DNA from: Tsukamurella sp. 8F
GTDB taxonomy: Bacteria > Actinomycetota > Actinomycetes > Mycobacteriales > Mycobacteriaceae
Direction: 5' to 3'
Length of the DNA: 64,000 bases
Assembly: GCF_029167375.1 (NCBI RefSeq)
Contig: NZ_JARFTP010000012.1
Location: 1 to 64,000, forward strand
Shown here: in pieces, positions 1 through 64,000 of the stretch
Position numbering within the stretch: position 1 is the first letter of the stretch
Layout of the letters: each line of letters begins with the position of its first letter
Position numbers and translations under genes: made by a program
Notes under the pieces: model-generated
The model's input: only the letters and a program-made list of their open reading frames with translations
What the model was told of the DNA's origin: nothing
Databases searched by the model: none

Positions 1-5
1 ACACG

Positions 6-24
6 CCCCCGCCGCGGGGGGGGG
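6..24. terminator. Possible terminator hairpin at left edge
   Basis: A run of C, a GCCGC loop and a run of G form a 5-bp G:C stem. It lies in the 96-bp intergenic stretch downstream of the minus-strand gene that ends at 97. No U-tract follows, which is normal in high-GC actinobacteria. The stem is short, so this is only a candidate. Confidence 0.3.
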
Positions 25-96
25 CCTTCTTCGTGCGTACGTGGAACCGGGTGTCGCCGCGCGGCGATGACTTCGGAGGGCGTCGAGCCCGGACGG

Positions 97-1410
97 TCAG
101 CGCTTCTCGAGCCGCCCCTCGAACTCGTGCTCGAGCGCGCGCCACGCCTCGGACTCGTTCTCGAAGGGCTCCGACGGAGCGAGGCGACGCGGCTGCGGGT
201 CAAGCGCGTAGGACACGAAGAAGCCGAGCGGCGTGGTCGGGCGCAGCGCATCGCGGACGGCGCTCTCGTCGGCGAAGTCGGCCGCGTCCAGCAGCAGCTC
301 GACGGCGAGGTCCAGCTGATCGCGGTCTATGCGGCGCGGTCCGTCGGCGATGTCCTCGGCGATGCCGGGCAGCACATACACGTTGTCGTCGTGCACCTCT
401 ACCTCGAGCGTGCCGTCGGTTGCTGCGACCTGTACCTCCTCATAGGTGGAGACCTTCGACAGCTCGGTGTCGTTGTCGTCGGCGAGGTACCGCTCCAACG
501 CCGAGGTCGAGTCGAAGACGTAGATCCTGCCCTTCTTTCCGAGGAACACCGGCGAATCGTCGAGGTAGCAGCGCAGGGTGTAGTACTCGCCGTCGCGCGT
601 CACGACCTTCACGGGGTCGATGCCGACGGACCCCCAGAACGAATCGTCCTCGTAATCCTCGTCCTCCTCCTCGTCCTCGTCGGAATCGGTATCGGCTGCG
701 TCGATACCGTCATCGTCCAGATCGTCGTCGGAGTCGTTGTCATCGGTGTCCAGATCGTCCAGGTCGTCGTCGAGGTCGGCTTTACCCGCGGCGAGCTCGG
801 CTGCCGTCTCCGCTGCGGCGGCCAGTTCGGTCTCGGCGACCTGGACCGTGGCCTGCGGCACCTTGGGCGCCGTGACAACGCCCTCGATCGCATCGACCAC
901 GTCGTCCCACTTGCGGGCGATGATCTGGCCGACCTTGTGCCACATCTCGCGGCCCTCGCGACCCTCGAAGTTGCGGGTGCCGATGCGGACCGTCCCCAGC
1001 ACCGGGTTGCCGTTGAAGAACTTGGTGACGTCGAGCAGTTCGCACACCTCGCCGATCAGCGACACGATCTCGAGGGTGTCCTCGAGCTCGGCGATGACCT
1101 CGGGTGTCGGCTCCTCGGCGGCCAGCTCGGGCACCGAGATCAGGTCGTACGAGCGCTCGTCCTTGGGCGTGAACGCCTCGGCGGGAAGGTCGGTGAGCCC
1201 GCTCCAGGCAGGGTGGTCATCGAGGTCGTTGTCGGCTCCGCTGCGCACGAATGCGACCAGTTCCGCAACGGATCCGAACCCGTACAGGTCGTCCTCGAGA
1301 CCGAGGAATGCCTCCCATTCGTCGTCTCCCTCCCGCCAACGCGGGGCCCATAGGGAGTACACCGGGCCGTCGGTGAGGCCGAGCTCGATCGGGACGATGT
1401 CAGACGCCAT
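97..1410 (-). CDS. Conserved hypothetical protein with acidic linker (Rv3311-like)
   Basis: A 437-aa cytoplasmic protein with no signal peptide or membrane segment. Residues 1-200 form one folded region. Residues about 211-256 are almost entirely Asp and Glu. A second folded region follows (about 257-437). This two-domain layout, the length, and the position next to upp and pmmB fit the conserved Mycobacteriales protein represented by M. tuberculosis Rv3311, recalled from memory. Its function is unknown. The acidic linker could be a flexible spacer or bind basic partners or metals, but that is inference. The ATG at 1410 gives the natural N-terminus and leaves no overlap with the gene ending at 1421. 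Confidence 0.85.
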   Translation of the reverse strand: MASDIVPIELGLTDGPVYSLWAPRWREGDDEWEAFLGLEDDLYGFGSVAELVAFVRSGADNDLDDHPAWSGLTDLPAEAFTPKDERSYDLISVPELAAEEPTPEVIAELEDTLEIVSLIGEVCELLDVTKFFNGNPVLGTVRIGTRNFEGREGREMWHKVGQIIARKWDDVVDAIEGVVTAPKVPQATVQVAETELAAAAETAAELAAGKADLDDDLDDLDTDDNDSDDDLDDDGIDAADTDSDEDEEEDEDYEDDSFWGSVGIDPVKVVTRDGEYYTLRCYLDDSPVFLGKKGRIYVFDSTSALERYLADDNDTELSKVSTYEEVQVAATDGTLEVEVHDDNVYVLPGIAEDIADGPRRIDRDQLDLAVELLLDAADFADESAVRDALRPTTPLGFFVSYALDPQPRRLAPSEPFENESEAWRALEHEFEGRLEKR

Positions 1411-1420
1411 GGCCGCCAGC

Positions 1421-1987
1421 CTAGTGCACGGCGGTGACAGCCTCGCGATGCTGACCTGCGAGTGCCGGATCGCTCCACTGGCCGGTGCGGGCGAGGTGCC
1501 CGGCCTCGTCGCTGCGTACCCGGACCAGGCACTCGACAGTGGAGCAGAAGGGCGGGAACCACGCGGTGTACTCGCCGGGCCGGAACACGGGATCGCGCAT
1601 GTAGCGCAGCCGCAGGATCATGTCGCCACAGTCGCAGCTCCCGAGCAGCTGCGTCTGAACCCCGGGGTAGACGGTGTCGACCGTGGCATCGCGGCCCCAC
1701 GGCCACGGGGCGCGGAGGAAAGCCCTCTCGAGGCTGAGCTTCCGGATCATGCAGTGCGGTCCCGAGCAGACCGGCGGATACCAATCGGTCATCGCGCCCG
1801 GCGACCCGGCGGGTGCGGTGTGTCGTACCTGCGCGATGGGCCCGCCGCATTGGCAGGTCCCGACGGTGCGACCCTCTACCCGACCGTAACCCTGTGTCGA
1901 GAGATGCCCGGTCGCGGTAGCGCGGTGGGCGCCCGGTTCGCGCGCGGGTCGGTCGTCGAAGCCCGGCCGCGCATGCCTGCCTGCCAT
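1421..1987 (-). CDS. Cys-rich protein with duplicated CxCG...CxxxxC unit
   Basis: A 188-aa protein I do not recognise. The ATG at 1987 is used because the reading frame further upstream only runs antisense and into the NlpC/P60 gene. The body is two similar halves. C45/C47 then C74/C79 form the first unit; C118/C120 then C148/C153 form the second. In each half a C-x-C-G is followed 27-28 residues later by an aromatic-Pro-Pro-x-C-S-x-x-x-C segment. Four cysteines per unit suggest one structural zinc (or other metal) site each, but no named family came to mind. Residues 1-40 are basic and low-complexity. It sits 10 bp upstream of the Rv3311-like gene on the same strand, so co-transcription is likely. 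Confidence 0.7.
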   Translation of the reverse strand: MAGRHARPGFDDRPAREPGAHRATATGHLSTQGYGRVEGRTVGTCQCGGPIAQVRHTAPAGSPGAMTDWYPPVCSGPHCMIRKLSLERAFLRAPWPWGRDATVDTVYPGVQTQLLGSCDCGDMILRLRYMRDPVFRPGEYTAWFPPFCSTVECLVRVRSDEAGHLARTGQWSDPALAGQHREAVTAVH

Positions 1988-2211
1988 GGCTGACAGCCTA
2001 TGCGCGCTGATCGCGATTCGCCCTGCGTACGGAGGATTTGTGCAGCGACTCCTCAGATCGGATCGAACTCTGTCGAGGGGGTCTCCGGTCGGCGTCGGAT
2101 GCCGGCCGCGGCGGTCGTCGTTCTGGTGGCCACGGTGATGAGTACGCGTCCCCGATCGCTGTTGCGCGTCGGGCCGCGTGGGGAAGCCTGGTCGTCCACC
2201 GGTGCGCGATC

Positions 2212-3414
2212 TCATGCCGGTCCCTCGGTGGGCCGGAAGAATCCCATGAAACCCATGCCGACGTTGTCGGTGCGCACCGACGAGATCTGGACCGGGTCCC
2301 CGGCCTCGATCATCCGGCCGTCGCCGATCACCATCGCCACGTGCCCGTCCCATACCGCCAGGTCGCCGGGGAGCAGCGAGTCGGCGGACACCTGCGCGCC
2401 GACGTGCTGCTCCTGTGCGAGCCGCGGGATCTCGATCCCGGCCTGCCGGTACGCCCACTGTGTGAGCCCGCTGCAGTCGAGTCCCTGGCCGGGAGAGGTA
2501 CCGCCCCATTGGTAGGGGACGCCGAGTTGCGTCAGGGCGGCCCGCACCGCGGCGGCCGCCTGCTCGTTCGGGGCGCGGACAACACGACCGTCCGGTAGCC
2601 GCACCTCTACACCCTCGCCGGCGAGGATCGAATGTGACGCTACCCGTTGCGCGTTCACACTCGGAGGGCGCGCGGACGAGCGACCAGAGCCCGCTCCACC
2701 TGTCGCATCCGGCACCGACGACAGCGCCGAACCGAGTCCCGATGCGCCCGATCCACCGGTCCCCGTGCCGGATCCCGCTCCCGAACCACCGGCCCCGAGC
2801 GCCGACCCCGCGCCCTGTGCAAGGGTGGGCGCCGTCGACGTACCGGCGGATGCGGGCGCCGTCGCTGCGCCGGCCGAGCCGCTCGTGCCGTCCACCGCCT
2901 CGGGTGCCGACGGGGTCCGCTGGGCCAGCCCGGCGACGACGCCGGTCTCGCCGTCGAGGGCCTGACGGGTCTTCTCCAGCACCTGCAACGCCTGCTGTAG
3001 GTGCTCGGCAGCGAGCCGCAGCACAGCGAGCAGCCCGGCGGGATTCGTCAGGGTCGGGTTCGCGGCCTCGCCCTGCTGCACGAACGAGTCGACTACGCGT
3101 CTGAGCTCGGTCCGGCCCTGCTCGACCACGTGGGCAGCCGTCTGCAGCGAGGTCTGCAGTCTCCCGGTGTGCGTGCCCATCGCCTGCGCGCTCGTCCCGG
3201 CCTTGCCGAGGGAGCGCTGCGCCGCGCCCGCGTCGACGCCGGCCCAGGCGTGGCCGACGGTGACATTGGTCGAGCGAGTCTGGTCGCCGACCGATTCGAG
3301 CTGCTCCCGCAGCGTCGCGATCGCCCGGTCGATGCCCGCGGCCGTCACGTCGCCTGAGCCGAACGAGTCGAGGATCGAATAGAGCGGGGTCGCGAGGGCG
3401 TCGACGATGCTCAC
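2212..3414 (-). CDS. NlpC/P60 peptidase with WXG-like N-terminus (type VII-secretion type)
   Basis: A 400-aa protein. Residues 1-160 are helical with a W-A-G turn at W57, like a WXG100-type hairpin. Residues about 170-245 are a Gly/Ser/Ala/Thr linker. Residues 285-400 are a C40 NlpC/P60 domain with catalytic Cys314 (in LDCSGLT) and His358 (in WDGHVAM). The family cleaves D-Glu/diaminopimelate stem-peptide bonds in peptidoglycan. There is no Sec signal peptide, so export through an ESX-type system is inferred from the N-terminus and the partner gene. It overlaps that upstream gene by 4 bp (ATGA), implying translational coupling. Confidence 0.85.
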   Translation of the reverse strand: MSIVDALATPLYSILDSFGSGDVTAAGIDRAIATLREQLESVGDQTRSTNVTVGHAWAGVDAGAAQRSLGKAGTSAQAMGTHTGRLQTSLQTAAHVVEQGRTELRRVVDSFVQQGEAANPTLTNPAGLLAVLRLAAEHLQQALQVLEKTRQALDGETGVVAGLAQRTPSAPEAVDGTSGSAGAATAPASAGTSTAPTLAQGAGSALGAGGSGAGSGTGTGGSGASGLGSALSSVPDATGGAGSGRSSARPPSVNAQRVASHSILAGEGVEVRLPDGRVVRAPNEQAAAAVRAALTQLGVPYQWGGTSPGQGLDCSGLTQWAYRQAGIEIPRLAQEQHVGAQVSADSLLPGDLAVWDGHVAMVIGDGRMIEAGDPVQISSVRTDNVGMGFMGFFRPTEGPA

Positions 3415-3719
3415 GCCATCACTCCGAACACGCTCGCGGCCCCGGTGGTCTCCGACGCCGCGACCACAGCGACCGACTGCGCGGTCGCCGTGCCGGCGGA
3501 CGCGTAGTAGGCGGCGAGCCTTCCCACCTCGACGTCCGTCGATCCCAGCGCGCCGACCAGTGCTGCCAGGTAATCGCCGCCGATCACGCCGAAGACGGGC
3601 GCCAGGGCTCCCATCGTGGCCGCACCCGCCACAGCCCCGGATGCGGTCTCGCCTGCCAGCGCCCCGATCCGTGTCCCCGCGGCGGCGACCGCGTCCGTGT
3701 CCATCCGAAACGGCTCCAT
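3411..3719 (-). CDS. Small helical type VII-secretion-target-like protein
   Basis: A 102-aa Ala/Gly/Val-rich helical protein starting at the ATG at 3719, which is preceded by a strong GGAGGAGGG ribosome-binding site. It resembles the small secretion-target proteins (WXG/DUF2580 type) that are encoded in pairs with a larger substrate. It lacks a clear WXG, so the assignment rests on size, composition and gene pairing. Its stop codon overlaps the start of the NlpC/P60 gene by 4 bp; the two probably form a co-secreted heterodimer (inference). The promoter must lie in the 120-bp gap shared with divergent upp. Confidence 0.65.
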   Translation of the reverse strand: MEPFRMDTDAVAAAGTRIGALAGETASGAVAGAATMGALAPVFGVIGGDYLAALVGALGSTDVEVGRLAAYYASAGTATAQSVAVVAASETTGAASVFGVMA

Positions 3720-3839
3720 ACGCCCTCCTCCCAGCACCCCTGCACTGATTAGACGCGCCAGGTGCCGCTCCGGTTCCGCCGAATCCGGCACCCGGCTGGC
3801 AGTCCGGAATGCCGCGCGGCGCCGGTAGGGTATCGATCC

Positions 3840-4469
3840 ATGCAGACGACCGTCGTCGACCATCCGCTCGCCGCCGTGCGCCTGACGGCGCTTCGGGACC
3901 GGGGTTCGGACAACGCCACCTTCCGGGCCGCGCTCAAGGAACTGACCCAGATGCTCGTGTACGAGGCGATGCGTGGTGCCCGGGTCGACACGGTCGCCGT
4001 GGTGACTCCCCTGGAGACCACCGACGGCCACCGCCTCGCGGCCCCGCCGCTACTCGTGCCCGTGCTCCGCGCCGGCCTCGGCATGGTGGATCAGGCGCAT
4101 GCCATGATCCCGGAGTCGCAGGTCGGCTTCGTCGGGATGGGACGCAACGAGGAGACCCACATTCCCGAGCCGTACTTCGAGTCGCTGCCGGCCGATCTGT
4201 CGGACCGCCCCGTGTTCGTGCTCGACCCCATGCTCGCGACCGGCGGCTCGATGGTGCAGGCCCTGGAACTGCTGAACGATCGCGGCGCCACCGACGTCAC
4301 CGCCGTCTGCGTCGTCGCGGCACCGGAAGGTGTGGCGGCACTGGAGGAATCCGGCTATCCGGTGCGTTTGGTGACCGCCACCGTCGATCGGGAACTCGAC
4401 TCCAACGCCTATATCCTGCCCGGGCTCGGCGACGCGGGTGACCGGCAGTTCGGGCCGCGCTGGACCTGA
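3840..4469 (+). CDS. upp: Uracil phosphoribosyltransferase
   Basis: A 209-aa enzyme converting uracil and PRPP to UMP in pyrimidine salvage. The PRPP-binding loop is visible as [14 protein letters not shown], and the length is normal for bacterial Upp. The ATG at 3840 is used; the frame upstream continues open but has no family similarity. The gene stands next to purine and pentose-phosphate genes (deoD, pmmB lie beyond the inserted island), as in M. tuberculosis Rv3307-Rv3309. It converges on a membrane-protein gene only 10 bp away, with no clear terminator between. Confidence 0.95.
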
Positions 4470-4479
4470 ACGCTCCGAG

Positions 4480-5076
4480 CTACCGGGACCAGTACGCTAA
4501 CGCGGCCTCGGGATGTTGCACGCCGTCACGGGTCGTGATCAGCAGCCCGGCCGGTCCGACCGTGTAGACGGTGGCGTGGTCGCTGCCGCGCACGACGTAG
4601 CCCGCCGACGAGCGGCTCACCGCGGAGAGCGTGATCCCGTGGCCCGAGGCCGTTCGGTAGCCGCGGTAGTACAGCCCGCCCGGGCCGGAGCAGATGGCCA
4701 CCTGCGACGCGGAGGTCGACAGCAGGGCCTGCGCCTCGTCGATTCCTTGGCAGCGCGCGTCACCGGTCACGAAGCCTTGCCGGTCGGTGCCGGGCACGGT
4801 CGGCGCGTTCCCGCTGGTCGTCTGCACATTCCCCGTGGTCGTAGTCCGCGTGGTCACGGTCGCGGGCATCGGTGCCGCGGAGACGGTCACGGTCGTGCCG
4901 CCGACGGCGCTCACCGCGGCGGGTGCCGGGGTGGCCGAAGCCGCGGAGGACGAGCTGTGCCCGCCACGTGTCAGCAGCAGCGCTGCTGCGACGGCGCCCG
5001 CGAGGATGAGGAGTCCCACGATGACCGCGAGCACCACCACGGGGGTGTGGTTCGGCTGCCGGGGACCGTTCTCCAT
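4480..5076 (-). CDS. Single-pass membrane protein with Ser/Thr/Ala-rich stalk
   Basis: A 198-aa protein not recognised as a named family. Residues 1-12 are a short cytoplasmic tail and 13-36 a transmembrane helix. Residues 38-100 are rich in Ser, Thr, Ala and Pro, like a wall-spanning linker. Residues 100-198 form a small extracytoplasmic domain with two cysteines that could form a disulfide. The orientation N-in/C-out is inferred. Its first 12 codons and 5' flank are part of repeat A, which recurs in degraded form beside pmmB 11 kb away. In the ancestor this gene probably lay directly downstream of pmmB. Confidence 0.75.
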   Translation of the reverse strand: MENGPRQPNHTPVVVLAVIVGLLILAGAVAAALLLTRGGHSSSSAASATPAPAAVSAVGGTTVTVSAAPMPATVTTRTTTTGNVQTTSGNAPTVPGTDRQGFVTGDARCQGIDEAQALLSTSASQVAICSGPGGLYYRGYRTASGHGITLSAVSRSSAGYVVRGSDHATVYTVGPAGLLITTRDGVQHPEAALAYWSR

Positions 5077-5118
5077 GGCCGTGAATGTACCGGGTCACGA
5101 CATCGGACGTCACACGCC
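5042..5118 (+). repeat. Flanking direct repeat, copy A (left end of amide island)
   Basis: This 77-bp segment matches 16188-16259 in the same orientation. The match starts with GGGGTGTGGTTCGGCT and ends near CACGACATC-GA-GTCAC, with a 5-bp gap between. I count roughly 60 identical positions in about 73. It covers codons 1-12 and the upstream region of the membrane-protein gene. The part right of 5110 corresponds to the 3' end of pmmB in the other copy. Confidence 0.7.
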
Positions 5119-5170
5119 GTCGACGAGGTGGAGTCGCGGATCCACGTCGTGGATTCGCGCGAGCAAGGCG

Positions 5171-5785
5171 TCAGCCGGCGGCAACGGGAACGGTCGGTAG
5201 CCGACCCTCGAGCGCCCATTCGAGCATCTGCGAGCCCGGTCCCACGGCGGCGAACAGTGTCGCCATCATGTCCAGCGCCGGCTGGTGCTGGGCTATCGGT
5301 GCGGACGTCGCGTCGGCGGCGACGTACATGTCGAAATCGCGCTGCTGCCCCGACCGCACCGTCGACTCCACGCACACGCTGGTGACGACCCCACCGACCA
5401 CCAGGCGACTGATTCCCCTGGCGCGCAGGACCACTTCCAGATCGGTGTACAGAAAGGCGTCGTAGCGGTTCTTGTCGACGATCGTGTCGCCGGGTTCGGG
5501 GGCCAGCTCGTCGATCACCGCGGCGTCCCAGCTTCCCCGCAGCAGTGCCGGCGGGTGCAGGGGCAGGCTGTCTGCGACCATGCGCGGCAGGTCCACCCGA
5601 TCGGCACGGTAGACGTGCCGCGTGTAGATCACCGGCACCGATCGTTCCCGTGCGGCGGCGATGAGGGCCACGTTCGCTGCGGTCACGGCCTCCATGTAGG
5701 GGAGCCCGCGCCCGGCGGAGGGCAGCGACCCCCGGGGGTGGACGAATCCGTTCTGCATGTCGATGATCAGGACGGCGGTGGTCAT
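5171..5785 (-). CDS. Isochorismatase-family cysteine hydrolase
   Basis: A 204-aa cytosolic alpha/beta hydrolase of the isochorismatase-like superfamily. The catalytic triad Asp9, Lys105 and Cys138 is visible (in IDMQNGF, DKNRYDAF and TSVCVEST), with the usual VVTSVCVES cis-peptide region. This is the triad of N-carbamoylsarcosine amidase, nicotinamidase and biuret hydrolase, which release ammonia from small amides or ureides. The ATG at 5785 overlaps the stop of the upstream amidase by 4 bp. It is the last gene of the island operon, so it probably performs a late hydrolytic step on the imported compound. The substrate cannot be read from sequence. Confidence 0.88.
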   Translation of the reverse strand: MTTAVLIIDMQNGFVHPRGSLPSAGRGLPYMEAVTAANVALIAAARERSVPVIYTRHVYRADRVDLPRMVADSLPLHPPALLRGSWDAAVIDELAPEPGDTIVDKNRYDAFLYTDLEVVLRARGISRLVVGGVVTSVCVESTVRSGQQRDFDMYVAADATSAPIAQHQPALDMMATLFAAVGPGSQMLEWALEGRLPTVPVAAG

Positions 5786-7206
5786 GATGCTCCTTCCCGG
5801 GAGAGATCGGGACCGGCTCGGTGCCAGTCGGTGGACTGCTGGAAGGCGTCTGCCGCGCGCAGCACGGTGGCCTCGTCGAACGGGCGGCCCGCGAGCTGCA
5901 TGGCCAGGGGGAGTCGGTCGGCCGTGAAGCCGATCGGCACGGACACGACGGGATTGCCCATCGGATCCCAGTAGGCCGTGTTGATCGAGTCGAACCACGA
6001 GAGCCCGATATCGAGTTCGTCGTAGGCGAGGGCGCCGGTATAGGCCGTGGCGGTGAGGATCAGATCGAGCCCCCGATCCGCGTAGAGGTTCGCGAGCTCC
6101 TGGTGTGCCACCCGCCGGACACGCTGTGCCTGAACGTAGTCCGCGGCACTGTCGGCCGTAGCACTCGGCAGCGACAGCCGCAGGGACGGCGAGTAGTCGG
6201 CGAGACGTCGCCGTGCGTCTCCGCGGTGATAGGCCAGCGTCTCACCGTTGTTGATGACGAACAGCGCCTCCGTCACCTCCCGATACCGCGGAAGGGTCAC
6301 CGGCACGGTCTCTGCTCCGCGGTTCTGCAGCACCTCGATCGCCCGGTCCAACGCGGGATCGAGCGCGGGGTCCACGTCCGCGGTGTCGCGCCCGCTCGTC
6401 AGGTCGACGCCGATGCGGAGTCCGGTGAGGTCGGCGGTGAGTGCGGTGGTGTAGTCGCTGGTGGGGGTGTCGATGGCGGTGTGGTCGCTGGGGTGGTGTC
6501 CGGCGAGGACGGTGAGCATGGTCGCGCAGTCGCGGGCGCTGCGGGCCATGGGGCCGATGTGGTCGAGGCTGTATCCGAGGGGGACGCAGCCGGATTTGGG
6601 TACCCGGCCGAAGGTGGGCATGAGTCCGGTGATTCCGCAGAATGCGGCGGGGATGCGGATACTGCCGCCCGTGTCGGTGCCGAGGCCGCCGAGGAACATC
6701 CCCGCCGCCACGCCCGAGCCGGTGCCGGAGCTGGAGCCGCCCGGCCAGTGCGAGAGGTTCCACGGGTTGCGCGGTAAGGGGAAGTCCCTTGCGGCGTCGG
6801 GAAGCCCTGACGCGAACTCCATGGTGGTCAGCTTGCCCAGGATGATCGCTCCGGCATCCCGCAGGCGTTGCACGACGACGGCGTCGCCGTGGCTCCATGC
6901 CGGGTCGAGGACCAGGCTCTGTGCGGTGGACGGCGCCTCCGAGGTGGTGATGATGTCTTTGATTCCGATCGGAATGCCGGCCAGTGCCCCCGGTTCGCGG
7001 CCGGCGGCGCGGTCGGCGTCCGCCTGTGCCGCCGCAGCCAGGGCCTCGTCCGTGAAGCGGATGATGAAGGCGCCCAACGTCTCATCGTGTCGATCGGCCA
7101 CATCTATGCAGTCCTGCACCAACTCCAGGCTGGTCAGGTGGCCGGCATGGAGTGCGGCCGCGGCATCGGTCAGGGTCGATACCTGTCGCGTGCCCGCCGT
7201 CGTCAT
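5782..7206 (-). CDS. Amidase-signature family hydrolase (second of tandem pair)
   Basis: A 474-aa amidase-signature enzyme with the Ser-cisSer-Lys triad Lys83, Ser158 and Ser182 (in IPIGIKDI, GGSSSGTGSG and DTGGSIRIPAA). The family hydrolyses amide bonds in compounds from indoleacetamide to carboxybiuret. It is a paralogue of the next amidase gene (7203-8630), whose stop codon overlaps its start by 4 bp. Two internal stretches are almost identical in DNA to that paralogue while the flanking sequence is clearly diverged, pointing to gene conversion. Specificity is unknown. The ATG at 7206 fits the alignment with the paralogue. Confidence 0.9.
   Translation of the reverse strand: MTTAGTRQVSTLTDAAAALHAGHLTSLELVQDCIDVADRHDETLGAFIIRFTDEALAAAAQADADRAAGREPGALAGIPIGIKDIITTSEAPSTAQSLVLDPAWSHGDAVVVQRLRDAGAIILGKLTTMEFASGLPDAARDFPLPRNPWNLSHWPGGSSSGTGSGVAAGMFLGGLGTDTGGSIRIPAAFCGITGLMPTFGRVPKSGCVPLGYSLDHIGPMARSARDCATMLTVLAGHHPSDHTAIDTPTSDYTTALTADLTGLRIGVDLTSGRDTADVDPALDPALDRAIEVLQNRGAETVPVTLPRYREVTEALFVINNGETLAYHRGDARRRLADYSPSLRLSLPSATADSAADYVQAQRVRRVAHQELANLYADRGLDLILTATAYTGALAYDELDIGLSWFDSINTAYWDPMGNPVVSVPIGFTADRLPLAMQLAGRPFDEATVLRAADAFQQSTDWHRAGPDLSREGAS
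6441..6668 (-). repeat. Gene-conversion tract 1, copy in second amidase
   Basis: Matches 7880-8107 at a constant offset of 1439 bp with about 3-4 mismatches in 228 bp. It encodes the segment after the catalytic Ser182. Sequence on both sides diverges to ordinary paralogue level. Confidence 0.8.
6812..7024 (-). repeat. Gene-conversion tract 2, copy in second amidase
   Basis: Matches 8251-8463 at the same 1439-bp offset with 2 mismatches seen in 213 bp, including synonymous positions. It encodes the region around catalytic Lys83. Confidence 0.8.
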
Positions 7207-8630
7207 GCCGGGACCTCTGCGGCCGTCGGCGTCATCGCGGGAGACCGCAGATGCCAGTCGGAGGCGGCCTGATAGGCGTCGCCGACGCGCAGGACGGTGG
7301 CCTCTTCGAAGGGGCGACCCGCCAGCTGCATCGACATCGGTAGGCCGGCGTCGTTGAACCCGATCGGTACGCAGAGCACCGGGTTGCCGGTGGTGTCCCA
7401 GTAGCCGGTGTGCATGGCGCCGGTGGTTCCCGAGGCCAGTGCTTCGACGAACCCGTCCATGTCCGCGTAGGAGGGCGCGGCGGTCGAGCTGGTGGGGGTT
7501 GCTATCACGTCGACGTCGGCGTAGAGCTCGGCCAGCGCCTGCTGCCCGACCCGGCGACACCGCTGCGCCTGCACGTAATCGGCTCCGCCGTAGAAGATCC
7601 CCGATCCGACGGTGGTGCGTGTGGCGGCGAAGTAGTCGCCCCATCGAGTCTGCAGATCGCCGCGGTGATAGGCCAGCGCCTCACCGAACATGATGACCAG
7701 ATCGGCGATGGTCATCTCCTCGTAGAACGGCAGCTCGATGTCTACTATCCGGGCTCCGCGAGCGCGCAGCACATCCATCGCGTCGTCCCACAACCGCGGC
7801 AGCGCCGGATCCTCGTCCTCGAGCGCATATCGGGCCAGGCGGTCGACGCCGATGCGGAGGCCGGTGAGGTCGCCGGTGAGTGTGGTGGTGTAGTCGCTGG
7901 TGGGGGTGTCGATGGCGGTGTGGTCGCTGGGGTGGTGTCCGGCGAGGACGGTGAGCATGGTCGCGCAGTCGCGGGCGCTGCGGGCCATGGGTCCGATGTG
8001 GTCGAGGCTGTATCCGAGGGGGACGCAACCGGATTTGGGTACCCGGCCGAAGGTGGGCATGAGTCCGGTGATTCCGCAGAATGCGGCGGGGATGCGGATA
8101 CTGCCGCCGGTATCGGTGCCCAGCGCCCCCAGCACCGCTCCTGCGGCCACGGCGCTGCCGGAGCCGGAGCTGGAACCCCCGGTCCAGTGCTGCAGATTCC
8201 ACGGATTACGCGGAATGGGAAAGGGTTTCGTGGCGTCCGGCGAGCCGATCGCGAACTCCATGGTGGTGAGCTTGCCCAGGATGATCGCTCCGGCATCCCG
8301 CAGGCGTTGCACGACGACGGCGTCGCCGTGGCTCCATGCCGGGTCGAGGACCAGGCTCTGTGCGGTGGACGGCGCCTCCGAGGTGGTGATGATGTCCTTG
8401 ATTCCGATCGGAATGCCGGCCAGTGCCCCCGGTTCGCGGCCGGCGGCGCGGTCGGCGTCCGCCGCGGCTGCAGCCGCGAGGGCCTGATCGGTGAACCGGG
8501 ACAGGAACATCCCGGTCTGCTCGTCGTGGGCATCTGCCACCGCTATCGCGGCGGTGACGAGTTCGGTACTTGTGGTGGTGCCCGCCGCCAGCGCGGCGGC
8601 GGCATCGGACAGGGTGGTCGCTATCGACAC
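7203..8630 (-). CDS. Amidase-signature family hydrolase (first of tandem pair)
   Basis: A 475-aa amidase-signature enzyme with triad Lys78, Ser153 and Ser177 (in IPIGIKDI, GGSSSGSGSA and DTGGSIRIPAA). These positions are one less than the recalled K79/S154/S178 of GatA, so the domain is full length. It is not GatA: no gatB is nearby and the gene lies in a catabolic operon. A 59-aa AtzG/DUF4089-like gene lies just upstream, the arrangement seen for the 1-carboxybiuret hydrolase AtzE with AtzG. It overlaps its paralogue by ATGA. Imported amide or ureide is the likely substrate class; the exact compound is unknown. Confidence 0.9.
   Translation of the reverse strand: MSIATTLSDAAAALAAGTTTSTELVTAAIAVADAHDEQTGMFLSRFTDQALAAAAAADADRAAGREPGALAGIPIGIKDIITTSEAPSTAQSLVLDPAWSHGDAVVVQRLRDAGAIILGKLTTMEFAIGSPDATKPFPIPRNPWNLQHWTGGSSSGSGSAVAAGAVLGALGTDTGGSIRIPAAFCGITGLMPTFGRVPKSGCVPLGYSLDHIGPMARSARDCATMLTVLAGHHPSDHTAIDTPTSDYTTTLTGDLTGLRIGVDRLARYALEDEDPALPRLWDDAMDVLRARGARIVDIELPFYEEMTIADLVIMFGEALAYHRGDLQTRWGDYFAATRTTVGSGIFYGGADYVQAQRCRRVGQQALAELYADVDVIATPTSSTAAPSYADMDGFVEALASGTTGAMHTGYWDTTGNPVLCVPIGFNDAGLPMSMQLAGRPFEEATVLRVGDAYQAASDWHLRSPAMTPTAAEVPA
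7880..8107 (-). repeat. Gene-conversion tract 1, copy in first amidase
   Basis: Partner of 6441-6668 (offset 1439 bp, about 3-4 differences). Both copies also share the same synonymous codon choices. Confidence 0.8.
8251..8463 (-). repeat. Gene-conversion tract 2, copy in first amidase
   Basis: Partner of 6812-7024 (offset 1439 bp, 2 differences seen). The 140 bp between tracts 1 and 2 is visibly more diverged. Confidence 0.8.
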
Positions 8631-8647
8631 GAGTGAGACCTTTCTCT

Positions 8648-8827
8648 TCAGGGGCGGGGATCGAAGGTGACGGCGGGTTCGGCGTACCGGACCCCGGGCA
8701 TCGCGTACAGTCGCTCCACGCGGGCGCGGCTCGGCGCGTATGCGGCGACAAGCAGGTCCACCTCCGCGGAAGGTGGTGTCAGCCCGTGCATCTGCAGCAG
8801 TGCCTCTACGATCGTTCGATCATCCAT
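8648..8827 (-). CDS. AtzG/DUF4089-like small amidase partner
   Basis: A 59-aa reading frame starting at the ATG at 8827, directly behind a good AAGGAGT ribosome-binding site. The protein opens MDDRTIVEALLQMHGL, continues with a helix rich in Ala, Arg and Val, and ends in a Pro-rich tail (EPAVTFDPRP). Size, two-helix character and a tail with spaced prolines before Phe-x-Pro match the DUF4089/AtzG family as I remember it. AtzG is GatC-like and binds the amidase AtzE. The next gene downstream (18 bp) is an amidase, which supports a subunit role. Family membership is by eye only. If correct, the first amidase is the likeliest partner. Confidence 0.72.
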   Translation of the reverse strand: MDDRTIVEALLQMHGLTPPSAEVDLLVAAYAPSRARVERLYAMPGVRYAEPAVTFDPRP

Positions 8828-8881
8828 GTTGTGACTCCTTCTCTTGCAATGTGATACGGATCTTCGGAGGTCGGATCGAGG

Positions 8882-10468
8882 TCAGTCCACGCTGACGGGT
8901 ACGAGGTCCAGGAACCAGGACTTGGGTTGGACGAAGCCGTGCACGTCGGGAGCGAGCACGCGGGGATTGCGGTCGTTGAACGCGGTCAGCCAGGCGGCGT
9001 CTGCGGTCACCTGAGCCGAGATCTGTCCGTACAGGCTGTTGCGGGTGGCCGGATCGATCGTCGCCGTGGACCGCGTGATCAGGTCGTCGACCCGAGGGTT
9101 GGAGTAGTGGCCGATGTTCGTCGGCGATCCGGTGCCGAAGAGCAACCCCCAGAAGGCCTCCTGGATGAAGGTCAGTGAGATGTTGATGGCGTCGGCATGG
9201 TCCGGGATACTGCCGCCGGAGAATGCCGTAAGCATCGCCGCCCATTCGATCGGCTTCAGCCGCACCCGCACACCCACCGCTGCCAGATCGGCCTGCATCG
9301 CCTGATTCATCGAGCCCGGTTGCATATTGCCCGAGCCGCTCGTCGGGTATGACACCGTCATATCGAAGCCTCGGGGGTATCCCGCCTGCGCCAGCAACTG
9401 CCTGGCCTTCTCGGGGTCGTATCCGTAGAGATCGTCGTCTGGTCGATAGGCGAGGCTGGCGCGGGGCGCCACCTGCTCGGCGGTGTCGGCGGTCCCGGCC
9501 AGGAGGTGGGTGGCGATCGCGCGTCGATCGATGGCGTAGTTCAACGCCCGGCGCACTCGGACGTCGTCGAGTGGCTTCTTGGTGACGTCGAAGATCCACG
9601 GCCACACGTGGTCGTATGCGTTGGTGAGAACCTGGTAGCCGTGGCCCCGTAGCCAGTCGATGTCGTCGGGGTTGGGAGCCTCCGCCCAGTCCACACTGCC
9701 CGAGCGCACCGCGGCCAGCCGGGCCGATGCGTCGGGGACGGGCAGCAGGACGAGCTCCCGCAGCTTCGGTGCCCCGCGCCAGTAGTGCGGATTGGCCCGC
9801 AGCGTGAGCCGCTGCCCGCGCTGCATCGACGAGTAGACGAACGGCCCGGTTCCCACCGGGTGGGCGCCGAACTCTGAACCCCACCGGGTGACGGCCGCGG
9901 GGCTCGCCATATAGACGAACACCATGTCCTCCGGGAGATGTGAGTAGACGCCCTTGGTCTCGATCGCAACGGTGCGATCATCGATCCTGCGATACGACCG
10001 AACGCCGGACAGCGATAGGGCTGCGCGTCCCGATGCCGCCGTGTTGAACTGTGGCGCTGCAGGATTCATGTAGCGATCGAGGTTGAAGATCACGGCGTCG
10101 GCGTCGAAGGGGGTGCCGTCCGTGAAGGTGACCCCCGGCCGCAGGTGGAAGATCCATTCGGTCCCGGTGGGCGACAGCTCCCACGACTGTGCCAACGCCG
10201 GCACCACGCGAGGGGTGCTGGTGGACTGGTCGAGGTCGTACCGGGTGAGACCGTCGTACAGCTGATTGCCGACGAACCGGTTCCCCTCGTATCCCTGATT
10301 GCCGGCGAGGGTGGTGTCCAGTGACGGGATGTCGGACGCGGTCATCGCGATCCTCAGGGTCCCCGGATGATTCGATCGCTCCGGCGCGCCCTTCTCGCCG
10401 CAGGAGGCCAGCATGCCGCACACGACGATCAGGGCCAGGACGGCACGTGGCCGGATGATCCGCATCAT
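8882..10468 (-). CDS. ABC transporter substrate-binding lipoprotein (family 5)
   Basis: A 528-aa extracytoplasmic solute-binding protein of the DppA/OppA type (SBP_bac_5). Residues 1-22 are a lipoprotein signal peptide with lipobox LASC and lipidated Cys23. The mature part shows family landmarks such as LRPGVTFTDGTPFDADAV and GTGPFVY. The ATG at 10468 follows an AAGGAG ribosome-binding site. Family 5 proteins bind oligopeptides but also nickel, opines and other small N-containing solutes. With amidases in the same operon, an amide or ureide ligand is plausible but not demonstrated. Confidence 0.93.
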   Translation of the reverse strand: MMRIIRPRAVLALIVVCGMLASCGEKGAPERSNHPGTLRIAMTASDIPSLDTTLAGNQGYEGNRFVGNQLYDGLTRYDLDQSTSTPRVVPALAQSWELSPTGTEWIFHLRPGVTFTDGTPFDADAVIFNLDRYMNPAAPQFNTAASGRAALSLSGVRSYRRIDDRTVAIETKGVYSHLPEDMVFVYMASPAAVTRWGSEFGAHPVGTGPFVYSSMQRGQRLTLRANPHYWRGAPKLRELVLLPVPDASARLAAVRSGSVDWAEAPNPDDIDWLRGHGYQVLTNAYDHVWPWIFDVTKKPLDDVRVRRALNYAIDRRAIATHLLAGTADTAEQVAPRASLAYRPDDDLYGYDPEKARQLLAQAGYPRGFDMTVSYPTSGSGNMQPGSMNQAMQADLAAVGVRVRLKPIEWAAMLTAFSGGSIPDHADAINISLTFIQEAFWGLLFGTGSPTNIGHYSNPRVDDLITRSTATIDPATRNSLYGQISAQVTADAAWLTAFNDRNPRVLAPDVHGFVQPKSWFLDLVPVSVD

Positions 10469-10538
10469 CGGACGCTCCTTTCGGGCAGGGGGTATCGACG
10501 CAACGCGCCGGTGGGCGCGATGCGCGGGTGTCGTTCGC

Positions 10539-11495
10539 TCAGCCGGCGGCGGGAGCCATCAGCGCTTGGGGGTCGAGGTGTACGCAGGCGGCCAGGTGGC
10601 CTCTGTCACGGACCTGCAGATCGGGCCATTCGCGGGTGCAGGCTTCGACAGTGACGGGGCAGCGGGTGCGGAAGCCGCACCCGCTGGGCGGATTGCTGGG
10701 GCTGGGCAGTTCGCCGTCGAGCACGACGCGCTCGCGGCCACGGCCCGGTGTGGACGACAGCAGTGCCGCCGTGTAGGGATGCCGAGGCCCGCGCCACAGC
10801 TCGTCCGCCGAGGCCTGCTCCACTACCCGCCCGAGGTACATGACGGCCACACGATCGGAGATGTGCTGCACCACAGCGAGATCGTGACTGATGAACAGGT
10901 AGGCGATCCCGAGATCCGATTGCAGCCGGGTGAGTAGGTTGAGCACCTGGGCCTGCACGCTCTTGTCCAGCGCGCTGACGGCCTCGTCGCAGATCACCAC
11001 ATCCGGGTCACTACACAGTGCACGGGCTATGGCTGCGCGCTGGAGCTGACCGCCGGACATCTGGTGCGGATACCGCTGCGCATAGGACGGATCGAGCCCG
11101 ACGCGATCGAGCAGCTCGGCAACGCGTGTGGTCCGCGCGCGCCGCGGGAAGCCGTGCGCGCGTAGATGGAAGGCGAGGGAGTCGAACACCGTCAGGCGGG
11201 GATTGAGGCTGGTCTGCGGGTTCTGCGGAACCACCTGTACGCGTCGGCGGAACTCCTTGCGTTCGCGCCCCCGAAGGCGGGCGATGTCGCGCCCTTCGAA
11301 GAACACGCGTCCGGCGTCCGGCTGTAGCAGACGCAGCATCATCTTCACTGTCGTCGACTTGCCGCAGCCGGATTCGCCGACGATGCCGAGCGTCTCGCCG
11401 GCGCGCAACGCGAGGTCGACGTTGCTGACCGCCCGTACGCCGCCGCCGAACGTCTTGCTGATGCCTTGTGCCTCCATCAGGTATTCGGTACTCAT
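10539..11495 (-). CDS. ABC transporter ATPase, OppF/DppF type
   Basis: A 318-aa nucleotide-binding protein energising the island's importer. The Walker A motif GESGCGKST is at 40-48 and the ABC signature begins SGGQ at about 147. Walker B VVICDEAVSALD follows, and the C-terminal oligopeptide-type extension carries a Cys cluster (CGFRTRC...C). It overlaps the OppD-type gene by 4 bp and probably forms a heterodimer with it. The ATG at 11495 is chosen for that coupling. Confidence 0.93.
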   Translation of the reverse strand: MSTEYLMEAQGISKTFGGGVRAVSNVDLALRAGETLGIVGESGCGKSTTVKMMLRLLQPDAGRVFFEGRDIARLRGRERKEFRRRVQVVPQNPQTSLNPRLTVFDSLAFHLRAHGFPRRARTTRVAELLDRVGLDPSYAQRYPHQMSGGQLQRAAIARALCSDPDVVICDEAVSALDKSVQAQVLNLLTRLQSDLGIAYLFISHDLAVVQHISDRVAVMYLGRVVEQASADELWRGPRHPYTAALLSSTPGRGRERVVLDGELPSPSNPPSGCGFRTRCPVTVEACTREWPDLQVRDRGHLAACVHLDPQALMAPAAG

Positions 11496-12481
11496 GCCGG
11501 CTGCCTCTCGCGTTCGCCGTTCACGGGCGCCACGACCGGGCAGGCCGTCCAGCGGCCTCCTGTATCCACCAGCTCCGGCTCGACATGCCTGCAGGAGTGG
11601 ACGGCGTGATCGCAGCGTGGCGCGAAAGCGCAGCCGGCGGAGTGCTCCCCGGTGAGCGGCGGACGGCCCACGATCACCGGAAGCCGGCCGCGAGGCACGC
11701 CCGGAGTGGGGAGCGAGGACAGCAGGCCTGCGGTGTAGGGATGTTGAGGATGCGTGAGGATGTCGCGCGCAGAACCGGATTCGGCGATACGACCGGCATA
11801 CATCACCGCCACCATCCCGTCCAGTTCCTCGGCCACCCCGACATCGTGCGTGACCATCAACAGGGCCATGCCCATCCGGCGCTGCAGCGAGGTGAACAGG
11901 GACAGCACCTGCGCCTGGACTGTGACGTCCAGGGCGGTCGTCGGCTCGTCGGCGATCAGCACGTCGGGCTCGCCGGCGACGGCGATGGCGATCACCGCCC
12001 GCTGCCGCATTCCGCCCGACAGCTGATGCGGTCGGCTGGCCAGCACCTGTGGTACGTCCGGGATCCCCACCAGCGTCAGCAGCTCCTCGCAGCGCGCGCG
12101 GGTGCCGGCACGAGTGCGGGTCAGACGGTGGGCGCGGAGCACCTCGGCCAGTTGTGAACCGATGCTGCGCAGGGGATCCAGCGCCGCCGTCGGGTCCTGG
12201 GGGACGAGCCCTAAGCGGCGTCCGCGAAGAGTCCGCATCCGCTTCTCCGGCATCGTGAGCAGGTCCTCCCCGTCGAGGGTGACCGAACCCGTGCACGCGG
12301 CAGCCGACCCGTACAGGCGCAGGACGCTGCGGGCGGTGACGGACTTTCCGCTGCCGCTCTCGCCCAACAGGACCAGTGTCTCGCCGGCGTCGACGGAGAG
12401 GCTGACGCCTCGGACGGCACGAATCGGGGAGTGGCCGCGAAACGTGGTCGTGAGGTCGGATATCTGTAGGCGTGGTGTCAT
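11492..12481 (-). CDS. ABC transporter ATPase, OppD/DppD type
   Basis: A 329-aa ATP-binding subunit. Walker A GESGSGKSV is at 40-48, the signature LSGGMRQR at about 154, Walker B VLIADEPTTALD follows, and the C-terminal oligopeptide-type extension contains CAFAPRC. It is translationally coupled at both ends (ATGA overlaps with the upstream permease and the downstream ATPase), so the transporter genes are expressed in fixed order B-C-D-F followed by the binding protein. Confidence 0.93.
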   Translation of the reverse strand: MTPRLQISDLTTTFRGHSPIRAVRGVSLSVDAGETLVLLGESGSGKSVTARSVLRLYGSAAACTGSVTLDGEDLLTMPEKRMRTLRGRRLGLVPQDPTAALDPLRSIGSQLAEVLRAHRLTRTRAGTRARCEELLTLVGIPDVPQVLASRPHQLSGGMRQRAVIAIAVAGEPDVLIADEPTTALDVTVQAQVLSLFTSLQRRMGMALLMVTHDVGVAEELDGMVAVMYAGRIAESGSARDILTHPQHPYTAGLLSSLPTPGVPRGRLPVIVGRPPLTGEHSAGCAFAPRCDHAVHSCRHVEPELVDTGGRWTACPVVAPVNGERERQPA

Positions 12482-13383
12482 CTGATCCTCCGGCGTACAT
12501 CGAGGGCATCGCTGAGAGCGTCGCCGAGCATGTTGAAGACGAACGAGGCGGCGAAGATGACGCACGCGGGGATCAGGGCCGCCGCTGGGTGCGAGAAGAG
12601 GTACTGCCGTTGGTCACCCACCATCTGGCCCCATTCCGGCTTCGGTGGCGCGACACCGAGCCCCAGAAACGACAGCCCGCCGGCGAAGACCAGGGCCAGG
12701 CCCACGAGGCTGGTGCAGTACACGAGCAGCGCGGGTGCGACGTTCGGCAGGACCTGGCGATAGGCGATCGCGATCCGCGAGGCCCCGCTGACCTGTGCGC
12801 TCTCCATGAAGTCCATCCCGGCCAGGCGCAGTGTCTCGGTCTCCGCGATCCTCGCGACCGGTGGGATCAATACGATCGACAGCGCGATGACCGTGCTGGT
12901 CGTGCCCGCACCGAGGGCGGTGGCTATGGCGATGGCCAGTAGCACCGCCGGGAACGCGTAGAACACGTCCAGGGTGCGCATGATGGCGGAATGGATTCCG
13001 CGACCGGACATCCCGGCGGCCATACCGAGTACGGTGCCGAGGATGCCCGCGATGATCACCGGCACCAGAGCCGCCGTCATGCTGGGCCGGGCCCCGGCGA
13101 CGAGCCGGTCGAGCACGTCGCGGCCCAGGCCGTCCGTCCCAAGGGGGTGGCCGCTGGCGCCGATCCCCTGCATGCGCTCGCTCAGCTGTCCGATCGTGGG
13201 ATCCGATACCAGGTAGGGCCCGACGATCCCGAGTGCTACCAGGGCCAGCCCGAGCGCTCCGTAGCCCCACAGAGCCACCGGCATCCGGCGCATCCAGATA
13301 CGCACGCGGGTGCGCGCGATGGACGCGCTCGTTGGAGCGGAATCGCGGGCGATCGTCCCTTCATCGGTGGCGATGCTGGTCAT
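12478..13383 (-). CDS. ABC transporter permease, OppC/DppC type
   Basis: A 301-aa integral membrane permease. A cytoplasmic N-terminus of about 38 residues precedes a first helix (39-60), then a periplasmic loop and a five-helix BPD_transp_1 core. The coupling loop, with Glu-Ser-Ala-x3-Gly near residue 200, contacts the ATPases. It overlaps the OppB-type gene by 4 bp. Confidence 0.92.
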   Translation of the reverse strand: MTSIATDEGTIARDSAPTSASIARTRVRIWMRRMPVALWGYGALGLALVALGIVGPYLVSDPTIGQLSERMQGIGASGHPLGTDGLGRDVLDRLVAGARPSMTAALVPVIIAGILGTVLGMAAGMSGRGIHSAIMRTLDVFYAFPAVLLAIAIATALGAGTTSTVIALSIVLIPPVARIAETETLRLAGMDFMESAQVSGASRIAIAYRQVLPNVAPALLVYCTSLVGLALVFAGGLSFLGLGVAPPKPEWGQMVGDQRQYLFSHPAAALIPACVIFAASFVFNMLGDALSDALDVRRRIR

Positions 13384-14324
13384 GATGTCCTCACTCGGGA
13401 ATCGATCATCGCCAGTGCCATGTCGACGACGATGTTGATGAGTACGAATGCGACCCCGCAGACGAGCACTCCCGCCTGGGTGACGGGGAGATCACGCGAG
13501 GAGATGGACTGGAACAGCAGCAGACCGATGCCGGGCCAGGCGAAGATGGTCTCGACGAAGACCACGCCGCCGAGCAGGTAGCCGATCTGCAGTCCGGTCA
13601 TGGTGATCAGCGCGGGCAGCGTGTTGTGCACGGCGTGCGCCGCTATCCGGGGGCCGGGTAGGCCGCGGGCCCGTAACGCCTCCACGAAGTCCATCGACAA
13701 CACCTCCAGCAGGGACGACCGGAAGGTGCGCGCTATCACCCCGGCCGGCACCAGGGCGGCGGTCAGGGCGGGCAGGAGGCCGTGCCACATCAGGTCGATG
13801 AATCCGCCGCCGTCGAAGCCGTGCATCCCCGATACCGGAAAGAACCCTGTCGCCAAGGCGAGATAGACGATGAGGATCAGCGCGACCGAGTACTGCGGGG
13901 CCGACAGAGACACGGAACTGAGTGCCGACGTGACGCGCCCCGGCAGGCTCCGCGGATACCGCGCGGCGACCCCGCCGAGCAGCAGCCCCAGTGCGACGGC
14001 CAGGACCGTCGCATAGAGCGCCAGGATCAGCGTGTTACCGAAGGCGTCGGCCACCAGCCCGAAGACCGGCCGCTGCTGCGAGATGCTGATGCCGAAGTCG
14101 CCGCGCAGCGCATGTGTGAGCCAGGCCCAGAACTGGATGGGTAGCGCGCGGTCGAGCCCGAGCCGCTGGGTGAGCGCGGCCTTGGTCTGGTCGGAAGCGC
14201 CGGCGCCGGCCAGGAGTGCCACCGGGTCGCCGGGGATCAGCGCGATGGTGAGGAAGACGACCACGGCCACACCCAGCAGGATGGGGATCGCGAAGCCGAG
14301 ACGGCGACATGCGAAGACCAGCAT
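13380..14324 (-). CDS. ABC transporter permease, OppB/DppB type
   Basis: A 314-aa membrane permease. The first helix is at about 9-31. The family-typical segment LIPGDPVALLAG follows, then a long external loop and a BPD_transp_1 core with the coupling loop EALRARGLPGPRI. It lies 3 bp downstream of a GntR regulator gene on the same strand, so regulator and transporter share a transcript. Confidence 0.92.
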   Translation of the reverse strand: MLVFACRRLGFAIPILLGVAVVVFLTIALIPGDPVALLAGAGASDQTKAALTQRLGLDRALPIQFWAWLTHALRGDFGISISQQRPVFGLVADAFGNTLILALYATVLAVALGLLLGGVAARYPRSLPGRVTSALSSVSLSAPQYSVALILIVYLALATGFFPVSGMHGFDGGGFIDLMWHGLLPALTAALVPAGVIARTFRSSLLEVLSMDFVEALRARGLPGPRIAAHAVHNTLPALITMTGLQIGYLLGGVVFVETIFAWPGIGLLLFQSISSRDLPVTQAGVLVCGVAFVLINIVVDMALAMIDSRVRTS

Positions 14325-14327
14325 GTC

Positions 14328-15170
14328 TCACCTCGACCGATCGCCGCGCGGATCGCGGGAGGCACGGGAGGACACAGCGATCCGGTCGCCGCGATTGCGG
14401 AGCAGCGCGTAGTCGAACGGGACACCGGCGGGATCGAGGATCAGTTGCTCGACGCCGAGTACCGGCTGCCCCGCGGCGATTCCGAGGGTGTCGGCCAGGA
14501 CGTCGTCGGCAGGGAGGCTCTCGATCCGCAGGTCGGTTCCGCCGACTCGTAGGCCGGCGTCCGCCAGCAGCGTCCACCAGTCGCTCCGGAACGGGGTGCG
14601 CGCCACGGCCTCCGCCTCCGGGAAGCGGATGTAGTTCGTGTAGATGCCGATGGCGGAGCCGTGGAGACGACCGATGTACTCGAGCAGCAGGCAGTCGTCG
14701 CCCGTGTCCGCGCGTAGCCGGGCGGCCACGAGCCGGGGCATGGGGATGCGTTCGCAGGCGACCACCTGATTCGTGATACCCCGATCCGAGAGCCCCTCCG
14801 CGCCATGGAGTTCGGTGATTCGGTAGGCGAATCGCTCGGCCACCGCGAACGTTCCGGTTCCCGGGATGCGTTCGATGACGCCTTCGTTCCGCAGCAGCGC
14901 CAGTGCCTCCCGGACCACCGAGCGCGAGACGTGATGCGTCCCCATGAGCTCGGGTTCCGGCGGGATTCCACCGTCGCCCGTGCGGCCGGCCAGTATGTCG
15001 CTGCGCAACACGTCCCGGAGCCAGCGCGCGTGATCGTGCGAGGAACCGCGAGAAGAGCCGGCCGCCCGCTGCGACGAGGTGGGCTCCTGCCTGCGTGCCG
15101 GGGTGGCCGTGCGCCGGGGGACGCGGGCGCCGCACGGTGGGCGCCGGTGTCGCTGATCTGCAACGTTCAT
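14328..15170 (-). CDS. GntR-family regulator with UTRA domain (1)
   Basis: A 280-aa transcription factor if started at the ATG at 15170; an alternative ATG at 15206 adds 12 residues. The winged helix-turn-helix is in the first third (SRSVVREALALLRNEGVIER). A HutC/UTRA-type effector domain occupies the C-terminal half. The N-terminal 40 residues are Arg/Pro-rich and may not be translated. It is a paralogue of the regulator at 15278-16033: the two UTRA domains share TNY-R-P, a DW motif and a similar end. Likely ligand: the transported compound or a product of it. The start is uncertain. Confidence 0.85.
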   Translation of the reverse strand: MNVADQRHRRPPCGARVPRRTATPARRQEPTSSQRAAGSSRGSSHDHARWLRDVLRSDILAGRTGDGGIPPEPELMGTHHVSRSVVREALALLRNEGVIERIPGTGTFAVAERFAYRITELHGAEGLSDRGITNQVVACERIPMPRLVAARLRADTGDDCLLLEYIGRLHGSAIGIYTNYIRFPEAEAVARTPFRSDWWTLLADAGLRVGGTDLRIESLPADDVLADTLGIAAGQPVLGVEQLILDPAGVPFDYALLRNRGDRIAVSSRASRDPRGDRSR

Positions 15171-15277
15171 GTCCCCATGGTGCGAGGCCGTTGTTACCGC
15201 CGGCATCTGCGGAGTAACGCGATGGTTTCGCCGTCGATCGCCGGTGAAACTGCAGGTCAGGGCTTCGGCTGCGTCCG

Positions 15278-16033
15278 CTACGCCGGATCCGGCTCCAGTT
15301 CCGCCGGTGCACGCCGATAGCTGGAGGTATTCGCGAGGCGGTGCCCCGGGTTGCGGATGAACGCCACGTCGAACACCGCGCCCTCGGCGGTGCGGATGAC
15401 CTGCTCACCCAGCAACACCGGCTCGCCCTCCGCGACACCCAGCAGCCGCGCGTCGTGGGTGTCCGCCTGCGAGGCCTCGAACAGGAAGGTCGACTCGCCG
15501 ATATCGATGCCGGCGGACCGCAGCATCCGATACCAGTCGACGCCGAACATGTCGCGGCGCAACAGGCCCGCCTGGGGGTAGCGCGTGTAATTGGTCGCCA
15601 GGCCCAGCGGCGCCTCGTTCAGCATGGCGACGTAGTCCACCCGCAGGACGGTGTCACCAGGCTCCACGCCGAGGCGATGGGCGATCCCGGCGTCGGCGGA
15701 GGCATCCGCCCAGTCCAGGATCCGGGTGCGCATGGCTCCGTCGAATATGCCGGTGGGAGCCGGATCGGACACACCGTGCGATTCCTGCAGGGAGACTGTG
15801 ACCTGGCGGTGCGTAGCAATGGTGCCGATGCCGCGCAGCCGCACCACCAGGCCTTCCTGCTGCAATCGGGTGAGTACGTCGCGGACCGCCGCGCGCGAGA
15901 CCTGGAACTCGGCGCGCAGCTCCTCCTCGGTCGGCAGACGCCCGTCGGGGAAGCCGTCGGTGACGATCTGCGTGCGCAGCGCGTCGTGCACGCGGCGTGA
16001 TACGAACGAGCGGGGCTGAGGCGGGTCGGCCAT
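15278..16033 (-). CDS. GntR-family regulator with UTRA domain (2)
   Basis: A 251-aa regulator. The winged helix is at about 9-75 (SRAAVRDVLTRLQQEGLVVR), followed by a UTRA effector domain at about 95-240. The ATG at 16033 is chosen; another at 16051 would add six residues, and neither has a clear ribosome-binding site. It is the first gene of the minus-strand island operon, about 110 bp upstream of the second GntR gene. Two paralogous regulators at the head of one operon could form heterodimers or respond to different intermediates (inference). Confidence 0.85.
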   Translation of the reverse strand: MADPPQPRSFVSRRVHDALRTQIVTDGFPDGRLPTEEELRAEFQVSRAAVRDVLTRLQQEGLVVRLRGIGTIATHRQVTVSLQESHGVSDPAPTGIFDGAMRTRILDWADASADAGIAHRLGVEPGDTVLRVDYVAMLNEAPLGLATNYTRYPQAGLLRRDMFGVDWYRMLRSAGIDIGESTFLFEASQADTHDARLLGVAEGEPVLLGEQVIRTAEGAVFDVAFIRNPGHRLANTSSYRRAPAELEPDPA

Positions 16034-16187
16034 GCATTCAGCATTCAGCATCGTGCGAGATCCGCAAGCGGGAGCGCCCGGTCGGCTGGACCGGCAGCCG
16101 CCGCTCGGGGTGCTGCCGCGCCCCACCTGTCGGGGAGCCGCGGTGTCAGAGGCCGGTGGGCCGGAACAGCGGGGCCCGGTCCAGCAC

Positions 16188-16259
16188 GGGGTGTGGTTCG
16201 GCTAGTGGCGACCGTTCCGCAACGCCGTGACGGGGCACGACATCCGATGTCACCACGCC
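16188..16259 (+). repeat. Flanking direct repeat, copy B (right end of amide island)
   Basis: Degenerate second copy of 5042-5118 in direct orientation. It contains the pmmB stop codon (16250-16252) at its right end. To its left is a remnant of the start of the membrane-protein gene: the ATG is lost and an in-frame TAG is present. This suggests the ancestral order pmmB then membrane protein, split by the island. Confidence 0.7.
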
Positions 16260-18031
16260 CGCACCGCCTCGGTCACGGAGTCCAGGCGTTTCTGCGCGGA
16301 ACTCCTTGCCTCTGAGACGGAGCCGTGCTCGACCACCTCGAGGTAGAACTTGGCCTTGGGCTCGGTGCCCGACGGGCGGACGGTGATTCGCACACCGTCG
16401 CCGGTGAACACCAGGGCGTCTGCGGCGGGCCGAGCCGTGAGCAGATCCGCGACGGCGAGCGGGACACCGGCCGCCGACGGCGGCGGGTCGGCCCGCAGCC
16501 GGGCCATCAGGCTCGCGATCTGAGCCACGTCGGTGACGCGCCGCGACACCTGGGCGGTGAGATGCACGCCGTGCCGGGCGTAGAGATCGTCCAGCGCATC
16601 GAACACGGTGCGTCCCTGGGACTTCAATGCCGCCGCGTATGCCGCTGCGACGACCGCCGCGGAGATGCCGTCCTTGTCCCGCACCGCGTCCGGATCCACC
16701 GCGAGGCCCAGCGCCTCTTCGTACGCGAACACGAGCCCATCACCCGCGCGCATCAGGTTCTTGAAGCCGGTGAGCGTTCGCGCACACCGCGCGCCGCGCC
16801 CGGCCGCGATTGCGCCCAGCAGCTCGGAGCTCACGATCGTGGTGGCCACCAGTGGATCCCGCGCGTCGGAGGATGCCAGCACGTGATCCCCTAGGAGCGC
16901 GCCCGCTTGATCGCCGGTGAGCATGCTCCACCCGCCCAGGTCGCGGGTATCGCTCGCCCGCCAGGTCGTGCGGGCGCCGATGGCACACCGATCGGCATCG
17001 GGGTCGAGTGCGATGGCGATGTCGGCGTCCACCCGCTCCGCAAGCGCCAGCAGCAGGTCCGTCGCGCCGGGTTCCTCCGGGTTGGGGAACGATACCGTCG
17101 GGAAGGCACCGTCGGGTGCGAACTGCTCGTCCACGAGGTGTACATCGGTGAAACCGCTGCGCTGCAACGCCTCGACGGCGGGGGCGCCGCCGACGCCGTG
17201 CATAGGCGTCAGTGCGATCCGTAGGTCGCGCGGCCCGTCCCCGGCCCGCGACGCTGCGCGATCCAGATACAGGTCCGCCAGCGCGAGTGCTCGTTCATCC
17301 GACACCACGGGAGTCCGCGAGATCGCGGAAGCCGGGGGCGCAGAGGCGATCAGCGCCTCGATCTCGCGGTCCGCCGGCGCGGTCAGCTGCGGCCCACCCG
17401 ACACGTACACCTTGTATCCGTTGTCGGCAGGTGGGTTGTGCGAGGCCGTGATCTGGATACCCGCGGCGGCGTCGAAATGCCGTGTCGCGAACGCGACGTA
17501 CGGCGTCGGTGCCGGATCCGGCAGGGCTATCACCGAGAAACCCTGCGCTGCCAAGACCTCGGTGGCCGCCGCGAAGAACTCCTCCGAACCGTGCCGCGCA
17601 TCCCGGCCGACCACCACTGCCGAACCACCCAGGCATCTTGCCGAGAGCCACGAACCGACCGCCCAGGTCGCCCGCGTCACTGTCGCCACGTTCATCCCGG
17701 CGGGTCCGCCGCGGACCGGGCCACGCAGGCCGGCTGTACCGAAAGTCAGTGGGGTGGAGAATCTCTCGACGATATCATCGGCGGACAGAGCGGCTACCTC
17801 GGCGCGCGTAACAGGGTCCGGGTCACCATCGATCCAGGCGCGCACGTCCTCCGCGGCGACGTTCGTTCCGCTCCCGGCGCCGGTTACGTTCGGCCCGCTC
17901 GCTCCGCTCCCGGCGCCGGTGACGTTCGGCCCGCTCGCTCCGCTCCCGGCGCCGGTGACGTTCGGCCCGCTCGCTCCGCTCCCGGCGCCGGTGACGTTCG
18001 GCCCGCTCGCTCCGCTCCCGGCGCCGGTCAT
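16250..18031 (-). CDS. pmmB: Phosphomannomutase/phosphoglucomutase with N-terminal tandem repeat
   Basis: A 593-aa alpha-D-phosphohexomutase interconverting hexose 1- and 6-phosphates; family members also act on pentose phosphates. The phosphoserine loop [13 protein letters not shown] and the metal loop DPDADRC are intact, and the C-terminal phosphate loop RPSGTEPK is present. Residues 2-57 are four copies of a 12-residue unit ([12 protein letters not shown]) plus a partial one. Without them the protein is about 535 residues, close to the recalled length of M. tuberculosis PmmB (Rv3308). The ATG at 18031 overlaps the deoD stop codon by ATGA. This supports translation of the repeat, though a start after it cannot be excluded. 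Confidence 0.92.
17861..18027 (-). repeat. 36-bp tandem repeat (4 units plus a partial) inside pmmB start
   Basis: Four 36-bp units run from 17883 to 18026, nearly identical, preceded by a fifth unit carrying an internal deletion (from 17861). Each unit contains CGCTCGCTCCGCTCCCGG. The unit length keeps the pmmB frame open, so copy-number change would lengthen or shorten the protein by 12 residues without breaking it. Confidence 0.9.
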
Positions 18032-18882
18032 GACGATCCCGCCACCACATCGGCGAGCAGACCGCCCATGCGCTCGGCCGCAGCGCGGCCTGCGGCGAGC
18101 ACCTCCTCATGGTCCAGTGGCTCGCCCGTGATCCCGGCCGCAAGGTTCGTCACCAGCGAGACCCCAAGTACCGCAGCTCCTTCCGCGCGGGCGGCGATCG
18201 TCTCATGGACCGTCGACATGCCGACCAGGTCCGCGCCGAGCGTCCGTAGCATGCGGATCTCCGCGGGCGTCTCGTAGTGCGGGCCAGGCAGGCCTGCGTA
18301 CACGCCCTCGGCGAGCGACGGGTCCACGTGTCGCGCTGCCTCGCGCAGGGCGGGGGAGTAGGCGTCGACGAGATCGACGAACTGCGCGCCGCGTAGCGGC
18401 GACCGCGCCGTGAGGTTGAGATGATCCGAGATGAGCACGGGCTGGCCCACCGACATGTCGTCCCGTAGACCGCCCGCGGCGTTCGTGAGGATCACCGTCC
18501 TCGCCCCGGCCGCGCACGCGGTCCGGACCGGGTGCACCACGCGGGACAGGTCGTGCCCCTCGTAGGCGTGGGTGCGGCCCAGCAGCACCAGCACGCGCGA
18601 GTCGCCGACGTGTGCCACGTAGGCGACTCCGCGGTGCCCCGCCGCGGTGGGCGGAGCGAACGACGGCAGCTCCGCCATAGGCACCGTCGCCGCCAGGCGA
18701 CCCCGCGCGAGCAGCGCGTCCGCCGCGGGCGCCCAGCCGGAACCGAGGACGACGGCCACGTCGACCGCGTCGCCGTCGAATCCCTGACCCGCGGCCCGCG
18801 TCAGTAGCGCGTCCGCCGCCTCCGCCGCGGCCGCCGCGGGGTCCTCGAGTCCGGTGTCCCGCGCCGTCCGATCGTCGACCAT
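18028..18882 (-). CDS. deoD: Purine nucleoside phosphorylase
   Basis: A 284-aa trimeric-type (PNP/MTAP family) phosphorylase that splits inosine and guanosine with phosphate into base and ribose 1-phosphate. Visible motifs are the phosphate-site VLGSGW near residue 45, [15 protein letters not shown] and SDHLNLT. It is followed by pmmB with a 4-bp overlap, linking nucleoside salvage to ribose-phosphate isomerisation. The ATG at 18882 is 41 bp from the divergent hydratase start. Confidence 0.93.
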
Positions 18883-18923
18883 GGTGCCCGATGCTATATC
18901 GCGTAACCGTTATGGTTGTCGCC

Positions 18924-19634
18924 ATGCCCTATCTCGTGCGCGACGACGACGTCTTCATCCTCTACCTCGGCGATGAGGGCGTGGAGTTGTCCGCGACCAA
19001 CCCCGAGAACCGCTTCACACCGGAGTGGATCGACGCCGTCGAGGCGCAGCTCGACGAGGTGGAGGCGCAGGCCGCGCGCACGCCCGGCGCCCTCGTCGTG
19101 ACGGCGACGGGCAAGTTCTTCAGCAACGGCCTCGACGTGGGCCACATCGCGGCGCACCTCGACGAGCTGCCGCAGTACCTCGACACCGTGCACAGGCTCT
19201 ACAGCCGCCTGCTGACCATGCCGATGACCACTATCGCCGCCGTGAACGGCCACGCGTTCGGAGCCGGCGCGATGCTGGCCCTGTCCTGCGACGCGGCCGT
19301 GATGCGCTCCGACCGCGGCTTCTGGTGCCTGCCGGAGCTTGGTCTGAAGATGAGCTTCACCGTCGGTATGGCGTCGCTGCTGCGCACGCGGATGCCCTAC
19401 CAGACCGCGGTCGAGGCGATGACCACCGCGCGCCGCTACGGCGGCCCCGACGCGCAGGACGCGGGCATCGTGGCGGCGGTCGCCGAGGCCGGGGAACTGC
19501 TGCACGCCGCCGTCACTCAGGCCCGCGGGAACGCCGGTGCCGACGGCCCGACGCTGCGCAAGATCAAGACCGCGCTGCACGCGCCGCTGCTCGCCGACCT
19601 CGCGACGCCGCCCGCGCCGATGTCCTTCGGCTGA
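18924..19634 (+). CDS. Enoyl-CoA hydratase/isomerase family protein
   Basis: A 236-aa crotonase-fold protein. The CoA/oxyanion-hole segments appear as GKFFSNGLD and NGHAFGAGAML. PELGLKMSF carries a Glu at the usual hydratase acid/base position. Length is short for the family and the C-terminus is compact. ATG 18924 is used; an in-frame ATG at 18912 adds four residues. An AT-rich TATATC hexamer lies near 18895, so transcription may start within a few bases of the start codon. Substrate unknown. It starts 2 bp before the amidohydrolase gene that follows, so they are co-transcribed. Confidence 0.88.
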   Translation: MPYLVRDDDVFILYLGDEGVELSATNPENRFTPEWIDAVEAQLDEVEAQAARTPGALVVTATGKFFSNGLDVGHIAAHLDELPQYLDTVHRLYSRLLTMPMTTIAAVNGHAFGAGAMLALSCDAAVMRSDRGFWCLPELGLKMSFTVGMASLLRTRMPYQTAVEAMTTARRYGGPDAQDAGIVAAVAEAGELLHAAVTQARGNAGADGPTLRKIKTALHAPLLADLATPPAPMSFG

Positions 19635-19635
19635 C

Positions 19636-20802
19636 ATGGCCGGTCCCCTGGCGGGGGTCGTGGCCGAGCACGAGGCCGATCTGCTGGCGCTGAGCCACGA
19701 CCTACACGCACACCCGGAACTCGCGTTCGCCGAACACCGTTCGGCGGCGCTCGTCGCCGACGCTCTGGCTGCCGGCGGTTTCGAGGTGACCCGAGGCATC
19801 GTGGGCCTCGACACGGCGTTCGTCGCGACCGCCGGATCCGGAGACATGCGTGTCGGGGTGTTCGCCGAGTACGACGCCCTGCCCGGGATCGGGCACGCGT
19901 GCGGCCACAATGTCATCGCGGCGGCCGCCGTGGGGGCGGGGCTCGCTCTCGCGTCCGTCGCCGACGAGCTGGGGATAACCGTCGAGGTGTACGGCACGCC
20001 CGCCGAGGAGAGCGGCGGCGGCAAGGTGCTGATGCTCCAGCGCGGCGCGTTCGACGGCCTCGCCTGTGCGGGCATGGTGCACCCGGGGCCATTCGACGTG
20101 GCGGGCGCGCGATCGTTCGCCCTTGCGGACCTGGCGGTCGAGTACATGGGCCGGCGGTCGCACGCATCGGCCGCACCGCATCTCGGGCGCAACGCGGGCG
20201 ATGCTGTGACCATCGCACAGGTCGCGATCGGGTTGTTGCGGCAGCATCTCGAGCCCGGACAGCAGCTGCACGGCATCGTGTCCAGCGGCGGCGAGGCGCC
20301 GAACATCGTCCCCGGCGCGGCCGAGCTGCTCTACTACCTGCGCGCCGACAGCGCAGACTCGGTTACGCGCCTGCGGGAGCGCGCGGAGGCCTGCTTCGCG
20401 GCCGGAGCCGTCGCGACGGGGTGCACACACCGCGTGCACGAGGTCTCCCCGCTCTACACCGAACTCGTGCCCGACCCGTGGCTGACGGATGCGTACCGCG
20501 CCGCCGTGGTCTCGCTGGGCCGGGAACCCGTCCCGGCTGCCGACGAGGTGCGGCATCCCGTCGGCAGCACCGACATGGGGAACGTGTCGCACGCGATCCC
20601 GTCGATCCACCCCCTGATCGGGTTGGAGGCCGGCGGCGCGGTGACCCACCAGCCCGAGTTCGCCGACGCGGCCGCGGGGCCGTCCGCCGACCTCGCTGTG
20701 ACCGACGGTGCGCTCGCCCTGGCCACCGCGTTCGCGGCGGCGGCCTCCGACCCCGACCAGCGGCGGCGGCTGATCGATCGAGGAAACGGAGGAGAGGCGT
20801 GA
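19636..20802 (+). CDS. M20-family amidohydrolase (AmiB1-like)
   Basis: A 388-aa di-metal hydrolase of the M20D family (N-acyl amino acid or aminobenzoyl-glutamate hydrolase group). Metal ligands appear in YDALPGIGHACGHN, PAEESGGG and the later VGSTDMGNVSH; the central dimerisation domain contains GRRSHASAAP. It corresponds by position and length to M. tuberculosis AmiB1 (Rv3306c). The start ATG is 1 bp after the hydratase stop. The next hydrolase overlaps its end by GTGA. The physiological substrate is not known. Confidence 0.9.
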   Translation: MAGPLAGVVAEHEADLLALSHDLHAHPELAFAEHRSAALVADALAAGGFEVTRGIVGLDTAFVATAGSGDMRVGVFAEYDALPGIGHACGHNVIAAAAVGAGLALASVADELGITVEVYGTPAEESGGGKVLMLQRGAFDGLACAGMVHPGPFDVAGARSFALADLAVEYMGRRSHASAAPHLGRNAGDAVTIAQVAIGLLRQHLEPGQQLHGIVSSGGEAPNIVPGAAELLYYLRADSADSVTRLRERAEACFAAGAVATGCTHRVHEVSPLYTELVPDPWLTDAYRAAVVSLGREPVPAADEVRHPVGSTDMGNVSHAIPSIHPLIGLEAGGAVTHQPEFADAAAGPSADLAVTDGALALATAFAAAASDPDQRRRLIDRGNGGEA

Positions 20803-21971
20803 AGTACATCGCGCACGTCGACGACTGGCTGACGCGAAAGGGAGAGTGGCTCCGCGAGTTCCGGCGCGACGTCCACGCCCACCCAGAGCTTTCGTGGCAG
20901 GAGCGGCGCACCACGGAGCTGGTGTTCGAGGCGCTCACTGCGGCCGGCCTGCATCCTCGTCGCCTCTCGACGACCGGGCTCGTGTGCGACCTCGGACCGT
21001 CCGAAGGCCCGCGGATCGCGCTGCGCGCCGATATGGACGCCCTGCCGATCCACGAGGACACGGGGCTGCCGTTCGCGTCGACCTCCGCGGGCGTCTCGCA
21101 TGCGTGCGGCCACGACCTGCATACCTCGATCCTGCTCGGCACCGGCCTCGCGCTGGCCACGGTGCCCGAGCTGCCGATCGGCGTGCGACTCGTGTTCCAG
21201 CCCGCAGAGGAGGTCATGCCCGGCGGCGCGTTGTCGGCCGTGCGCGATGGCGTGCTCGACGGGGTCTCGAAGATCTTCGCGCTGCATTGTGATCCGCGGA
21301 TCGAGGTGGGAAAGGTCGGCGTCCGTAGCGGGCCGATCACGTCTGCCGCCGATCACCTGGAGGTCGTGCTGCACTCGGCCGGCGGCCACACGTCGCGCCC
21401 GCACCTGACGTCGGACCTCATCTACGGGCTCGGGACCGTCATCGTCGGGCTGCCCGGTGTGCTGTCGAGGCGGATCGACCCGCGGTCCGGCACCGTGATG
21501 GTGTGGGGCGCCGCGAACGGCGGCTCCGCGCCCAATGCGATACCCCAGATCGGGCGGCTGAACGGTACCGTCCGTACCGGCGAGCACCATGTGTGGGAGA
21601 TCCTCGAGCCCCTGGTCCGCGAGGCGGTCGACGGCATGCTCGGCCCATTGCGACTGAAGTACGAGGTCAACTACACGCGCGGGGTGCCGCCGGTGATCAA
21701 CGACGAGGCCGCCACGGCCACGATCGCCGCCGCGGCCCGGGCGTTCGACCCGGAAGGCGTCACCGACACCCCGCAGTCCGGCGGTGGCGAGGACTTCTCG
21801 TGGTACCTGGAGGATGTGCCCGGAGCGATGGCCAGGCTCGGCGTCTGGCCCGGCGAGGGGCCGCAGCACGACATCCACCAACCCGATTTCATCGCGGACG
21901 AGCGCGCGCTGGAGACCGGTGTGCGGATCCTCTACGGCATCGTCTTCGAGAGCGGTTCGGAACTCGGCTGA
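20799..21971 (+). CDS. M20-family amidohydrolase (AmiA1-like)
   Basis: A 390-aa paralogue of the preceding enzyme, nearer the IAA-amino-acid/hippurate hydrolase type. Motifs: RADMDALPIHEDTGLPF, SHACGHDLHTS, FQPAEEVMPGG, GGHTSRPH and GGGEDFSWYL. The GTG start at 20799 follows a GGAGGAG ribosome-binding site and overlaps the previous stop. A later start would lose the helix before DVHAHPELSW. It corresponds to AmiA1 (Rv3305c) by context. Confidence 0.9.
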   Translation: MKYIAHVDDWLTRKGEWLREFRRDVHAHPELSWQERRTTELVFEALTAAGLHPRRLSTTGLVCDLGPSEGPRIALRADMDALPIHEDTGLPFASTSAGVSHACGHDLHTSILLGTGLALATVPELPIGVRLVFQPAEEVMPGGALSAVRDGVLDGVSKIFALHCDPRIEVGKVGVRSGPITSAADHLEVVLHSAGGHTSRPHLTSDLIYGLGTVIVGLPGVLSRRIDPRSGTVMVWGAANGGSAPNAIPQIGRLNGTVRTGEHHVWEILEPLVREAVDGMLGPLRLKYEVNYTRGVPPVINDEAATATIAAAARAFDPEGVTDTPQSGGGEDFSWYLEDVPGAMARLGVWPGEGPQHDIHQPDFIADERALETGVRILYGIVFESGSELG

Positions 21972-21988
21972 ACGGGATCCGGCCCGCG

Positions 21989-22474
21989 CTAGTCCGCCGA
22001 GGCGCCGGGCCCGGGGCCGACGTTGCGGGACTCGCGCGTCCGCAGCGCCAGGACGTAGTCGTCGGGTGCGCCGGCGATCTCCGCGGCGTCGGCCATCACG
22101 CCCAGGTAGCGCGCCGAGGGTAGGCCGCCCTCGAACGCGTCGAGCACATACAGCCACGCGAGGGTCGAACCGCCGCCCACGAGGTCGACCCGCGCCTTCA
22201 CCTTGACGTGGATCCCGAGTTCGGAGCCCTCCCAGCGGTCGAGGGACCGCTCGTCCTCGTTGGTGACGTCGTAGAGCACCACGAAGACCTTGGCCTCCGG
22301 GTCGTCGAGGTCCTCGGTGACGGTGGCCAGCGCGCCCTCCCAGCCGATGTCGCCGCCGCCGAAGGTCAGCCGCCACCCACGCAACCACCCGGTACCGGAC
22401 ATGGGAGAGTGGGGTGCGCGCTCCGCCATCTGGTCGGGATGCATGTTGGATCCATAAGCGGCGTAAATCGGCAC
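21989..22474 (-). CDS. Gamma-glutamylcyclotransferase-fold protein (Rv3304-like)
   Basis: A 161-aa protein beginning VPIYAAYGSNM, the YGSNM substrate-loop signature of the GGCT-like fold. The GTG at 22474 is chosen because the signature must be close to the N-terminus; the frame above it is antisense filler. Family members cleave gamma-glutamyl amines or have lost activity; the specific reaction is not predictable. It converges on the AmiA1-like gene 17 bp away and is divergent from lpdA. Position and size match Rv3304 of M. tuberculosis as recalled. Confidence 0.85.
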   Translation of the reverse strand: MPIYAAYGSNMHPDQMAERAPHSPMSGTGWLRGWRLTFGGGDIGWEGALATVTEDLDDPEAKVFVVLYDVTNEDERSLDRWEGSELGIHVKVKARVDLVGGGSTLAWLYVLDAFEGGLPSARYLGVMADAAEIAGAPDDYVLALRTRESRNVGPGPGASAD

Positions 22475-22559
22475 ACCCGAGACTGTAGCCGCCCGCGCCG
22501 CGCGGCGTGGCAACCCTTACCGCGGCCCCGGGCGCCGCGACGCGTTACCGTTTCAAACC

Positions 22560-23963
22560 ATGACCAACATCGTGATCATGGGCGGCGGACCGGCGGGATA
22601 CGAGGCGGCCCTGGTGGCGGTGGCGCACGGTGGGGACGTCACCGTCGTGGAGGCCGACGGTATCGGCGGCGCGTGCGTTCTGTACGACTGCGTACCGTCC
22701 AAGACCTTCATCGCGTCGACCGGGATCCGGACCGAGACGCGCCGGGCCGTCGACCTGGGGATCGACCTACAGTTCGACACGGTCCGGATCGACGTCGCCC
22801 AGATCCACGGCCGCGTCAAGAACCTCGCGGCCGCGCAGTCTGCGGACATCCGTTCCCGGCTGGTCGAGGAGGGTGTCCGCATCCTCACCGGCACAGCGTC
22901 GCTTGCCGCGGCCGACGCGGGCATGGCGCAGCACAAGGTACACGTCACCACGCCGACCGGCGGAGAGATCACTCTCGACGCCGACGTCGTGCTGGTCGCG
23001 ACGGGCGCGTCCCCGCGGGTGATGGACACCGCCCGGCCCGACGGGGAGCGCATCTTGACGTGGCGCCAGCTGTACGACCTCGAGGAGTTGCCCACGCACC
23101 TCGTCGTGGTGGGTTCGGGCGTCACGGGCGCCGAGTTCGTCCACGCCTACACCGAGTTGGGCATCAAGGTCACCCTCGTGAGCTCGCGCGATCGCGTCCT
23201 GCCCGGTGAGGACGAGGATGCAGCGCTCGTGCTCGAGGACGCCCTCGTCGACCGCGGCGTCACGCTGATGAAGAAGTCGTACGCCGCTGCCGTGGACCGC
23301 ACCGACGACGGCGTCGTCGTCACCCTGACAGACGGCCGTACCGTCACCGGCTCGCACTGTCTCATGACGGTCGGCTCGGTGCCCAACACGTCCGGGATCG
23401 GGCTCGAGGAGGTCGGGCTGGAGGTCGACGGACGCGGCTACATCCCCGTGGACCGCGTATCCCGTACCAAGGTGCCCGGCATCTACGCGGCCGGCGACTG
23501 CACCGGGGTGCTGCCGCTCGCTTCGGTGGCCGCCATGCAAGGTCGCATCGCGATGTATCACGCTCTGGGCGAAGGGGTCTCGCCCATCAAGCTGAAGACG
23601 GTGTCATCGGCCATCTTCACGCGTCCGGAGATCGCCACCGTCGGCGTGTCGCAGGTGGCGATCGACAACGGCGTTTTCCAGGCGCGCACCGTCATGCTGC
23701 CGCTCGCCACCAATCCGCGCGCCAAGATGAGCGGCAACAAGCGCGGTTTCGTGAAGGTCTTCTGCCGTCCCAATACCGGCGTCGTCATCGGCGGTGTCGT
23801 GGTGGCGCCCAACGCATCCGAGCTGATCCTGCCGATCGCGCTCGCGGTGCAGAACGCGATCACCGTGGACGACGTGGCGCAGACGCTGTCGGTCTACCCC
23901 TCCCTCTCGGGCTCCGTCACCGAGGCCGCCCGCCAGCTGATGCGCCAGGACGACCTGGCCTGA
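22560..23963 (+). CDS. lpdA: NAD(P)H quinone reductase LpdA-type flavoprotein
   Basis: A 467-aa pyridine nucleotide-disulfide oxidoreductase-fold protein with FAD-binding MGGGPAGYEAA at the N-terminus and VVGSGVTGAEF for NAD(P)H. It has a second FAD motif ending in AAGDCTG and a C-terminal dimerisation domain. Cys39 and Cys44 form a C-x4-C pair in the disulfide position. The C-terminal His-Glu dyad of true lipoamide dehydrogenases is missing: SVYPSLSGSVTEAA replaces the HAHPT-SE type motif. As I recall, M. tuberculosis LpdA (Rv3303c) lacks one of the two cysteines; here both are present. The ATG at 22560 has almost no visible leader, so a leaderless transcript is possible. Confidence 0.93.
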   Translation: MTNIVIMGGGPAGYEAALVAVAHGGDVTVVEADGIGGACVLYDCVPSKTFIASTGIRTETRRAVDLGIDLQFDTVRIDVAQIHGRVKNLAAAQSADIRSRLVEEGVRILTGTASLAAADAGMAQHKVHVTTPTGGEITLDADVVLVATGASPRVMDTARPDGERILTWRQLYDLEELPTHLVVVGSGVTGAEFVHAYTELGIKVTLVSSRDRVLPGEDEDAALVLEDALVDRGVTLMKKSYAAAVDRTDDGVVVTLTDGRTVTGSHCLMTVGSVPNTSGIGLEEVGLEVDGRGYIPVDRVSRTKVPGIYAAGDCTGVLPLASVAAMQGRIAMYHALGEGVSPIKLKTVSSAIFTRPEIATVGVSQVAIDNGVFQARTVMLPLATNPRAKMSGNKRGFVKVFCRPNTGVVIGGVVVAPNASELILPIALAVQNAITVDDVAQTLSVYPSLSGSVTEAARQLMRQDDLA

Positions 23964-24012
23964 GCCCGCGCGGAGCGCTGCGCGGCTGCGGGTGCGGGCG
24001 TAAGGTCTGCGC

Positions 24013-24456
24013 ATGAAGGTGGAACTGATGCTCGAGGTCGCGTTGAACGAGGCTCGCGTCGGCTTCGGTGAGGGCGGCATTCCGGTTGGTGCAGCGCTCT
24101 TCGCTGCCGACGGAACGGCGCTGGGACGCGGCCACAACAGGCAGGTGCAGGAGGACGATCCGTCCGTGCACGCGTGTACGGACGCGTTCCGCAGAGCCGG
24201 TCGGCAGCACGACTATCCGTCCATGACCATGGTGTCCACACTCAGCCCGTGCTGGTACTGCGCGGGCCTGATCCGGCAGTACGGGATCGGTCACGTCGTG
24301 GTGGGGGAGACTCGCACGTACGCCGGTGTGCACGAATGGCTTTCGGATGCCGGGGTGCAGGTCACGCTGTTCAACGACGAGCGTTGCGCCGACCTCATGA
24401 CCCGATTCATCGCGAATCGACCCGACGAGTGGAAGCTGGCCCGGGGCTCGCTGTGA
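24013..24456 (+). CDS. Cytosine/nucleoside deaminase-fold protein lacking the catalytic Glu
   Basis: A 147-aa protein of the yeast-cytosine-deaminase-like CDA fold. The zinc ligands His53, Cys80 and Cys83 are visible (VHAC...LSPCWYC). The normal H-A-E motif reads H-A-C: residue 55, the proton-shuttle glutamate, is cysteine (codon TGT). All surrounding family landmarks (GGIPVGAAL, GRGHNRQVQ, AFRRAGRQ, VVVGETRT) are well conserved. Glu to Cys needs three base changes, so a single read error does not explain it. The protein may be inactive, regulatory, or use another chemistry. It follows lpdA by 49 bp and converges on glpK. Confidence 0.88.
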   Translation: MKVELMLEVALNEARVGFGEGGIPVGAALFAADGTALGRGHNRQVQEDDPSVHACTDAFRRAGRQHDYPSMTMVSTLSPCWYCAGLIRQYGIGHVVVGETRTYAGVHEWLSDAGVQVTLFNDERCADLMTRFIANRPDEWKLARGSL

Positions 24457-24463
24457 CGGCGCA

Positions 24464-25978
24464 TCAGGCCCAGTCGAGCGTGCGCTCCACGGCGCGGTTC
24501 CAATCCGCGTAGAGACGCTCTCGGTCTTCGGAAGTCATGGCGGGCAGCCACCGTCGGTCCTCTGCCCAGCCCGAACGGATCTCGTCGAGGGTCCAGAATC
24601 GCGTTGCGTAGCCCGCCGCGTACGCCGCGCCCAGGGCCGTCGTCTCGATGATGCGCGGACGGACGACCGGTACCCCCAGGACGTCCGCCTGGAACTGCAT
24701 GAGGGTGTCGTTGACGACCATCCCGCCGTCCACGCGCAGCTCGGACAGCGGGATGCCGCTGTCGGCGTTCATCGCCTCGATCACTTCGCGTGACTGGAAT
24801 GCGGTGGCCTCCAGTGATGCTCGCGCGATGTGCCGCTTGTCCGCGAACCTCGTGAGCCCGACCACGACCCCGCGCGCGTCGGGACGCCAGCGCGGTGCGA
24901 ACAGCCCCGAGAACGCCGGGACCACGTACACGCCGCCGTTGTCGGGCACGTCGCGCGCGAGCGTCTCCACCTCCGGCGCCGACGAGATGATGCCCAAGTT
25001 GTCCCGCAGCCACTGCACGAGTGAACCGCTCACCGCCACAGAGCCTTCGAGCGCGTACACCGTGGGCCCGTCGCCCAGCCGGTAGCAGACCGTGGTGAGC
25101 AGTCCGTGCTCAGAGAACACCGGCCGCTCGCCCGTGTTGACGAGGAGGAAGTTGCCGGTGCCGTAGGTGTTCTTGGCCGCTCCCTCGTCCAGCGCCGCCT
25201 GCCCGAACATCGCCGCCTGCTGGTCCCCGAGGATGCCCGCGATCGGTACGCCCGCCAGCACCCCGGTGGCGCGCACGTCGCCGTAGACCTCGGCGCTGGA
25301 ACGGATCTCGGGCAGCATCGCCATCGGTACGCCCATCGCCGCGCACGTCTCGGCGTCCCACGCGCCGTCGGACAGCCGCATGAGCATTGTGCGCGAGGCG
25401 TTCGTGATGTCCGTGACGTGCATGGGGCGGCCCGGGCCGCCGTCGTCGGTGAGATTCCACATGAGCCACGAGTCGATGGTCCCTGCACACAGCTCACCCG
25501 CCTCCGCGCGCTCCCGCGCCCCGGGGACGTTGTCGAGGATCCACCGGATCTTCGGGCCCGCGAAGTACGTCGAAAGCGGCAACCCGCACGACGAGCGGAA
25601 CCGGTCCGGGTCGCCGTCCGCGAGGCTCGTGCACAGGTCCGCCGTGCGCGTGTCCTGCCAGACGATCGCGTTGTGGATCGGCTCGCCGGTGGCCCGATCC
25701 CACACGACCACTGTCTCGCGTTGGTTGGTGATGCCCAGGGCCGCGATATCGGATGGACGCAGGTCCGCAGTGGCGAGGGCGTCCGCCGTGACCTTGCGGG
25801 TGTTGAGCCATATCTGCGTGGCGTCGTGCTCCACCCACCCGTTCCGTGGGAGTATCTGGTCGTGTTCGCGTTGCTCGGAGGCGACGATCCCCGCGTTCCG
25901 GTCGAAGATGATGCATCGGGTGGAGCTCGTACCTTGATCGATCGCCGCGACGTACTGCGGGCCGGAACCTGTAACCAC
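24464..25978 (-). CDS. glpK: Glycerol kinase
   Basis: A 504-aa FGGY-family kinase phosphorylating glycerol to sn-glycerol 3-phosphate with ATP. Landmarks are DQGTSSTRC at the N-terminus, [10 protein letters not shown], and [14 protein letters not shown] and [12 protein letters not shown] towards the C-terminus. The GTG at 25978 is the only suitable start before the DQGTSS motif. It is divergent from glpD2 with only 17 bp between start codons. Together they convert glycerol to dihydroxyacetone phosphate. From memory, M. tuberculosis has glpK elsewhere, so this pairing differs from that genome. Confidence 0.95.
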
Positions 25979-25995
25979 GAGTCGATAGTGACACG

Positions 25996-27744
25996 GTGAA
26001 CCTCATGGAACCTGCCAACACGGAAACCGAGCTCTCGCCGGCCTACCGCGCGAAGGCGTGGCAGCGGCTGGGGGAGACCGAGTTCGACGTCGTCGTGATC
26101 GGCGGCGGGGTGGTGGGCGCAGGCGCGGCCCTGGACGCCGCGACGCGCGGGCTGTCCGTCGCGCTGGTCGAGGCGCGCGACTTCGCTTCGGGTACTTCGT
26201 CGCGCTCGTCGAAGATGTTCCACGGCGGTCTGCGCTACCTCGAGCAGTTGGAGTTCGGCCTGGTCCGGGAGGCGCTGCACGAGCGCGAGCTCTCTCTGTC
26301 CACGCTGGCTCCGCACCTGGTCAAGCCGCTACCGTTCCTGTTCCCGCTGACCAGACGCGGGTACGAACGCCCGTATATGGCGGCAGGAATGTTCCTCTAC
26401 GACACCATGGGTGGAGCCAAGACGGTGCCCGTGCAGAAGCACCTCACCCGCAGTGGGGCGCTGCGCCTCTTCCCGGGCATCAAGCGTGACGCGCTCATCG
26501 GCGGGATCCGCTACTACGACACCGTCGTCGACGATGCTCGGCACACCCTGACCGTCGCTCGCACGGCCGCGCACTACGGCGCCGTCGTGCGCACGTCGAC
26601 GCAGGTGGTCGATTTCATGCGCGAGGCCGACCGGGTGTCCGGGGTGGTCGTGCGCGACACCGAGTCGGGCGAGACGACGCAGGTGCGCTCGACGGTGGTC
26701 ATCAACGCGACCGGAGTGTGGACCGACGAGCTGCAGGCCCTGTCGCAGCAGAAGGGACGGTTCCGCGTCCGCGCGTCGAAGGGAGTCCACATCGTGGTCC
26801 CCCGCGATCGCATCGTGGGCGACGCCGCCCTGATCCTGCGCACGGAGAAGTCCGTGCTGTTCGTGATCCCCTGGGGGCTGCACTGGATCATCGGCACGAC
26901 GGACACCGACTGGCACCTCGACCTCGCGCATCCGGCTGCGACCGCCAAGGACATCGACTACATCCTCGATCACGTCAACACCGTGCTCATCACGAAACTC
27001 ACGCGCGAGGACATCTCCGGCGTGTACGCAGGTCTGCGGCCGTTGCTCGCCGGGGAGTCCGACGAGACGTCGAAGCTCTCGCGCGAGCACGCGGTCGCCG
27101 CCGTCGCGCCCGGGCTCGTGGCCATCGCAGGCGGCAAGTACACGACGTACCGGGTGATGGGCGCGGACGCCGTCGATGCCGCCGAGCAGTTCCTGCCCTA
27201 CAAGGTGCCCACGTCCTGCACCGAGAAGGTGCCTCTGCTCGGAGCAGACGGTTACTTCGCGCTCGCCAACCAGACAGCCTCCATCGCGAAGGACCACGGC
27301 GTGCATCCGCACCGCGTGTCGCACCTGTTGAACCGGTACGGGGCTCTCGTCGACGACGTGCTCGCGCTTGCCGCCGACGATCCGGGTCTGCTCGAGCCGC
27401 TCGGTGGTGCGCCGCAGTACCTGCGTGTCGAGGCGCTGTACGCGGCCCGCGCCGAGGGGGCGCTGCACCTCGAGGACGTTCTCGGCCGCCGCACCCGCAT
27501 CTCCATCGAGTATCCGCACCGCGGGATCGACTGCATGGACGAGGTGGCTGCGCTCATCGCCCCGGTCCTGGGTTGGGATGCCGCCGATATCGCCCGGGAG
27601 ATCGAGGTCTACCGGGCGCGGGTCGATGCCGAGGTCAGGTCGCAGACTCAGCCGGACGATGCTGGTGCCGACGCCCTGCGTGCGGCCGCCCCCGAGGCTC
27701 GGCAGGAGATCCTCGAGCCTGTTCCGGCACCCGAGCGCACCTGA
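25996..27744 (+). CDS. glpD2: Glycerol-3-phosphate dehydrogenase (FAD-dependent)
   Basis: A 582-aa flavoenzyme oxidising glycerol 3-phosphate to dihydroxyacetone phosphate and passing electrons to quinones at the membrane. FAD-binding [18 protein letters not shown], then [33 protein letters not shown] and [11 protein letters not shown] are typical. The C-terminal GlpD domain is at about 415-540. The last 40 residues are an acidic, Ala-rich tail. GTG 25996 or ATG 26005 could be the start. M. tuberculosis GlpD2 (Rv3302c) is the positional counterpart. Confidence 0.95.
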
Positions 27745-27761
27745 CCGCGGACACCGGACGC

Positions 27762-27792
27762 AGGCGCGGCGGAGGGCCGACGCACCGCGCCT
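27762..27792. terminator. Bidirectional terminator hairpin between glpD2 and convergent gene
   Basis: AGGCGCGG pairs perfectly with CCGCGCCT across a 15-base loop, in the 52 bp between two convergent stop codons. There is no T-run, as is usual here. Confidence 0.5.
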
Positions 27793-27796
27793 CGGA

Positions 27797-28222
27797 TCAC
27801 GCCGAGTAGTCCTGCGTGATCCAGCGGTCGGGGCGGATGCTCAGCAGCACGGAGTCGGAGCCGTCCATCGCGTCTACGAACGCGCGGCCGCCATCGGTGC
27901 CGAGGTAGCGGATGGCGAGCTCCTCGCGCGCCTGTCGCGGAGCAGGCTTCTGGCTGGCGACCACGGTGCCCTCGACGATGACGTACTGGTACGGCGGCTC
28001 CTCGCGTTGAACGGTCAGGGTCACGCGCCCGGCTGCCTCTATGAGGCGGGCCTTGCGGCTGTTCGCGCCCGTGCTGATGCGGATCACGCCGTCCGGCGTG
28101 TAGTCGTACCAGATCGGCGCCGCTGACGGCGGTCGCCCGTCCGGGGCGGCCACCGACAGCACAGCGACATGCTTGGCAGCGAGGAAGTCCTGGCGCTCGG
28201 TCTCTGAGAAGGCTCGTGGCAT
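27797..28222 (-). CDS. PPOX-class flavin/F420-binding split-barrel protein
   Basis: A 141-aa protein of the pyridoxamine-phosphate-oxidase-like split barrel. Typical blocks are KHVAVLSVAAPDGRP-SAAPIWYDY, STGANSRKARLI, RVTLTVQ and YVIVEGTV. In Mycobacteriales this class often binds cofactor F420 or FMN and reduces quinones or other small molecules, or binds heme; the exact role cannot be assigned. ATG 28222 is taken as start; an in-frame ATG at 28237 adds five residues. Confidence 0.85.
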   Translation of the reverse strand: MPRAFSETERQDFLAAKHVAVLSVAAPDGRPPSAAPIWYDYTPDGVIRISTGANSRKARLIEAAGRVTLTVQREEPPYQYVIVEGTVVASQKPAPRQAREELAIRYLGTDGGRAFVDAMDGSDSVLLSIRPDRWITQDYSA

Positions 28223-28250
28223 GCCTCCGAAACGCACGCCGTAGCGGTGG

Positions 28251-28694
28251 CTATTCCCGCCGCTGAGTGCCGATTCCTCGACGCCGCTCGCGGCCGATGG
28301 TCCGGCTGTCGCCGCGGAACTCCGCGACCACGTCGCCGTCGCGGGCGCCGACGCGAACCGTCACGTCGTAGATCCCGTTGCGGCCGTATCGCGCCCGTTC
28401 GACCGCCTCGGCGAAGAGGCGGTCGCCGAGGTGCGTCGGGGCGAGGAATCGGATGTCGACCCGGGCGGCGACGGCGGGCTCGTCGTAGCCGTTGCAGGCC
28501 ACAGCGAACGCGGTGTCCGCGACGCTGAACACGAACCCGCCGTGCGTGATCCCGTGCCCGTTCACCATGTCGTCGCGCACCGTCATCGACACCACCGCGT
28601 GACCGGGCCGGAGCTCCACGATCTCCATGCCGAGGCCGATCGACGCCTTGTCGTCCTCGAACATCGCCCGCGAGAGCGAACAGCCGCCGCTCAT
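28251..28694 (-). CDS. paaI: Phenylacetyl-CoA thioesterase-type PaaI
   Basis: A 147-aa hotdog-fold thioesterase. MVNGHGITHGGFVFSVADTAF contains the HGG-x(10)-D motif of the PaaI group. It hydrolyses hydroxyphenylacetyl-CoA-type esters, releasing CoA trapped in dead-end intermediates of the phenylacetate pathway. Its start overlaps the paaZ stop by 4 bp (ATGA), placing it in the PaaZ transcript. Confidence 0.92.
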   Translation of the reverse strand: MSGGCSLSRAMFEDDKASIGLGMEIVELRPGHAVVSMTVRDDMVNGHGITHGGFVFSVADTAFAVACNGYDEPAVAARVDIRFLAPTHLGDRLFAEAVERARYGRNGIYDVTVRVGARDGDVVAEFRGDSRTIGRERRRGIGTQRRE

Positions 28695-30727
28695 TCCTCG
28701 CCCTTGGCGACCAGCGTCAGGACGTCATAGGTGGCGACCGGCTCGCCGTCCTGATTGGTGACGACGGCGTCCCAGCGGACCTCGCCGTAGTCGGCCGAGC
28801 TGCGAGGGGTGATCTGCTTCGCGGTGAGCGTGACCGTGAGCGAGTCCCCGGCCTTGACGGGGGTCAGGAAGCGGAGGCTGTCGACGCCGAAGTTCGCCAG
28901 GACGGGCCCGGGCGCAGGGTCGACGAACAGGCCGGCTGCGAGTGAGACCACGAGGTACCCGTGCGCGACGATCCCGCCGAACAATGGATTGGCCGCTGCC
29001 GCTTCGGGATCGGTGTGCGCGTAGAAGGTGTCGCCGGTGAACTCGGCGAAGTGGTCGATGTCCCCCCGGCTGACGGTGCGTGGCCCGCCGACGATCGTGT
29101 CGCCGATCCGTAGCCGCGTCAGGTCCTTCCGGAACGGGTGCACGCCGTCGTCGTTTCGTCTAGAGCCCTGGACCCAGCGACCGCCCGATGCGGTCAGGAC
29201 ATCGGGCGTGCCCTGGATCGCGGTGCGCTGCATATGGTGCAGCACGCCGCGGATGCCGCCGAGTTCCTCGCCGCCACCCGCGCGGCCCGGGCCGCCGTGC
29301 ACCAGGACCGGCAGGGGGGAACCGTGGCCGGTGGATTCTCGTGCGTCATCGGAGTTCAGCACGAGCAATCGGCCGTGATAGGGCGCGATGCCGAGGAGGA
29401 CGGTTCGGGCCAGCAGCGGATCCTTCGTCACGAGCGATGCCACGAGGCTGCCGCCGCCCCTCGCCGCGAGCGCGATCGCGTCGGCGGTATCGGAGTAGCC
29501 GATAACGGTGGAGACGGGGCCGAAGGCCTCGATCTCGTGTACTGCCGAAGCCGCCGGATCGGTGCAGCGGAGCAGCATCGGGGGCAGGAAGGCGCCTGTC
29601 TTCGCGTCGGCCCCGACCACCTCGAAGGCCTCCGGATCGCCTACGACGAGGTCCGCCGCGGCGCGTAGCTTGTCGACCGCGGCCAGAACGTCGGCGCGCT
29701 GGCCGAGGCCGACTACCGGGCCCATGGTCACACCGTCGGCGTCGGGTGCGCCGATCACGACCCGGGAGAGTCGCTCCCGCGCAGCCTCGACCACCGCATC
29801 GACGAGGGCGACCGGAACGATGGCCCGGCGGATGGCGGTGCACTTCTGCCCGGCCTTGACCGTCATCTCGGTGGTGAGCTGCTCGACATAGAGCGCGAAC
29901 TCCTCGGAGTCAGGCGTGACGTCCTCGCCCAGGATGGAGCAGTTCAGCGAGTCGGCCTCCGCCGTGAAGTGGACCGAGTTCGCCGCGATCGCGGGGTGGG
30001 TGCGGAGCACGGCCGCAGTGTGCGCGGAGCCGGTGAAGGCGACGGAGTCCTGGCCTCCGAGGCACTCGAACAGCCCAGTGGTGGGTCCGCACAGCAACTG
30101 CACCGAGCCCTCGGGCAGCGCCCCGGACTCGATGATCCGACGGAAGACCAGCTCGGTGAGGTAGGAGGTCTGCGTGGCAGGCTTGACGATGCTGGGCACA
30201 CCCGCGATGAACGCCGGGGCGAGCTTCTCGAGGAACCCCCACACAGGGAAGTTGTACGCGTTGATCTGAACCGCCACACCTCGCCGGGAGGTGTACAGAT
30301 GCTGACCGAGGAACGTGCCGTGTCTGCCCAGCGGCTCGACCGGACCGTCCAGGTGGACTACGTCATTGGGCAACTCGCGTTTGGCCTTGCCTGCGTAGCT
30401 CAGTAGCGTGCCGAAGCCGCCGTCGATATCGACACCCGAGTCGCGCACGGTGGCGCCGGTGGACTTCGAGAGCTCGTAGAACTCGGCCTTGCCTGCCACC
30501 AGGGTCAGCGCCAGTGTCTTGAGGGCGGCGGCGCGTTCGTGGAAGGTGAGCCGCGCTAGCGCGGGGCCGCCGACCTCGCGGGCATACGTCACCATCGCCG
30601 GGATGTCGAGTCCGGTCGATGACACGCGGCACAGCTCCGACCCGTCGACGGCGCTGAGAACCGCTCGTCCCCCGTCGTCGGCAGCGAACCACCGGCCCGC
30701 CGCGTAGCTCTCCAGCATCCTGCTCAC
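28691..30727 (-). CDS. paaZ: Bifunctional oxepin-CoA hydrolase / semialdehyde dehydrogenase
   Basis: A 678-aa fusion. Residues 1-515 are an aldehyde dehydrogenase domain with catalytic Cys296 (AGQKCTA) and general base Glu257 (FTAEADS). Residues 530-678 are a MaoC-like hydratase with Asp566 and His571 in FTGDTFYAHTDP. The hydratase opens the oxepin-CoA ring. The dehydrogenase oxidises the resulting reactive aldehyde to 3-oxo-5,6-dehydrosuberyl-CoA. The length matches E. coli PaaZ (681 aa). The start lies 15 bp from a PaaR-type operator (30743-30760), so it is probably repressed directly. Confidence 0.96.
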   Translation of the reverse strand: MSRMLESYAAGRWFAADDGGRAVLSAVDGSELCRVSSTGLDIPAMVTYAREVGGPALARLTFHERAAALKTLALTLVAGKAEFYELSKSTGATVRDSGVDIDGGFGTLLSYAGKAKRELPNDVVHLDGPVEPLGRHGTFLGQHLYTSRRGVAVQINAYNFPVWGFLEKLAPAFIAGVPSIVKPATQTSYLTELVFRRIIESGALPEGSVQLLCGPTTGLFECLGGQDSVAFTGSAHTAAVLRTHPAIAANSVHFTAEADSLNCSILGEDVTPDSEEFALYVEQLTTEMTVKAGQKCTAIRRAIVPVALVDAVVEAARERLSRVVIGAPDADGVTMGPVVGLGQRADVLAAVDKLRAAADLVVGDPEAFEVVGADAKTGAFLPPMLLRCTDPAASAVHEIEAFGPVSTVIGYSDTADAIALAARGGGSLVASLVTKDPLLARTVLLGIAPYHGRLLVLNSDDARESTGHGSPLPVLVHGGPGRAGGGEELGGIRGVLHHMQRTAIQGTPDVLTASGGRWVQGSRRNDDGVHPFRKDLTRLRIGDTIVGGPRTVSRGDIDHFAEFTGDTFYAHTDPEAAAANPLFGGIVAHGYLVVSLAAGLFVDPAPGPVLANFGVDSLRFLTPVKAGDSLTVTLTAKQITPRSSADYGEVRWDAVVTNQDGEPVATYDVLTLVAKGEE

Positions 30728-30742
30728 TAGGGACTCCCATCT

Positions 30743-30760
30743 ACCGTACGTTCGGTCGGT
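30743..30760. promoter_or_regulatory. PaaR-type operator 1 (paaZ promoter)
   Basis: ACCGTACGTTCGGTCGGT is an 18-bp near-palindrome with outer half-sites ACCG/CGGT. It resembles operator 2 at 31479-31496 and the ACCGACCG-N2-CGGTCGGT type known for actinobacterial PaaR, as I recall. It lies just upstream of the paaZ start at 30727. Confidence 0.75.
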
Positions 30761-30816
30761 AAATGAGAATGCGCGTGTCCTGTGCCGGTGTCAAGGCGCC
30801 GCGGCTCGGTCCTGGG

Positions 30817-31431
30817 TCAGCGGGGGCGGCGCAACCCGTCGAACGCCACCGCGACAACGGCGTCGGCGAGCTCGTCCGCGGAGTGTCCGGGGCGGGGGCG
30901 ATACCACTCGATCAGCGAGTTCACCATGCCGAACACGAGTCGGCTGGTGAGTGCCGGGTCGACGTCGGCGCTCAGGTCGCCCTCGCCGACAGCGGCGGTG
31001 ACCAGGCCAGCGACGAAGCCGTCGAATTCTCGACGGCGCGCGAGTGCCCTGCGCTCGACCTCGGAGTTGCCGCGCACCCGGAGCAGCAGTGTCACGTAGG
31101 GCAACTCGGCTACCAGCACGTGCACGCTGCGCCTGACCACGTGCTCGAGACGGTCGATGTACCTGCCGCTGGTCGCGCCGGCCTCGGTGGTGACGGAGAA
31201 CAGGCCGCTCAGTGCGCGCGTGAGGGCCAGGTCGAGTAGCTCCTCCTTGCTCGCGACGTGGTGATAGATCGACGACTTCGTCAGTCCGAGGCTCGTCGCG
31301 AGGGTGCCCATGCTGGTCGCGTCGTAGCCGCGCTCGTTGAAGACCCGGACGGCCACGGAGAGTAGCGAGTCGAGATCGTAGCCGGGCCGTCCGGGCGAAC
31401 CGGTCCGGCGCTTCATCGGGGCTTCTGGCAT
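30817..31431 (-). CDS. paaR: TetR-family repressor of phenylacetate catabolism
   Basis: A 204-aa TetR regulator. The helix-turn-helix at about 22-67 contains TSMGTLATSLGLTKSSIYHH; residues 80-200 form the ligand domain. It sits between paaZ/paaI and paaF-K, with a matching operator on each side. Phenylacetyl-CoA is the inducer of PaaR in related organisms; that is knowledge of the family, not visible here. Operator 2 lies in the gap it shares with paaF, so it probably also represses itself. Confidence 0.9.
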   Translation of the reverse strand: MPEAPMKRRTGSPGRPGYDLDSLLSVAVRVFNERGYDATSMGTLATSLGLTKSSIYHHVASKEELLDLALTRALSGLFSVTTEAGATSGRYIDRLEHVVRRSVHVLVAELPYVTLLLRVRGNSEVERRALARRREFDGFVAGLVTAAVGEGDLSADVDPALTSRLVFGMVNSLIEWYRPRPGHSADELADAVVAVAFDGLRRPR

Positions 31432-31478
31432 CGGTCCATCCTCGCAGACCGTGCACCGGATTCACCGGAGGACTTGAA

Positions 31479-31496
31479 ACCGACCGAATGATCGGT
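31479..31496. promoter_or_regulatory. PaaR-type operator 2 (paaR-paaF divergent promoter)
   Basis: ACCGACCGAATGATCGGT is a near-palindrome with the same half-sites as operator 1. It is located 14 bp before the paaF GTG start, followed by the AT-rich TTAATAATTA. It overlaps the expected promoters of paaF-K and paaR. Confidence 0.8.
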
Positions 31497-31509
31497 TAAT
31501 AATTACGGT

Positions 31510-32247
31510 GTGTCAGCCACCACAGCCCTTCGCGTCGAGCGGAACGAGGACCGCTACGTCCTGACTCTGGACCGGCCCGCCGTGCGCAACGCCATAGACG
31601 CGGCGATGATCGCCGAGCTGCATGCCGCGTGTGGGCGCATCGAGGCCGACCCGGCGCCGGTGATCGTGGTCGGTGCCGGCGACCACTTCGCCGGCGGTGC
31701 CGATATCGCGCAGCTGCGCGAGCGTGGTCGTGAGGAGGCGCTCGCGGGTATCAACCGGACCCTGTTCGATCGACTCGCCGCTCTGCCGTCCCCGACCGTT
31801 GCCGCCGTGAGCGGCTATGCGCTGGGCGGGGGTGCCGAGCTGGCCTACGCCTGTGACATCCGCGTCGCGGCCCAGACCGCCGTCTTCGGCAACCCCGAGC
31901 CCGGGCTCGGGATCATCGCGTCGGCGGGCGCGAGCTACCGCCTGCCGGCGCTCGTCGGGCAGTCGGTCGCGAAGCAGGTGCTGCTTGCCGGCCGCACCCT
32001 CGACGCTGAGGCTGCCTATCGCCACGGCTTGGTCATCGAGATCGTTCCTGCCGGAGAACATCTCGAAGCGGCACACCGCATCGTCGACCGCTTCCTGCGG
32101 TCCGCCCCGCTCGCGCTGCGCCTCACGAAGACCGTCGTCGACGCCCCGGGCAGCCACCCCTGGGCCGACGACATCGCGCAGGCGGTGCTTTTCGAGACCA
32201 CCGAGAAGTACGACCGGATGACCGCGTTTCTGGAGAAGAGGAGATGA
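31510..32247 (+). CDS. paaF: Enoyl-CoA hydratase (2,3-dehydroadipyl-CoA hydratase)
   Basis: A 245-aa crotonase-fold enzyme. Oxyanion-hole segments are HFAGGADIAQL and GYALGGGAELAYACD; GNPEPGLGI carries the acid/base Glu. In the pathway it hydrates 2,3-dehydroadipyl-CoA to 3-hydroxyadipyl-CoA. The GTG start at 31510 follows operator 2 so closely that the transcript may be leaderless. It is the first gene of the plus-strand paa operon and overlaps paaH by ATGA. Confidence 0.9.
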   Translation: MSATTALRVERNEDRYVLTLDRPAVRNAIDAAMIAELHAACGRIEADPAPVIVVGAGDHFAGGADIAQLRERGREEALAGINRTLFDRLAALPSPTVAAVSGYALGGGAELAYACDIRVAAQTAVFGNPEPGLGIIASAGASYRLPALVGQSVAKQVLLAGRTLDAEAAYRHGLVIEIVPAGEHLEAAHRIVDRFLRSAPLALRLTKTVVDAPGSHPWADDIAQAVLFETTEKYDRMTAFLEKRR

Positions 32248-33092
32248 TCCGGACGATCCCCGAGCACGTCGCCGTCGTCGGCGGCGGACGCATGGGTGCC
32301 GGAATCGCGCAGATATTCGCGCAACTCGGTTCGCACGTCACGATCGCCGAGTCCGGCGACCAGGCCGCCGCCCGCAGGCGCGTGGCGAACGGCCTCGCGC
32401 GCGCTGCGGAGAAGGGCGTCGCCGTCGACCCCGACACGGTGCTCGCCCGCGTCGCCACCGTCGGCGGCCCCGAGGAACTGCCGAACCGGATCGCACTCGC
32501 CGTGGAGGCCGTGCCCGAATCGATCGAACTCAAGCTCTCCGTCCTGGCTGCGGTCGAGCGGACCGTCGACGACGGTGCCGTGATCGCGTCCAACACGAGC
32601 TCGCTCTCGATCACGGAACTCGGTGTCGCTCTGAGTGATCCGGAACGGCTCATCGGGATGCACTTCTTCAACCCGGTGCCGGCGTCGAAGCTGGTGGAGA
32701 TCGTCCGGGCGCCCGCGACCCGCTCCGACGTCGTCGAGCGCGTCCGCGCCTGGGTGGCTCTGCTCGGCAAGTCCGAGGTGCTGGTCACCGACTCGCCCGG
32801 GTTCGCCACCAGTCGCCTCGGCGTGCACCTCGGGCTCGAGGCCGTCCGCATGCTCGAGGAGGGGGTCGCCGACGCCGCATCCATCGATCGAGCCATGGAG
32901 CTCGGCTACCGCCACCCGATGGGACCGCTGCGCTCGACCGACCTCGTCGGGTTGGACGTCCGGCTCGCGATCGCGGAGCACCTGTCCGCCACCCTCGGTG
33001 ACCGATTCACGCCGCCCCGTCTGCTGCGCGACAAGGTCGCCCGCGGCGAACTCGGCCGCAAGTCCGGCCGCGGGTTCTACAGCTGGCCGTAG
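32244..33092 (+). CDS. paaH: 3-hydroxyadipyl-CoA dehydrogenase
   Basis: A 282-aa NAD-dependent 3-hydroxyacyl-CoA dehydrogenase. The Rossmann motif VAVVGGGRMGAGIAQ is near the N-terminus; the catalytic His is in IGMHFFNPVP. It oxidises 3-hydroxyadipyl-CoA to 3-oxoadipyl-CoA. It has the short single-dehydrogenase length, without the extra C-terminal domain of E. coli PaaH. Confidence 0.92.
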   Translation: MIRTIPEHVAVVGGGRMGAGIAQIFAQLGSHVTIAESGDQAAARRRVANGLARAAEKGVAVDPDTVLARVATVGGPEELPNRIALAVEAVPESIELKLSVLAAVERTVDDGAVIASNTSSLSITELGVALSDPERLIGMHFFNPVPASKLVEIVRAPATRSDVVERVRAWVALLGKSEVLVTDSPGFATSRLGVHLGLEAVRMLEEGVADAASIDRAMELGYRHPMGPLRSTDLVGLDVRLAIAEHLSATLGDRFTPPRLLRDKVARGELGRKSGRGFYSWP

Positions 33093-33104
33093 GAAGGAGA
33101 CCCC

Positions 33105-33902
33105 ATGTCCGACATCGCCGATGACACCGTCTCGGTCGAGCGTGAGGAAGGCCTCGTCGTCGTGACCCTGCGCCGGGCCGCGGCAGCGAACTCGCTCGAC
33201 CACGAGCTGAAGACCCGGCTGCTGCAGGTCGTCCAGGCGGTCGCCGCCGACGAGACGGTGCGTGCGGTCCTGCTCGCCGCGGACGGCAGGAACTTCTGCG
33301 TCGGCCAGGATCTCGGCGAGCATGCGACGGGCCTCGCCGCCGACCCGGCTCACGCAATGGACACCGTGGGCGAGCACTACAACCCGCTGCTCACCGCGCT
33401 GGCGGCGATTCGGGTCCCCGTCGTCGTCGCGATCCAGGGGGCCTGCGTCGGGGCGGGCCTGGGCATCGCCCTTGCCGGTGATATCCGTATCGCGGCGGAG
33501 GGAGCGTCGTTCGCGACAGCCTTCACGGCGATCGGGCTCGCCTCCGATTCGGGCCTTACCCGAACTCTCGTGGACGCCGTCGGCGCGAGTCGCGCGCGCG
33601 GCCTGATCCTGCTGGGCGACAGGTTCACCGCTGCCGAGGCGCACGCCTGGGGGATCGTGCATCGCGTCGTCCCCGACGACGACTTGCCCGCCGCGGCGAG
33701 GACGGTCGCGGCACGCCTCGCCGCCGGGCCGACCGCCGGTCTCGTCGCGGCGAAGCGGCTCGTCGCCGACGCGCTGCCACCGCTGGGCGAGGCACTGGAA
33801 CGTGAGCGGACGGCGGCGGAGGCGCTCGGCGCGACCGCCGACCACCGCGCCGCCGTCGCAGCCTTCCTCGACAAGGCCCGTCCCACGTTCACCGGCCGCT
33901 GA
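33105..33902 (+). CDS. paaG: Ring-1,2-epoxyphenylacetyl-CoA isomerase
   Basis: A 265-aa crotonase-fold isomerase that turns the ring epoxide into the seven-membered oxepin-CoA. The catalytic Asp of PaaG appears in GLASDSGLTRTLV, where hydratases carry Glu. It also has GRNFCVGQDLGEH and IQGACVGAGLGIALAGD. It has its own ribosome-binding site (GGAAGGAG) 12 bp after paaH. Confidence 0.93.
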   Translation: MSDIADDTVSVEREEGLVVVTLRRAAAANSLDHELKTRLLQVVQAVAADETVRAVLLAADGRNFCVGQDLGEHATGLAADPAHAMDTVGEHYNPLLTALAAIRVPVVVAIQGACVGAGLGIALAGDIRIAAEGASFATAFTAIGLASDSGLTRTLVDAVGASRARGLILLGDRFTAAEAHAWGIVHRVVPDDDLPAAARTVAARLAAGPTAGLVAAKRLVADALPPLGEALERERTAAEALGATADHRAAVAAFLDKARPTFTGR

Positions 33903-33917
33903 AAGAAGGAGACTCTC

Positions 33918-34859
33918 GTGACCGACACCGCAGCGCTCGAGGAGGACTTCCTCCGCATAGTCGAGTCCGATCAGCGGATCGAACCCCGGGACTGGATGCC
34001 CGCGGGTTACCGCAAGACGCTGATCCGGCAGATCGCACAGCACGCGCATTCCGAGATCATCGGCATGCAGCCCGAGGGCAACTGGCTCACGCGGGCACCT
34101 TCCTTGCGCCGCAAGGCGATCCTCATGGCGAAGGTTCAGGACGAGGCCGGCCACGGCCTGTACCTGTACTCTGCGGCTGAGACCCTCGGAGTCGATCGCG
34201 CCGACCTGACCGACATGCTCATCGAGGGCCGGCAGAAGTACTCGTCGATATTCAACTACCCCGCGCTCACCTATGCCGACGTCGGCGTCATCGGATGGCT
34301 CGTCGACGGCGCCGCGATCTGCAACCAGGTTCCGCTGTGCCGCAGCAGCTTCGGCCCGTACGGCCGGGCCATGATCCGTGTGTGCAAGGAGGAGTCGTTC
34401 CACCAGCGGCAGGGCTACGAGCTCCTGCTGACCATGATGAAGGGCACCGACGCACAGCGCGCGATGGTGCAGGAATCGGTGGACCGCTGGTGGTGGCCGG
34501 CCCTGATGATGTTCGGGCCGCCGGACGACGAGTCGCCCAACTCGGCGCAGTCGATGGAGTGGCGGATCAAGCGGCACACCAACGACGAACTGCGCCAGCG
34601 GTTCGTAGACATGTCGGTACCACAGGCCGAGGTACTCGGCGTGACCTTCCCGGATCCCGACCTGCGGTGGAACCCCGAGCGGAGCTCCTACGACTTCGGT
34701 GAGCCCGACTGGGACGAGTTCGTACAGGTCGTCAAGGGCAACGGTGCGACCAGCATCGAGCGCATCGCGCATCGACGCGCCGCACACGAGGACGGCGCAT
34801 GGGTGCGCGCGGCGGCCGCCGCGTTCGCGGCGAAGAACGACCGGGGGGCGGCGAAGTGA
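33918..34859 (+). CDS. paaA: Phenylacetyl-CoA epoxidase catalytic subunit
   Basis: A 313-aa di-iron monooxygenase subunit that epoxidises the ring of phenylacetyl-CoA with O2. Ferritin-like di-iron ligands are visible in [11 protein letters not shown] and [13 protein letters not shown] (two E-x2-H sites). GTG 33918 follows AAGGAG. The stop codon overlaps paaB (GTGA). Confidence 0.96.
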
Positions 34860-35152
34860 CCGACCAGGCGAAGATCGAATGGCCGCTGTACGAGGTATTT
34901 CTCCGCGGCAAGCGTGGCCTCAACCACGTGCACGTCGGGTCGTTGCACGCCGCCGACGACGAGATGGCCCTCCGCCACGCCCGTGACGTGTACACGCGCA
35001 GGAACGAGGGAGTCAGCATCTGGGTCGTCCGGTCCACCGACATCACTGCGTCCAGCCCGTCGGAGAAGGACCCCTACTTCGCGCCGAGTGGCGACAAGGT
35101 CTACCGGCACCCCACCTTCTACGAGATCCCCGACACCGTCCCGCACATGTGA
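34856..35152 (+). CDS. paaB: Phenylacetyl-CoA epoxidase subunit PaaB
   Basis: A 98-aa non-catalytic subunit that bridges PaaAC heterodimers in the epoxidase complex. Typical features are [20 protein letters not shown] near the start and Tyr-rich segments at the end. The GTG start overlaps the paaA stop. Confidence 0.94.
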
Positions 35153-35158
35153 TGCTGC

Positions 35159-36118
35159 GTGTCCGCCGATCCACAACCCAGCCCCGAACAGGATTCAGCC
35201 ATGATCGATCCCGATAACGCCTATGAGGGGCTCGTCGATACCGACACCCACGGCCAGTGGGCATTCGGCACCAGCTTCGACGAGCCGCTCGCCGGTGTCG
35301 ACACGACGGTGCCGGACGGCGTGGACGTCCATGCGTTGGCCGTCTACTGCTTGATGCTCGGCGACGACGCCCTCATCTCATCGCAACGGCTCACCGAGTG
35401 GTGCACGCGCGCACCGGAACTGGAGGAGGAGGTCGCGCTCGCAAACATCGGGCTGGACCTCGTCGGTCAAGCCCGGCTGTTGCTGGCGCGCGCCGCAGCC
35501 GCGGACCCGTCCGTGGTCCCCCGTATATCGGACACCTCGCCAGTGCCCGACGAGGACGCCCTCGCCTTCTTCCGCGACGAGCCCGGCTTCCTTAACGTCC
35601 GTCTAGTCGAGCTCGACAACGGCGACTTCGCCGAATCCGTCGTCCGACTGCTGGTGTTCACGTCCTGGCGCCTCGCTGCTCTCGACCGGATGCGAGACTC
35701 TCGCGACCCCGTGATCGCGGCCGTCGCGAGCAAAGGCGTGAAAGAGATGACCTACCACCGGGACTACGCCGCCCGCTGGGTAGTCACCCTCGCACGGGGC
35801 ACCGACGAGTCGCGCCGCCGCACGGATCATGCCGTCTCCAAGGTCTGGCCGTACGTGCCGGAACTCTTCGAACCCGCCGACGAGGAGATCGCGCTCGCGA
35901 AGGTCGCTGTCGCCGTCGACCCGCGCGATGTGCGGGCCGAGTTCGACGCCGCGATCGGCCTCGTCTTCGGGGCTGCTGGACTCGACGTGCCGCAGGTGCC
36001 GGGCGTCGGCCGCGTCGGCGGGCGGGCCGGGCGCCAGGGGCTGCACACAGAGGCCCTCAGCCGGATCCTCGCCGAGATGCAGTCGGTCGCACGGGCTCAT
36101 CCAGAAGGGAGGTGGTGA
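35159..36118 (+). CDS. paaC: Phenylacetyl-CoA epoxidase structural subunit PaaC
   Basis: A 319-aa ferritin-like subunit that pairs with PaaA. Family blocks are LGDDALISSQRLTEW, EVALANIGLDLVGQARLL, NGDFAESVVR and KEMTYHRDYAARWV. The GTG at 35159 gives an N-terminal extension of about 14 residues; an internal ATG at 35201 is the alternative start. Confidence 0.95.
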   Translation: MSADPQPSPEQDSAMIDPDNAYEGLVDTDTHGQWAFGTSFDEPLAGVDTTVPDGVDVHALAVYCLMLGDDALISSQRLTEWCTRAPELEEEVALANIGLDLVGQARLLLARAAAADPSVVPRISDTSPVPDEDALAFFRDEPGFLNVRLVELDNGDFAESVVRLLVFTSWRLAALDRMRDSRDPVIAAVASKGVKEMTYHRDYAARWVVTLARGTDESRRRTDHAVSKVWPYVPELFEPADEEIALAKVAVAVDPRDVRAEFDAAIGLVFGAAGLDVPQVPGVGRVGGRAGRQGLHTEALSRILAEMQSVARAHPEGRW

Positions 36119-36119
36119 C

Positions 36120-36653
36120 GTGACGTCACCCCTGCGGTGCACCCGCGCCACGACCACGGTGCTCCGGATCGCCGAGGAGATCGTCGGCGCCGTCCTCGAT
36201 CCCGAGATGCCGCAGGTGACCCTGGCCGACCTGGGGATCGTTCGCGGGGTCACCTCGACCGGGTCTGGGGTCGAGGTGACCATCACGCCCACCTACTCCG
36301 GATGTCCCGCGATGGGCACGATCCGCAGCGACATCGTGGCGGCGTTGCAGGCGGCGGGTTTCGGTGAGGTCACGATCCTCACGGCACTGACTCCGGCGTG
36401 GACCACAGACTGGATCAGCGAGGCCGGACGTGCGAAGCTGCGCGCCGCAGGATATTCCACGCCTGGTGCGGCGCCCCGCCGGCCCGACGGTCCCGTCCCG
36501 CTCACCCTCGTTCCGCTGCCGCGGAGCATCACCTGTCCCGTCTGCGGATCCACCGACACACGTCTCGACTCCGAGTTCGGCGCCACGCCCTGCAAGGCCC
36601 TCTACCGCTGCCTGGGCTGCCGTGAACCGTTCGACCATGTGAAGGAGATCTGA
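36120..36653 (+). CDS. paaD: Epoxidase assembly/Fe-S protein PaaD
   Basis: A 177-aa protein. The N-terminal two thirds are a MIP18/SufT-like (DUF59) domain with TPTYSGCPAM. The C-terminus is a zinc-ribbon-like Cys cluster (CPVCG and C..C in YRCLGC). It is thought to help mature the iron centres of the PaaABCE complex. The GTG at 36120 lies behind GGGAGGTG, 1 bp after paaC; its stop overlaps paaE (TGATG). Confidence 0.93.
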   Translation: MTSPLRCTRATTTVLRIAEEIVGAVLDPEMPQVTLADLGIVRGVTSTGSGVEVTITPTYSGCPAMGTIRSDIVAALQAAGFGEVTILTALTPAWTTDWISEAGRAKLRAAGYSTPGAAPRRPDGPVPLTLVPLPRSITCPVCGSTDTRLDSEFGATPCKALYRCLGCREPFDHVKEI

Positions 36654-37747
36654 TGACCGCAGCCGCCCTCTCGTCCGCCAAGGCGCGTGGCCGCGGCTTC
36701 CACGCCCTCACAGTCGCGGAGGTCGAGTCCCTGTGCGACGACGCCGTCGCCGTTACTTTCAGTGTGCCGGAGGAGCTCGCGGACGAGTTCGCCTTCGCCG
36801 CCGGGCAGTCGCTGACGTTCCGCCGCATCGTCGACGGTGTCGAGCACCGTCGCTCCTACTCGATCTGCTCGTCCGTGGGACAGCGTCCGCGCGTGGGCGT
36901 CAGGGAGGTTTCCGGGGGCCTGTTCTCCACCTGGCTGGTGCGTGACGTGAAGGCCGGCGACACGATCGATGTGCAGGGGCCCACCGGTGTTTTCGCGGCC
37001 GACCCCGAAGCCGGTGGAGTGCACGTGCTCATCGCCGCGGGCTCGGGGATCACTCCGATGCTGTCGATCGCCGGAACGATGCTCGCGAACCCCGAGGCCC
37101 GCGTCGTCCTGGTGTACGGCAACCGGCGCACCCGGTCCGTGATGTTCGCGGACGAGATCGCAGATCTGAAGGACCGGTACCGCGACCGCTTCGACGTCAT
37201 CCACATCCTGTCCCGCGAGCCGCGCGACGTCGAACTATTCAGCGGCCGTGTCGATTCGGAGCGGCTGCGGACGCTGTTGCGGACAGTCATCCCCAGCGCG
37301 GACGTGGATCACTACTGGCTGTGCGGTCCGCACGGGATGGTCGCGGACGCGGAGTCCGTCCTGGGCGAGATCGACGTCGACCGGGGGCGGATCCACCGAG
37401 AGCTGTTCTACGTCGACGACGGCACGCCGCCCCCGCAGGAGAAGCATCGTGAGCCGGGAATCACCGGACCGAGCAGCGAGGTCACCGTTGTGCTCGACGG
37501 CCGCAGTGTAGCCGGAACCGTGTCGCGCGCGGACACGATCCTCGACGGGGCGGAGGATTTCCGCTCGGATCTGCCGTTCGCGTGCAAGGGCGGCGTGTGT
37601 GGCACCTGCCGCGCAAAGGTGTTGTGCGGCGCCGTCGATATGGTCCGCAACTACGCGCTCGAGGAGGACGAGGTCGAGGCCGGCTTCATCCTCACCTGTC
37701 AGACATACCCGACGAGTGACGACGTCACCGTCGACTTCGACGCCTGA
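36653..37747 (+). CDS. paaE: Phenylacetyl-CoA epoxidase reductase
   Basis: A 364-aa reductase passing electrons from NADPH to the PaaA di-iron site. Order of domains: FAD-binding (RRSYSICSS), NAD(P)-binding (AAGSGITPMLSI, YGNRR), and a C-terminal plant-type 2Fe-2S domain with the C-x4-C-x2-C...C pattern in CKGGVCGTC...LTCQ. Start ATG overlaps the paaD stop. Confidence 0.96.
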   Translation: MTAAALSSAKARGRGFHALTVAEVESLCDDAVAVTFSVPEELADEFAFAAGQSLTFRRIVDGVEHRRSYSICSSVGQRPRVGVREVSGGLFSTWLVRDVKAGDTIDVQGPTGVFAADPEAGGVHVLIAAGSGITPMLSIAGTMLANPEARVVLVYGNRRTRSVMFADEIADLKDRYRDRFDVIHILSREPRDVELFSGRVDSERLRTLLRTVIPSADVDHYWLCGPHGMVADAESVLGEIDVDRGRIHRELFYVDDGTPPPQEKHREPGITGPSSEVTVVLDGRSVAGTVSRADTILDGAEDFRSDLPFACKGGVCGTCRAKVLCGAVDMVRNYALEEDEVEAGFILTCQTYPTSDDVTVDFDA

Positions 37748-37755
37748 GACCAAGG

Positions 37756-39060
37756 ATGACCATGACCACAGCACCGGCCTCGACCGAGGATATCGAGTTC
37801 GCGTCCAGAGACCGTATCGCCGCCGTCCAGCTGGAGCGGCTCAAGTGGAGCATCGCGTACTCCTACGAGAACGTGCCGCATTACAGGAGGTCTTTCGACG
37901 AGGTGGGTGTGCATCCCAGCGACCTCACGGAGCTGTCGGACCTCGCGAAATTCCCGTTCACAACCAAGGCGGATCTGCGGGCGAACTATCCGTTCGGAAT
38001 GTTCGCCGTTCCGCGCGAACAGGTTTCGCGCATCCACGCATCGTCGGGTACCACCGGTCGCCCCACCGTCGTCGGGTACACCGCGAAGGACATAACCACG
38101 TGGGCCGACGTGGTGGCCCGCTCGTTGCGCGCCGGGGGCGTGCGCCCGGGTGACCGCGTGCACGTCGCGTACGGCTACGGCCTGTTCACCGGTGGTATGG
38201 GTGTGCACTACGGCGCGGAGCGGCTCGGTTGTGCCGTGATCCCGATGTCCGGCGGGCAGACGGAGAAGCAGGTCCAGTTGATCCGCGACTTCGAGCCGGA
38301 CGCCATCATGGTGACGCCGTCGTACATGCTCACGATCCTCGACAAGATGGTCTCGATGGGTATCGATCCGACGACGAACTCGCTGAGGGTCGGTGTGTTC
38401 GGGGCCGAGCCGTGGACAGAGAAGATGCGGTCCGAGCTGGAGCGCGATATGGGGTTGTCTGCTGTCGACATATACGGTCTGTCGGAGGTCATGGGCCCCG
38501 GCGTGGCGATGGAATGTGCAGAGACGAAGGACGGCCTGCACATCTGGGAGGACCACTTCTACCCCGAGATCATCGATCCGACAACGGGCGAGGTCATGCC
38601 GGACGGTGAGCGGGGCGAACTGGTCTTCACGTCACTCACCAAGGAAGCGACACCGATCATCCGTTATCGCACAAGGGATCTCACCCGTCTGTTGCCGGGC
38701 ACCGCGCGATCGATGCGGCGGATGGAGAAGATCACCGGTCGTACGGACGACATGATCATCCTGCGTGGCGTCAATCTGTTCCCGACGCAGATAGAGGAGC
38801 TGATCCTGGGTATCGACGCGCTCGCGCCGCAGTTCCAGTGCATTCTCGAACGTCCTGACCGAATGGATCAGTTGACCGTTCGGGTCGAGTACCGGCCGGA
38901 CGCGCCGTCCGCGACGCATGCCGCTGCGGGCCGGATCCTGCAGAAGCTCGTCAAGGACAGGATCGGCGTCACGGTCGCGGTCGACGTGGTGGAGCCCGGC
39001 GGGCTCGAGCGATCGGTCGGGAAAGCCCGAAGGGTTCTGGATCGACGGCCGCGGGACTAG
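37756..39060 (+). CDS. paaK: Phenylacetate-CoA ligase
   Basis: A 434-aa AMP-forming ligase that activates phenylacetate to phenylacetyl-CoA, the entry step. The ATP loop SSGTTGRPTVV, the YGLSEVMGPG motif, ELVFTSLTKEATPIIRYRTRD and the C-terminal GRTDDMIILRGVN-FPTQIE are all in place. It follows paaE after 8 bp and is followed after 9 bp by an AraC regulator, so the transcript may continue into that gene. Confidence 0.96.
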   Translation: MTMTTAPASTEDIEFASRDRIAAVQLERLKWSIAYSYENVPHYRRSFDEVGVHPSDLTELSDLAKFPFTTKADLRANYPFGMFAVPREQVSRIHASSGTTGRPTVVGYTAKDITTWADVVARSLRAGGVRPGDRVHVAYGYGLFTGGMGVHYGAERLGCAVIPMSGGQTEKQVQLIRDFEPDAIMVTPSYMLTILDKMVSMGIDPTTNSLRVGVFGAEPWTEKMRSELERDMGLSAVDIYGLSEVMGPGVAMECAETKDGLHIWEDHFYPEIIDPTTGEVMPDGERGELVFTSLTKEATPIIRYRTRDLTRLLPGTARSMRRMEKITGRTDDMIILRGVNLFPTQIEELILGIDALAPQFQCILERPDRMDQLTVRVEYRPDAPSATHAAAGRILQKLVKDRIGVTVAVDVVEPGGLERSVGKARRVLDRRPRD

Positions 39061-39069
39061 GCTGCGCCC

Positions 39070-40044
39070 ATGACGACGGCCTGTACGCGCTTCGACGCCG
39101 CAGAGCTGGACCACGCGGATCGCTTCGACGCGTGGTACGAGACGGTGCGCAGCAGCTTCGTGCCCCTGCGTGCCGACGCATCGGAGCCCGCGGCGTTCAC
39201 CGGTCGGCTCGTCGCTCAGACGATGGGTGGGCTGGCGATCAGTACCGTCGCCGCGACCGGGGTGACGGTGCGCCGGACGCGGCGCGAGATAGCCTCCGGT
39301 GACCCCGGTTTCGTCAAGGTGGGGCTCCAGCTGCTCGGCCGGGGCGCCGTCACCCAGGACGGTCGGACGACGATGCTCGATGCCGGTGACTTCGCCGTCT
39401 ACGACACCTCCCGCCCGTACCGGCTCGACTACGAAGACGCATTCGCGGTCTTCGTAGTCATGGCGCCGAGCGAGCGGTTGCGGATCCCACGCCCGCGGCT
39501 CTCCGAGTTGACCGCCCAGAGGTTCGACGGGCGGTACGGGTTGCCGGCGATGGTCTCGCGTCTGCTCGGCGAGCTCAGCCGGCAGCTCGACGACTTGCCG
39601 GTGCGCAGTGACCCGGTCGTCGCCGACGCCGTGCTGGACCTGCTCACGGCGACCCTGGCCGACCGGATGGACGTCGACCCGGCGGCGGACGCGCATCGGC
39701 GCGCACTACTCCTCGAGATCCAGACCGGCATCATCTCGCGGCTCGCGGAACCAGACCTCACCGTGCCGGACATCGCTTCTGCGCACCACGTGTCCGTGCG
39801 CTATCTGCAGAAGCTCTTCGGCGAACACGGGGAGACGGTGAGTGGCTGGGTGCGGGCCCGTCGCCTCGAGCGGATCCGGCGCGACCTCGCCAACCCCGCT
39901 ATGGCCGATCGCACCGTCGCCTCCATCGGAGCCCGGTGGGGTATCGAGAACGCCGCCGCACTGTCCAGGTTGTTCCGTGCGGAGGTCGGCTGCACGCCAA
40001 CGGAGTTCCGCGCGACCGCCGCACGCTGGAGTGCGAGCGTCTGA
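39070..40044 (+). CDS. AraC-family regulator
   Basis: A 324-aa regulator. The N-terminal part (about 20-190) is a cupin-like ligand domain of the AraC_binding_2 type. Residues 220-320 hold the two helix-turn-helix units (PDIASAHHVSVRYLQKLF and the second near SIGARWGIENAAALSRLF). It lies between paaK and an alcohol dehydrogenase gene 160 bp downstream and probably activates that gene. Start ATG 39070 is 9 bp from paaK, but it may also have its own promoter. Confidence 0.9.
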   Translation: MTTACTRFDAAELDHADRFDAWYETVRSSFVPLRADASEPAAFTGRLVAQTMGGLAISTVAATGVTVRRTRREIASGDPGFVKVGLQLLGRGAVTQDGRTTMLDAGDFAVYDTSRPYRLDYEDAFAVFVVMAPSERLRIPRPRLSELTAQRFDGRYGLPAMVSRLLGELSRQLDDLPVRSDPVVADAVLDLLTATLADRMDVDPAADAHRRALLLEIQTGIISRLAEPDLTVPDIASAHHVSVRYLQKLFGEHGETVSGWVRARRLERIRRDLANPAMADRTVASIGARWGIENAAALSRLFRAEVGCTPTEFRATAARWSASV

Positions 40045-40118
40045 CGCGTCGCACTGCCGCCCACTGCACCGGTGGAGCCATGAGCCCCGGCCGACGGTGC
40101 GCCGGAGGGTAATGGTCG

Positions 40119-40140
40119 TGCGCACATAGGCAACTGCGCA
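40119..40140. promoter_or_regulatory. Repeated TGCGCA motif upstream of alcohol dehydrogenase
   Basis: Two TGCGCA hexamers separated by 10 bp lie 64 bp before the dehydrogenase start. AraC activators bind repeated half-sites, so this is a candidate site for the adjacent regulator. The pattern is short and could be chance in such GC-rich DNA. Confidence 0.3.
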
Positions 40141-40203
40141 TGGGTCGATCCGAGCAGACTCGTGTTCTGAGCCACACCACCAGCACGACGGAGGATCAGA
40201 CAC

Positions 40204-41316
40204 ATGAAGACGCAGGCAGCGGCGATCTTTGAACCGGGACAGGACTGGCAGATCGAGGAGCTCGAGCTCGACGCGCCGAAGTGGGGTGAGGTACAGGTCG
40301 AGCTGGCCGCGTCCGGCATGTGCCATTCGGACGAGCACGTGCGAGACGGCAGCGTCATCGTCGGAATGTACCCGTACATCGGGGGCCACGAGGGTGCCGG
40401 AGTCGTGACGGCCATCGGCCCCGGCGTCACGACGCTGGAGGTGGGCGACCATGTGGCGCTGGGCTTCATCCCCGCGTGCGGGCGCTGTCGTGCGTGTGCG
40501 ACCGGTATGTCGAGCATCTGCGACCTGGGCGCGAACCTGCTGGTCGGAGCGCAGATTCTGGACGGTACGGCGCGCCATCACATCCGGGGCGAGGACGCGG
40601 GCCTGATGTGTCTGCTCGGAACGTTCGCGCCGCACACCGTGGTCAACGAGGCGTCCTGTGTGAAGCTCACCAACGACATACCACTCGACAAAGCCGCGCT
40701 GGTCGGCTGCGGCGTCACGACCGGCTGGGGCTCGTCGGTGTACGCGGCCGGAGTATCGGCGGGGGAGACCGTCGTCGTGCTCGGTATGGGCGGCGTCGGT
40801 TGTGGTGCGGTGCAGGGTGCGCATCTGGCGGGCGCCCGCCATGTGGTCCTCGTCGATCCGTCACCGTTCAAGCGCGAGCAGGGCAAGGTCTTCGGCGCCA
40901 CGCACACGGTCGCGACGATCGAGGAGGCGCTGCCGCTGCTGGAGGAACTCACGTGGGGCCACCTCGCCGACAAGGTGCTGATCACCGTCGACGTGGCGCG
41001 CGGCGATCTTGTCGCGCCGGCGATGAGTCTGGTGGCGAAAGGCGGTGTATGCGTGCAGGTCTCGGTCGGAAAGCCTGACGATATCGACGTCCAGATGAGC
41101 CTGTTCGATCTGACTGCCATGCGCAAGACCTTCAAGGGCTCGTGGTTCGGCAACGCCAACATCCGCTTCGACATCCCCCACCTGCTCCGGCTCTATATGG
41201 AGGGGCAGCTCAAGCTCGACGAGATGATCACCCGCGAGTACACCCTCGACCAGGTGAACGACGGATACGCCGCCATGCGCCGCGCGGAGAACGTGCGCGG
41301 GCTCATCCGCTACTGA
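40204..41316 (+). CDS. Zinc-dependent alcohol dehydrogenase, NDMA-dependent type
   Basis: A 370-aa medium-chain dehydrogenase with catalytic zinc ligands in GMCHSDEH, GGHEGAG and the later GCGVTTGWG. The structural-zinc cysteine loop CGRCRACATGMSSIC has 3 of the usual 4 Cys in tight spacing. The NAD loop is GMGGVGCGAVQGAHLAGA. The sequence style fits the actinobacterial NDMA-dependent alcohol dehydrogenases that keep NAD tightly bound and need a separate electron acceptor. A GGAGGA ribosome-binding site precedes ATG 40204. Substrate unknown; an aromatic alcohol feeding phenylacetate metabolism is possible but unproven. Confidence 0.9.
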   Translation: MKTQAAAIFEPGQDWQIEELELDAPKWGEVQVELAASGMCHSDEHVRDGSVIVGMYPYIGGHEGAGVVTAIGPGVTTLEVGDHVALGFIPACGRCRACATGMSSICDLGANLLVGAQILDGTARHHIRGEDAGLMCLLGTFAPHTVVNEASCVKLTNDIPLDKAALVGCGVTTGWGSSVYAAGVSAGETVVVLGMGGVGCGAVQGAHLAGARHVVLVDPSPFKREQGKVFGATHTVATIEEALPLLEELTWGHLADKVLITVDVARGDLVAPAMSLVAKGGVCVQVSVGKPDDIDVQMSLFDLTAMRKTFKGSWFGNANIRFDIPHLLRLYMEGQLKLDEMITREYTLDQVNDGYAAMRRAENVRGLIRY

Positions 41317-41391
41317 CAGTCCCGCTCGGTCGTCGGCTGACCAGGGACCCACCGTGGCGGGCCGGGGAGGGGTCGGGCGCAGAATGGAGGG

Positions 41392-42300
41392 ATGCGGGTC
41401 GCGTTGGTGCTGGGGAGCGGAGGAGCCAGGGGGTACGCGCATATCGGCGTGATCGCGGAGATCCTCGCACGCGACCACGAGATCGTCGGAGTCTCGGGAT
41501 CATCGATGGGTGCACTCGTAGGTGGCCTGCACGCTGCCGGGCGGCTCGCGGAGTACGCGGAGTGGGCGGGGAGCCTCACACAGCGGGCGATGCTGCGGTT
41601 GCTCGATCCGTCACTGACCGCCGCCGGCGTTCTGCGTGCGGAGAAGATCCTCGAGGCCGTGCGTGACATCGCCGGGGACGTCGACGTCGAGGATCTGCCG
41701 GTTCCCTTCACGTCGGTCGCGACCGACATGCTCGCCGGCCGTTCGGTGTGGATCCAGCGAGGGCCGCTGCACGACGCGATCCGTGCGTCGATCGCGATCC
41801 CGGGTGTCATAGCGCCGCATGTCCTCGACGGCCGGCTGCTGGCGGACGGCGGGATCCTCGAGCCGATCCCGATCGGCCCCGTCGCCGCCTTGGACGCGGA
41901 CGCGGTCATCGCGGTGTCCCTGTCCGGAGAGGACCCCGCCGCCCGGCCGGGTGAGCGGTTGGGGCGGCGCTGGCGCGCGACGTCCGCACTACTCGACACG
42001 AAGGCGGCGAAGACGGTGCTCGACACCCCTTCGGGCCGTGCGATGTTCGGGCGCTTCGTGGACGACGTCGACGATGACGAGACGGCGCCGCGCCTCGGCG
42101 GTTTCGAGGTCATGAACCGCACTATCGATATCGCCCAGGGGGCGCTCGCTCGGCACGCCCTGGCCGCCTATCCGGTGGACCTTCTCATCGAGATCCCGCG
42201 CACCGTATGCCGGAGCCTGGAGTTCCACCGAGCCGTCGAGGTCATCGGTGTGGGGCGGGCCGTCGCCCGGCAGGCGCTCGAGGATTGGGAGGAAGTGTGA
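41392..42300 (+). CDS. Patatin-like phospholipase
   Basis: A 302-aa lipid acyl hydrolase. The Ser-Asp dyad is visible as GVSGSSMG (G-x-S-x-G) and DGGI; the oxyanion loop is GSGGARGYAHIG at the N-terminus. There is no signal peptide. The family hydrolyses phospholipids or other acyl esters. The ATG at 41392 begins directly with the conserved strand MRVALVLGSGG. It converges on the dodecin gene with only 9 bp between stop codons. Confidence 0.92.
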   Translation: MRVALVLGSGGARGYAHIGVIAEILARDHEIVGVSGSSMGALVGGLHAAGRLAEYAEWAGSLTQRAMLRLLDPSLTAAGVLRAEKILEAVRDIAGDVDVEDLPVPFTSVATDMLAGRSVWIQRGPLHDAIRASIAIPGVIAPHVLDGRLLADGGILEPIPIGPVAALDADAVIAVSLSGEDPAARPGERLGRRWRATSALLDTKAAKTVLDTPSGRAMFGRFVDDVDDDETAPRLGGFEVMNRTIDIAQGALARHALAAYPVDLLIEIPRTVCRSLEFHRAVEVIGVGRAVARQALEDWEEV

Positions 42301-42309
42301 CCGATCAGG

Positions 42310-42519
42310 TCACTCCTCCATGCGGAACCCGATCTTGAGGGTCACCTGCGTGTGCCCGACTCTGCCGTCGTCGATGTGGCCGCGGGTGGAGACCACCTCG
42401 AACCATTCGAGGTTGCGCACGGTCTGCGACGCGCGTGCGATGGCGTTGGCGATTGCTGCATCGGATCCGTCGGGGGAGGAGCCGACGACCTCGATCTGGC
42501 GGTAAACGTGATTCGTCAT
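42310..42519 (-). CDS. Dodecin (flavin-binding)
   Basis: A 69-aa small protein beginning [18 protein letters not shown] and containing [14 protein letters not shown]. The central Trp sandwiches flavin in the dodecamer. Dodecins store or buffer FMN/FAD and CoA-type ligands. Length and motif are fully typical. Confidence 0.95.
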
Positions 42520-42675
42520 GCCTCGATCGTGACACCCGTGGCGGTGCTGTGGGCAGGAATGGACGCGGCGCGGGTGAGGCGGTCGTCCGAATCGCCGGCC
42601 CAGAGGTGAAGCATCGCCGTCGGGGGGATGGCGCCGCGGATCCACCGTGAACTGGACCGACCGTGGGTGTGCCGG

Positions 42676-42702
42676 GGCCCGCCCCAGGCTGTGGGGCGGG
42701 CC
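42676..42702. terminator. Terminator hairpin after DHA2 exporter gene
   Basis: GGCCCGCCCC and GGGGCGGGCC form a perfect 10-bp stem around a 7-base loop (AGGCTGT). It lies 25 bp downstream of the exporter stop codon and upstream of dodecin. Confidence 0.7.
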
Positions 42703-42726
42703 ATGCCGTGCCGCAGGGGGCCGAGT

Positions 42727-44397
42727 TCAGACGGCGATGGGTTCGCGCGTCGGGAGCTCGCCGGAGCCGGGCTCCTCGGTGCTCGCGGCGTCGGCAGCCA
42801 CCGCGTCTCCGGTGAGGGGTTCGAGCGCGAGCTCGGTGTCGTCGGTGCCCGCGGTATCGGACTGCACGTCGATCGTGGTGCGCAGCGGCCGGTTCGGCAG
42901 CAACGCGACGGCGATCAGGCTGATCACGGCGCATGCGGCGGCGATGAGGAAGATACGGCCGGTGGCGTCGCCGTACGCGGCCTGGACGACGGCCCTGACG
43001 GGCGCGGGGAGCGCCGACATGTCGAGACCGCCGCTCGCCGGGCCCGCTTGGATGCCAAGTTTCGCCAGCCCCTCGGCCGACAGCGAGGAGACGCGGGTGG
43101 CGAGCACCGAACCCAGGACGGACACGCCGATCGCACCGCCGAAGGTGCGGAAGAAGGCGATGGAGCTGGAGGCGGTGCCGATGTTGCGGGCGCTCACCGT
43201 GTTCTGTACTGCGAGCACCAGATTCTGCATCAGGGCGCCGATGCCGAGGCCGACCACGGTGATGAACACGGCCACCGCCCACAGGCTCGTGGCGTGGTCG
43301 ACCGTGCCGAGCAGGGCGAAGCCCGCGACCAGCAGCGTCGCGCCACCGATGACGAACGGCTTCCAGTTGCCGAATCGGGTGATCAACTGCCCCGACACGA
43401 CCGACGAGACGAGCATGCCGGCCACCATCGGGATGGTGAGGATGCCGGCCATGGTCGGGGTGTAACCGCGCGCCGTCTGGAAGTACTGGCCGAGGAACGT
43501 CGTAGCGCCGAACATGCCCACCCCGACGGCGATCGAGGCGATTATCGCGAGGCCGGTGGTCTTCTCCATGACGATCTTCAGCGGTATGACAGGGTCATCG
43601 GCCCGCGACTCGACGAACACGGTGAGCGCCAGCAGCGCGACTCCGATGACGACGTATACGGCAGAGGTGGCGGAGAACCACGCGTAGTCGGTGCCGGCGA
43701 ACGACACCCAGATCAGCAGGACCGAGACGCCTGCTGTCATGAGAAGCGCGCCGAGCCAGTCGATCGACACGCGGTCCTTGCGCGCGGTCGGGAGGTGCAG
43801 CGTGCGCTGCAGCAACGCGAGGGCGACGACGGCGAGCGGGACACAGACGAAGAAGCACCAGCGCCAGCCGAGCGTGCTGTCGACGATGACGCCGCCCAGG
43901 ATCGGGCCACCGGACATCGACACCGCCATCACGGCGCCCATGTAGCCGGAATACCGGCCGCGCTCGCGCGGGGCGACGATGCTGCCGATGATGGCCACGA
44001 CGAGGGCGGTCAGGCCGCCCATCCCGATACCCTGCACGACGCGGGCCGTGAGCAGCACGGGAACGCTGTGTGCGAGGCCGGCCATAGCCGAGCCGGCGAC
44101 GAAGACCACGATGGCCGTCTGGACCAGCAGCTTCTTGTTGAAGATGTCCGCGAGCTTGCCCCAGATCGGGGTCGACGCTGCGTTGGCGAGCAGGGCTGCC
44201 GTTATGACCCACGCGTACGCGGTCTGCGAGCCGTGCAGGTCGCCGATGATGGTCGGTAGTGCCGTCGCGACGATGGTCGTGGACAGCAGGGCCGTGAAGA
44301 GCGCGGCGAGCAGTCCGGTCATCGATTCGAGGATCTGCCGATGGGTCATCGGCGCGGCCGTCGGTACGGCCCGGGACGTCGTTGATGTGGGCGTCAT
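42727..44397 (-). CDS. MFS multidrug exporter, DHA2 (EmrB/QacA) family
   Basis: A 556-aa, 14-helix drug:H+ antiporter. The motif LSTTIVATALPTI in helix 1 and WGKLADIFNKK in the loop between helices 2 and 3 are family markers. RVVQGIGMGGL and GPILGGVIVD mark helices 4-5. The C-terminal 45 residues are acidic and cytoplasmic. Substrate unknown. The upstream 230 bp holds several TTGCA/TGCAA half-sites that could bind a regulator, but no regulator gene is adjacent. Confidence 0.93.
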   Translation of the reverse strand: MTPTSTTSRAVPTAAPMTHRQILESMTGLLAALFTALLSTTIVATALPTIIGDLHGSQTAYAWVITAALLANAASTPIWGKLADIFNKKLLVQTAIVVFVAGSAMAGLAHSVPVLLTARVVQGIGMGGLTALVVAIIGSIVAPRERGRYSGYMGAVMAVSMSGGPILGGVIVDSTLGWRWCFFVCVPLAVVALALLQRTLHLPTARKDRVSIDWLGALLMTAGVSVLLIWVSFAGTDYAWFSATSAVYVVIGVALLALTVFVESRADDPVIPLKIVMEKTTGLAIIASIAVGVGMFGATTFLGQYFQTARGYTPTMAGILTIPMVAGMLVSSVVSGQLITRFGNWKPFVIGGATLLVAGFALLGTVDHATSLWAVAVFITVVGLGIGALMQNLVLAVQNTVSARNIGTASSSIAFFRTFGGAIGVSVLGSVLATRVSSLSAEGLAKLGIQAGPASGGLDMSALPAPVRAVVQAAYGDATGRIFLIAAACAVISLIAVALLPNRPLRTTIDVQSDTAGTDDTELALEPLTGDAVAADAASTEEPGSGELPTREPIAV

Positions 44398-44535
44398 CGT
44401 TACCCCTCCTAACTGGTTCGGCCCGCGCCCTGTGGGGCAGCGAGTCGGTGAGTGTCATTGCAACCGTGTCGTTCTGGTGGGAACCGGACACGATCGCCCA
44501 CATCGTCGGGGGCTCGGGCGATGACGCCCGCTTGG

Positions 44536-44593
44536 TTGCACTCTGCAAGTATATGTAGATTGAATGCGATATGCAACTATTCGAAGTATGCAA
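44536..44593. promoter_or_regulatory. Cluster of TGCAA/TTGCA half-sites upstream of exporter
   Basis: An unusually AT-rich patch. It contains the inverted pair TTGCA-CTC-TGCAA (44536-44548) and two direct TATGCAA copies (44570-44576 and 44587-44593), 17 bp apart. It lies 140-200 bp upstream of the exporter start. This looks like a promoter/operator region; the regulator is unknown. Confidence 0.4.
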
Positions 44594-44631
44594 ATGTTGT
44601 GGTGTGCGACACTCCGGTCGGAACGCAGTCG

Positions 44632-45783
44632 CTACGGGTTCTTTGCGAGGATCGTGTACTGCGCGGCCGCGGCCTGCTGCGCGTCGAGCAGTGAGTCGGT
44701 GGACAGGGTGAATACATAGCGGCCTACCTGCCCGCTGCACCCGAACGTGCCGTCGTCCGAGTAGTGCGCGCACCGCACGGTGGCCAGTCCGGCCGGCGCG
44801 GGCACCGGTTCGGCCGTCGGGGTGCTGTGACTGCGGCGAGCCGCGAGGAATCCGGACGCCGCCGCCTCGTTCCGAGTCCGGTAGACCACCGTCTTGCCTT
44901 GTCCCACCGCGTCGATCCCGGCGGCGCGGTACATGTCGGCGTCGGAGATGTCCTCGATGCGCAGGAGCAGGCCGTACAGATCGAAGTAGCTGTTGGCGAT
45001 CTCGGTCTCGGAGATCGGGGGATCGGCCTCGTACAGAGTGCGGGCGAGGATGCCGTTGTCGTCTCCGGGTAGTGACTGGATCGATGCGGTGGGCGTCGGA
45101 CTGAACCGCCTGACCTCGGGTACCTCGCGCGCGTAGGCCTTCGAGACGAGCCCTGCCGCCTCGCCGGTCGTGGGGGCCGTACCGCTGATGTTGATCACGA
45201 ACGGTCCTTCAGCCCGGTAGGAGTCCACAGTGCCGGGCTTGAACTCGGTCGCGAACACGCCGTCGATCCCCACGATCCGCCGCTGGGACCCGGTGCCCTT
45301 CTCAACCGCCGCGAGCGCCTGGGTCGCTGAGTCGGGAGTGTCGAATCGATACAGGCCGACGCGCAGGGCCACGGTCGGATCGTCCATCTTGTCGCCACGG
45401 GTCGTGGTCATCCCCACGCGCATCTTGTTGGTGCTGAAGGCGGCGGCCGTCTCGTCGGGCACTCGCTTGCTCAGGTTCAGGCCGTCGAGTACGGGGTACG
45501 ACCGCAGAGCGATGCCGCCGATCTTCAAACGTGGATCGACATCGGAGACCTGGATCAGGGCATCGCCCATACGGTTGCCCTCGACGATCCAACCGCGGTC
45601 CCTCGACGACGGCGGGACGGCTCGCATCGTGGTCGGGTACGTGCCGACGTCCAGCCCGGCCGGGACGACCGATCCCGGCGAATCGCCGGCGCTCTCGACC
45701 GCATGACCCGCCACCGTAGTGCCGCAGGCCGTCAACGAGGCGGCGGTACCGACGACGAGCAACATGAGGACTGTCTTCTTCAT
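44632..45783 (-). CDS. Secreted lipoprotein, function unknown (possibly DUF7373 type)
   Basis: A 383-aa lipoprotein. The signal peptide MKKTVLMLLVVGTAASLTAC ends in lipobox LTAC, so Cys20 would be lipidated. The mature protein has no enzyme motif I recognise. Repeated segments such as LYRFDTPDSATQAL and the C-terminal Cys pair (VRCAHYSDDGTFGC) recall the DUF7373 lipoproteins of Mycobacteriales; that assignment is tentative. It is a single gene between lhr and the exporter. Confidence 0.8.
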   Translation of the reverse strand: MKKTVLMLLVVGTAASLTACGTTVAGHAVESAGDSPGSVVPAGLDVGTYPTTMRAVPPSSRDRGWIVEGNRMGDALIQVSDVDPRLKIGGIALRSYPVLDGLNLSKRVPDETAAAFSTNKMRVGMTTTRGDKMDDPTVALRVGLYRFDTPDSATQALAAVEKGTGSQRRIVGIDGVFATEFKPGTVDSYRAEGPFVINISGTAPTTGEAAGLVSKAYAREVPEVRRFSPTPTASIQSLPGDDNGILARTLYEADPPISETEIANSYFDLYGLLLRIEDISDADMYRAAGIDAVGQGKTVVYRTRNEAAASGFLAARRSHSTPTAEPVPAPAGLATVRCAHYSDDGTFGCSGQVGRYVFTLSTDSLLDAQQAAAAQYTILAKNP

Positions 45784-45898
45784 AGAGGCCTCTCCATTCC
45801 ACGTGCAGTGGATCAGGCACGACTTGGCCGCCGCCAAATGCCCGATAAACACTATCTGCGGAAGGCGTGCAGGCAGACGAGATCCATGCGGCCCGCGA

Positions 45899-48800
45899 CT
45901 AGCGCAGGCGCAGCCCCTTCGGCGTGCGGCCGAAGCCTGCGTCGAGGAACGCAGCCGCCAGCGCGTGGCCGTGGACGTGTTCGCCGTCGATGCGCTCCAC
46001 GGTCAGGCTGCCGATGTGGCGCTCGCGTGCCACTGTGGCCAGCGCCGTCACCGCTGCGGCGGGGTCGACGTCGAATGTGAGGACCGTCCGCCCGCCGCGC
46101 TCGACGAACAGGGCGGGTCGGCCTCCGTCGAGCACCACCAGCGCACCGGCCTTGCGGCCGGGACGGGCGCGTGAGGAGTCTCCGTCGGGCTCGGAACGCT
46201 CGGGCCAGGGAAGGGCCGCGCCGTAGGGGTTGGCCGGATCGGTGGCTGCCAGGACGAGCGGGTCCGTCGGTTGCTCGCTCGCGCGCAGGGCGTCGACGGT
46301 GCCGGTGCGCGCGAACTGCGCGGCGCCGAGGTGCTCGATGAAGTACCCGCGTCGGGCTCTGCCGGACTCCTCGAATGCACTGAGTGCCTTGTATATTCGG
46401 GAGAATCCGCCCGGCACCTCCTCTGCGGCGACCGCCCCCTTGGTCACCACGCCGTACCGCTCGAGCAGTTGATCGGCGAGGCCGGCCGTCGCGGCGGTCG
46501 GGTCGAGGTCGGCGCGTGGCACTGCGCTCCACCGCCCCGTGAGCATGGGCGGGGCGAGCTCCGTCGGCACACGCACGCGTGCACGCGGCACACGTCCACG
46601 CGCACGGTGAGCGCCGCCCCGTGCCCTGCCACGCCCCCCACTCGACAGGGACGCCGAGCTGCGGCCGCCGACCAGGCGTGCGCGGACAGGCGCGAACGTG
46701 TCGCCCGTCAGCAGGCCTGCCCACACCAGGTCCCACAGGGCGTCCGGTGAGTGGGCGTCGGTGGGCAGCTGACGGTAGAAGAAGGCCCCGCCGCCCGCGA
46801 CCGCGTCGAGCAGGGCGAGGTGCCCGGGCGTGAGCTCGAGCGGCGCCCCGGCCGGCACCGTCGTCTCCGCGAGATCCGCGGGGTGGAAGGCGATCCAGCC
46901 GTCCTGTGCGCCGATGGAGCCGGAACCGGTCCACAGGACCTCGCCGGTCGCCGTCAACTCGTCGAGCATCGCGGGGGAGTAGTCGCACACGCGCGACGGC
47001 AGGACCAGCGTCTCCCACGCCGATGCAGGAAGGGGCAACCCGGCGAGTTGGTCGAGGGCATCGGCGACACCGTCGACGCCGCGCAACGGCCTGTCGAGGT
47101 GGTGCCATCCTGCAAGGAATCCGGCGTACGTGGCGCCGGACACCGGTTCCACGTCGTGCCGCAGCTTCGCTAGGCTGCGCTGCCGGATGCGGCGCAGCAC
47201 GGCGATATCGCACCACTGTGGCGAAGGGAGGTCGGTGACGAAATCACCTTCCACGACGCGCTTCTCGGATGCGAGGGCGGCCAGCGACCGCGCCACGACC
47301 GCTACGCCGAGGCCGTATCGTGAGGCGACCTGCTGCGCCGAGAACGGACCGTGCCTCCGCGCGTATCGCGCCACGAGATCGCCGAGGGGATCGGGGACCG
47401 CGTCGGTGAACGCGGCCGCGATGCCGGGCTGTAGGGGCACACCGAGGCCGTCCCGGAGGCGGCCCGCGTCTTCGACTGCGGCGACCATCTCTGCGCCTGT
47501 CGACCCCAGCCGGAAGGTGAAAGCCCTTCCGGCAGCGATCAACGCATCCACCGCATCGGGCACGGAGTCGCTGCGTTGGGCGATCTCGTCGGAGGTCAGT
47601 GGTCCGACCTCGCGAATCAGATCCGCCACCTGCTCGACCGATCGCGCCCGATACCCCGGCGCGACGCGCTGCAGCCCCGCTTCGATCTCGGCGATGATAT
47701 CGCCGTCGAGCAGTTCGGTGAGCTCGACCCGCCCCAGCAGCTGAGCGAGCACCGCCGTGTCCAAAGATAGTACGGCGGAACGTCTTTCGGCCAGGGGTGC
47801 GTCCCCCTCGTACATGAACGCACCCACGTAGCTGAAGAGCAGTGACGCTGCGAACGGCGACGGTGCCTCCGTCTGCACCTCCGCCAGTCGCAGCGACCGC
47901 CCGGCGAGCCCGCGCATCACGTCCACGAGTGTCGGCACGTCGTAGACGTCCTGCAGGCATTCGCGCACCGCTTCGAGCACGATAGGGAACTCCGGATACC
48001 GGCGAGCCACCTCGAGCAGCTGCGATGCCCGCTGCCGCTGCTGCCATAGCGGCGCCCGCTTGCCGGGTTCGCGGCGGGGGAGCAGCAGCGCACGGGCGGC
48101 GCATTCACGGAAGCGTGACGCGAAGAGGGCGGAGCCGCCTACCGCGTCGGTCACCAGCTGCTCGACCTCGTCCGGCTCGAAGCGGAACAGCTCGGCGCCG
48201 GGCGGCGCGTCGTCGGTGTCCGGGAGACGCACGACGATGCCGTCGTCGGTAGCCGTCGCCGCGCCCGAGAGGCCGAGACGCTCAGACAGTCTGGCGCCTA
48301 CGGCGAGGGCCCACGGCGCGTGCACCGGCATACCCAGCGGCGAATGCAGCACCACACGCCAGTCGCCGAGCTCATCGCGGAACCGCTCCACGACGAGAGT
48401 GCGGTCCGTGGGAAGTACTCCGGTGGCCTCCAGCTGCTCGTCGAGCAGTCTGCCGAGGTTGCCGATCGCGTACTCGTCCAGACCGATCGCCGCACCGCGC
48501 GCCGCCCGCCCGGCCGGGCCGAGGGATGCGAACTCCGAGGTGAACGAGCCCAGTGCGCGGCCTAGCTCGGCGGGACGGCCGACGGTGTCGCCGATCCAGA
48601 ACGGTAACCGCCCCGGCTGTCCGAACGCGGGTGAGACGAGGACGCGATCGTGCGTGATCTCCTCGATCCGCCAGCTGGTGGCACCGAGCGCGAACACGTC
48701 ACCGACGCGGGACTCGTAGACCATCTCCTCGTCGAGTTCCCCTACACGCGAGGCTTTCTCGCCGACCATGAACACCCCGAACAGGCCGCGGTCCGGGATC

Positions 48801-50395
48801 GCTCCGCCCGACGTGACCGCGAGCCGCGCGGCACCCGGCCGGCCGGTGAGCACACCGTTGTCGCGGTCCCATACGACGCGCGGGCGCAGCTCCCCGAACT
48901 CGTCGGACGGGTACCGGCCCGAGACCAGGTCGAGCGTCGCTGTGTAGGCCGACTCCGGCAACGTGGCGTACGGCGCGGCGCGGCGGACGACTGCGAACCA
49001 TTCGTCGACGTCCAACTCGTCCATCGCGGCCGCGGCGACGGTCTGCTGGGCGAGCACGTCGAGTGGGTTGCGGGGGATAGACAGACGCTCGATCTCTCCC
49101 GCGCGCATGCGCTCGACGGTGACCGCACAGTGCAGTAGATCCGTGCGGTGCTTGGGGAAGAACGCGCCCCGACTCGGCTCGCCCACCTGGTGCCCGGCGC
49201 GGCCCACGCGCTGCAGGCCGCTCGCGACCGACGGTGGTGCCTCCACTTGGATCACCAGGTCGACTGCGCCCATGTCGATGCCCAGCTCGAGACTGGACGT
49301 GGCCACCACGCACTTGAGCCGGCCGGACTTCAAGTCGTCCTCGATGGTGGCCCGGCGCTCCTTGCTCACCGAGCCGTGGTGGGCCATCGCCAGAACGGGA
49401 TCGGCTCCGTTGGACTGCCCGCTGCCCATCACGACCGCAGGGGCACCTCCGGGGACCGCGCTGTTGAGCGCCCGCGGAGCCGTGAGCTCTGCGTGGATCT
49501 CGTTGATACGAGCGGTGAGCCGCTCCGCCAGCCGTCGCGAATTGGCGAACACGATAGTCGAGCGATGGCGTTCGATGAGTTCGACGATGTCGCTCTCGAC
49601 GTGGGGCCACAGCGACCCGGGGGCCGTGGCGGATCCGTCCTCATCGGGGTCGACCGTGTCGAGCGCGGTCATGTCCTCGACCGGCACGGTGACCGTGAGG
49701 GCGAAGGTCTTCTCGGACGGCGGGCGCACGACGCGTGCCGGGCGGGGGCCGCCGAGGAATGCGGCCACCTGCTCCGCGGGCTCGACGGTGGCGGACAGTC
49801 CGATCCGCTGCGCGGGATCGTCGAGCAGGGCATCGAGTCGCTCGAGCGAGAGTGCAAGATGTGTACCGCGTTTCGTGCCCGCGACGGCATGTACCTCGTC
49901 GACGATCACCGTGGTCACCCGTGTGAGGGTCTCGCGTGCACTGGACGTGAGCATGAGGTACAGCGACTCGGGTGTCGTGATGAGGATGTCCGGCGGTGTG
50001 CGCACGAGGGCGCGGCGCTGCTGCGCAGGTGTGTCGCCGGATCGCACGCCGACGGTCACCGTCGGCGCCGGGTCGCCGCGGCGCTCGCGAACCCGGGCGA
50101 TGCCCGCGAGGGGAGCACGGAGGTTGCGCTCGACGTCGACCGCGAGGGCCTTGAGTGGGGACACGTAGAGCACGGTGGTATGCGGTCGCGACGCACTGTG
50201 CTCCCGCTCGGCCAGGCGGTCGAGCGCCCAGAGGAATGCGGACAGTGTCTTGCCGGAGCCCGTGGGGGCGACGACGAGCGTGTTGTGCCCGGCGGCGATC
50301 GACTCCCACGCGCCGACCTGAGCCGCCGTCGGCGCGGCGAACGACTCCGCGAACCACTCCCGTGTCGCGGGCGTGAACACATCCGGAACCGTCAC
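45899..50395 (-). CDS. lhr: Lhr large DNA helicase
   Basis: A 1498-aa superfamily 2 helicase; M. tuberculosis Lhr (Rv3296) is about 1513 aa. Walker A APTGSGKT is at 43-50 and DEVH at 167-170. Further motifs include SSLELGID and QRVGRAGHQ in the second RecA domain (around 400-450). They are followed by the Lhr winged-helix/beta-barrel core and a long C-terminal domain to residue 1498. It unwinds DNA and RNA-DNA hybrids 3'-5' and is linked to mutagenic DNA-damage responses in mycobacteria. GTG 50395 is used because upstream sequence overlaps the divergent LGFP promoter. Residues around 1290-1320 are an Arg/Gly/Ala-rich insertion. Confidence 0.95.
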   Translation of the reverse strand: MTVPDVFTPATREWFAESFAAPTAAQVGAWESIAAGHNTLVVAPTGSGKTLSAFLWALDRLAEREHSASRPHTTVLYVSPLKALAVDVERNLRAPLAGIARVRERRGDPAPTVTVGVRSGDTPAQQRRALVRTPPDILITTPESLYLMLTSSARETLTRVTTVIVDEVHAVAGTKRGTHLALSLERLDALLDDPAQRIGLSATVEPAEQVAAFLGGPRPARVVRPPSEKTFALTVTVPVEDMTALDTVDPDEDGSATAPGSLWPHVESDIVELIERHRSTIVFANSRRLAERLTARINEIHAELTAPRALNSAVPGGAPAVVMGSGQSNGADPVLAMAHHGSVSKERRATIEDDLKSGRLKCVVATSSLELGIDMGAVDLVIQVEAPPSVASGLQRVGRAGHQVGEPSRGAFFPKHRTDLLHCAVTVERMRAGEIERLSIPRNPLDVLAQQTVAAAAMDELDVDEWFAVVRRAAPYATLPESAYTATLDLVSGRYPSDEFGELRPRVVWDRDNGVLTGRPGAARLAVTSGGAIPDRGLFGVFMVGEKASRVGELDEEMVYESRVGDVFALGATSWRIEEITHDRVLVSPAFGQPGRLPFWIGDTVGRPAELGRALGSFTSEFASLGPAGRAARGAAIGLDEYAIGNLGRLLDEQLEATGVLPTDRTLVVERFRDELGDWRVVLHSPLGMPVHAPWALAVGARLSERLGLSGAATATDDGIVVRLPDTDDAPPGAELFRFEPDEVEQLVTDAVGGSALFASRFRECAARALLLPRREPGKRAPLWQQRQRASQLLEVARRYPEFPIVLEAVRECLQDVYDVPTLVDVMRGLAGRSLRLAEVQTEAPSPFAASLLFSYVGAFMYEGDAPLAERRSAVLSLDTAVLAQLLGRVELTELLDGDIIAEIEAGLQRVAPGYRARSVEQVADLIREVGPLTSDEIAQRSDSVPDAVDALIAAGRAFTFRLGSTGAEMVAAVEDAGRLRDGLGVPLQPGIAAAFTDAVPDPLGDLVARYARRHGPFSAQQVASRYGLGVAVVARSLAALASEKRVVEGDFVTDLPSPQWCDIAVLRRIRQRSLAKLRHDVEPVSGATYAGFLAGWHHLDRPLRGVDGVADALDQLAGLPLPASAWETLVLPSRVCDYSPAMLDELTATGEVLWTGSGSIGAQDGWIAFHPADLAETTVPAGAPLELTPGHLALLDAVAGGGAFFYRQLPTDAHSPDALWDLVWAGLLTGDTFAPVRARLVGGRSSASLSSGGRGRARGGAHRARGRVPRARVRVPTELAPPMLTGRWSAVPRADLDPTAATAGLADQLLERYGVVTKGAVAAEEVPGGFSRIYKALSAFEESGRARRGYFIEHLGAAQFARTGTVDALRASEQPTDPLVLAATDPANPYGAALPWPERSEPDGDSSRARPGRKAGALVVLDGGRPALFVERGGRTVLTFDVDPAAAVTALATVARERHIGSLTVERIDGEHVHGHALAAAFLDAGFGRTPKGLRLR

Positions 50396-50519
50396 CCGCC
50401 CATCATGGCCGACGGCACCGACAGGTTTCCCGACGCGCCGGGTCGCGGTCGTTGTTCGTGTGACTGGTGTGGTGAATGATGTTTCTGGTGTTCCTGGTAT
50501 CGAGTGTGAGGCGGGATTC

Positions 50520-51122
50520 ATGAGCGCGATGTCCATTCGGCGCGTGCAGCAGGGTGTCGTCGCTGCGCTCGCACTCGCTGTCGGGGTCAGCGGGGCCTGC
50601 GTCGCCGTCGCGCACGCCGATCAGCAGGTCGGTCGCTACGCGGTCAAGGGGCAGATCGAGGTGTCGTACTTCGCGTCGGGCGGCACGTCGACGTGGGGTG
50701 CGCCGATCTCGCCCGAGCGCGTCGCCCCGCATGGCGGTCGCTATCAGGACTTCGCGCGCGACACGTCGTTCTACTGGCATCCAGGCGTCGACGGTGGAAC
50801 TGCTCATCAGGTAGGCGGCGCGATCCGCGCGGCCTGGGCTCACGAGAAGGGGGCCGCCGGCCCTCTGGGCTACCCGACCAGCGACGAACTGCGCGCCCTC
50901 AATTCGTTCAGTCAAGTGACGGCAGCCTACAACCAGTTCCAGGGCGGCGTCGTCTACTGGTCGCCCACTACCGGCGCGCACCCCGTGTGGGGAGAGATCC
51001 TCGTGAAGTGGACCGAGGCCAAGCGCGAGGCCGGCCAGTACGGCTACCCGATCGGTGACGAGGTGCGCAGCGGCGACACCTACAGTCAGAAGTTCCAACG
51101 CGGCACGATCACCTGGCCCTGA
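50520..51122 (+). CDS. Secreted LGFP-repeat protein
   Basis: A 200-aa secreted protein. Residues 1-34 are a signal peptide ending AVAHA. Residues 40-200 hold three LGFP-type repeats of about 50 residues, each with a W/L-G-x-P-x-S/G-D/E turn (WGAPISPE, LGYPTSDE, YGYPIGDE) followed by FQ-G-Y-W-like strands. LGFP repeats occur in cell-wall proteins of mycolate-containing bacteria and are thought to anchor or stabilise the wall. ATG 50520 precedes MSAMSIRRVQQG. It is divergent from lhr. Confidence 0.9.
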   Translation: MSAMSIRRVQQGVVAALALAVGVSGACVAVAHADQQVGRYAVKGQIEVSYFASGGTSTWGAPISPERVAPHGGRYQDFARDTSFYWHPGVDGGTAHQVGGAIRAAWAHEKGAAGPLGYPTSDELRALNSFSQVTAAYNQFQGGVVYWSPTTGAHPVWGEILVKWTEAKREAGQYGYPIGDEVRSGDTYSQKFQRGTITWP

Positions 51123-51167
51123 GAGCGCCCATCCGAACAGGATCCGGCCGTCGGGGCGGATTCGACG

Positions 51168-51722
51168 TCAGCCGCGGAGCTTCTCCGTAGCGGTGACGAG
51201 GGCGTCGAGTAGGCCGGTGAGCTCCCCTGCTCGGCGGTCGAGCGGGTTGAGGCCGTCGGGGCCGAAGTCGGTGAACAGGCCCAAGGCGACCTGGCTCCGC
51301 ACGTCGACCATGTGGAAGTTAGCGACGATCTGACGCCACTGTTCGACGGCGCGGATGCCGCCGTCGGCGCCGTACGAGACGAAGCCGACCGTCTTGTGCG
51401 CCCATTCCGAGCCCAGCGAGTCGAAGGCGTTCTTGAAGCCGCCGGGCACGCCGTGGTTGTACTCGGGGGTGACGAAGACGAACCCGTCGTGCTCGTCGAT
51501 CGCCTTGCTCCATGCTGTCACCGCCGGGTCGTCGTACTGCTTGTTCGCGGCGCCGGGCACCGTCGCCGACGTCAGGACGGGCACCCCGAACGACTTCAGG
51601 TCGATGATCTCGAACTCCGCATCGGTACGTTCCTCTGCGGCCTTGTAGACCCACTGCGCGACGGCCTCGCCGTTGCGTCCGTCGCGGACCGACCCGATGA
51701 TGATGCCGATCTTCACGTGCAC
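51168..51722 (-). CDS. NADPH-dependent FMN reductase
   Basis: A 184-aa flavodoxin-like reductase. The FMN phosphate loop GSVRDGRNGEAV is at the N-terminus, and VTPEYNHGVPGGFKNAFD is the isoalloxazine-binding block. It reduces FMN, quinones or azo compounds with NAD(P)H. It lies downstream of the thioredoxin-reductase-like gene on the same strand (33-bp gap), so the two redox genes may be co-expressed. Confidence 0.92.
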   Translation of the reverse strand: MHVKIGIIIGSVRDGRNGEAVAQWVYKAAEERTDAEFEIIDLKSFGVPVLTSATVPGAANKQYDDPAVTAWSKAIDEHDGFVFVTPEYNHGVPGGFKNAFDSLGSEWAHKTVGFVSYGADGGIRAVEQWRQIVANFHMVDVRSQVALGLFTDFGPDGLNPLDRRAGELTGLLDALVTATEKLRG

Positions 51723-51755
51723 TTCCTTCCGATTGTGGCGGACTGCGCACCGACT

Positions 51756-52673
51756 CTAACCCGCAAGGCTGAACACCATCGCCGCCGCGGCCTGATTGCC
51801 CGCGGCGGCGGCCGCGACGACCTGGGCGAAAGGGTCGGCGACGTTCCCCGCCGCCCAGACCCCGTCCGCCGCGGTCGCGCCCACTGGACCCGTCGCTACC
51901 CGCGTGCCCACCACAGTGCCCATCATCTCCAGCGGCTCGGGCTCCAAGCCCAGTCCCGCCAGGAACCCGGCTCGGGCCTCAACGAACGTGGGGACGACGA
52001 CCGCGGCGCAGGGTACGGCACCGTCGGCCGTGCGAATGGCGGTGACCCCGGCATCGTCGGACTCGATGGCGACGGCGGGACCGTCTACGACCTTCACGCC
52101 GGCCTCGGCGAGAGCCTGCTCCTGCTCTGCGTTCAGGACGCCGGGGGTGTGGCGGACGACCGTCAGGTCGTCGGTCCAGCGTCGCCACAGTCGACCCGCA
52201 TGGGCGGCGAGGGCTCCGTCCGTGGCGAGGATCACGAGCGGCCGCTCGCGCACCTCCCAGCCGTGACAGAACGGACAGTGCACGACGCCCTTGCCCCAGT
52301 GCTCATGCAGTCCGTCGACGTCCGGGAGTCGATCGACGACGCCGGACGCCACGAGCAGCCGGCGCGTGCGGACGACGGTGCCCGACGCGAGTGTGACGGC
52401 GATGCGCTCGCCGTCACGGGCCGTCGAGACCGCTGCGTCATCGAGGGTCGTCGCGCCGTACTGCGCGAGCTGCTCGCGGCCGATCCGGACGAGCTCAGCG
52501 GGCGCCAGTCCGTCGCGCGTGAGGAAGGCGTGTACGCCCTCGGCGGGTGCGTTGCGCGGCTCCCCACCGTCGACGACCGTGACCGATAGGCGGGCGCGGG
52601 CGAGCGTGGTTGCTGCTGCCAGGCCGGCGGCTCCGCCGCCGATGACGAGTGCGTCTGTGTTCATGTCCTCCAC
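51756..52673 (-). CDS. Thioredoxin-reductase-like FAD oxidoreductase
   Basis: A 305-aa two-dinucleotide-domain flavoprotein. FAD motif VIGGGAAGLAAATTLARA, redox-active Cys133/Cys136 in HCPFCHGWE, and the second FAD block GVWAAGNVADP. True TrxB has C-A-T/V-C; CPFC with flanking His is typical of a related class that acts on other substrates (HcaD/gliotoxin-type or organic disulfides). It is divergent from an XRE-cupin regulator across a palindromic operator. An internal ATG at 52664 is an alternative start. Confidence 0.92.
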   Translation of the reverse strand: MEDMNTDALVIGGGAAGLAAATTLARARLSVTVVDGGEPRNAPAEGVHAFLTRDGLAPAELVRIGREQLAQYGATTLDDAAVSTARDGERIAVTLASGTVVRTRRLLVASGVVDRLPDVDGLHEHWGKGVVHCPFCHGWEVRERPLVILATDGALAAHAGRLWRRWTDDLTVVRHTPGVLNAEQEQALAEAGVKVVDGPAVAIESDDAGVTAIRTADGAVPCAAVVVPTFVEARAGFLAGLGLEPEPLEMMGTVVGTRVATGPVGATAADGVWAAGNVADPFAQVVAAAAAGNQAAAAMVFSLAG

Positions 52674-52693
52674 AGTGCCCCGCAGCTGAGCAG

Positions 52694-52722
52694 AGTGGCA
52701 ATATTCATTGCCGAAGTGGCAA
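52694..52722. promoter_or_regulatory. Operator between oxidoreductase and XRE-cupin regulator
   Basis: GGCAAT-ATTC-ATTGCC (52697-52712) is a perfect inverted repeat. AGTGGCAA occurs twice directly (52694-52701 and 52715-52722). All lie in the 59-bp divergent promoter gap, so the XRE regulator probably controls both genes. Confidence 0.75.
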
Positions 52723-52732
52723 AGTGGTGGCT

Positions 52733-53293
52733 ATGGACGACGCATCGATCCTCGCCAATGTGGGCCCGCGGCTACGCGCAGTACGGCAGGAGCGGGACAT
52801 CACACTGACCGCCGTCGCCGACGCGACGGGCATCTCGGTCAGCACTCTGTCGCGGCTCGAGGGGGGCGAGCGCAAGCCGACGCTGGAGTTGTTGCTGCCG
52901 CTCGCGCGCGCATACGGGATGCCCCTCGACGAACTCGTGGACGCCCCCGACGTGGGCGATCCGCGCGTGCGTCTCAAGCCGCAGCGACACGGCTCGACGA
53001 CGATCGTGCCGCTCACGCGCCGGGCGGGTGGCCTGCGCTCGTTCAAGGTGGTGCTGGGGCCCCGCAGGAACGAGGTGCCCCAACCGCGCAGCCACGAGGG
53101 TTATCACTGGCTCTACGTGCTGGACGGACGCCTACGGCTCATCCTGGGCGAGCGGGACCTGGTGATCGCGCCGGGCGAGGTGATCGAGTTCGACACCCGC
53201 CTGCCGCACTGGTTCGGCTGTGCCGACGACCGTCCGGTGGAGTACCTCGCGATCTACGGGCCGCAGGGCGAGAAGGCCCACCACGTGGGTTGA
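52733..53293 (+). CDS. XRE-family regulator with cupin sensor domain
   Basis: A 186-aa regulator. Residues about 10-65 are an XRE helix-turn-helix (TAVADATGISVSTLSRLE). Residues 110-180 are a cupin barrel with metal-site-like EGYHWLYVLDGRL and PGEVIEFDTRLPHWFG. Such proteins sense small molecules or redox state through the cupin. ATG 52733 follows the operator after 11 bp. Confidence 0.93.
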   Translation: MDDASILANVGPRLRAVRQERDITLTAVADATGISVSTLSRLEGGERKPTLELLLPLARAYGMPLDELVDAPDVGDPRVRLKPQRHGSTTIVPLTRRAGGLRSFKVVLGPRRNEVPQPRSHEGYHWLYVLDGRLRLILGERDLVIAPGEVIEFDTRLPHWFGCADDRPVEYLAIYGPQGEKAHHVG

Positions 53294-53297
53294 CGCG

Positions 53298-53525
53298 TTA
53301 GAGCGAAGCGGAGAAGCGCTGGACGGCGGCGACCGCGGTGCGCAGGCCCTCCGAGTCCGCACCTGACGAGGACACGGCACCGCCGGGAGAGAGGACGACG
53401 GAGCCGATCGAGTCACCGGTCGTGGCCTCGCGGACGGCCCAGGAGTAGGACTCGTCCGCGAGCCAGCGATCGGGCGACGTCGCGGTCAGGTAGTACCCGC
53501 CCACGTTGAGTCCGATCGGATCCAC
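53298..53525 (-). CDS. Short hypothetical protein downstream of accA3
   Basis: A 75-aa frame starting 2 bp after the accA3 stop codon. It contains GGYYLTATSPDRWLADESYSW and a small C-terminal helix; no family recognised. Tight spacing, no conflict with other genes and a sensible amino-acid composition support it. The ATG at 53525 has no strong ribosome-binding site of its own, so it would depend on coupling to accA3. The C-terminal coding sequence includes a GAGCGAAGCGGAG motif. Confidence 0.6.
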   Translation of the reverse strand: MDPIGLNVGGYYLTATSPDRWLADESYSWAVREATTGDSIGSVVLSPGGAVSSSGADSEGLRTAVAAVQRFSASL

Positions 53526-53527
53526 GG

Positions 53528-55312
53528 CTACTTGATCTCGAGCAGGACGGTGCCCTGTGTGACGGCGGTGCCCGGCTCGACGGACAGGTCGGACACGACG
53601 CCGTCCTTGTGCGCGGCGACCGGGTTCTCCATCTTCATGGCCTCGAGGACCACGATCAGGTCGCCCGCGGCGACCTCTTGCCCCTCCTCGACGGCGACCT
53701 TCACAACGGTGCCCTGCATGGGGGCGGTGACCGAATCGCCGGTCGCGGTCACCTCGGCGCCGCGATCGCGCTTACGCGGCTTGGGCTTACGCCGGATCGC
53801 GCCGTTCGAGCCGCCGCCGGCGAGGTTCAGCTCGCCGGGCAGCGACACCTCGACGCGGCGGCCGTCGACCACGACGACGACGTTCTGGCGCGGCAGCGAG
53901 TCGTCCTCGGGCAGCGGCTCGCTACCCGCGTAGGGCTCGATGGGGTTGTCCCAGTCGGTCTCGATCCACTTGGTATAGACGTCGAACCCGTCCTCGTCGC
54001 CGACGAAGGCGGGATTCTCGACGATATGCCGGTGGAACGGGATGACGGTGGCGAGGCCTTCGACCTCGAACTCGGCAAGGGCGCGGCGCGCACGCTCGAG
54101 CGCCTGCGTGCGGTTCTCACCGGTGACGATCAGCTTCGCGAGCATCGAGTCGAACTGGCCGCCGATCACGTCGCCCGCGACGACGCCGGAGTCGACACGC
54201 ACACCCGGGCCGGTCGGCTCCTTGTAGACGGAGATCGGACCGGGCGCGGGCAGGAAGCCGCGGCCCACGTCCTCGCCGTTGATGCGGAACTCGAAGGCGT
54301 GGCCGCGCGGCGTCGGGTCCTCGGTGACGTCGAGCTTCTCACCCTGGGCGATCTTGAACTGCTGGCGGACGAGGTCGATGCCCGCGGTCTCCTCGGTGAC
54401 GGGGTGCTCGACCTGCAGGCGCGTGTTGACCTCGAGGAAGGAGACGGTGTCGCCCTGCACCAGGTACTCGACGGTCCCGGCGCCGTAGTAGCCCGCCTCG
54501 CGACAGATCGCCTTGGCCGACTCGTGGATCTTGGCGCGCTGCTCGTCCGTCAGGAACGGTGCGGGCGCCTCCTCGACGAGCTTCTGGAAACGGCGCTGCA
54601 GCGAGCAGTCGCGGGTGCCGGCGACGACGACGTTGCCGTGCTGGTCGGCGATGACCTGGGCCTCGACGTGACGGGCCTTGTCCAGATACTGCTCGACGAA
54701 GCACTCACCGCGGCCGAACGCGGCGACCGCCTCGCGGGTGGCCGACTCGAACAGCTCCGGGATCTCCTCGATGGTCTGCGCGACCTTCATACCGCGACCG
54801 CCGCCGCCGAACGCCGCCTTGATCGCGACGGGGACGCCGTACTGCTCCGCGAACGCGACCACCTCGTCGGCGCCGGCCACCGGGTCCTTGGTGCCTGCCG
54901 CCATCGGCGCGTTGGCGCGCTCGGCGATGTGCCGTGCGGTGACCTTGTCGCCCAGGTCGCGGATCGACGCGGGCGAGGGGCCGATCCAGATGATGCCGGC
55001 GTCGATCACCGCCTGCGCGAAATCGGCGTTCTCGGACAGGAAGCCGTAACCGGGGTGGATGGCGTCGGCGCCCGACTTGCGGGCCGCGTCGAGGATCTTG
55101 TCGAAGACCAGGTACGACTCGGCCGACGTCTGGCCGCCCAGGGCGAACGCCTCGTCGGCGAGCTTCACGAACTGGGCCTGGGCGTCGGGCTCGGCGTACA
55201 CCGCCACACTCGTGTAGCCCGCATCGCGCGCTGCACGGATCACGCGTACCGCGATCTCGCCGCGATTGGCGACGAGGACCTTGCTGATCTGGTTACTGGC
55301 GTGGGCTGCCAC
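53528..55312 (-). CDS. accA3: Acyl-CoA carboxylase alpha subunit (biotin carboxylase + BCCP)
   Basis: A 594-aa subunit. Residues 8-460 are biotin carboxylase (N-terminal [20 protein letters not shown]-grasp GGGGRGMKV). The C-terminal 75 residues are the biotin carrier with the biotinylation site in EAMKMENP. It carboxylates biotin with bicarbonate and ATP and serves several beta subunits, including AccD5 encoded 4 kb away. Length and context match M. tuberculosis AccA3 (Rv3285). Confidence 0.97.
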
Positions 55313-55407
55313 TGAAATCTCCTCTGGACCCTGTAGGGCGCTTGCGCACCCGTTCGTTTCATCCGGCTCGTCAGCCGCTCGCTAACCTTCCACGGGAGTC
55401 TAAGCGT

Positions 55408-56955
55408 CTACGCGGAGGGCGGGACTGGCAGGACCCCGCCGCCGTATGCGCTGGAGTCGCCGATCTCGGTCAGCAACGACCGTAGCGCGCCCAGATACAG
55501 GGTGACCGCCCGGCGCGCCGTCTCGAAGCCCGGGAACCTGGCAGCGACGTGCAGGCCCGACGGAGTGCGGTTCACCCACAGGTACACGTCCTCGATCGAG
55601 TAGTCCCGGGAGCGCAGCACGGCGGCGCCGCCCGCATCGTTGTACGCGGCGCCGGGTGCCGAGCGCGTGTCCATGAAAGAGATGACGAAGCGCGGCGTCG
55701 GCGTCGTGCCTATCAGCTCGCCGACCCGCAGGAAGGGCAGTTCCGTGCCCGGTTTGGACTGCTTCCACTGCTGCTGCGCACGACGCGCGAGGTCGCCGAA
55801 GCCCCGGGCCCCCGTCGTGTCCAGGCGGAACGGTGCGATCGCCACGAACCAACCCAGCGCAGCGAGCCACTGCTCGGCGTTGCGCGTGTGCCGGGGGATG
55901 ACGCACCGGAACACCGGCCCGAAACCCAGGTCCGTGTTGATCCGCGCCATGCACGCCAGGACCCCTGTCACCAGCGTCGCCCCGGCCTCCGAGCACACGA
56001 GCGTGAATTTGTTGGTGCGGTCGTCGTCGAGCAGGTGGAAGTTGAGGGCGCCCTGCGGGATCCGCGGGACGCCTTCCGCGTCGTGCGTCAGCGCGGCCTT
56101 CGTCTCGACGGCCAGCGCGGCCGCCGATGTGGGCAGAAGCGGCATCGGGAAGGACGCCATCTCGCCACCCGATTCGTGCAGATGGGCGCGCCACAACCGG
56201 GCTGCGCGATGGTCCGCGTCGGCGCGAGCGGCGTCCTTCCGCTCTGCCGCGGAGAAGTCGACGTAGCTCCCGGTAGGCAGCAGTCGGGCGGGCGATCCCT
56301 TGGTCGCCTTCCGGTACAGCGAGGCGATCTCGTGGGGCGCGAGGACCAGCGAGTAGCCGTCGACGAGCGAGTGGTCCGCCGCGAAGAAGAGCGTGAAGGA
56401 ATCCGGTCGCGCCACCGTCGCGAACATGTACGCAGGCCACGTGAGAGGCGCGGTGGCCCGGTCGAACTCACCCTGCAGCTGATCGCGCAGCGGATCCACC
56501 GAGTGGTACGTGCCGATCATGCGTAGGTCCAGCTCGACCCCGTCGGCAGGCAGGCTGCGCCGCACCACCGTGCGCTCGCCTGCGTCCGTCTCCCCGTCGC
56601 TGCGCTCGCCTGCGTCCGTCTCCCCGTCGCTTCGCTCGCCTGCGTCCGTTTCTTGGAGGATGACGTGCGTGCGCAGCACCTCGTGCCGGTTGATCCACGC
56701 GGTCAGGGCCTCGCGCAGCCCGGGGATGGACAGGGGCTCGTCGAACTCGATCCCGACGGCCAGCCACGACTCGCGCCCGCCGACGATGCGTCGGCGAGCC
56801 AGCAGGTCGTAGGCGCCCCGCAGGTGTGCCTCGTGCACATACGAGGTCCCGCGGTCGTCCGGCCGCCACTTATCGAAGTCGCGTTCCGCGGTCGGCATCC
56901 ACTGGCCCAGCGTTCCCGGCACCAGCGGGTAGGCGCTCAGCTCGGTGAACTGCAT
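55408..56955 (-). CDS. Condensation-domain (PapA-like) acyltransferase
   Basis: A 515-aa protein with the condensation/acyltransferase fold. The active-site motif reads ADHSLVDG (His195, Asp199), i.e. H-x3-D-G with the catalytic second His kept and the first His replaced by Asp. Mycobacterial PapA proteins of this fold esterify polyketide or fatty acyl groups to trehalose, diols or other lipids. Residues 102-128 are 2.7 copies of a decapeptide (ETDAGERSDG) encoded by a 30-bp tandem repeat. There is no carrier domain or other NRPS module nearby. ATG 56955 is 7 bp after the SufE-like stop; the gene separates accA3 from sufE/sseA, which are neighbours in M. tuberculosis. Confidence 0.85.
   Translation of the reverse strand: MQFTELSAYPLVPGTLGQWMPTAERDFDKWRPDDRGTSYVHEAHLRGAYDLLARRRIVGGRESWLAVGIEFDEPLSIPGLREALTAWINRHEVLRTHVILQETDAGERSDGETDAGERSDGETDAGERTVVRRSLPADGVELDLRMIGTYHSVDPLRDQLQGEFDRATAPLTWPAYMFATVARPDSFTLFFAADHSLVDGYSLVLAPHEIASLYRKATKGSPARLLPTGSYVDFSAAERKDAARADADHRAARLWRAHLHESGGEMASFPMPLLPTSAAALAVETKAALTHDAEGVPRIPQGALNFHLLDDDRTNKFTLVCSEAGATLVTGVLACMARINTDLGFGPVFRCVIPRHTRNAEQWLAALGWFVAIAPFRLDTTGARGFGDLARRAQQQWKQSKPGTELPFLRVGELIGTTPTPRFVISFMDTRSAPGAAYNDAGGAAVLRSRDYSIEDVYLWVNRTPSGLHVAARFPGFETARRAVTLYLGALRSLLTEIGDSSAYGGGVLPVPPSA
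56571..56650 (-). repeat. 30-bp tandem repeat inside acyltransferase gene
   Basis: Two identical 30-bp units (56571-56600, 56601-56630) and a 20-bp partial unit. They encode an acidic ETDAGERSDG spacer. The unit length is a multiple of three, so copy-number change would keep the frame. It contains GCGAGCGCAGCGAC, related to the motif in the pmmB repeat. Confidence 0.9.
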
Positions 56956-56962
56956 GTTCGAC

Positions 56963-57382
56963 TCAGGCGGACAGGCGCCGTTTGATGCGCGCGAGCATCG
57001 CCGACATCCCGCGCAAACGCAGCGGGCTGACGACGGTGTCCAGGCGCAGTGCCGAGTAGAAGTCGTCTGGAACGCCGAGGATCTCGTCGGCCGACCGCCC
57101 GTCCAGGCCCGCGGCCAGGATCGCCGCGAAGCCCCGGGTGGTCGGTGCCTCCTCGGGAGCGCTGAAGTACAGGCGCACATGTTCCCGATCGGCTGCGTCG
57201 ACGTCTAGGAACAGCGGCGACTGGCATTCCGGCACCGGCTCCATCGCCGCAGTCTGGAGGTGCTCCGGCAGTGGCGGCAGGTCCCGCGAGAACTCCACGA
57301 GCATCGTGACGCGGTCGGACTCGCCGACCGCCGCGAAGTCGTCGACGATCTCCGCGAGCGGTTCCGGCAGGGCTGAGGTCAC
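56963..57382 (-). CDS. SufE-family sulfur acceptor (Rv3284-like)
   Basis: A 139-aa SufE-fold protein. The sulfur-accepting Cys53 lies in VPECQSPLF, the conserved SufE loop. It takes persulfide sulfur from a donor and hands it on; here the donor may be the adjacent rhodanese rather than SufS, which is absent. The GTG at 57382 overlaps the sseA stop by GTGA. Confidence 0.9.
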
Positions 57383-58275
57383 AACGCGGCCGGGGCCTCG
57401 CCCGGCTCCTCGCCCCGAGCGATCGGGGCCCGCACGGTGTTGCCCCACTCGGTCCACGAGCCGTCGTAGTTGCGCACATCCCCGAAGCCCAGCAGATACT
57501 TCAGAACGAACCAGGTGAGCGAGCTGCGCTCGCCGATGCGGCAGTACGCCGTCACGGGCGCCGAGCCGTCCAGGTCGCTGTACACGCCGTCGAGTCCCTC
57601 GCGGCGAAGGAAGCGGCCGTCCGGGCCCACCGCCTTCGCCCACGGGATGGACACCGCGGTCGGTATGTGGCCGCCGCGCAACGCGCCCTCCTCCGGGTAG
57701 TCGGGCATATGCGTGCGCTCGCCGGTGTACTCCTGCGGCGAGCGCACGTCGACGAGTTGCTGGCGGCCCAGCGCTGCGCGTACGTCCTCGGCGTACGCAC
57801 GGATGACCGAGTCGTCGCGCTCGACGACCGGATAGTCCGTAGGTGGGTAGTCGGGGGTGTCGAGCGACACGTCGCGGCCGTCCGCGATCCACTTGTCGCG
57901 GCCGCCGTCCAGCAGACGCACGTCCTCGTGGCCGAACAGCGTGAAGACCCACAGCGCGTATGCGGCCCACCAGTTGGACTTGTCGCCATAGATCACGACG
58001 GTGTCGTCGCGGCTGATCCCCTTGTCGCTCATGAGTTTCGCGAAGGCGGTGCCGTCGATGTAGTCACGCGTGACGGGGTCGTTGAGGTGCAGGTGCCAGT
58101 CGACCTTCTGCGCGGTCGGGATGTGCCCGATGTCGTACAGCAGGACGTCCTCGTCGGACTCGATGACCCGCAGTCCCGGTGTGCCCAGGTGGGCGCTCAG
58201 CCAGTCCGCGGTGACGAGACGTTCGGGGTGGGCGTAGCCCGCTAGCTCGGGGCTGGTGTCGAGGTCGGTAGCCAC
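57379..58275 (-). CDS. sseA: Thiosulfate/3-mercaptopyruvate sulfurtransferase
   Basis: A 298-aa tandem-rhodanese enzyme. The N-terminal domain (20-140) lacks a catalytic Cys; the C-terminal domain has Cys245 in YCRIGERS. It transfers sulfane sulfur from thiosulfate or mercaptopyruvate to an acceptor. Coupled translation with the SufE-like gene suggests direct sulfur hand-over. The CRIGERS loop points to thiosulfate preference (mercaptopyruvate enzymes have CG-G-T), an inference. Confidence 0.94.
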
Positions 58276-58588
58276 GGATCACAGAGTAGTCCGTGCCTGC
58301 GGGGCGATGTACACGAGCGACCTGGAGGGGTGACGGATCGACCTCCGCGGACTCGGCCCGGCCGGGCCGCCCTCGTTCTACAGCGGTTGTCTGCGGCACC
58401 GAAGATCGTGGTGACGCTGCAGTGCGGGTCGGTCGGGGTGGCCTCGTCGACGGTGCCCAGCGCAGGACCCGCTCAATCCCTCTCTGCGGTAGTCGAATTC
58501 CTCATCGGCCGCGGACGCCCCGGCGGTCGCCGTGCCCGTTCGCGGCCGAGCAGGATGCGCCCGCAACCGTGGTCCGGTCCCCATCGTT
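58276..58588. other. Intergenic region upstream of sseA
   Basis: This 313-bp stretch separates the sseA start from the maf stop, both on the minus strand. Small open frames exist on both strands but show no family features, and no strong hairpin or repeat was seen. It presumably holds the sseA promoter. Confidence 0.5.
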
Positions 58589-59218
58589 TCACGCCCAGAG
58601 CGCCGCGACGTCCAGGTCCAGCTCACCGAGCAGGCGCCGGACCAGGGGGAGCGAGATGCCGATCACGGAGCTCGGGTCCCCGTCGATGCCGTCGACGAAC
58701 CAGCCGCCCAGGCCGTCGAGCGTGAACGCGCCGGCGACCTTCAGGGGTTCGCCGGACTGCAGGTAGGCCTCCAATTCGGCGTTCGACGGCGCGCCGAAAC
58801 GCAGTGCCGTCGCACCCGTCCCACGCGCCTCGCCCACGATGGTGCCGGCCCGTACGCGCAGCAGGCTGTGTCCCGTCAAGAGATCGCCGGATCGCCCGGC
58901 CATCGCGTGCCAGCGCCGCCGTGCGACATCGATGGTGTGCGGCTTGCCGACCAGCTCGCCACCGATGGAAAGCATGGAGTCGCAACCGATCACGACGGCA
59001 TCGCCGAGAACGGTATCGTCTGCCAGCCGCTCGGCGACATCGCGCGCCTTCGCCTCCGCGAGCGCGACCACCGCGTCGCTGTGGGAGACGTCACCGAGTG
59101 CGGCGAGTACCGCATCCTCGTCGACCTGCGAGACCGACACGGTCGGCTCGACGCCCGCGGCGCGCAGCACCGACAGACGCGCGGGAGAGGCGGACGCGAG
59201 GACCAGCCCGACGGTCAC
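58589..59218 (-). CDS. maf: Maf/YhdE-type nucleotide pyrophosphatase
   Basis: A 209-aa Maf-family house-cleaning pyrophosphatase hydrolysing non-canonical dTTP/UTP-like or m7GTP nucleotides. Motifs: [18 protein letters not shown] with Ser/Arg substrate residues, [22 protein letters not shown], and [19 protein letters not shown]. The GTG at 59218 starts right before the family N-terminus; it is 5 bp from the accE5 stop. Confidence 0.93.
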
Positions 59219-59223
59219 GGCGC

Positions 59224-59505
59224 TCAGTGGCCGCCGGTGTAGAACAGCGGTGTCAGCGACGTGTAGGTGTTGGGCCCGTTGTAGTACTGCGGACGCATCT
59301 TCTCGCGGACCGGCGCCCATGAGTTCTTCGGCGCCGGCGGGCCGGAGACGGTTCCGGACGTCGCTGCGGCCAGCACCGTCACGATCGCGGCGACGTCCTC
59401 GGCGGAGGGGTTGCCCTTGACGAACTCGATCGCGCTCGCCAGCCGCTGCTTCTCTGCGGCGGCCGCGTCCACGGCGCCGTCGCCCGCGGTGTTCGTGCCG
59501 CTCAC
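59224..59505 (-). CDS. accE5: Acyl-CoA carboxylase epsilon subunit
   Basis: A 93-aa small subunit. The [19 protein letters not shown] helix and a Pro/Tyr-rich tail with [10 protein letters not shown] are the AccE hallmark. It tightens the AccA3-AccD5 complex. It overlaps the accD5 stop by 4 bp. The N-terminal extension seen in M. tuberculosis AccE5 (about 177 aa, as recalled) is missing. Confidence 0.93.
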
Positions 59506-61148
59506 AGCGGGATGTTCCCGTGCTTCTTGGGGAGTGTCTCGACCATCTTGCGCTCGAGCATGTTGAGCGCTGTGACGATGTGGCCGCGCGTGTGCGACGG
59601 CGGGATCACGGAGTCGACGTAGCCGCGCTCGGCCGCGACGTAGGGATTCACGAGGGTGTCCTCGTACTCCTCCTGCAGCTTCAGCCGCAGAGCGTCGACG
59701 TCGTCACCGCTCTGTTCGGCCTCTTTGAGCTCCTTGCGGTAGACGAAGCCCACCGCGCCCGAGGCGCCCATGACGGCGAACTGCGCCGTGGGCCAGGCGA
59801 GATTGATGTCGGCGCCCATGTCCTTCGATCCCATGACGCAGTACGCGCCTCCGTAGGCCTTACGGGTGACGATCGTGATCTTCGGGACCGTCGCCTCACC
59901 GTAGGCGTACAGCAGCTTGGCGCCGTGCCGGATGATGCCGCCGAACTCCTGCTCGGTGCCCGGCAGGAAACCCGGGACGTCGACCAGCGTGATGATCGGG
60001 ATGTTGAACGCGTCGCAGAAGCGCACGAAGCGCGCGGCCTTCTCGGAGGCGTTGATGTCGAGGCAGCCGGCGAACTGCGTGGGCTGGTTGGCCACGATGC
60101 CCACGCTGCGCCCGTCGATGCGGCCGAAGCCGACGACGATGTTCTGCGCGCGCTGGGCCTGGATCTCGAGGAACTCGTCGTCGTCGAGGAGTCTACGGAT
60201 CACCTCGTGCATGTCGTACGGCTGATTGGCCGAGTCCGGGATGAGCGAGTCCAGCTCGCGGTCCTCCTCGGTGATCGAATCGGCGATCGACCCCGTGAGC
60301 GGGTCGGATGCCGGGTACCGCGGCGCCTCCGCGCGGTTGTTCGACGGGATGTAGCCCAGCAGCTCGCGGACGTAGTCCAGGGCGTCCTGCTCCCCGGATG
60401 CGACGTAGTGGGCCACGCCCGACTTCGCCATATGCGTCGACGCGCCGCCCAGCTCCTCCTGTGTGACCGACTCGCCGGTGACGGTCTTGATGACGTCCGG
60501 GCCGGTGATGAACATCTGGCTGGTCTTGTCCACCATGACCACGAAGTCGGTGAGCGCGGGGGAGTAGACGTGGCCGCCCGCGGCAGCACCCATGATCACG
60601 GAGATCTGCGGGATCACGCCGGACGCGCGGGTGTTGCGGAAGAAGATCTGCGAGTACAGCGCGAGCGAGACGACGCCCTCCTGGATGCGGGCGCCGGCAC
60701 CGTCGTTGATGCCGATCAGCGGGCGTCCCGTCTTCACCGCGAGGTCCATGACCTTGGTGATCTTCTCGCCGTACACCTCGCCCAGTGAGCCACCGAAGAC
60801 GGTGGCGTCCTGGCTGAACACGCAGACCTCACGACCGTCGACGGTGCCGTAGCCCGTCACGACCCCGTCGCCGGTGGGGCGCTTGGCCGCCATGCCGAAG
60901 TTGGTGCTGCGGTGCTTGGCGAGCTTGTCGAGCTCCACGAAGGAGCCCTCGTCGAGAAGGGCGAGGACGCGCTCGCGAGCGGTGAGCTTGCCCTTCTCGT
61001 GCACCTTCTCGATCGCGGCCTCACCCATCGGAACGTGGGCCTCCGCGTCGCGCTTGCGGAAGTCGGCGATCTTGCCTGCCGTGGTGTGGATGCTCGGCTC
61101 GTCGCCGGCTGCTCCGGCGGCTGCGCCGTCGGTGGTCGCACTCGTCAT
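59502..61148 (-). CDS. accD5: Propionyl/acetyl-CoA carboxylase beta subunit
   Basis: A 548-aa carboxyltransferase, the length of M. tuberculosis AccD5 as recalled. It carries [46 protein letters not shown] and the C-terminal GAEF-type [15 protein letters not shown]. It transfers CO2 from AccA3 biotin to propionyl-CoA (giving methylmalonyl-CoA for branched wall lipids) or acetyl-CoA. ATG 61148 begins MTSATTDG; longer upstream frames cross into the birA promoter. Confidence 0.96.
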
Positions 61149-61247
61149 GCCCCGACTGTAACCAATAGGGTGTCCGCTACAGGCGATCGGCTCGGCGGAC
61201 CCGCCGTTCGGGTTCTTACTCGAGATCGCGGAGAGGCGACCACATCC

Positions 61248-62057
61248 ATGAGCACATTGCCGGACGCCGACGCGATCACCGCGGGCGTCGCCGGGACCCG
61301 CTGGAACTCCGTCGTCGTCGTCCCCGAGACCGGTTCCACCAACGACGACCTCGCTACGGGTCTGCGGGCGGGCGAGGAACCGGGTCGCGTACTCATCGCC
61401 GATCTGCAGACCGCGGGCCGCGGGCGGCACCACCGCTCGTGGGGCGCGCCCGCAGGATCACAGCTCGCGATCTCCGTCTCCGTTGCCGTACCCGGCACGG
61501 CCGCGCCGAGGGCGGGCTGGCTCAGCCTCGTGATGGGTACGGCCGCCGTCGCCGCGGTACGCGCGGTCGCCGGTTTGGACGCCGGTCTCAAATGGCCCAA
61601 CGATCTGTTGCTCCCCGATACCGCGGGTCGCGGTGGCAAGACCGCGGGCCTGCTGGCCGAGCTCGTCGTGCCCGTGGGCGGGGGCGACTCCACGGCCGTG
61701 CTCGGTATGGGCCTCAACACGACGCTCGCCGAACCCGATCTACCTGTGCCCACCGCCACGTCGCTGGCCCTCGCGGGGGCGTCGACGACCGACCGCGACG
61801 CTCTCGCCGTCGCCTACCTGAGGGCTCTCGATGCGGGCCTGACGCGCTGGGCAGAGGACCCCGCCGGGACCCGCGACGCCTATCTGGGCGTTTGTGTGAC
61901 CATCGGCCAGGACGTGAACGTCTCGCTGCCGAACGGCACCGTCGTCACAGGGACCGCGACCGGCGTCGACGACGAGGGCCGCATCCTCGTCCGAGCCGCG
62001 GGCGGTGAGACGCAAGCCCTGTCTGCCGGCGACGTGACACACCTTCGCCCGGCCTGA
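61248..62057 (+). CDS. birA: Biotin-protein ligase
   Basis: A 269-aa biotin-[acetyl-CoA-carboxylase] ligase without the N-terminal DNA-binding domain, so it is an enzyme, not a repressor. Conserved parts: ETGSTNDDL, the biotinyl-AMP loop [21 protein letters not shown], and KTAGLLAE. It would biotinylate the AccA3 carrier domain. It is divergent from accD5 across 99 bp, which puts carboxylase and ligase under one shared promoter region. Confidence 0.95.
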
Positions 62058-62082
62058 TCGGCGCGTTCGTTTCTTTAGACTG

Positions 62083-62598
62083 ATGGGCGTGGGGTTTCCC
62101 GACAACGTCCTGGGGATGGACGAGGAGCTGATAGTGCACTGCCACCCGCACGGGCGGCGGATGACGTTGCCCGTCGCGGCGCTGCTCGTGATGTCGGGCG
62201 GGTGTGGTGTCGCGGGCGGCCTGATCTCGCGCACCTCCGTCGCGGGCGACGCGCGGTGGGCCGCGTACGGCGCGGTCGTCCTGATGTGGCTGGTGGTGGT
62301 GGGTTGGTGCACCCTGCGGCCATGGCTCCGGTGGAGCACGACGCACCTCGTCGTGACCGATCGGCGCCTCGTGTTCCGCAGCGGGATAGTGCGGCGCCGG
62401 GGTATGGATGTGCCACTCGACGACATCCTCGGTGTGCGGGTTCGGCGGTCCGTCGGCGACCGGCTCGTGGGGTCGGGGCGGATCACCGTCGAGACCCTCG
62501 GCGGGCCGCTGCGCTTCGAGGACGTACCGCATGCCGCGCGCGTCGCCTCGGTGCTGGATGAACTCGCGACGTTCGGCCACCACGAGCCGGTGTGGTGA
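62083..62598 (+). CDS. PH-domain membrane protein (Rv3278c-like)
   Basis: A 171-aa membrane protein. Two transmembrane segments (about 28-48 and 61-80) are followed by a bacterial PH-like domain (about 85-165) with TTHLVVTDRRLVFRSGIV. The TDRRL-FRSG-R strand pair is typical of the bPH_2 group. Function unknown; possibly membrane-associated scaffolding. It follows birA by 25 bp and matches Rv3278c by position. Confidence 0.88.
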   Translation: MGVGFPDNVLGMDEELIVHCHPHGRRMTLPVAALLVMSGGCGVAGGLISRTSVAGDARWAAYGAVVLMWLVVVGWCTLRPWLRWSTTHLVVTDRRLVFRSGIVRRRGMDVPLDDILGVRVRRSVGDRLVGSGRITVETLGGPLRFEDVPHAARVASVLDELATFGHHEPVW

Positions 62599-62636
62599 GC
62601 GGCGGTGCTCGTACACGGGGTGGCTATGCTGGGCCG

Positions 62637-63314
62637 ATGCCCAGAGTTCTGCTAGCCGAGGACGATGACGCCATCGCCTCACCCCTCGCCCGCGCACTCG
62701 GGCGCGAAGGCTATGAGGTGGTTGTGGCGTCGACCGGGACCACCGCCCTGAAGCAGGCCACGGACGACGAGTTCGATCTCATGATCCTCGATCTGGGGCT
62801 GCCCGAGATGGACGGGCTGGACGTCTGCCGCGAGGTCCGCGCGGCCCGGCCCGGCATCGCGGTCCTCATGCTCACGGCACGCACCGACGAGGTCGACTTC
62901 GTCGTCGGGCTCGACGCCGGGGCGGACGACTACGTCGGGAAGCCGTTCCGGCTCGCCGAGCTCATGGCGCGCACCCGTGCACTCCTGCGTCGGCACAGCA
63001 CGGCCGCCAATGCCCTGGATGTGGGCGGTATCCGAATGGACGTGCGGGGGAGGAGGGTCACCGTCGACGGCCAGGACGTGAGTCTGGCCAACAAGGAGTT
63101 CGAGCTGCTCCGCTACCTCATGGAGCACGCTGGTGAGCTGTTGGCCCGCGAGGACATCCTCGGCGAGGTATGGGGCGATTCAGACCTCCGCGGCTCGAAG
63201 ACCCTCGACATGCACATCTCCTGGCTGCGCCGCAAGATCGGCGACGACGCCGGCACCAGCAAGCGCAGGATCGTGACCGTCCGCGGCGTGGGCTTCCGCT
63301 TCGACGCCGAGTAG
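62637..63314 (+). CDS. OmpR-family two-component response regulator
   Basis: A 225-aa regulator. The receiver domain has acidic residues EDDD at 8-11, phospho-acceptor Asp52 (ILDLGLPEMDG) and Lys102 (GKPF). The C-terminal winged helix (about 128-222) has LANKEFELLRYLMEHAGEL and TVRGVGFRFD. It probably pairs with the histidine kinase encoded convergently just downstream, an unusual arrangement because such pairs are normally co-directional. Confidence 0.94.
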   Translation: MPRVLLAEDDDAIASPLARALGREGYEVVVASTGTTALKQATDDEFDLMILDLGLPEMDGLDVCREVRAARPGIAVLMLTARTDEVDFVVGLDAGADDYVGKPFRLAELMARTRALLRRHSTAANALDVGGIRMDVRGRRVTVDGQDVSLANKEFELLRYLMEHAGELLAREDILGEVWGDSDLRGSKTLDMHISWLRRKIGDDAGTSKRRIVTVRGVGFRFDAE

Positions 63315-63336
63315 GTGCTCATACTCAGGGAGCGGA

Positions 63337-64000
63337 TCAGCGGGGTTCGGAGCTGAATTCGGCCTTGGGCTCGCCCGAGTCCGGAGTAGCGGCGGGAACG
63401 AAGACGGCGAATGTGGGTGGGCGGCGGTTCTGGAGTTGCAGGCGGCCGCCGTCGGCCTCGACGAACGCGCGAGCGAGCGCGAGGCCGACGCCCGTGCCGC
63501 CGGCGCCGGAGTAGCCGCGCTCGAATATCTTCTGCGCGTCCGAGTCGGAGACGCCGGGGCCCTCGTCGGTGACGGTGACGAGCACCGTCGGCGTGCCGCC
63601 CGCGCGCCCGACGGTGATCCGCGCCGTCCCGTCGCCGTGTTGCAGCGCGTTGTCGATCAGCACCGCCACGGTCTCGCGGAGCCGCGCCGGGGTGACCCAG
63701 GCGAGGATCGGCTCGCCGTCGGCGACCCGGAGGACCAGGCGTCTGCCCACGCGCGTGTAGAGCGCGCCGAAATCGGCGATCAGCGGACGCAGCTCCTTCT
63801 CGACGTCGACCGAACTGCGTGTCCCGGGCGGTGTGGCGGCACGTGCAGCGGCGACCATGTCGGTGAGCGCCGAGGTCAGTCGGTCGACCTGGTCGAGGGC
63901 GGCGTCGGCCTCCGTGACGACGTCGGGGTCGGGGTGCATCGACAACTCGTCGAGGCGGATTCGCACGGCGGTGAGGCGGCTGCGGAGCTGGTGGCTGACC
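63337..64000 (-). CDS. Two-component sensor histidine kinase (C-terminal part, cut by window edge)
   Basis: About 221 C-terminal residues are visible; the gene continues beyond 64000. The H-box VSHQLRSRLTAV begins at the edge with the phospho-accepting His. Then come the N-box (LIDNALQHGD), the G1 box (VTDEGPGVSD) and the G2 box (GGTGVGLALARAFVEADGG), all intact. The C-terminus ends 22 bp from the stop of the response regulator. Confidence 0.93.
   Translation of the reverse strand, partial: VSHQLRSRLTAVRIRLDELSMHPDPDVVTEADAALDQVDRLTSALTDMVAAARAATPPGTRSSVDVEKELRPLIADFGALYTRVGRRLVLRVADGEPILAWVTPARLRETVAVLIDNALQHGDGTARITVGRAGGTPTVLVTVTDEGPGVSDSDAQKIFERGYSGAGGTGVGLALARAFVEADGGRLQLQNRRPPTFAVFVPAATPDSGEPKAEFSSEPR

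Follow-up and report, generated by a model that had tools for sequence, protein, structure and literature searches.

How does a complete operon come to lie between two neighboring genes and leave both of them whole? The question is raised by a locus of Tsukamurella sp. 8F, which we examined in the first 64,000 nucleotides of contig NZ_JARFTP010000012.1 (hereafter the window, to which all coordinates refer). The original prediction described an 11-kb catabolic island bracketed by an imperfect direct repeat, and proposed that pmmB and a membrane-protein gene had once been adjacent and that the block had entered between them with duplication of its target.

The block itself agrees with that description. 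It spans 5119–16180, about 11.06 kb, and consists of genes for regulators, an importer, amidases, and a hydrolase. On its pmmB side, it is bordered by pmmB (16250–18031, minus strand), a member of the phosphoglucomutase/phosphomannomutase family, and on the other side by the membrane-protein gene (4480–5076, minus strand; 198 aa, no Pfam match), which is convergent with upp (3762–4469, plus strand), encoding uracil phosphoribosyltransferase (UPRTase, E = 1.8e-60). The 5′ end of the pmmB open reading frame (ORF) contains a tandem repeat (17860–18028), and its true start may lie further downstream, as the pmmB match does not begin until residues 48–58 in 10 of the 15 other genus genomes. At locus L169, a Ser/Thr protein kinase (971–2920) has a C-terminal part similar to the membrane protein, and many second membrane-protein matches in other genus genomes likewise fall within long open frames; these similarities suggest an extracellular domain common to the membrane protein and such proteins.

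The direct repeat was placed by the original prediction at 5042–5118 and 16188–16259, and a global alignment of these segments gave 60 identities, 11 mismatches, and 7 gap columns. The pair could be lengthened by local alignment to 5034–5118 (copy A) and 16181–16259 (copy B), where 66 of 86 columns are identical (77%, score 71); the copies differ in the remaining 20 columns. The match is better than expected for random GC-rich DNA, as none of 4,960 random pairs of 200-base stretches of the window reached a score of 71, the best scoring 51. When window positions 5000–5180 were searched against the whole genome (4.68 Mb in 70 contigs), copy B was the first match after the query itself, with E = 7.9e-10, and no further match was found under E = 0.06 that could represent a third copy of the junction. 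Compared with itself, the 64-kb window yielded three repeats on the same strand with E ≤ 1e-4: the pair described here, the tandem amidases, and the repeat at the 5′ end of the pmmB ORF.

The contents of the two copies tell what was duplicated. Copy A, which is intact, holds the start of the membrane-protein gene (5076) and its 5′ flank as predicted, although the coding part, put at 12 codons, extends to the first 14 codons and one base. Copy B, on the minus strand like copy A, contains the last seven coding bases and the stop codon (16250–16252) of pmmB, the flank, and a remnant of the membrane-protein gene start that is broken in the way foreseen, with TTG replacing ATG and codon 7 being an in-frame TAG. 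Seven comparisons of the flanks (50–400 bases) found no similarity that stood out beyond the edges of the repeat, the best score being reached by 148 of 2,000 random pairs. The duplication was therefore confined to the 79- to 85-base junction. This piece spans the last codons of pmmB, the gap, and the next gene up to codon 15, and thus neither neighbor is broken: pmmB keeps its own 3′ end, and the membrane-protein gene retains both its start and the region upstream of it. Both copies have the palindrome GACATC-N-GATGTC at their pmmB end (5099–5111 in copy A, with one mismatch; 16239–16251 in copy B, perfect), which could be an operator, a recombination core, or a product of chance. Scans of the two copies with promoter and terminator consensus sequences gave no match, and we therefore do not assert that the block is driven by copy B.

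If the block is an insertion, relatives should have the two genes side by side, and this is what we observed. In 13 of the 15 other Tsukamurella genomes, no more than 50 bases separated the matches to pmmB and the membrane protein. In the 14th (G012), the membrane-protein match covered only residues 90–197, and the pmmB–upp interval of 556 bases fits that gene alone; with this genome included, the membrane-protein gene comes immediately after pmmB in 14 of 15. In the remaining genome (G011; L168, 1562–4686), whose pmmB is 75% identical to that of the window, the membrane-protein gene is replaced by other genes, with two DUF1254/DUF1214 proteins and an Arr-type protein encoded between pmmB and upp. 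The gene order ECH, PNP, pmmB, membrane protein, upp, and NlpC gene is common to eight Tsukamurella loci, and in four genomes from other genera of the family (G023, G025, G027, and G031), the matched parts of pmmB and the membrane protein lie 26–266 bases apart. The adjacency in relatives identifies the arrangement of the window as the derived state. The relatives are diverged, the PmmB proteins of the genus genomes searched being 68–75% identical to that of the window, and the ancestral junction is consequently not alignable to copies A and B at the DNA level. When copy A was used as a DNA query against the 15 genus genomes, it gave three short matches, none at a pmmB junction, the junction DNA of the relatives being too diverged. 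No block-free relative with both copies of the repeat was seen, among relatives whose junction DNA is too diverged to match copy A.

We then placed the insertion in the context of the pmmB–upp interval in general. Among the best 80 loci around pmmB, the spacing between pmmB and the convergent upp was measurable in 77. It was at most 173 bases in 37 loci, 549–589 bases in eight Tsukamurella, 0.8–2.3 kb in 29, and 3.5–5.3 kb in three; in the window, it is 11.8 kb. The original prediction had cited the neighboring upp and pmmB of M. tuberculosis (Rv3309c and Rv3308) as consistent with insertion; among the loci measured, such closeness is seen in the 37 with the shortest spacing. In 16 of the 32 intervals above 0.8 kb, we looked for a second copy of the end of pmmB, and no repeat stood out: the score in the window was reached by 0 of 200 shuffles, and the lowest count among the other intervals was 9 of 200 (L086). 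With at least 9 of 200 shuffles reaching the score in each of the 16 intervals, a common mechanism of insertion at this site is unsupported. The interval often takes up genes, yet the repeat of the pmmB end is seen only in the window. It appears as a place where these bacteria tolerate additional genes.

All genes assigned within the block are on the minus strand, and presumably form a single transcription unit. In the direction of transcription, they are two GntR/UTRA (HutC-type) regulators (15278–16033, with the start chosen by eye, and 14328–15206, with the start uncertain); the ABC permeases DppB-like (13380–14324) and DppC-like (12478–13383); the ABC ATPases DppD-like (11492–12481) and DppF-like (10539–11495); a solute-binding protein of family 5 (SBP_bac_5; 8882–10468); an ORF of 59 aa (8648–8827), AtzG/GatC-like by size and position only; an AtzE/GatA-like amidase below the curated cut-offs (amidase 1; 7203–8630); its tandem paralogue of the amidase signature family (amidase 2; 5782–7182); and a cysteine hydrolase of the isochorismatase fold, RutB/BiuH-like (5171–5785). 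Just past the last gene, a 12-bp inverted repeat with a 1-nt spacer (5135–5159, minus strand) is a possible end of transcription, at which no T run was found. The two amidases are 70% identical in protein overall, and their DNA is 94% identical over 300 bases (6402–6701 and 7841–8140); such a stretch in otherwise diverged paralogues suggests gene conversion between them.

None of the enzymes reached the curated cut-offs. Against AtzE cut-offs of 461 and 425.75 bits, amidase 1 scored 271.5 and 261.3 bits and amidase 2 scored 264.2 and 252.9 bits. Among solved structures, the nearest to amidase 1 is a GatA subunit (4wj3), and it further resembles 6c62, a structure deposited under the name biuret hydrolase that we take to be the Pseudomonas AtzE. 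The hydrolase reached 100.5 and 104 bits against cut-offs of 370 and 377.95 bits for BiuH and RutB, and is related to the solved biuret hydrolase 6xjm and to RutB 8bkd. The 59-aa ORF is kept between the binding protein and the amidase in two relatives (L164 and L165), with identities of 58% in G669 and 41% in G718. Searches of Pfam, NCBIfam, and PDB sequences gave it no AtzG or GatC match and no other significant one, and with no such model or structure matching, a role as an AtzG-like partner is a possible lead only. AtzD, AtzH, and AtzF were not recognized within the block. From these assignments, we predict a cargo for the import and deamidation of a nitrogen-rich amide or ureide, controlled by the two GntR regulators, and expect the amide- or ureide-rich nitrogen source to be hydrolyzed stepwise after uptake.

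The distribution of these genes points outside the genus. We judged presence and absence in the genus from the binding protein and amidase 1, scoring at most three candidates per genome in the family-wide search with the binding protein. None of the 15 other Tsukamurella genomes matched the binding protein at E ≤ 1e-80; amidases of the same broad family are present in all 15, their identity to amidase 1 being at most 40%, as against 66% in G669. Across 401 genomes of the family, the binding protein had six other matches with a best identity of 40%, and the 394 sampled genomes of the class gave two from another family, with 61% and 55% identity; a search of 35 genomes in that other family returned the same two. 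On plasmids, 28 records matched at E ≤ 1e-80, the best being two linear plasmids of Streptomycetaceae (58.5% and 53%), and DNA of the whole block gave only partial plasmid matches, covering 1–5% of the query in the 20 rows listed out of 270 records. The cluster in G669 comprises DppC (partial, at a contig end), DppD, DppF, the binding protein, and an amidase, with 61–73% identity and a small ORF between the last two. That in G718 comprises GntR (33–34%), DppB-C-D-F, two weakly similar amidases, the binding protein, a small ORF, and an amidase (58%). In a tree of 11 binding proteins, that of the window stood apart from four of the six rows of its family. It shared an unresolved fork with the plasmid pair, G669 and G718, and family rows L153 and L154, and the tree thus leaves the donor unsettled.

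The codon usage of the block is host-like (absolute z ≤ 0.45 for 10 genes against 35 host ORFs), in a test that is weak because the reference ORFs were chosen mechanically by length and some, with low third-position GC, are perhaps not genes. With such codon usage, it is the distribution by itself that argues for a foreign origin, composition neither supporting nor excluding it. The third-position GC of homologues elsewhere is 0.93–0.955 in five of eight and 0.79–0.90 in the other three, and that of three in-frame block genes is 0.84–0.88, which allows, and does not prove, adaptation of the block to the composition of the host.

The adjacency in relatives and the repeat in the window together support the proposal that the block entered between former neighbors and duplicated its target, from which we infer a single-copy ancestor. 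We estimate a probability of about 0.78 that a regulated amide/ureide operon entered the pmmB/membrane-protein junction in this Tsukamurella lineage, duplicating 79–85 bases. The repeat probably arose in the same event as the entry of the block. The event appears to be old, as the original prediction had it; copies that are only 77% identical imply either an older event or different sources for the two copies.

The known transposons duplicate 2–14 bases, and a transposon with inverted ends is ruled out here, as the block has no terminal inverted repeats beyond random expectation (score reached by 22.7% of 2,000 random pairs). We found no transposase or recombinase domain in the scanned ORFs of the block; a Pfam scan of the plus-strand and remaining ORFs gave only a sub-threshold match to Antimicrobial_6 in a shadow ORF. 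The most likely route would begin with a widely staggered break at the pmmB/membrane-protein junction. The captured DNA would be joined there by Ku-dependent end-joining, and the filling-in of the staggered ends would duplicate the junction of about 80 bases. A harmless outcome could then survive, the duplicated stretch being just enough to keep both genes whole. The genome encodes Ku, which makes end-joining possible and no more.

One alternative is that a donor molecule, circular or linear, brought along a related junction and was joined by a single crossover or by homology-facilitated illegitimate recombination, the 23% difference between the copies then partly separating two source strains. 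The 20 differing columns agree with this, as does the host-like codon usage, which would be expected of DNA that came through a related Tsukamurella. Homologous recombination across 80 bases at 77% identity is inefficient, however, and as the binding protein is absent at E ≤ 1e-80 from the 15 genus genomes, no related donor was seen. We regard this origin as unlikely.

A site-specific element has somewhat different evidence on its side. A tyrosine or serine recombinase could have acted at the 3′ end of pmmB, with the two copies as attL and attR and the recombinase gene later lost. The palindrome overlaps or adjoins the pmmB stop in both copies, and an island of Streptomyces is reported to use as its integration site a palindrome located where a protein gene ends, on the 3′ side (PMC4057263). 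The genome also has eight matches of tyrosine-integrase type (Phage_integrase) and four of resolvase type, all of them elsewhere: none is on this contig. Further, the block consists of nearly nothing but catabolic genes, the genome has the junction sequence only twice, and a recombinase working at the end of pmmB is at odds with the lack of a standout repeat in the 16 intervals tested of the 32 above 0.8 kb. Taken together, these observations make such an element quite improbable.

Copy B resembles the beginning of a second, truncated membrane-protein gene. It could also be the trace of a larger duplication in tandem, covering the pmmB-end/membrane-protein region, with the block later replacing the body of one gene copy. 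This requires two events, and the block holds no other remnant of the membrane protein (best tblastn E = 0.23). With the similarity ending at the edges of the repeat, and nothing standing out past either of them, a larger duplication is unsupported, and we consider it very improbable. Chance or a common regulatory similarity of two GC-rich intergenic regions, for which one could cite that both lie upstream of same-strand genes, is rejected by the random pairs, the genome search, and the self-comparison of the window, and by a match that includes codons of one gene, leaving it a negligible probability.

With insertion into the junction as the preferred reading, the locus can be compared with known systems. 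Among the matches listed in our searches, which were too narrow to claim absence from print, no title on Tsukamurella islands or pan-genomes concerned this locus, and the match listed for such a gene cluster concerned nitrifiers. In cargo, the closest parallels in order are two Streptomycetaceae plasmids (CP108401.1 and NZ_CP109267.1), which share the DppB-C-D-F-binding protein order of the block and have a cysteine hydrolase adjacent; they differ from it in that the two plasmid stretches gave no amidase match at E ≤ 1e-15 and the nearby regulators are of the TetR and IclR types. In the G669 and G718 clusters, the binding protein, small ORF, and amidase are ordered as in the block. AtzG is described, in the accessible portion of the source, as the noncatalytic obligate partner of AtzE (PMC6219798). 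As far as the available parts of the papers on AtzG-AtzE and BiuH nitrogen catabolism go (PMC6219798, PMC5806882), the block is similar in having a small ORF before an amidase-signature enzyme, a hydrolase related to biuret hydrolase and RutB, and an ABC importer nearby. It differs in that its enzymes all score below the NCBIfam cut-offs and its small ORF lacks an AtzG/GatC match.

The proposed way of entry has a precedent among the routes by which chromosomes acquire genes. In Helicobacter pylori, such a pattern has been given the name insertion with long target duplication, frequently with restriction-modification genes, in papers that, in their accessible text, cite Nobusato, Uchiyama, Ohashi, and Kobayashi (2000, Gene 259:99) for it (PMC1643837, PMC3031569). 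As in those cases, to the extent that the accessible text describes them, the direct repeat of the target exceeds a transposon duplication and is evident by comparison with relatives. The uninterrupted target site is present in 14 of the 15 genus genomes, and the flanking repeat of 79–85 bases spans both genes, the junction having presumably been single-copy before the insertion. No restriction or methylase domain, a frequent cargo and not a required one, was found in the scanned ORFs of the block. The locus is thus a readable case of a complete operon placed between two genes with no recombinase in sight and no damage. It is tempting to see in it a general, recombinase-free route by which operons enter actinomycete chromosomes through end-joining of staggered breaks, with selection keeping the duplications that span a junction, but this is a tentative idea that we would sooner doubt than believe. 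Unlike the H. pylori cases, as the accessible text presents them, the cargo here is a catabolic operon, the host is an actinomycete, and the copies are only 77% identical; the pattern known there, often for restriction-modification genes, would thereby extend to metabolic cargo in an actinomycete.
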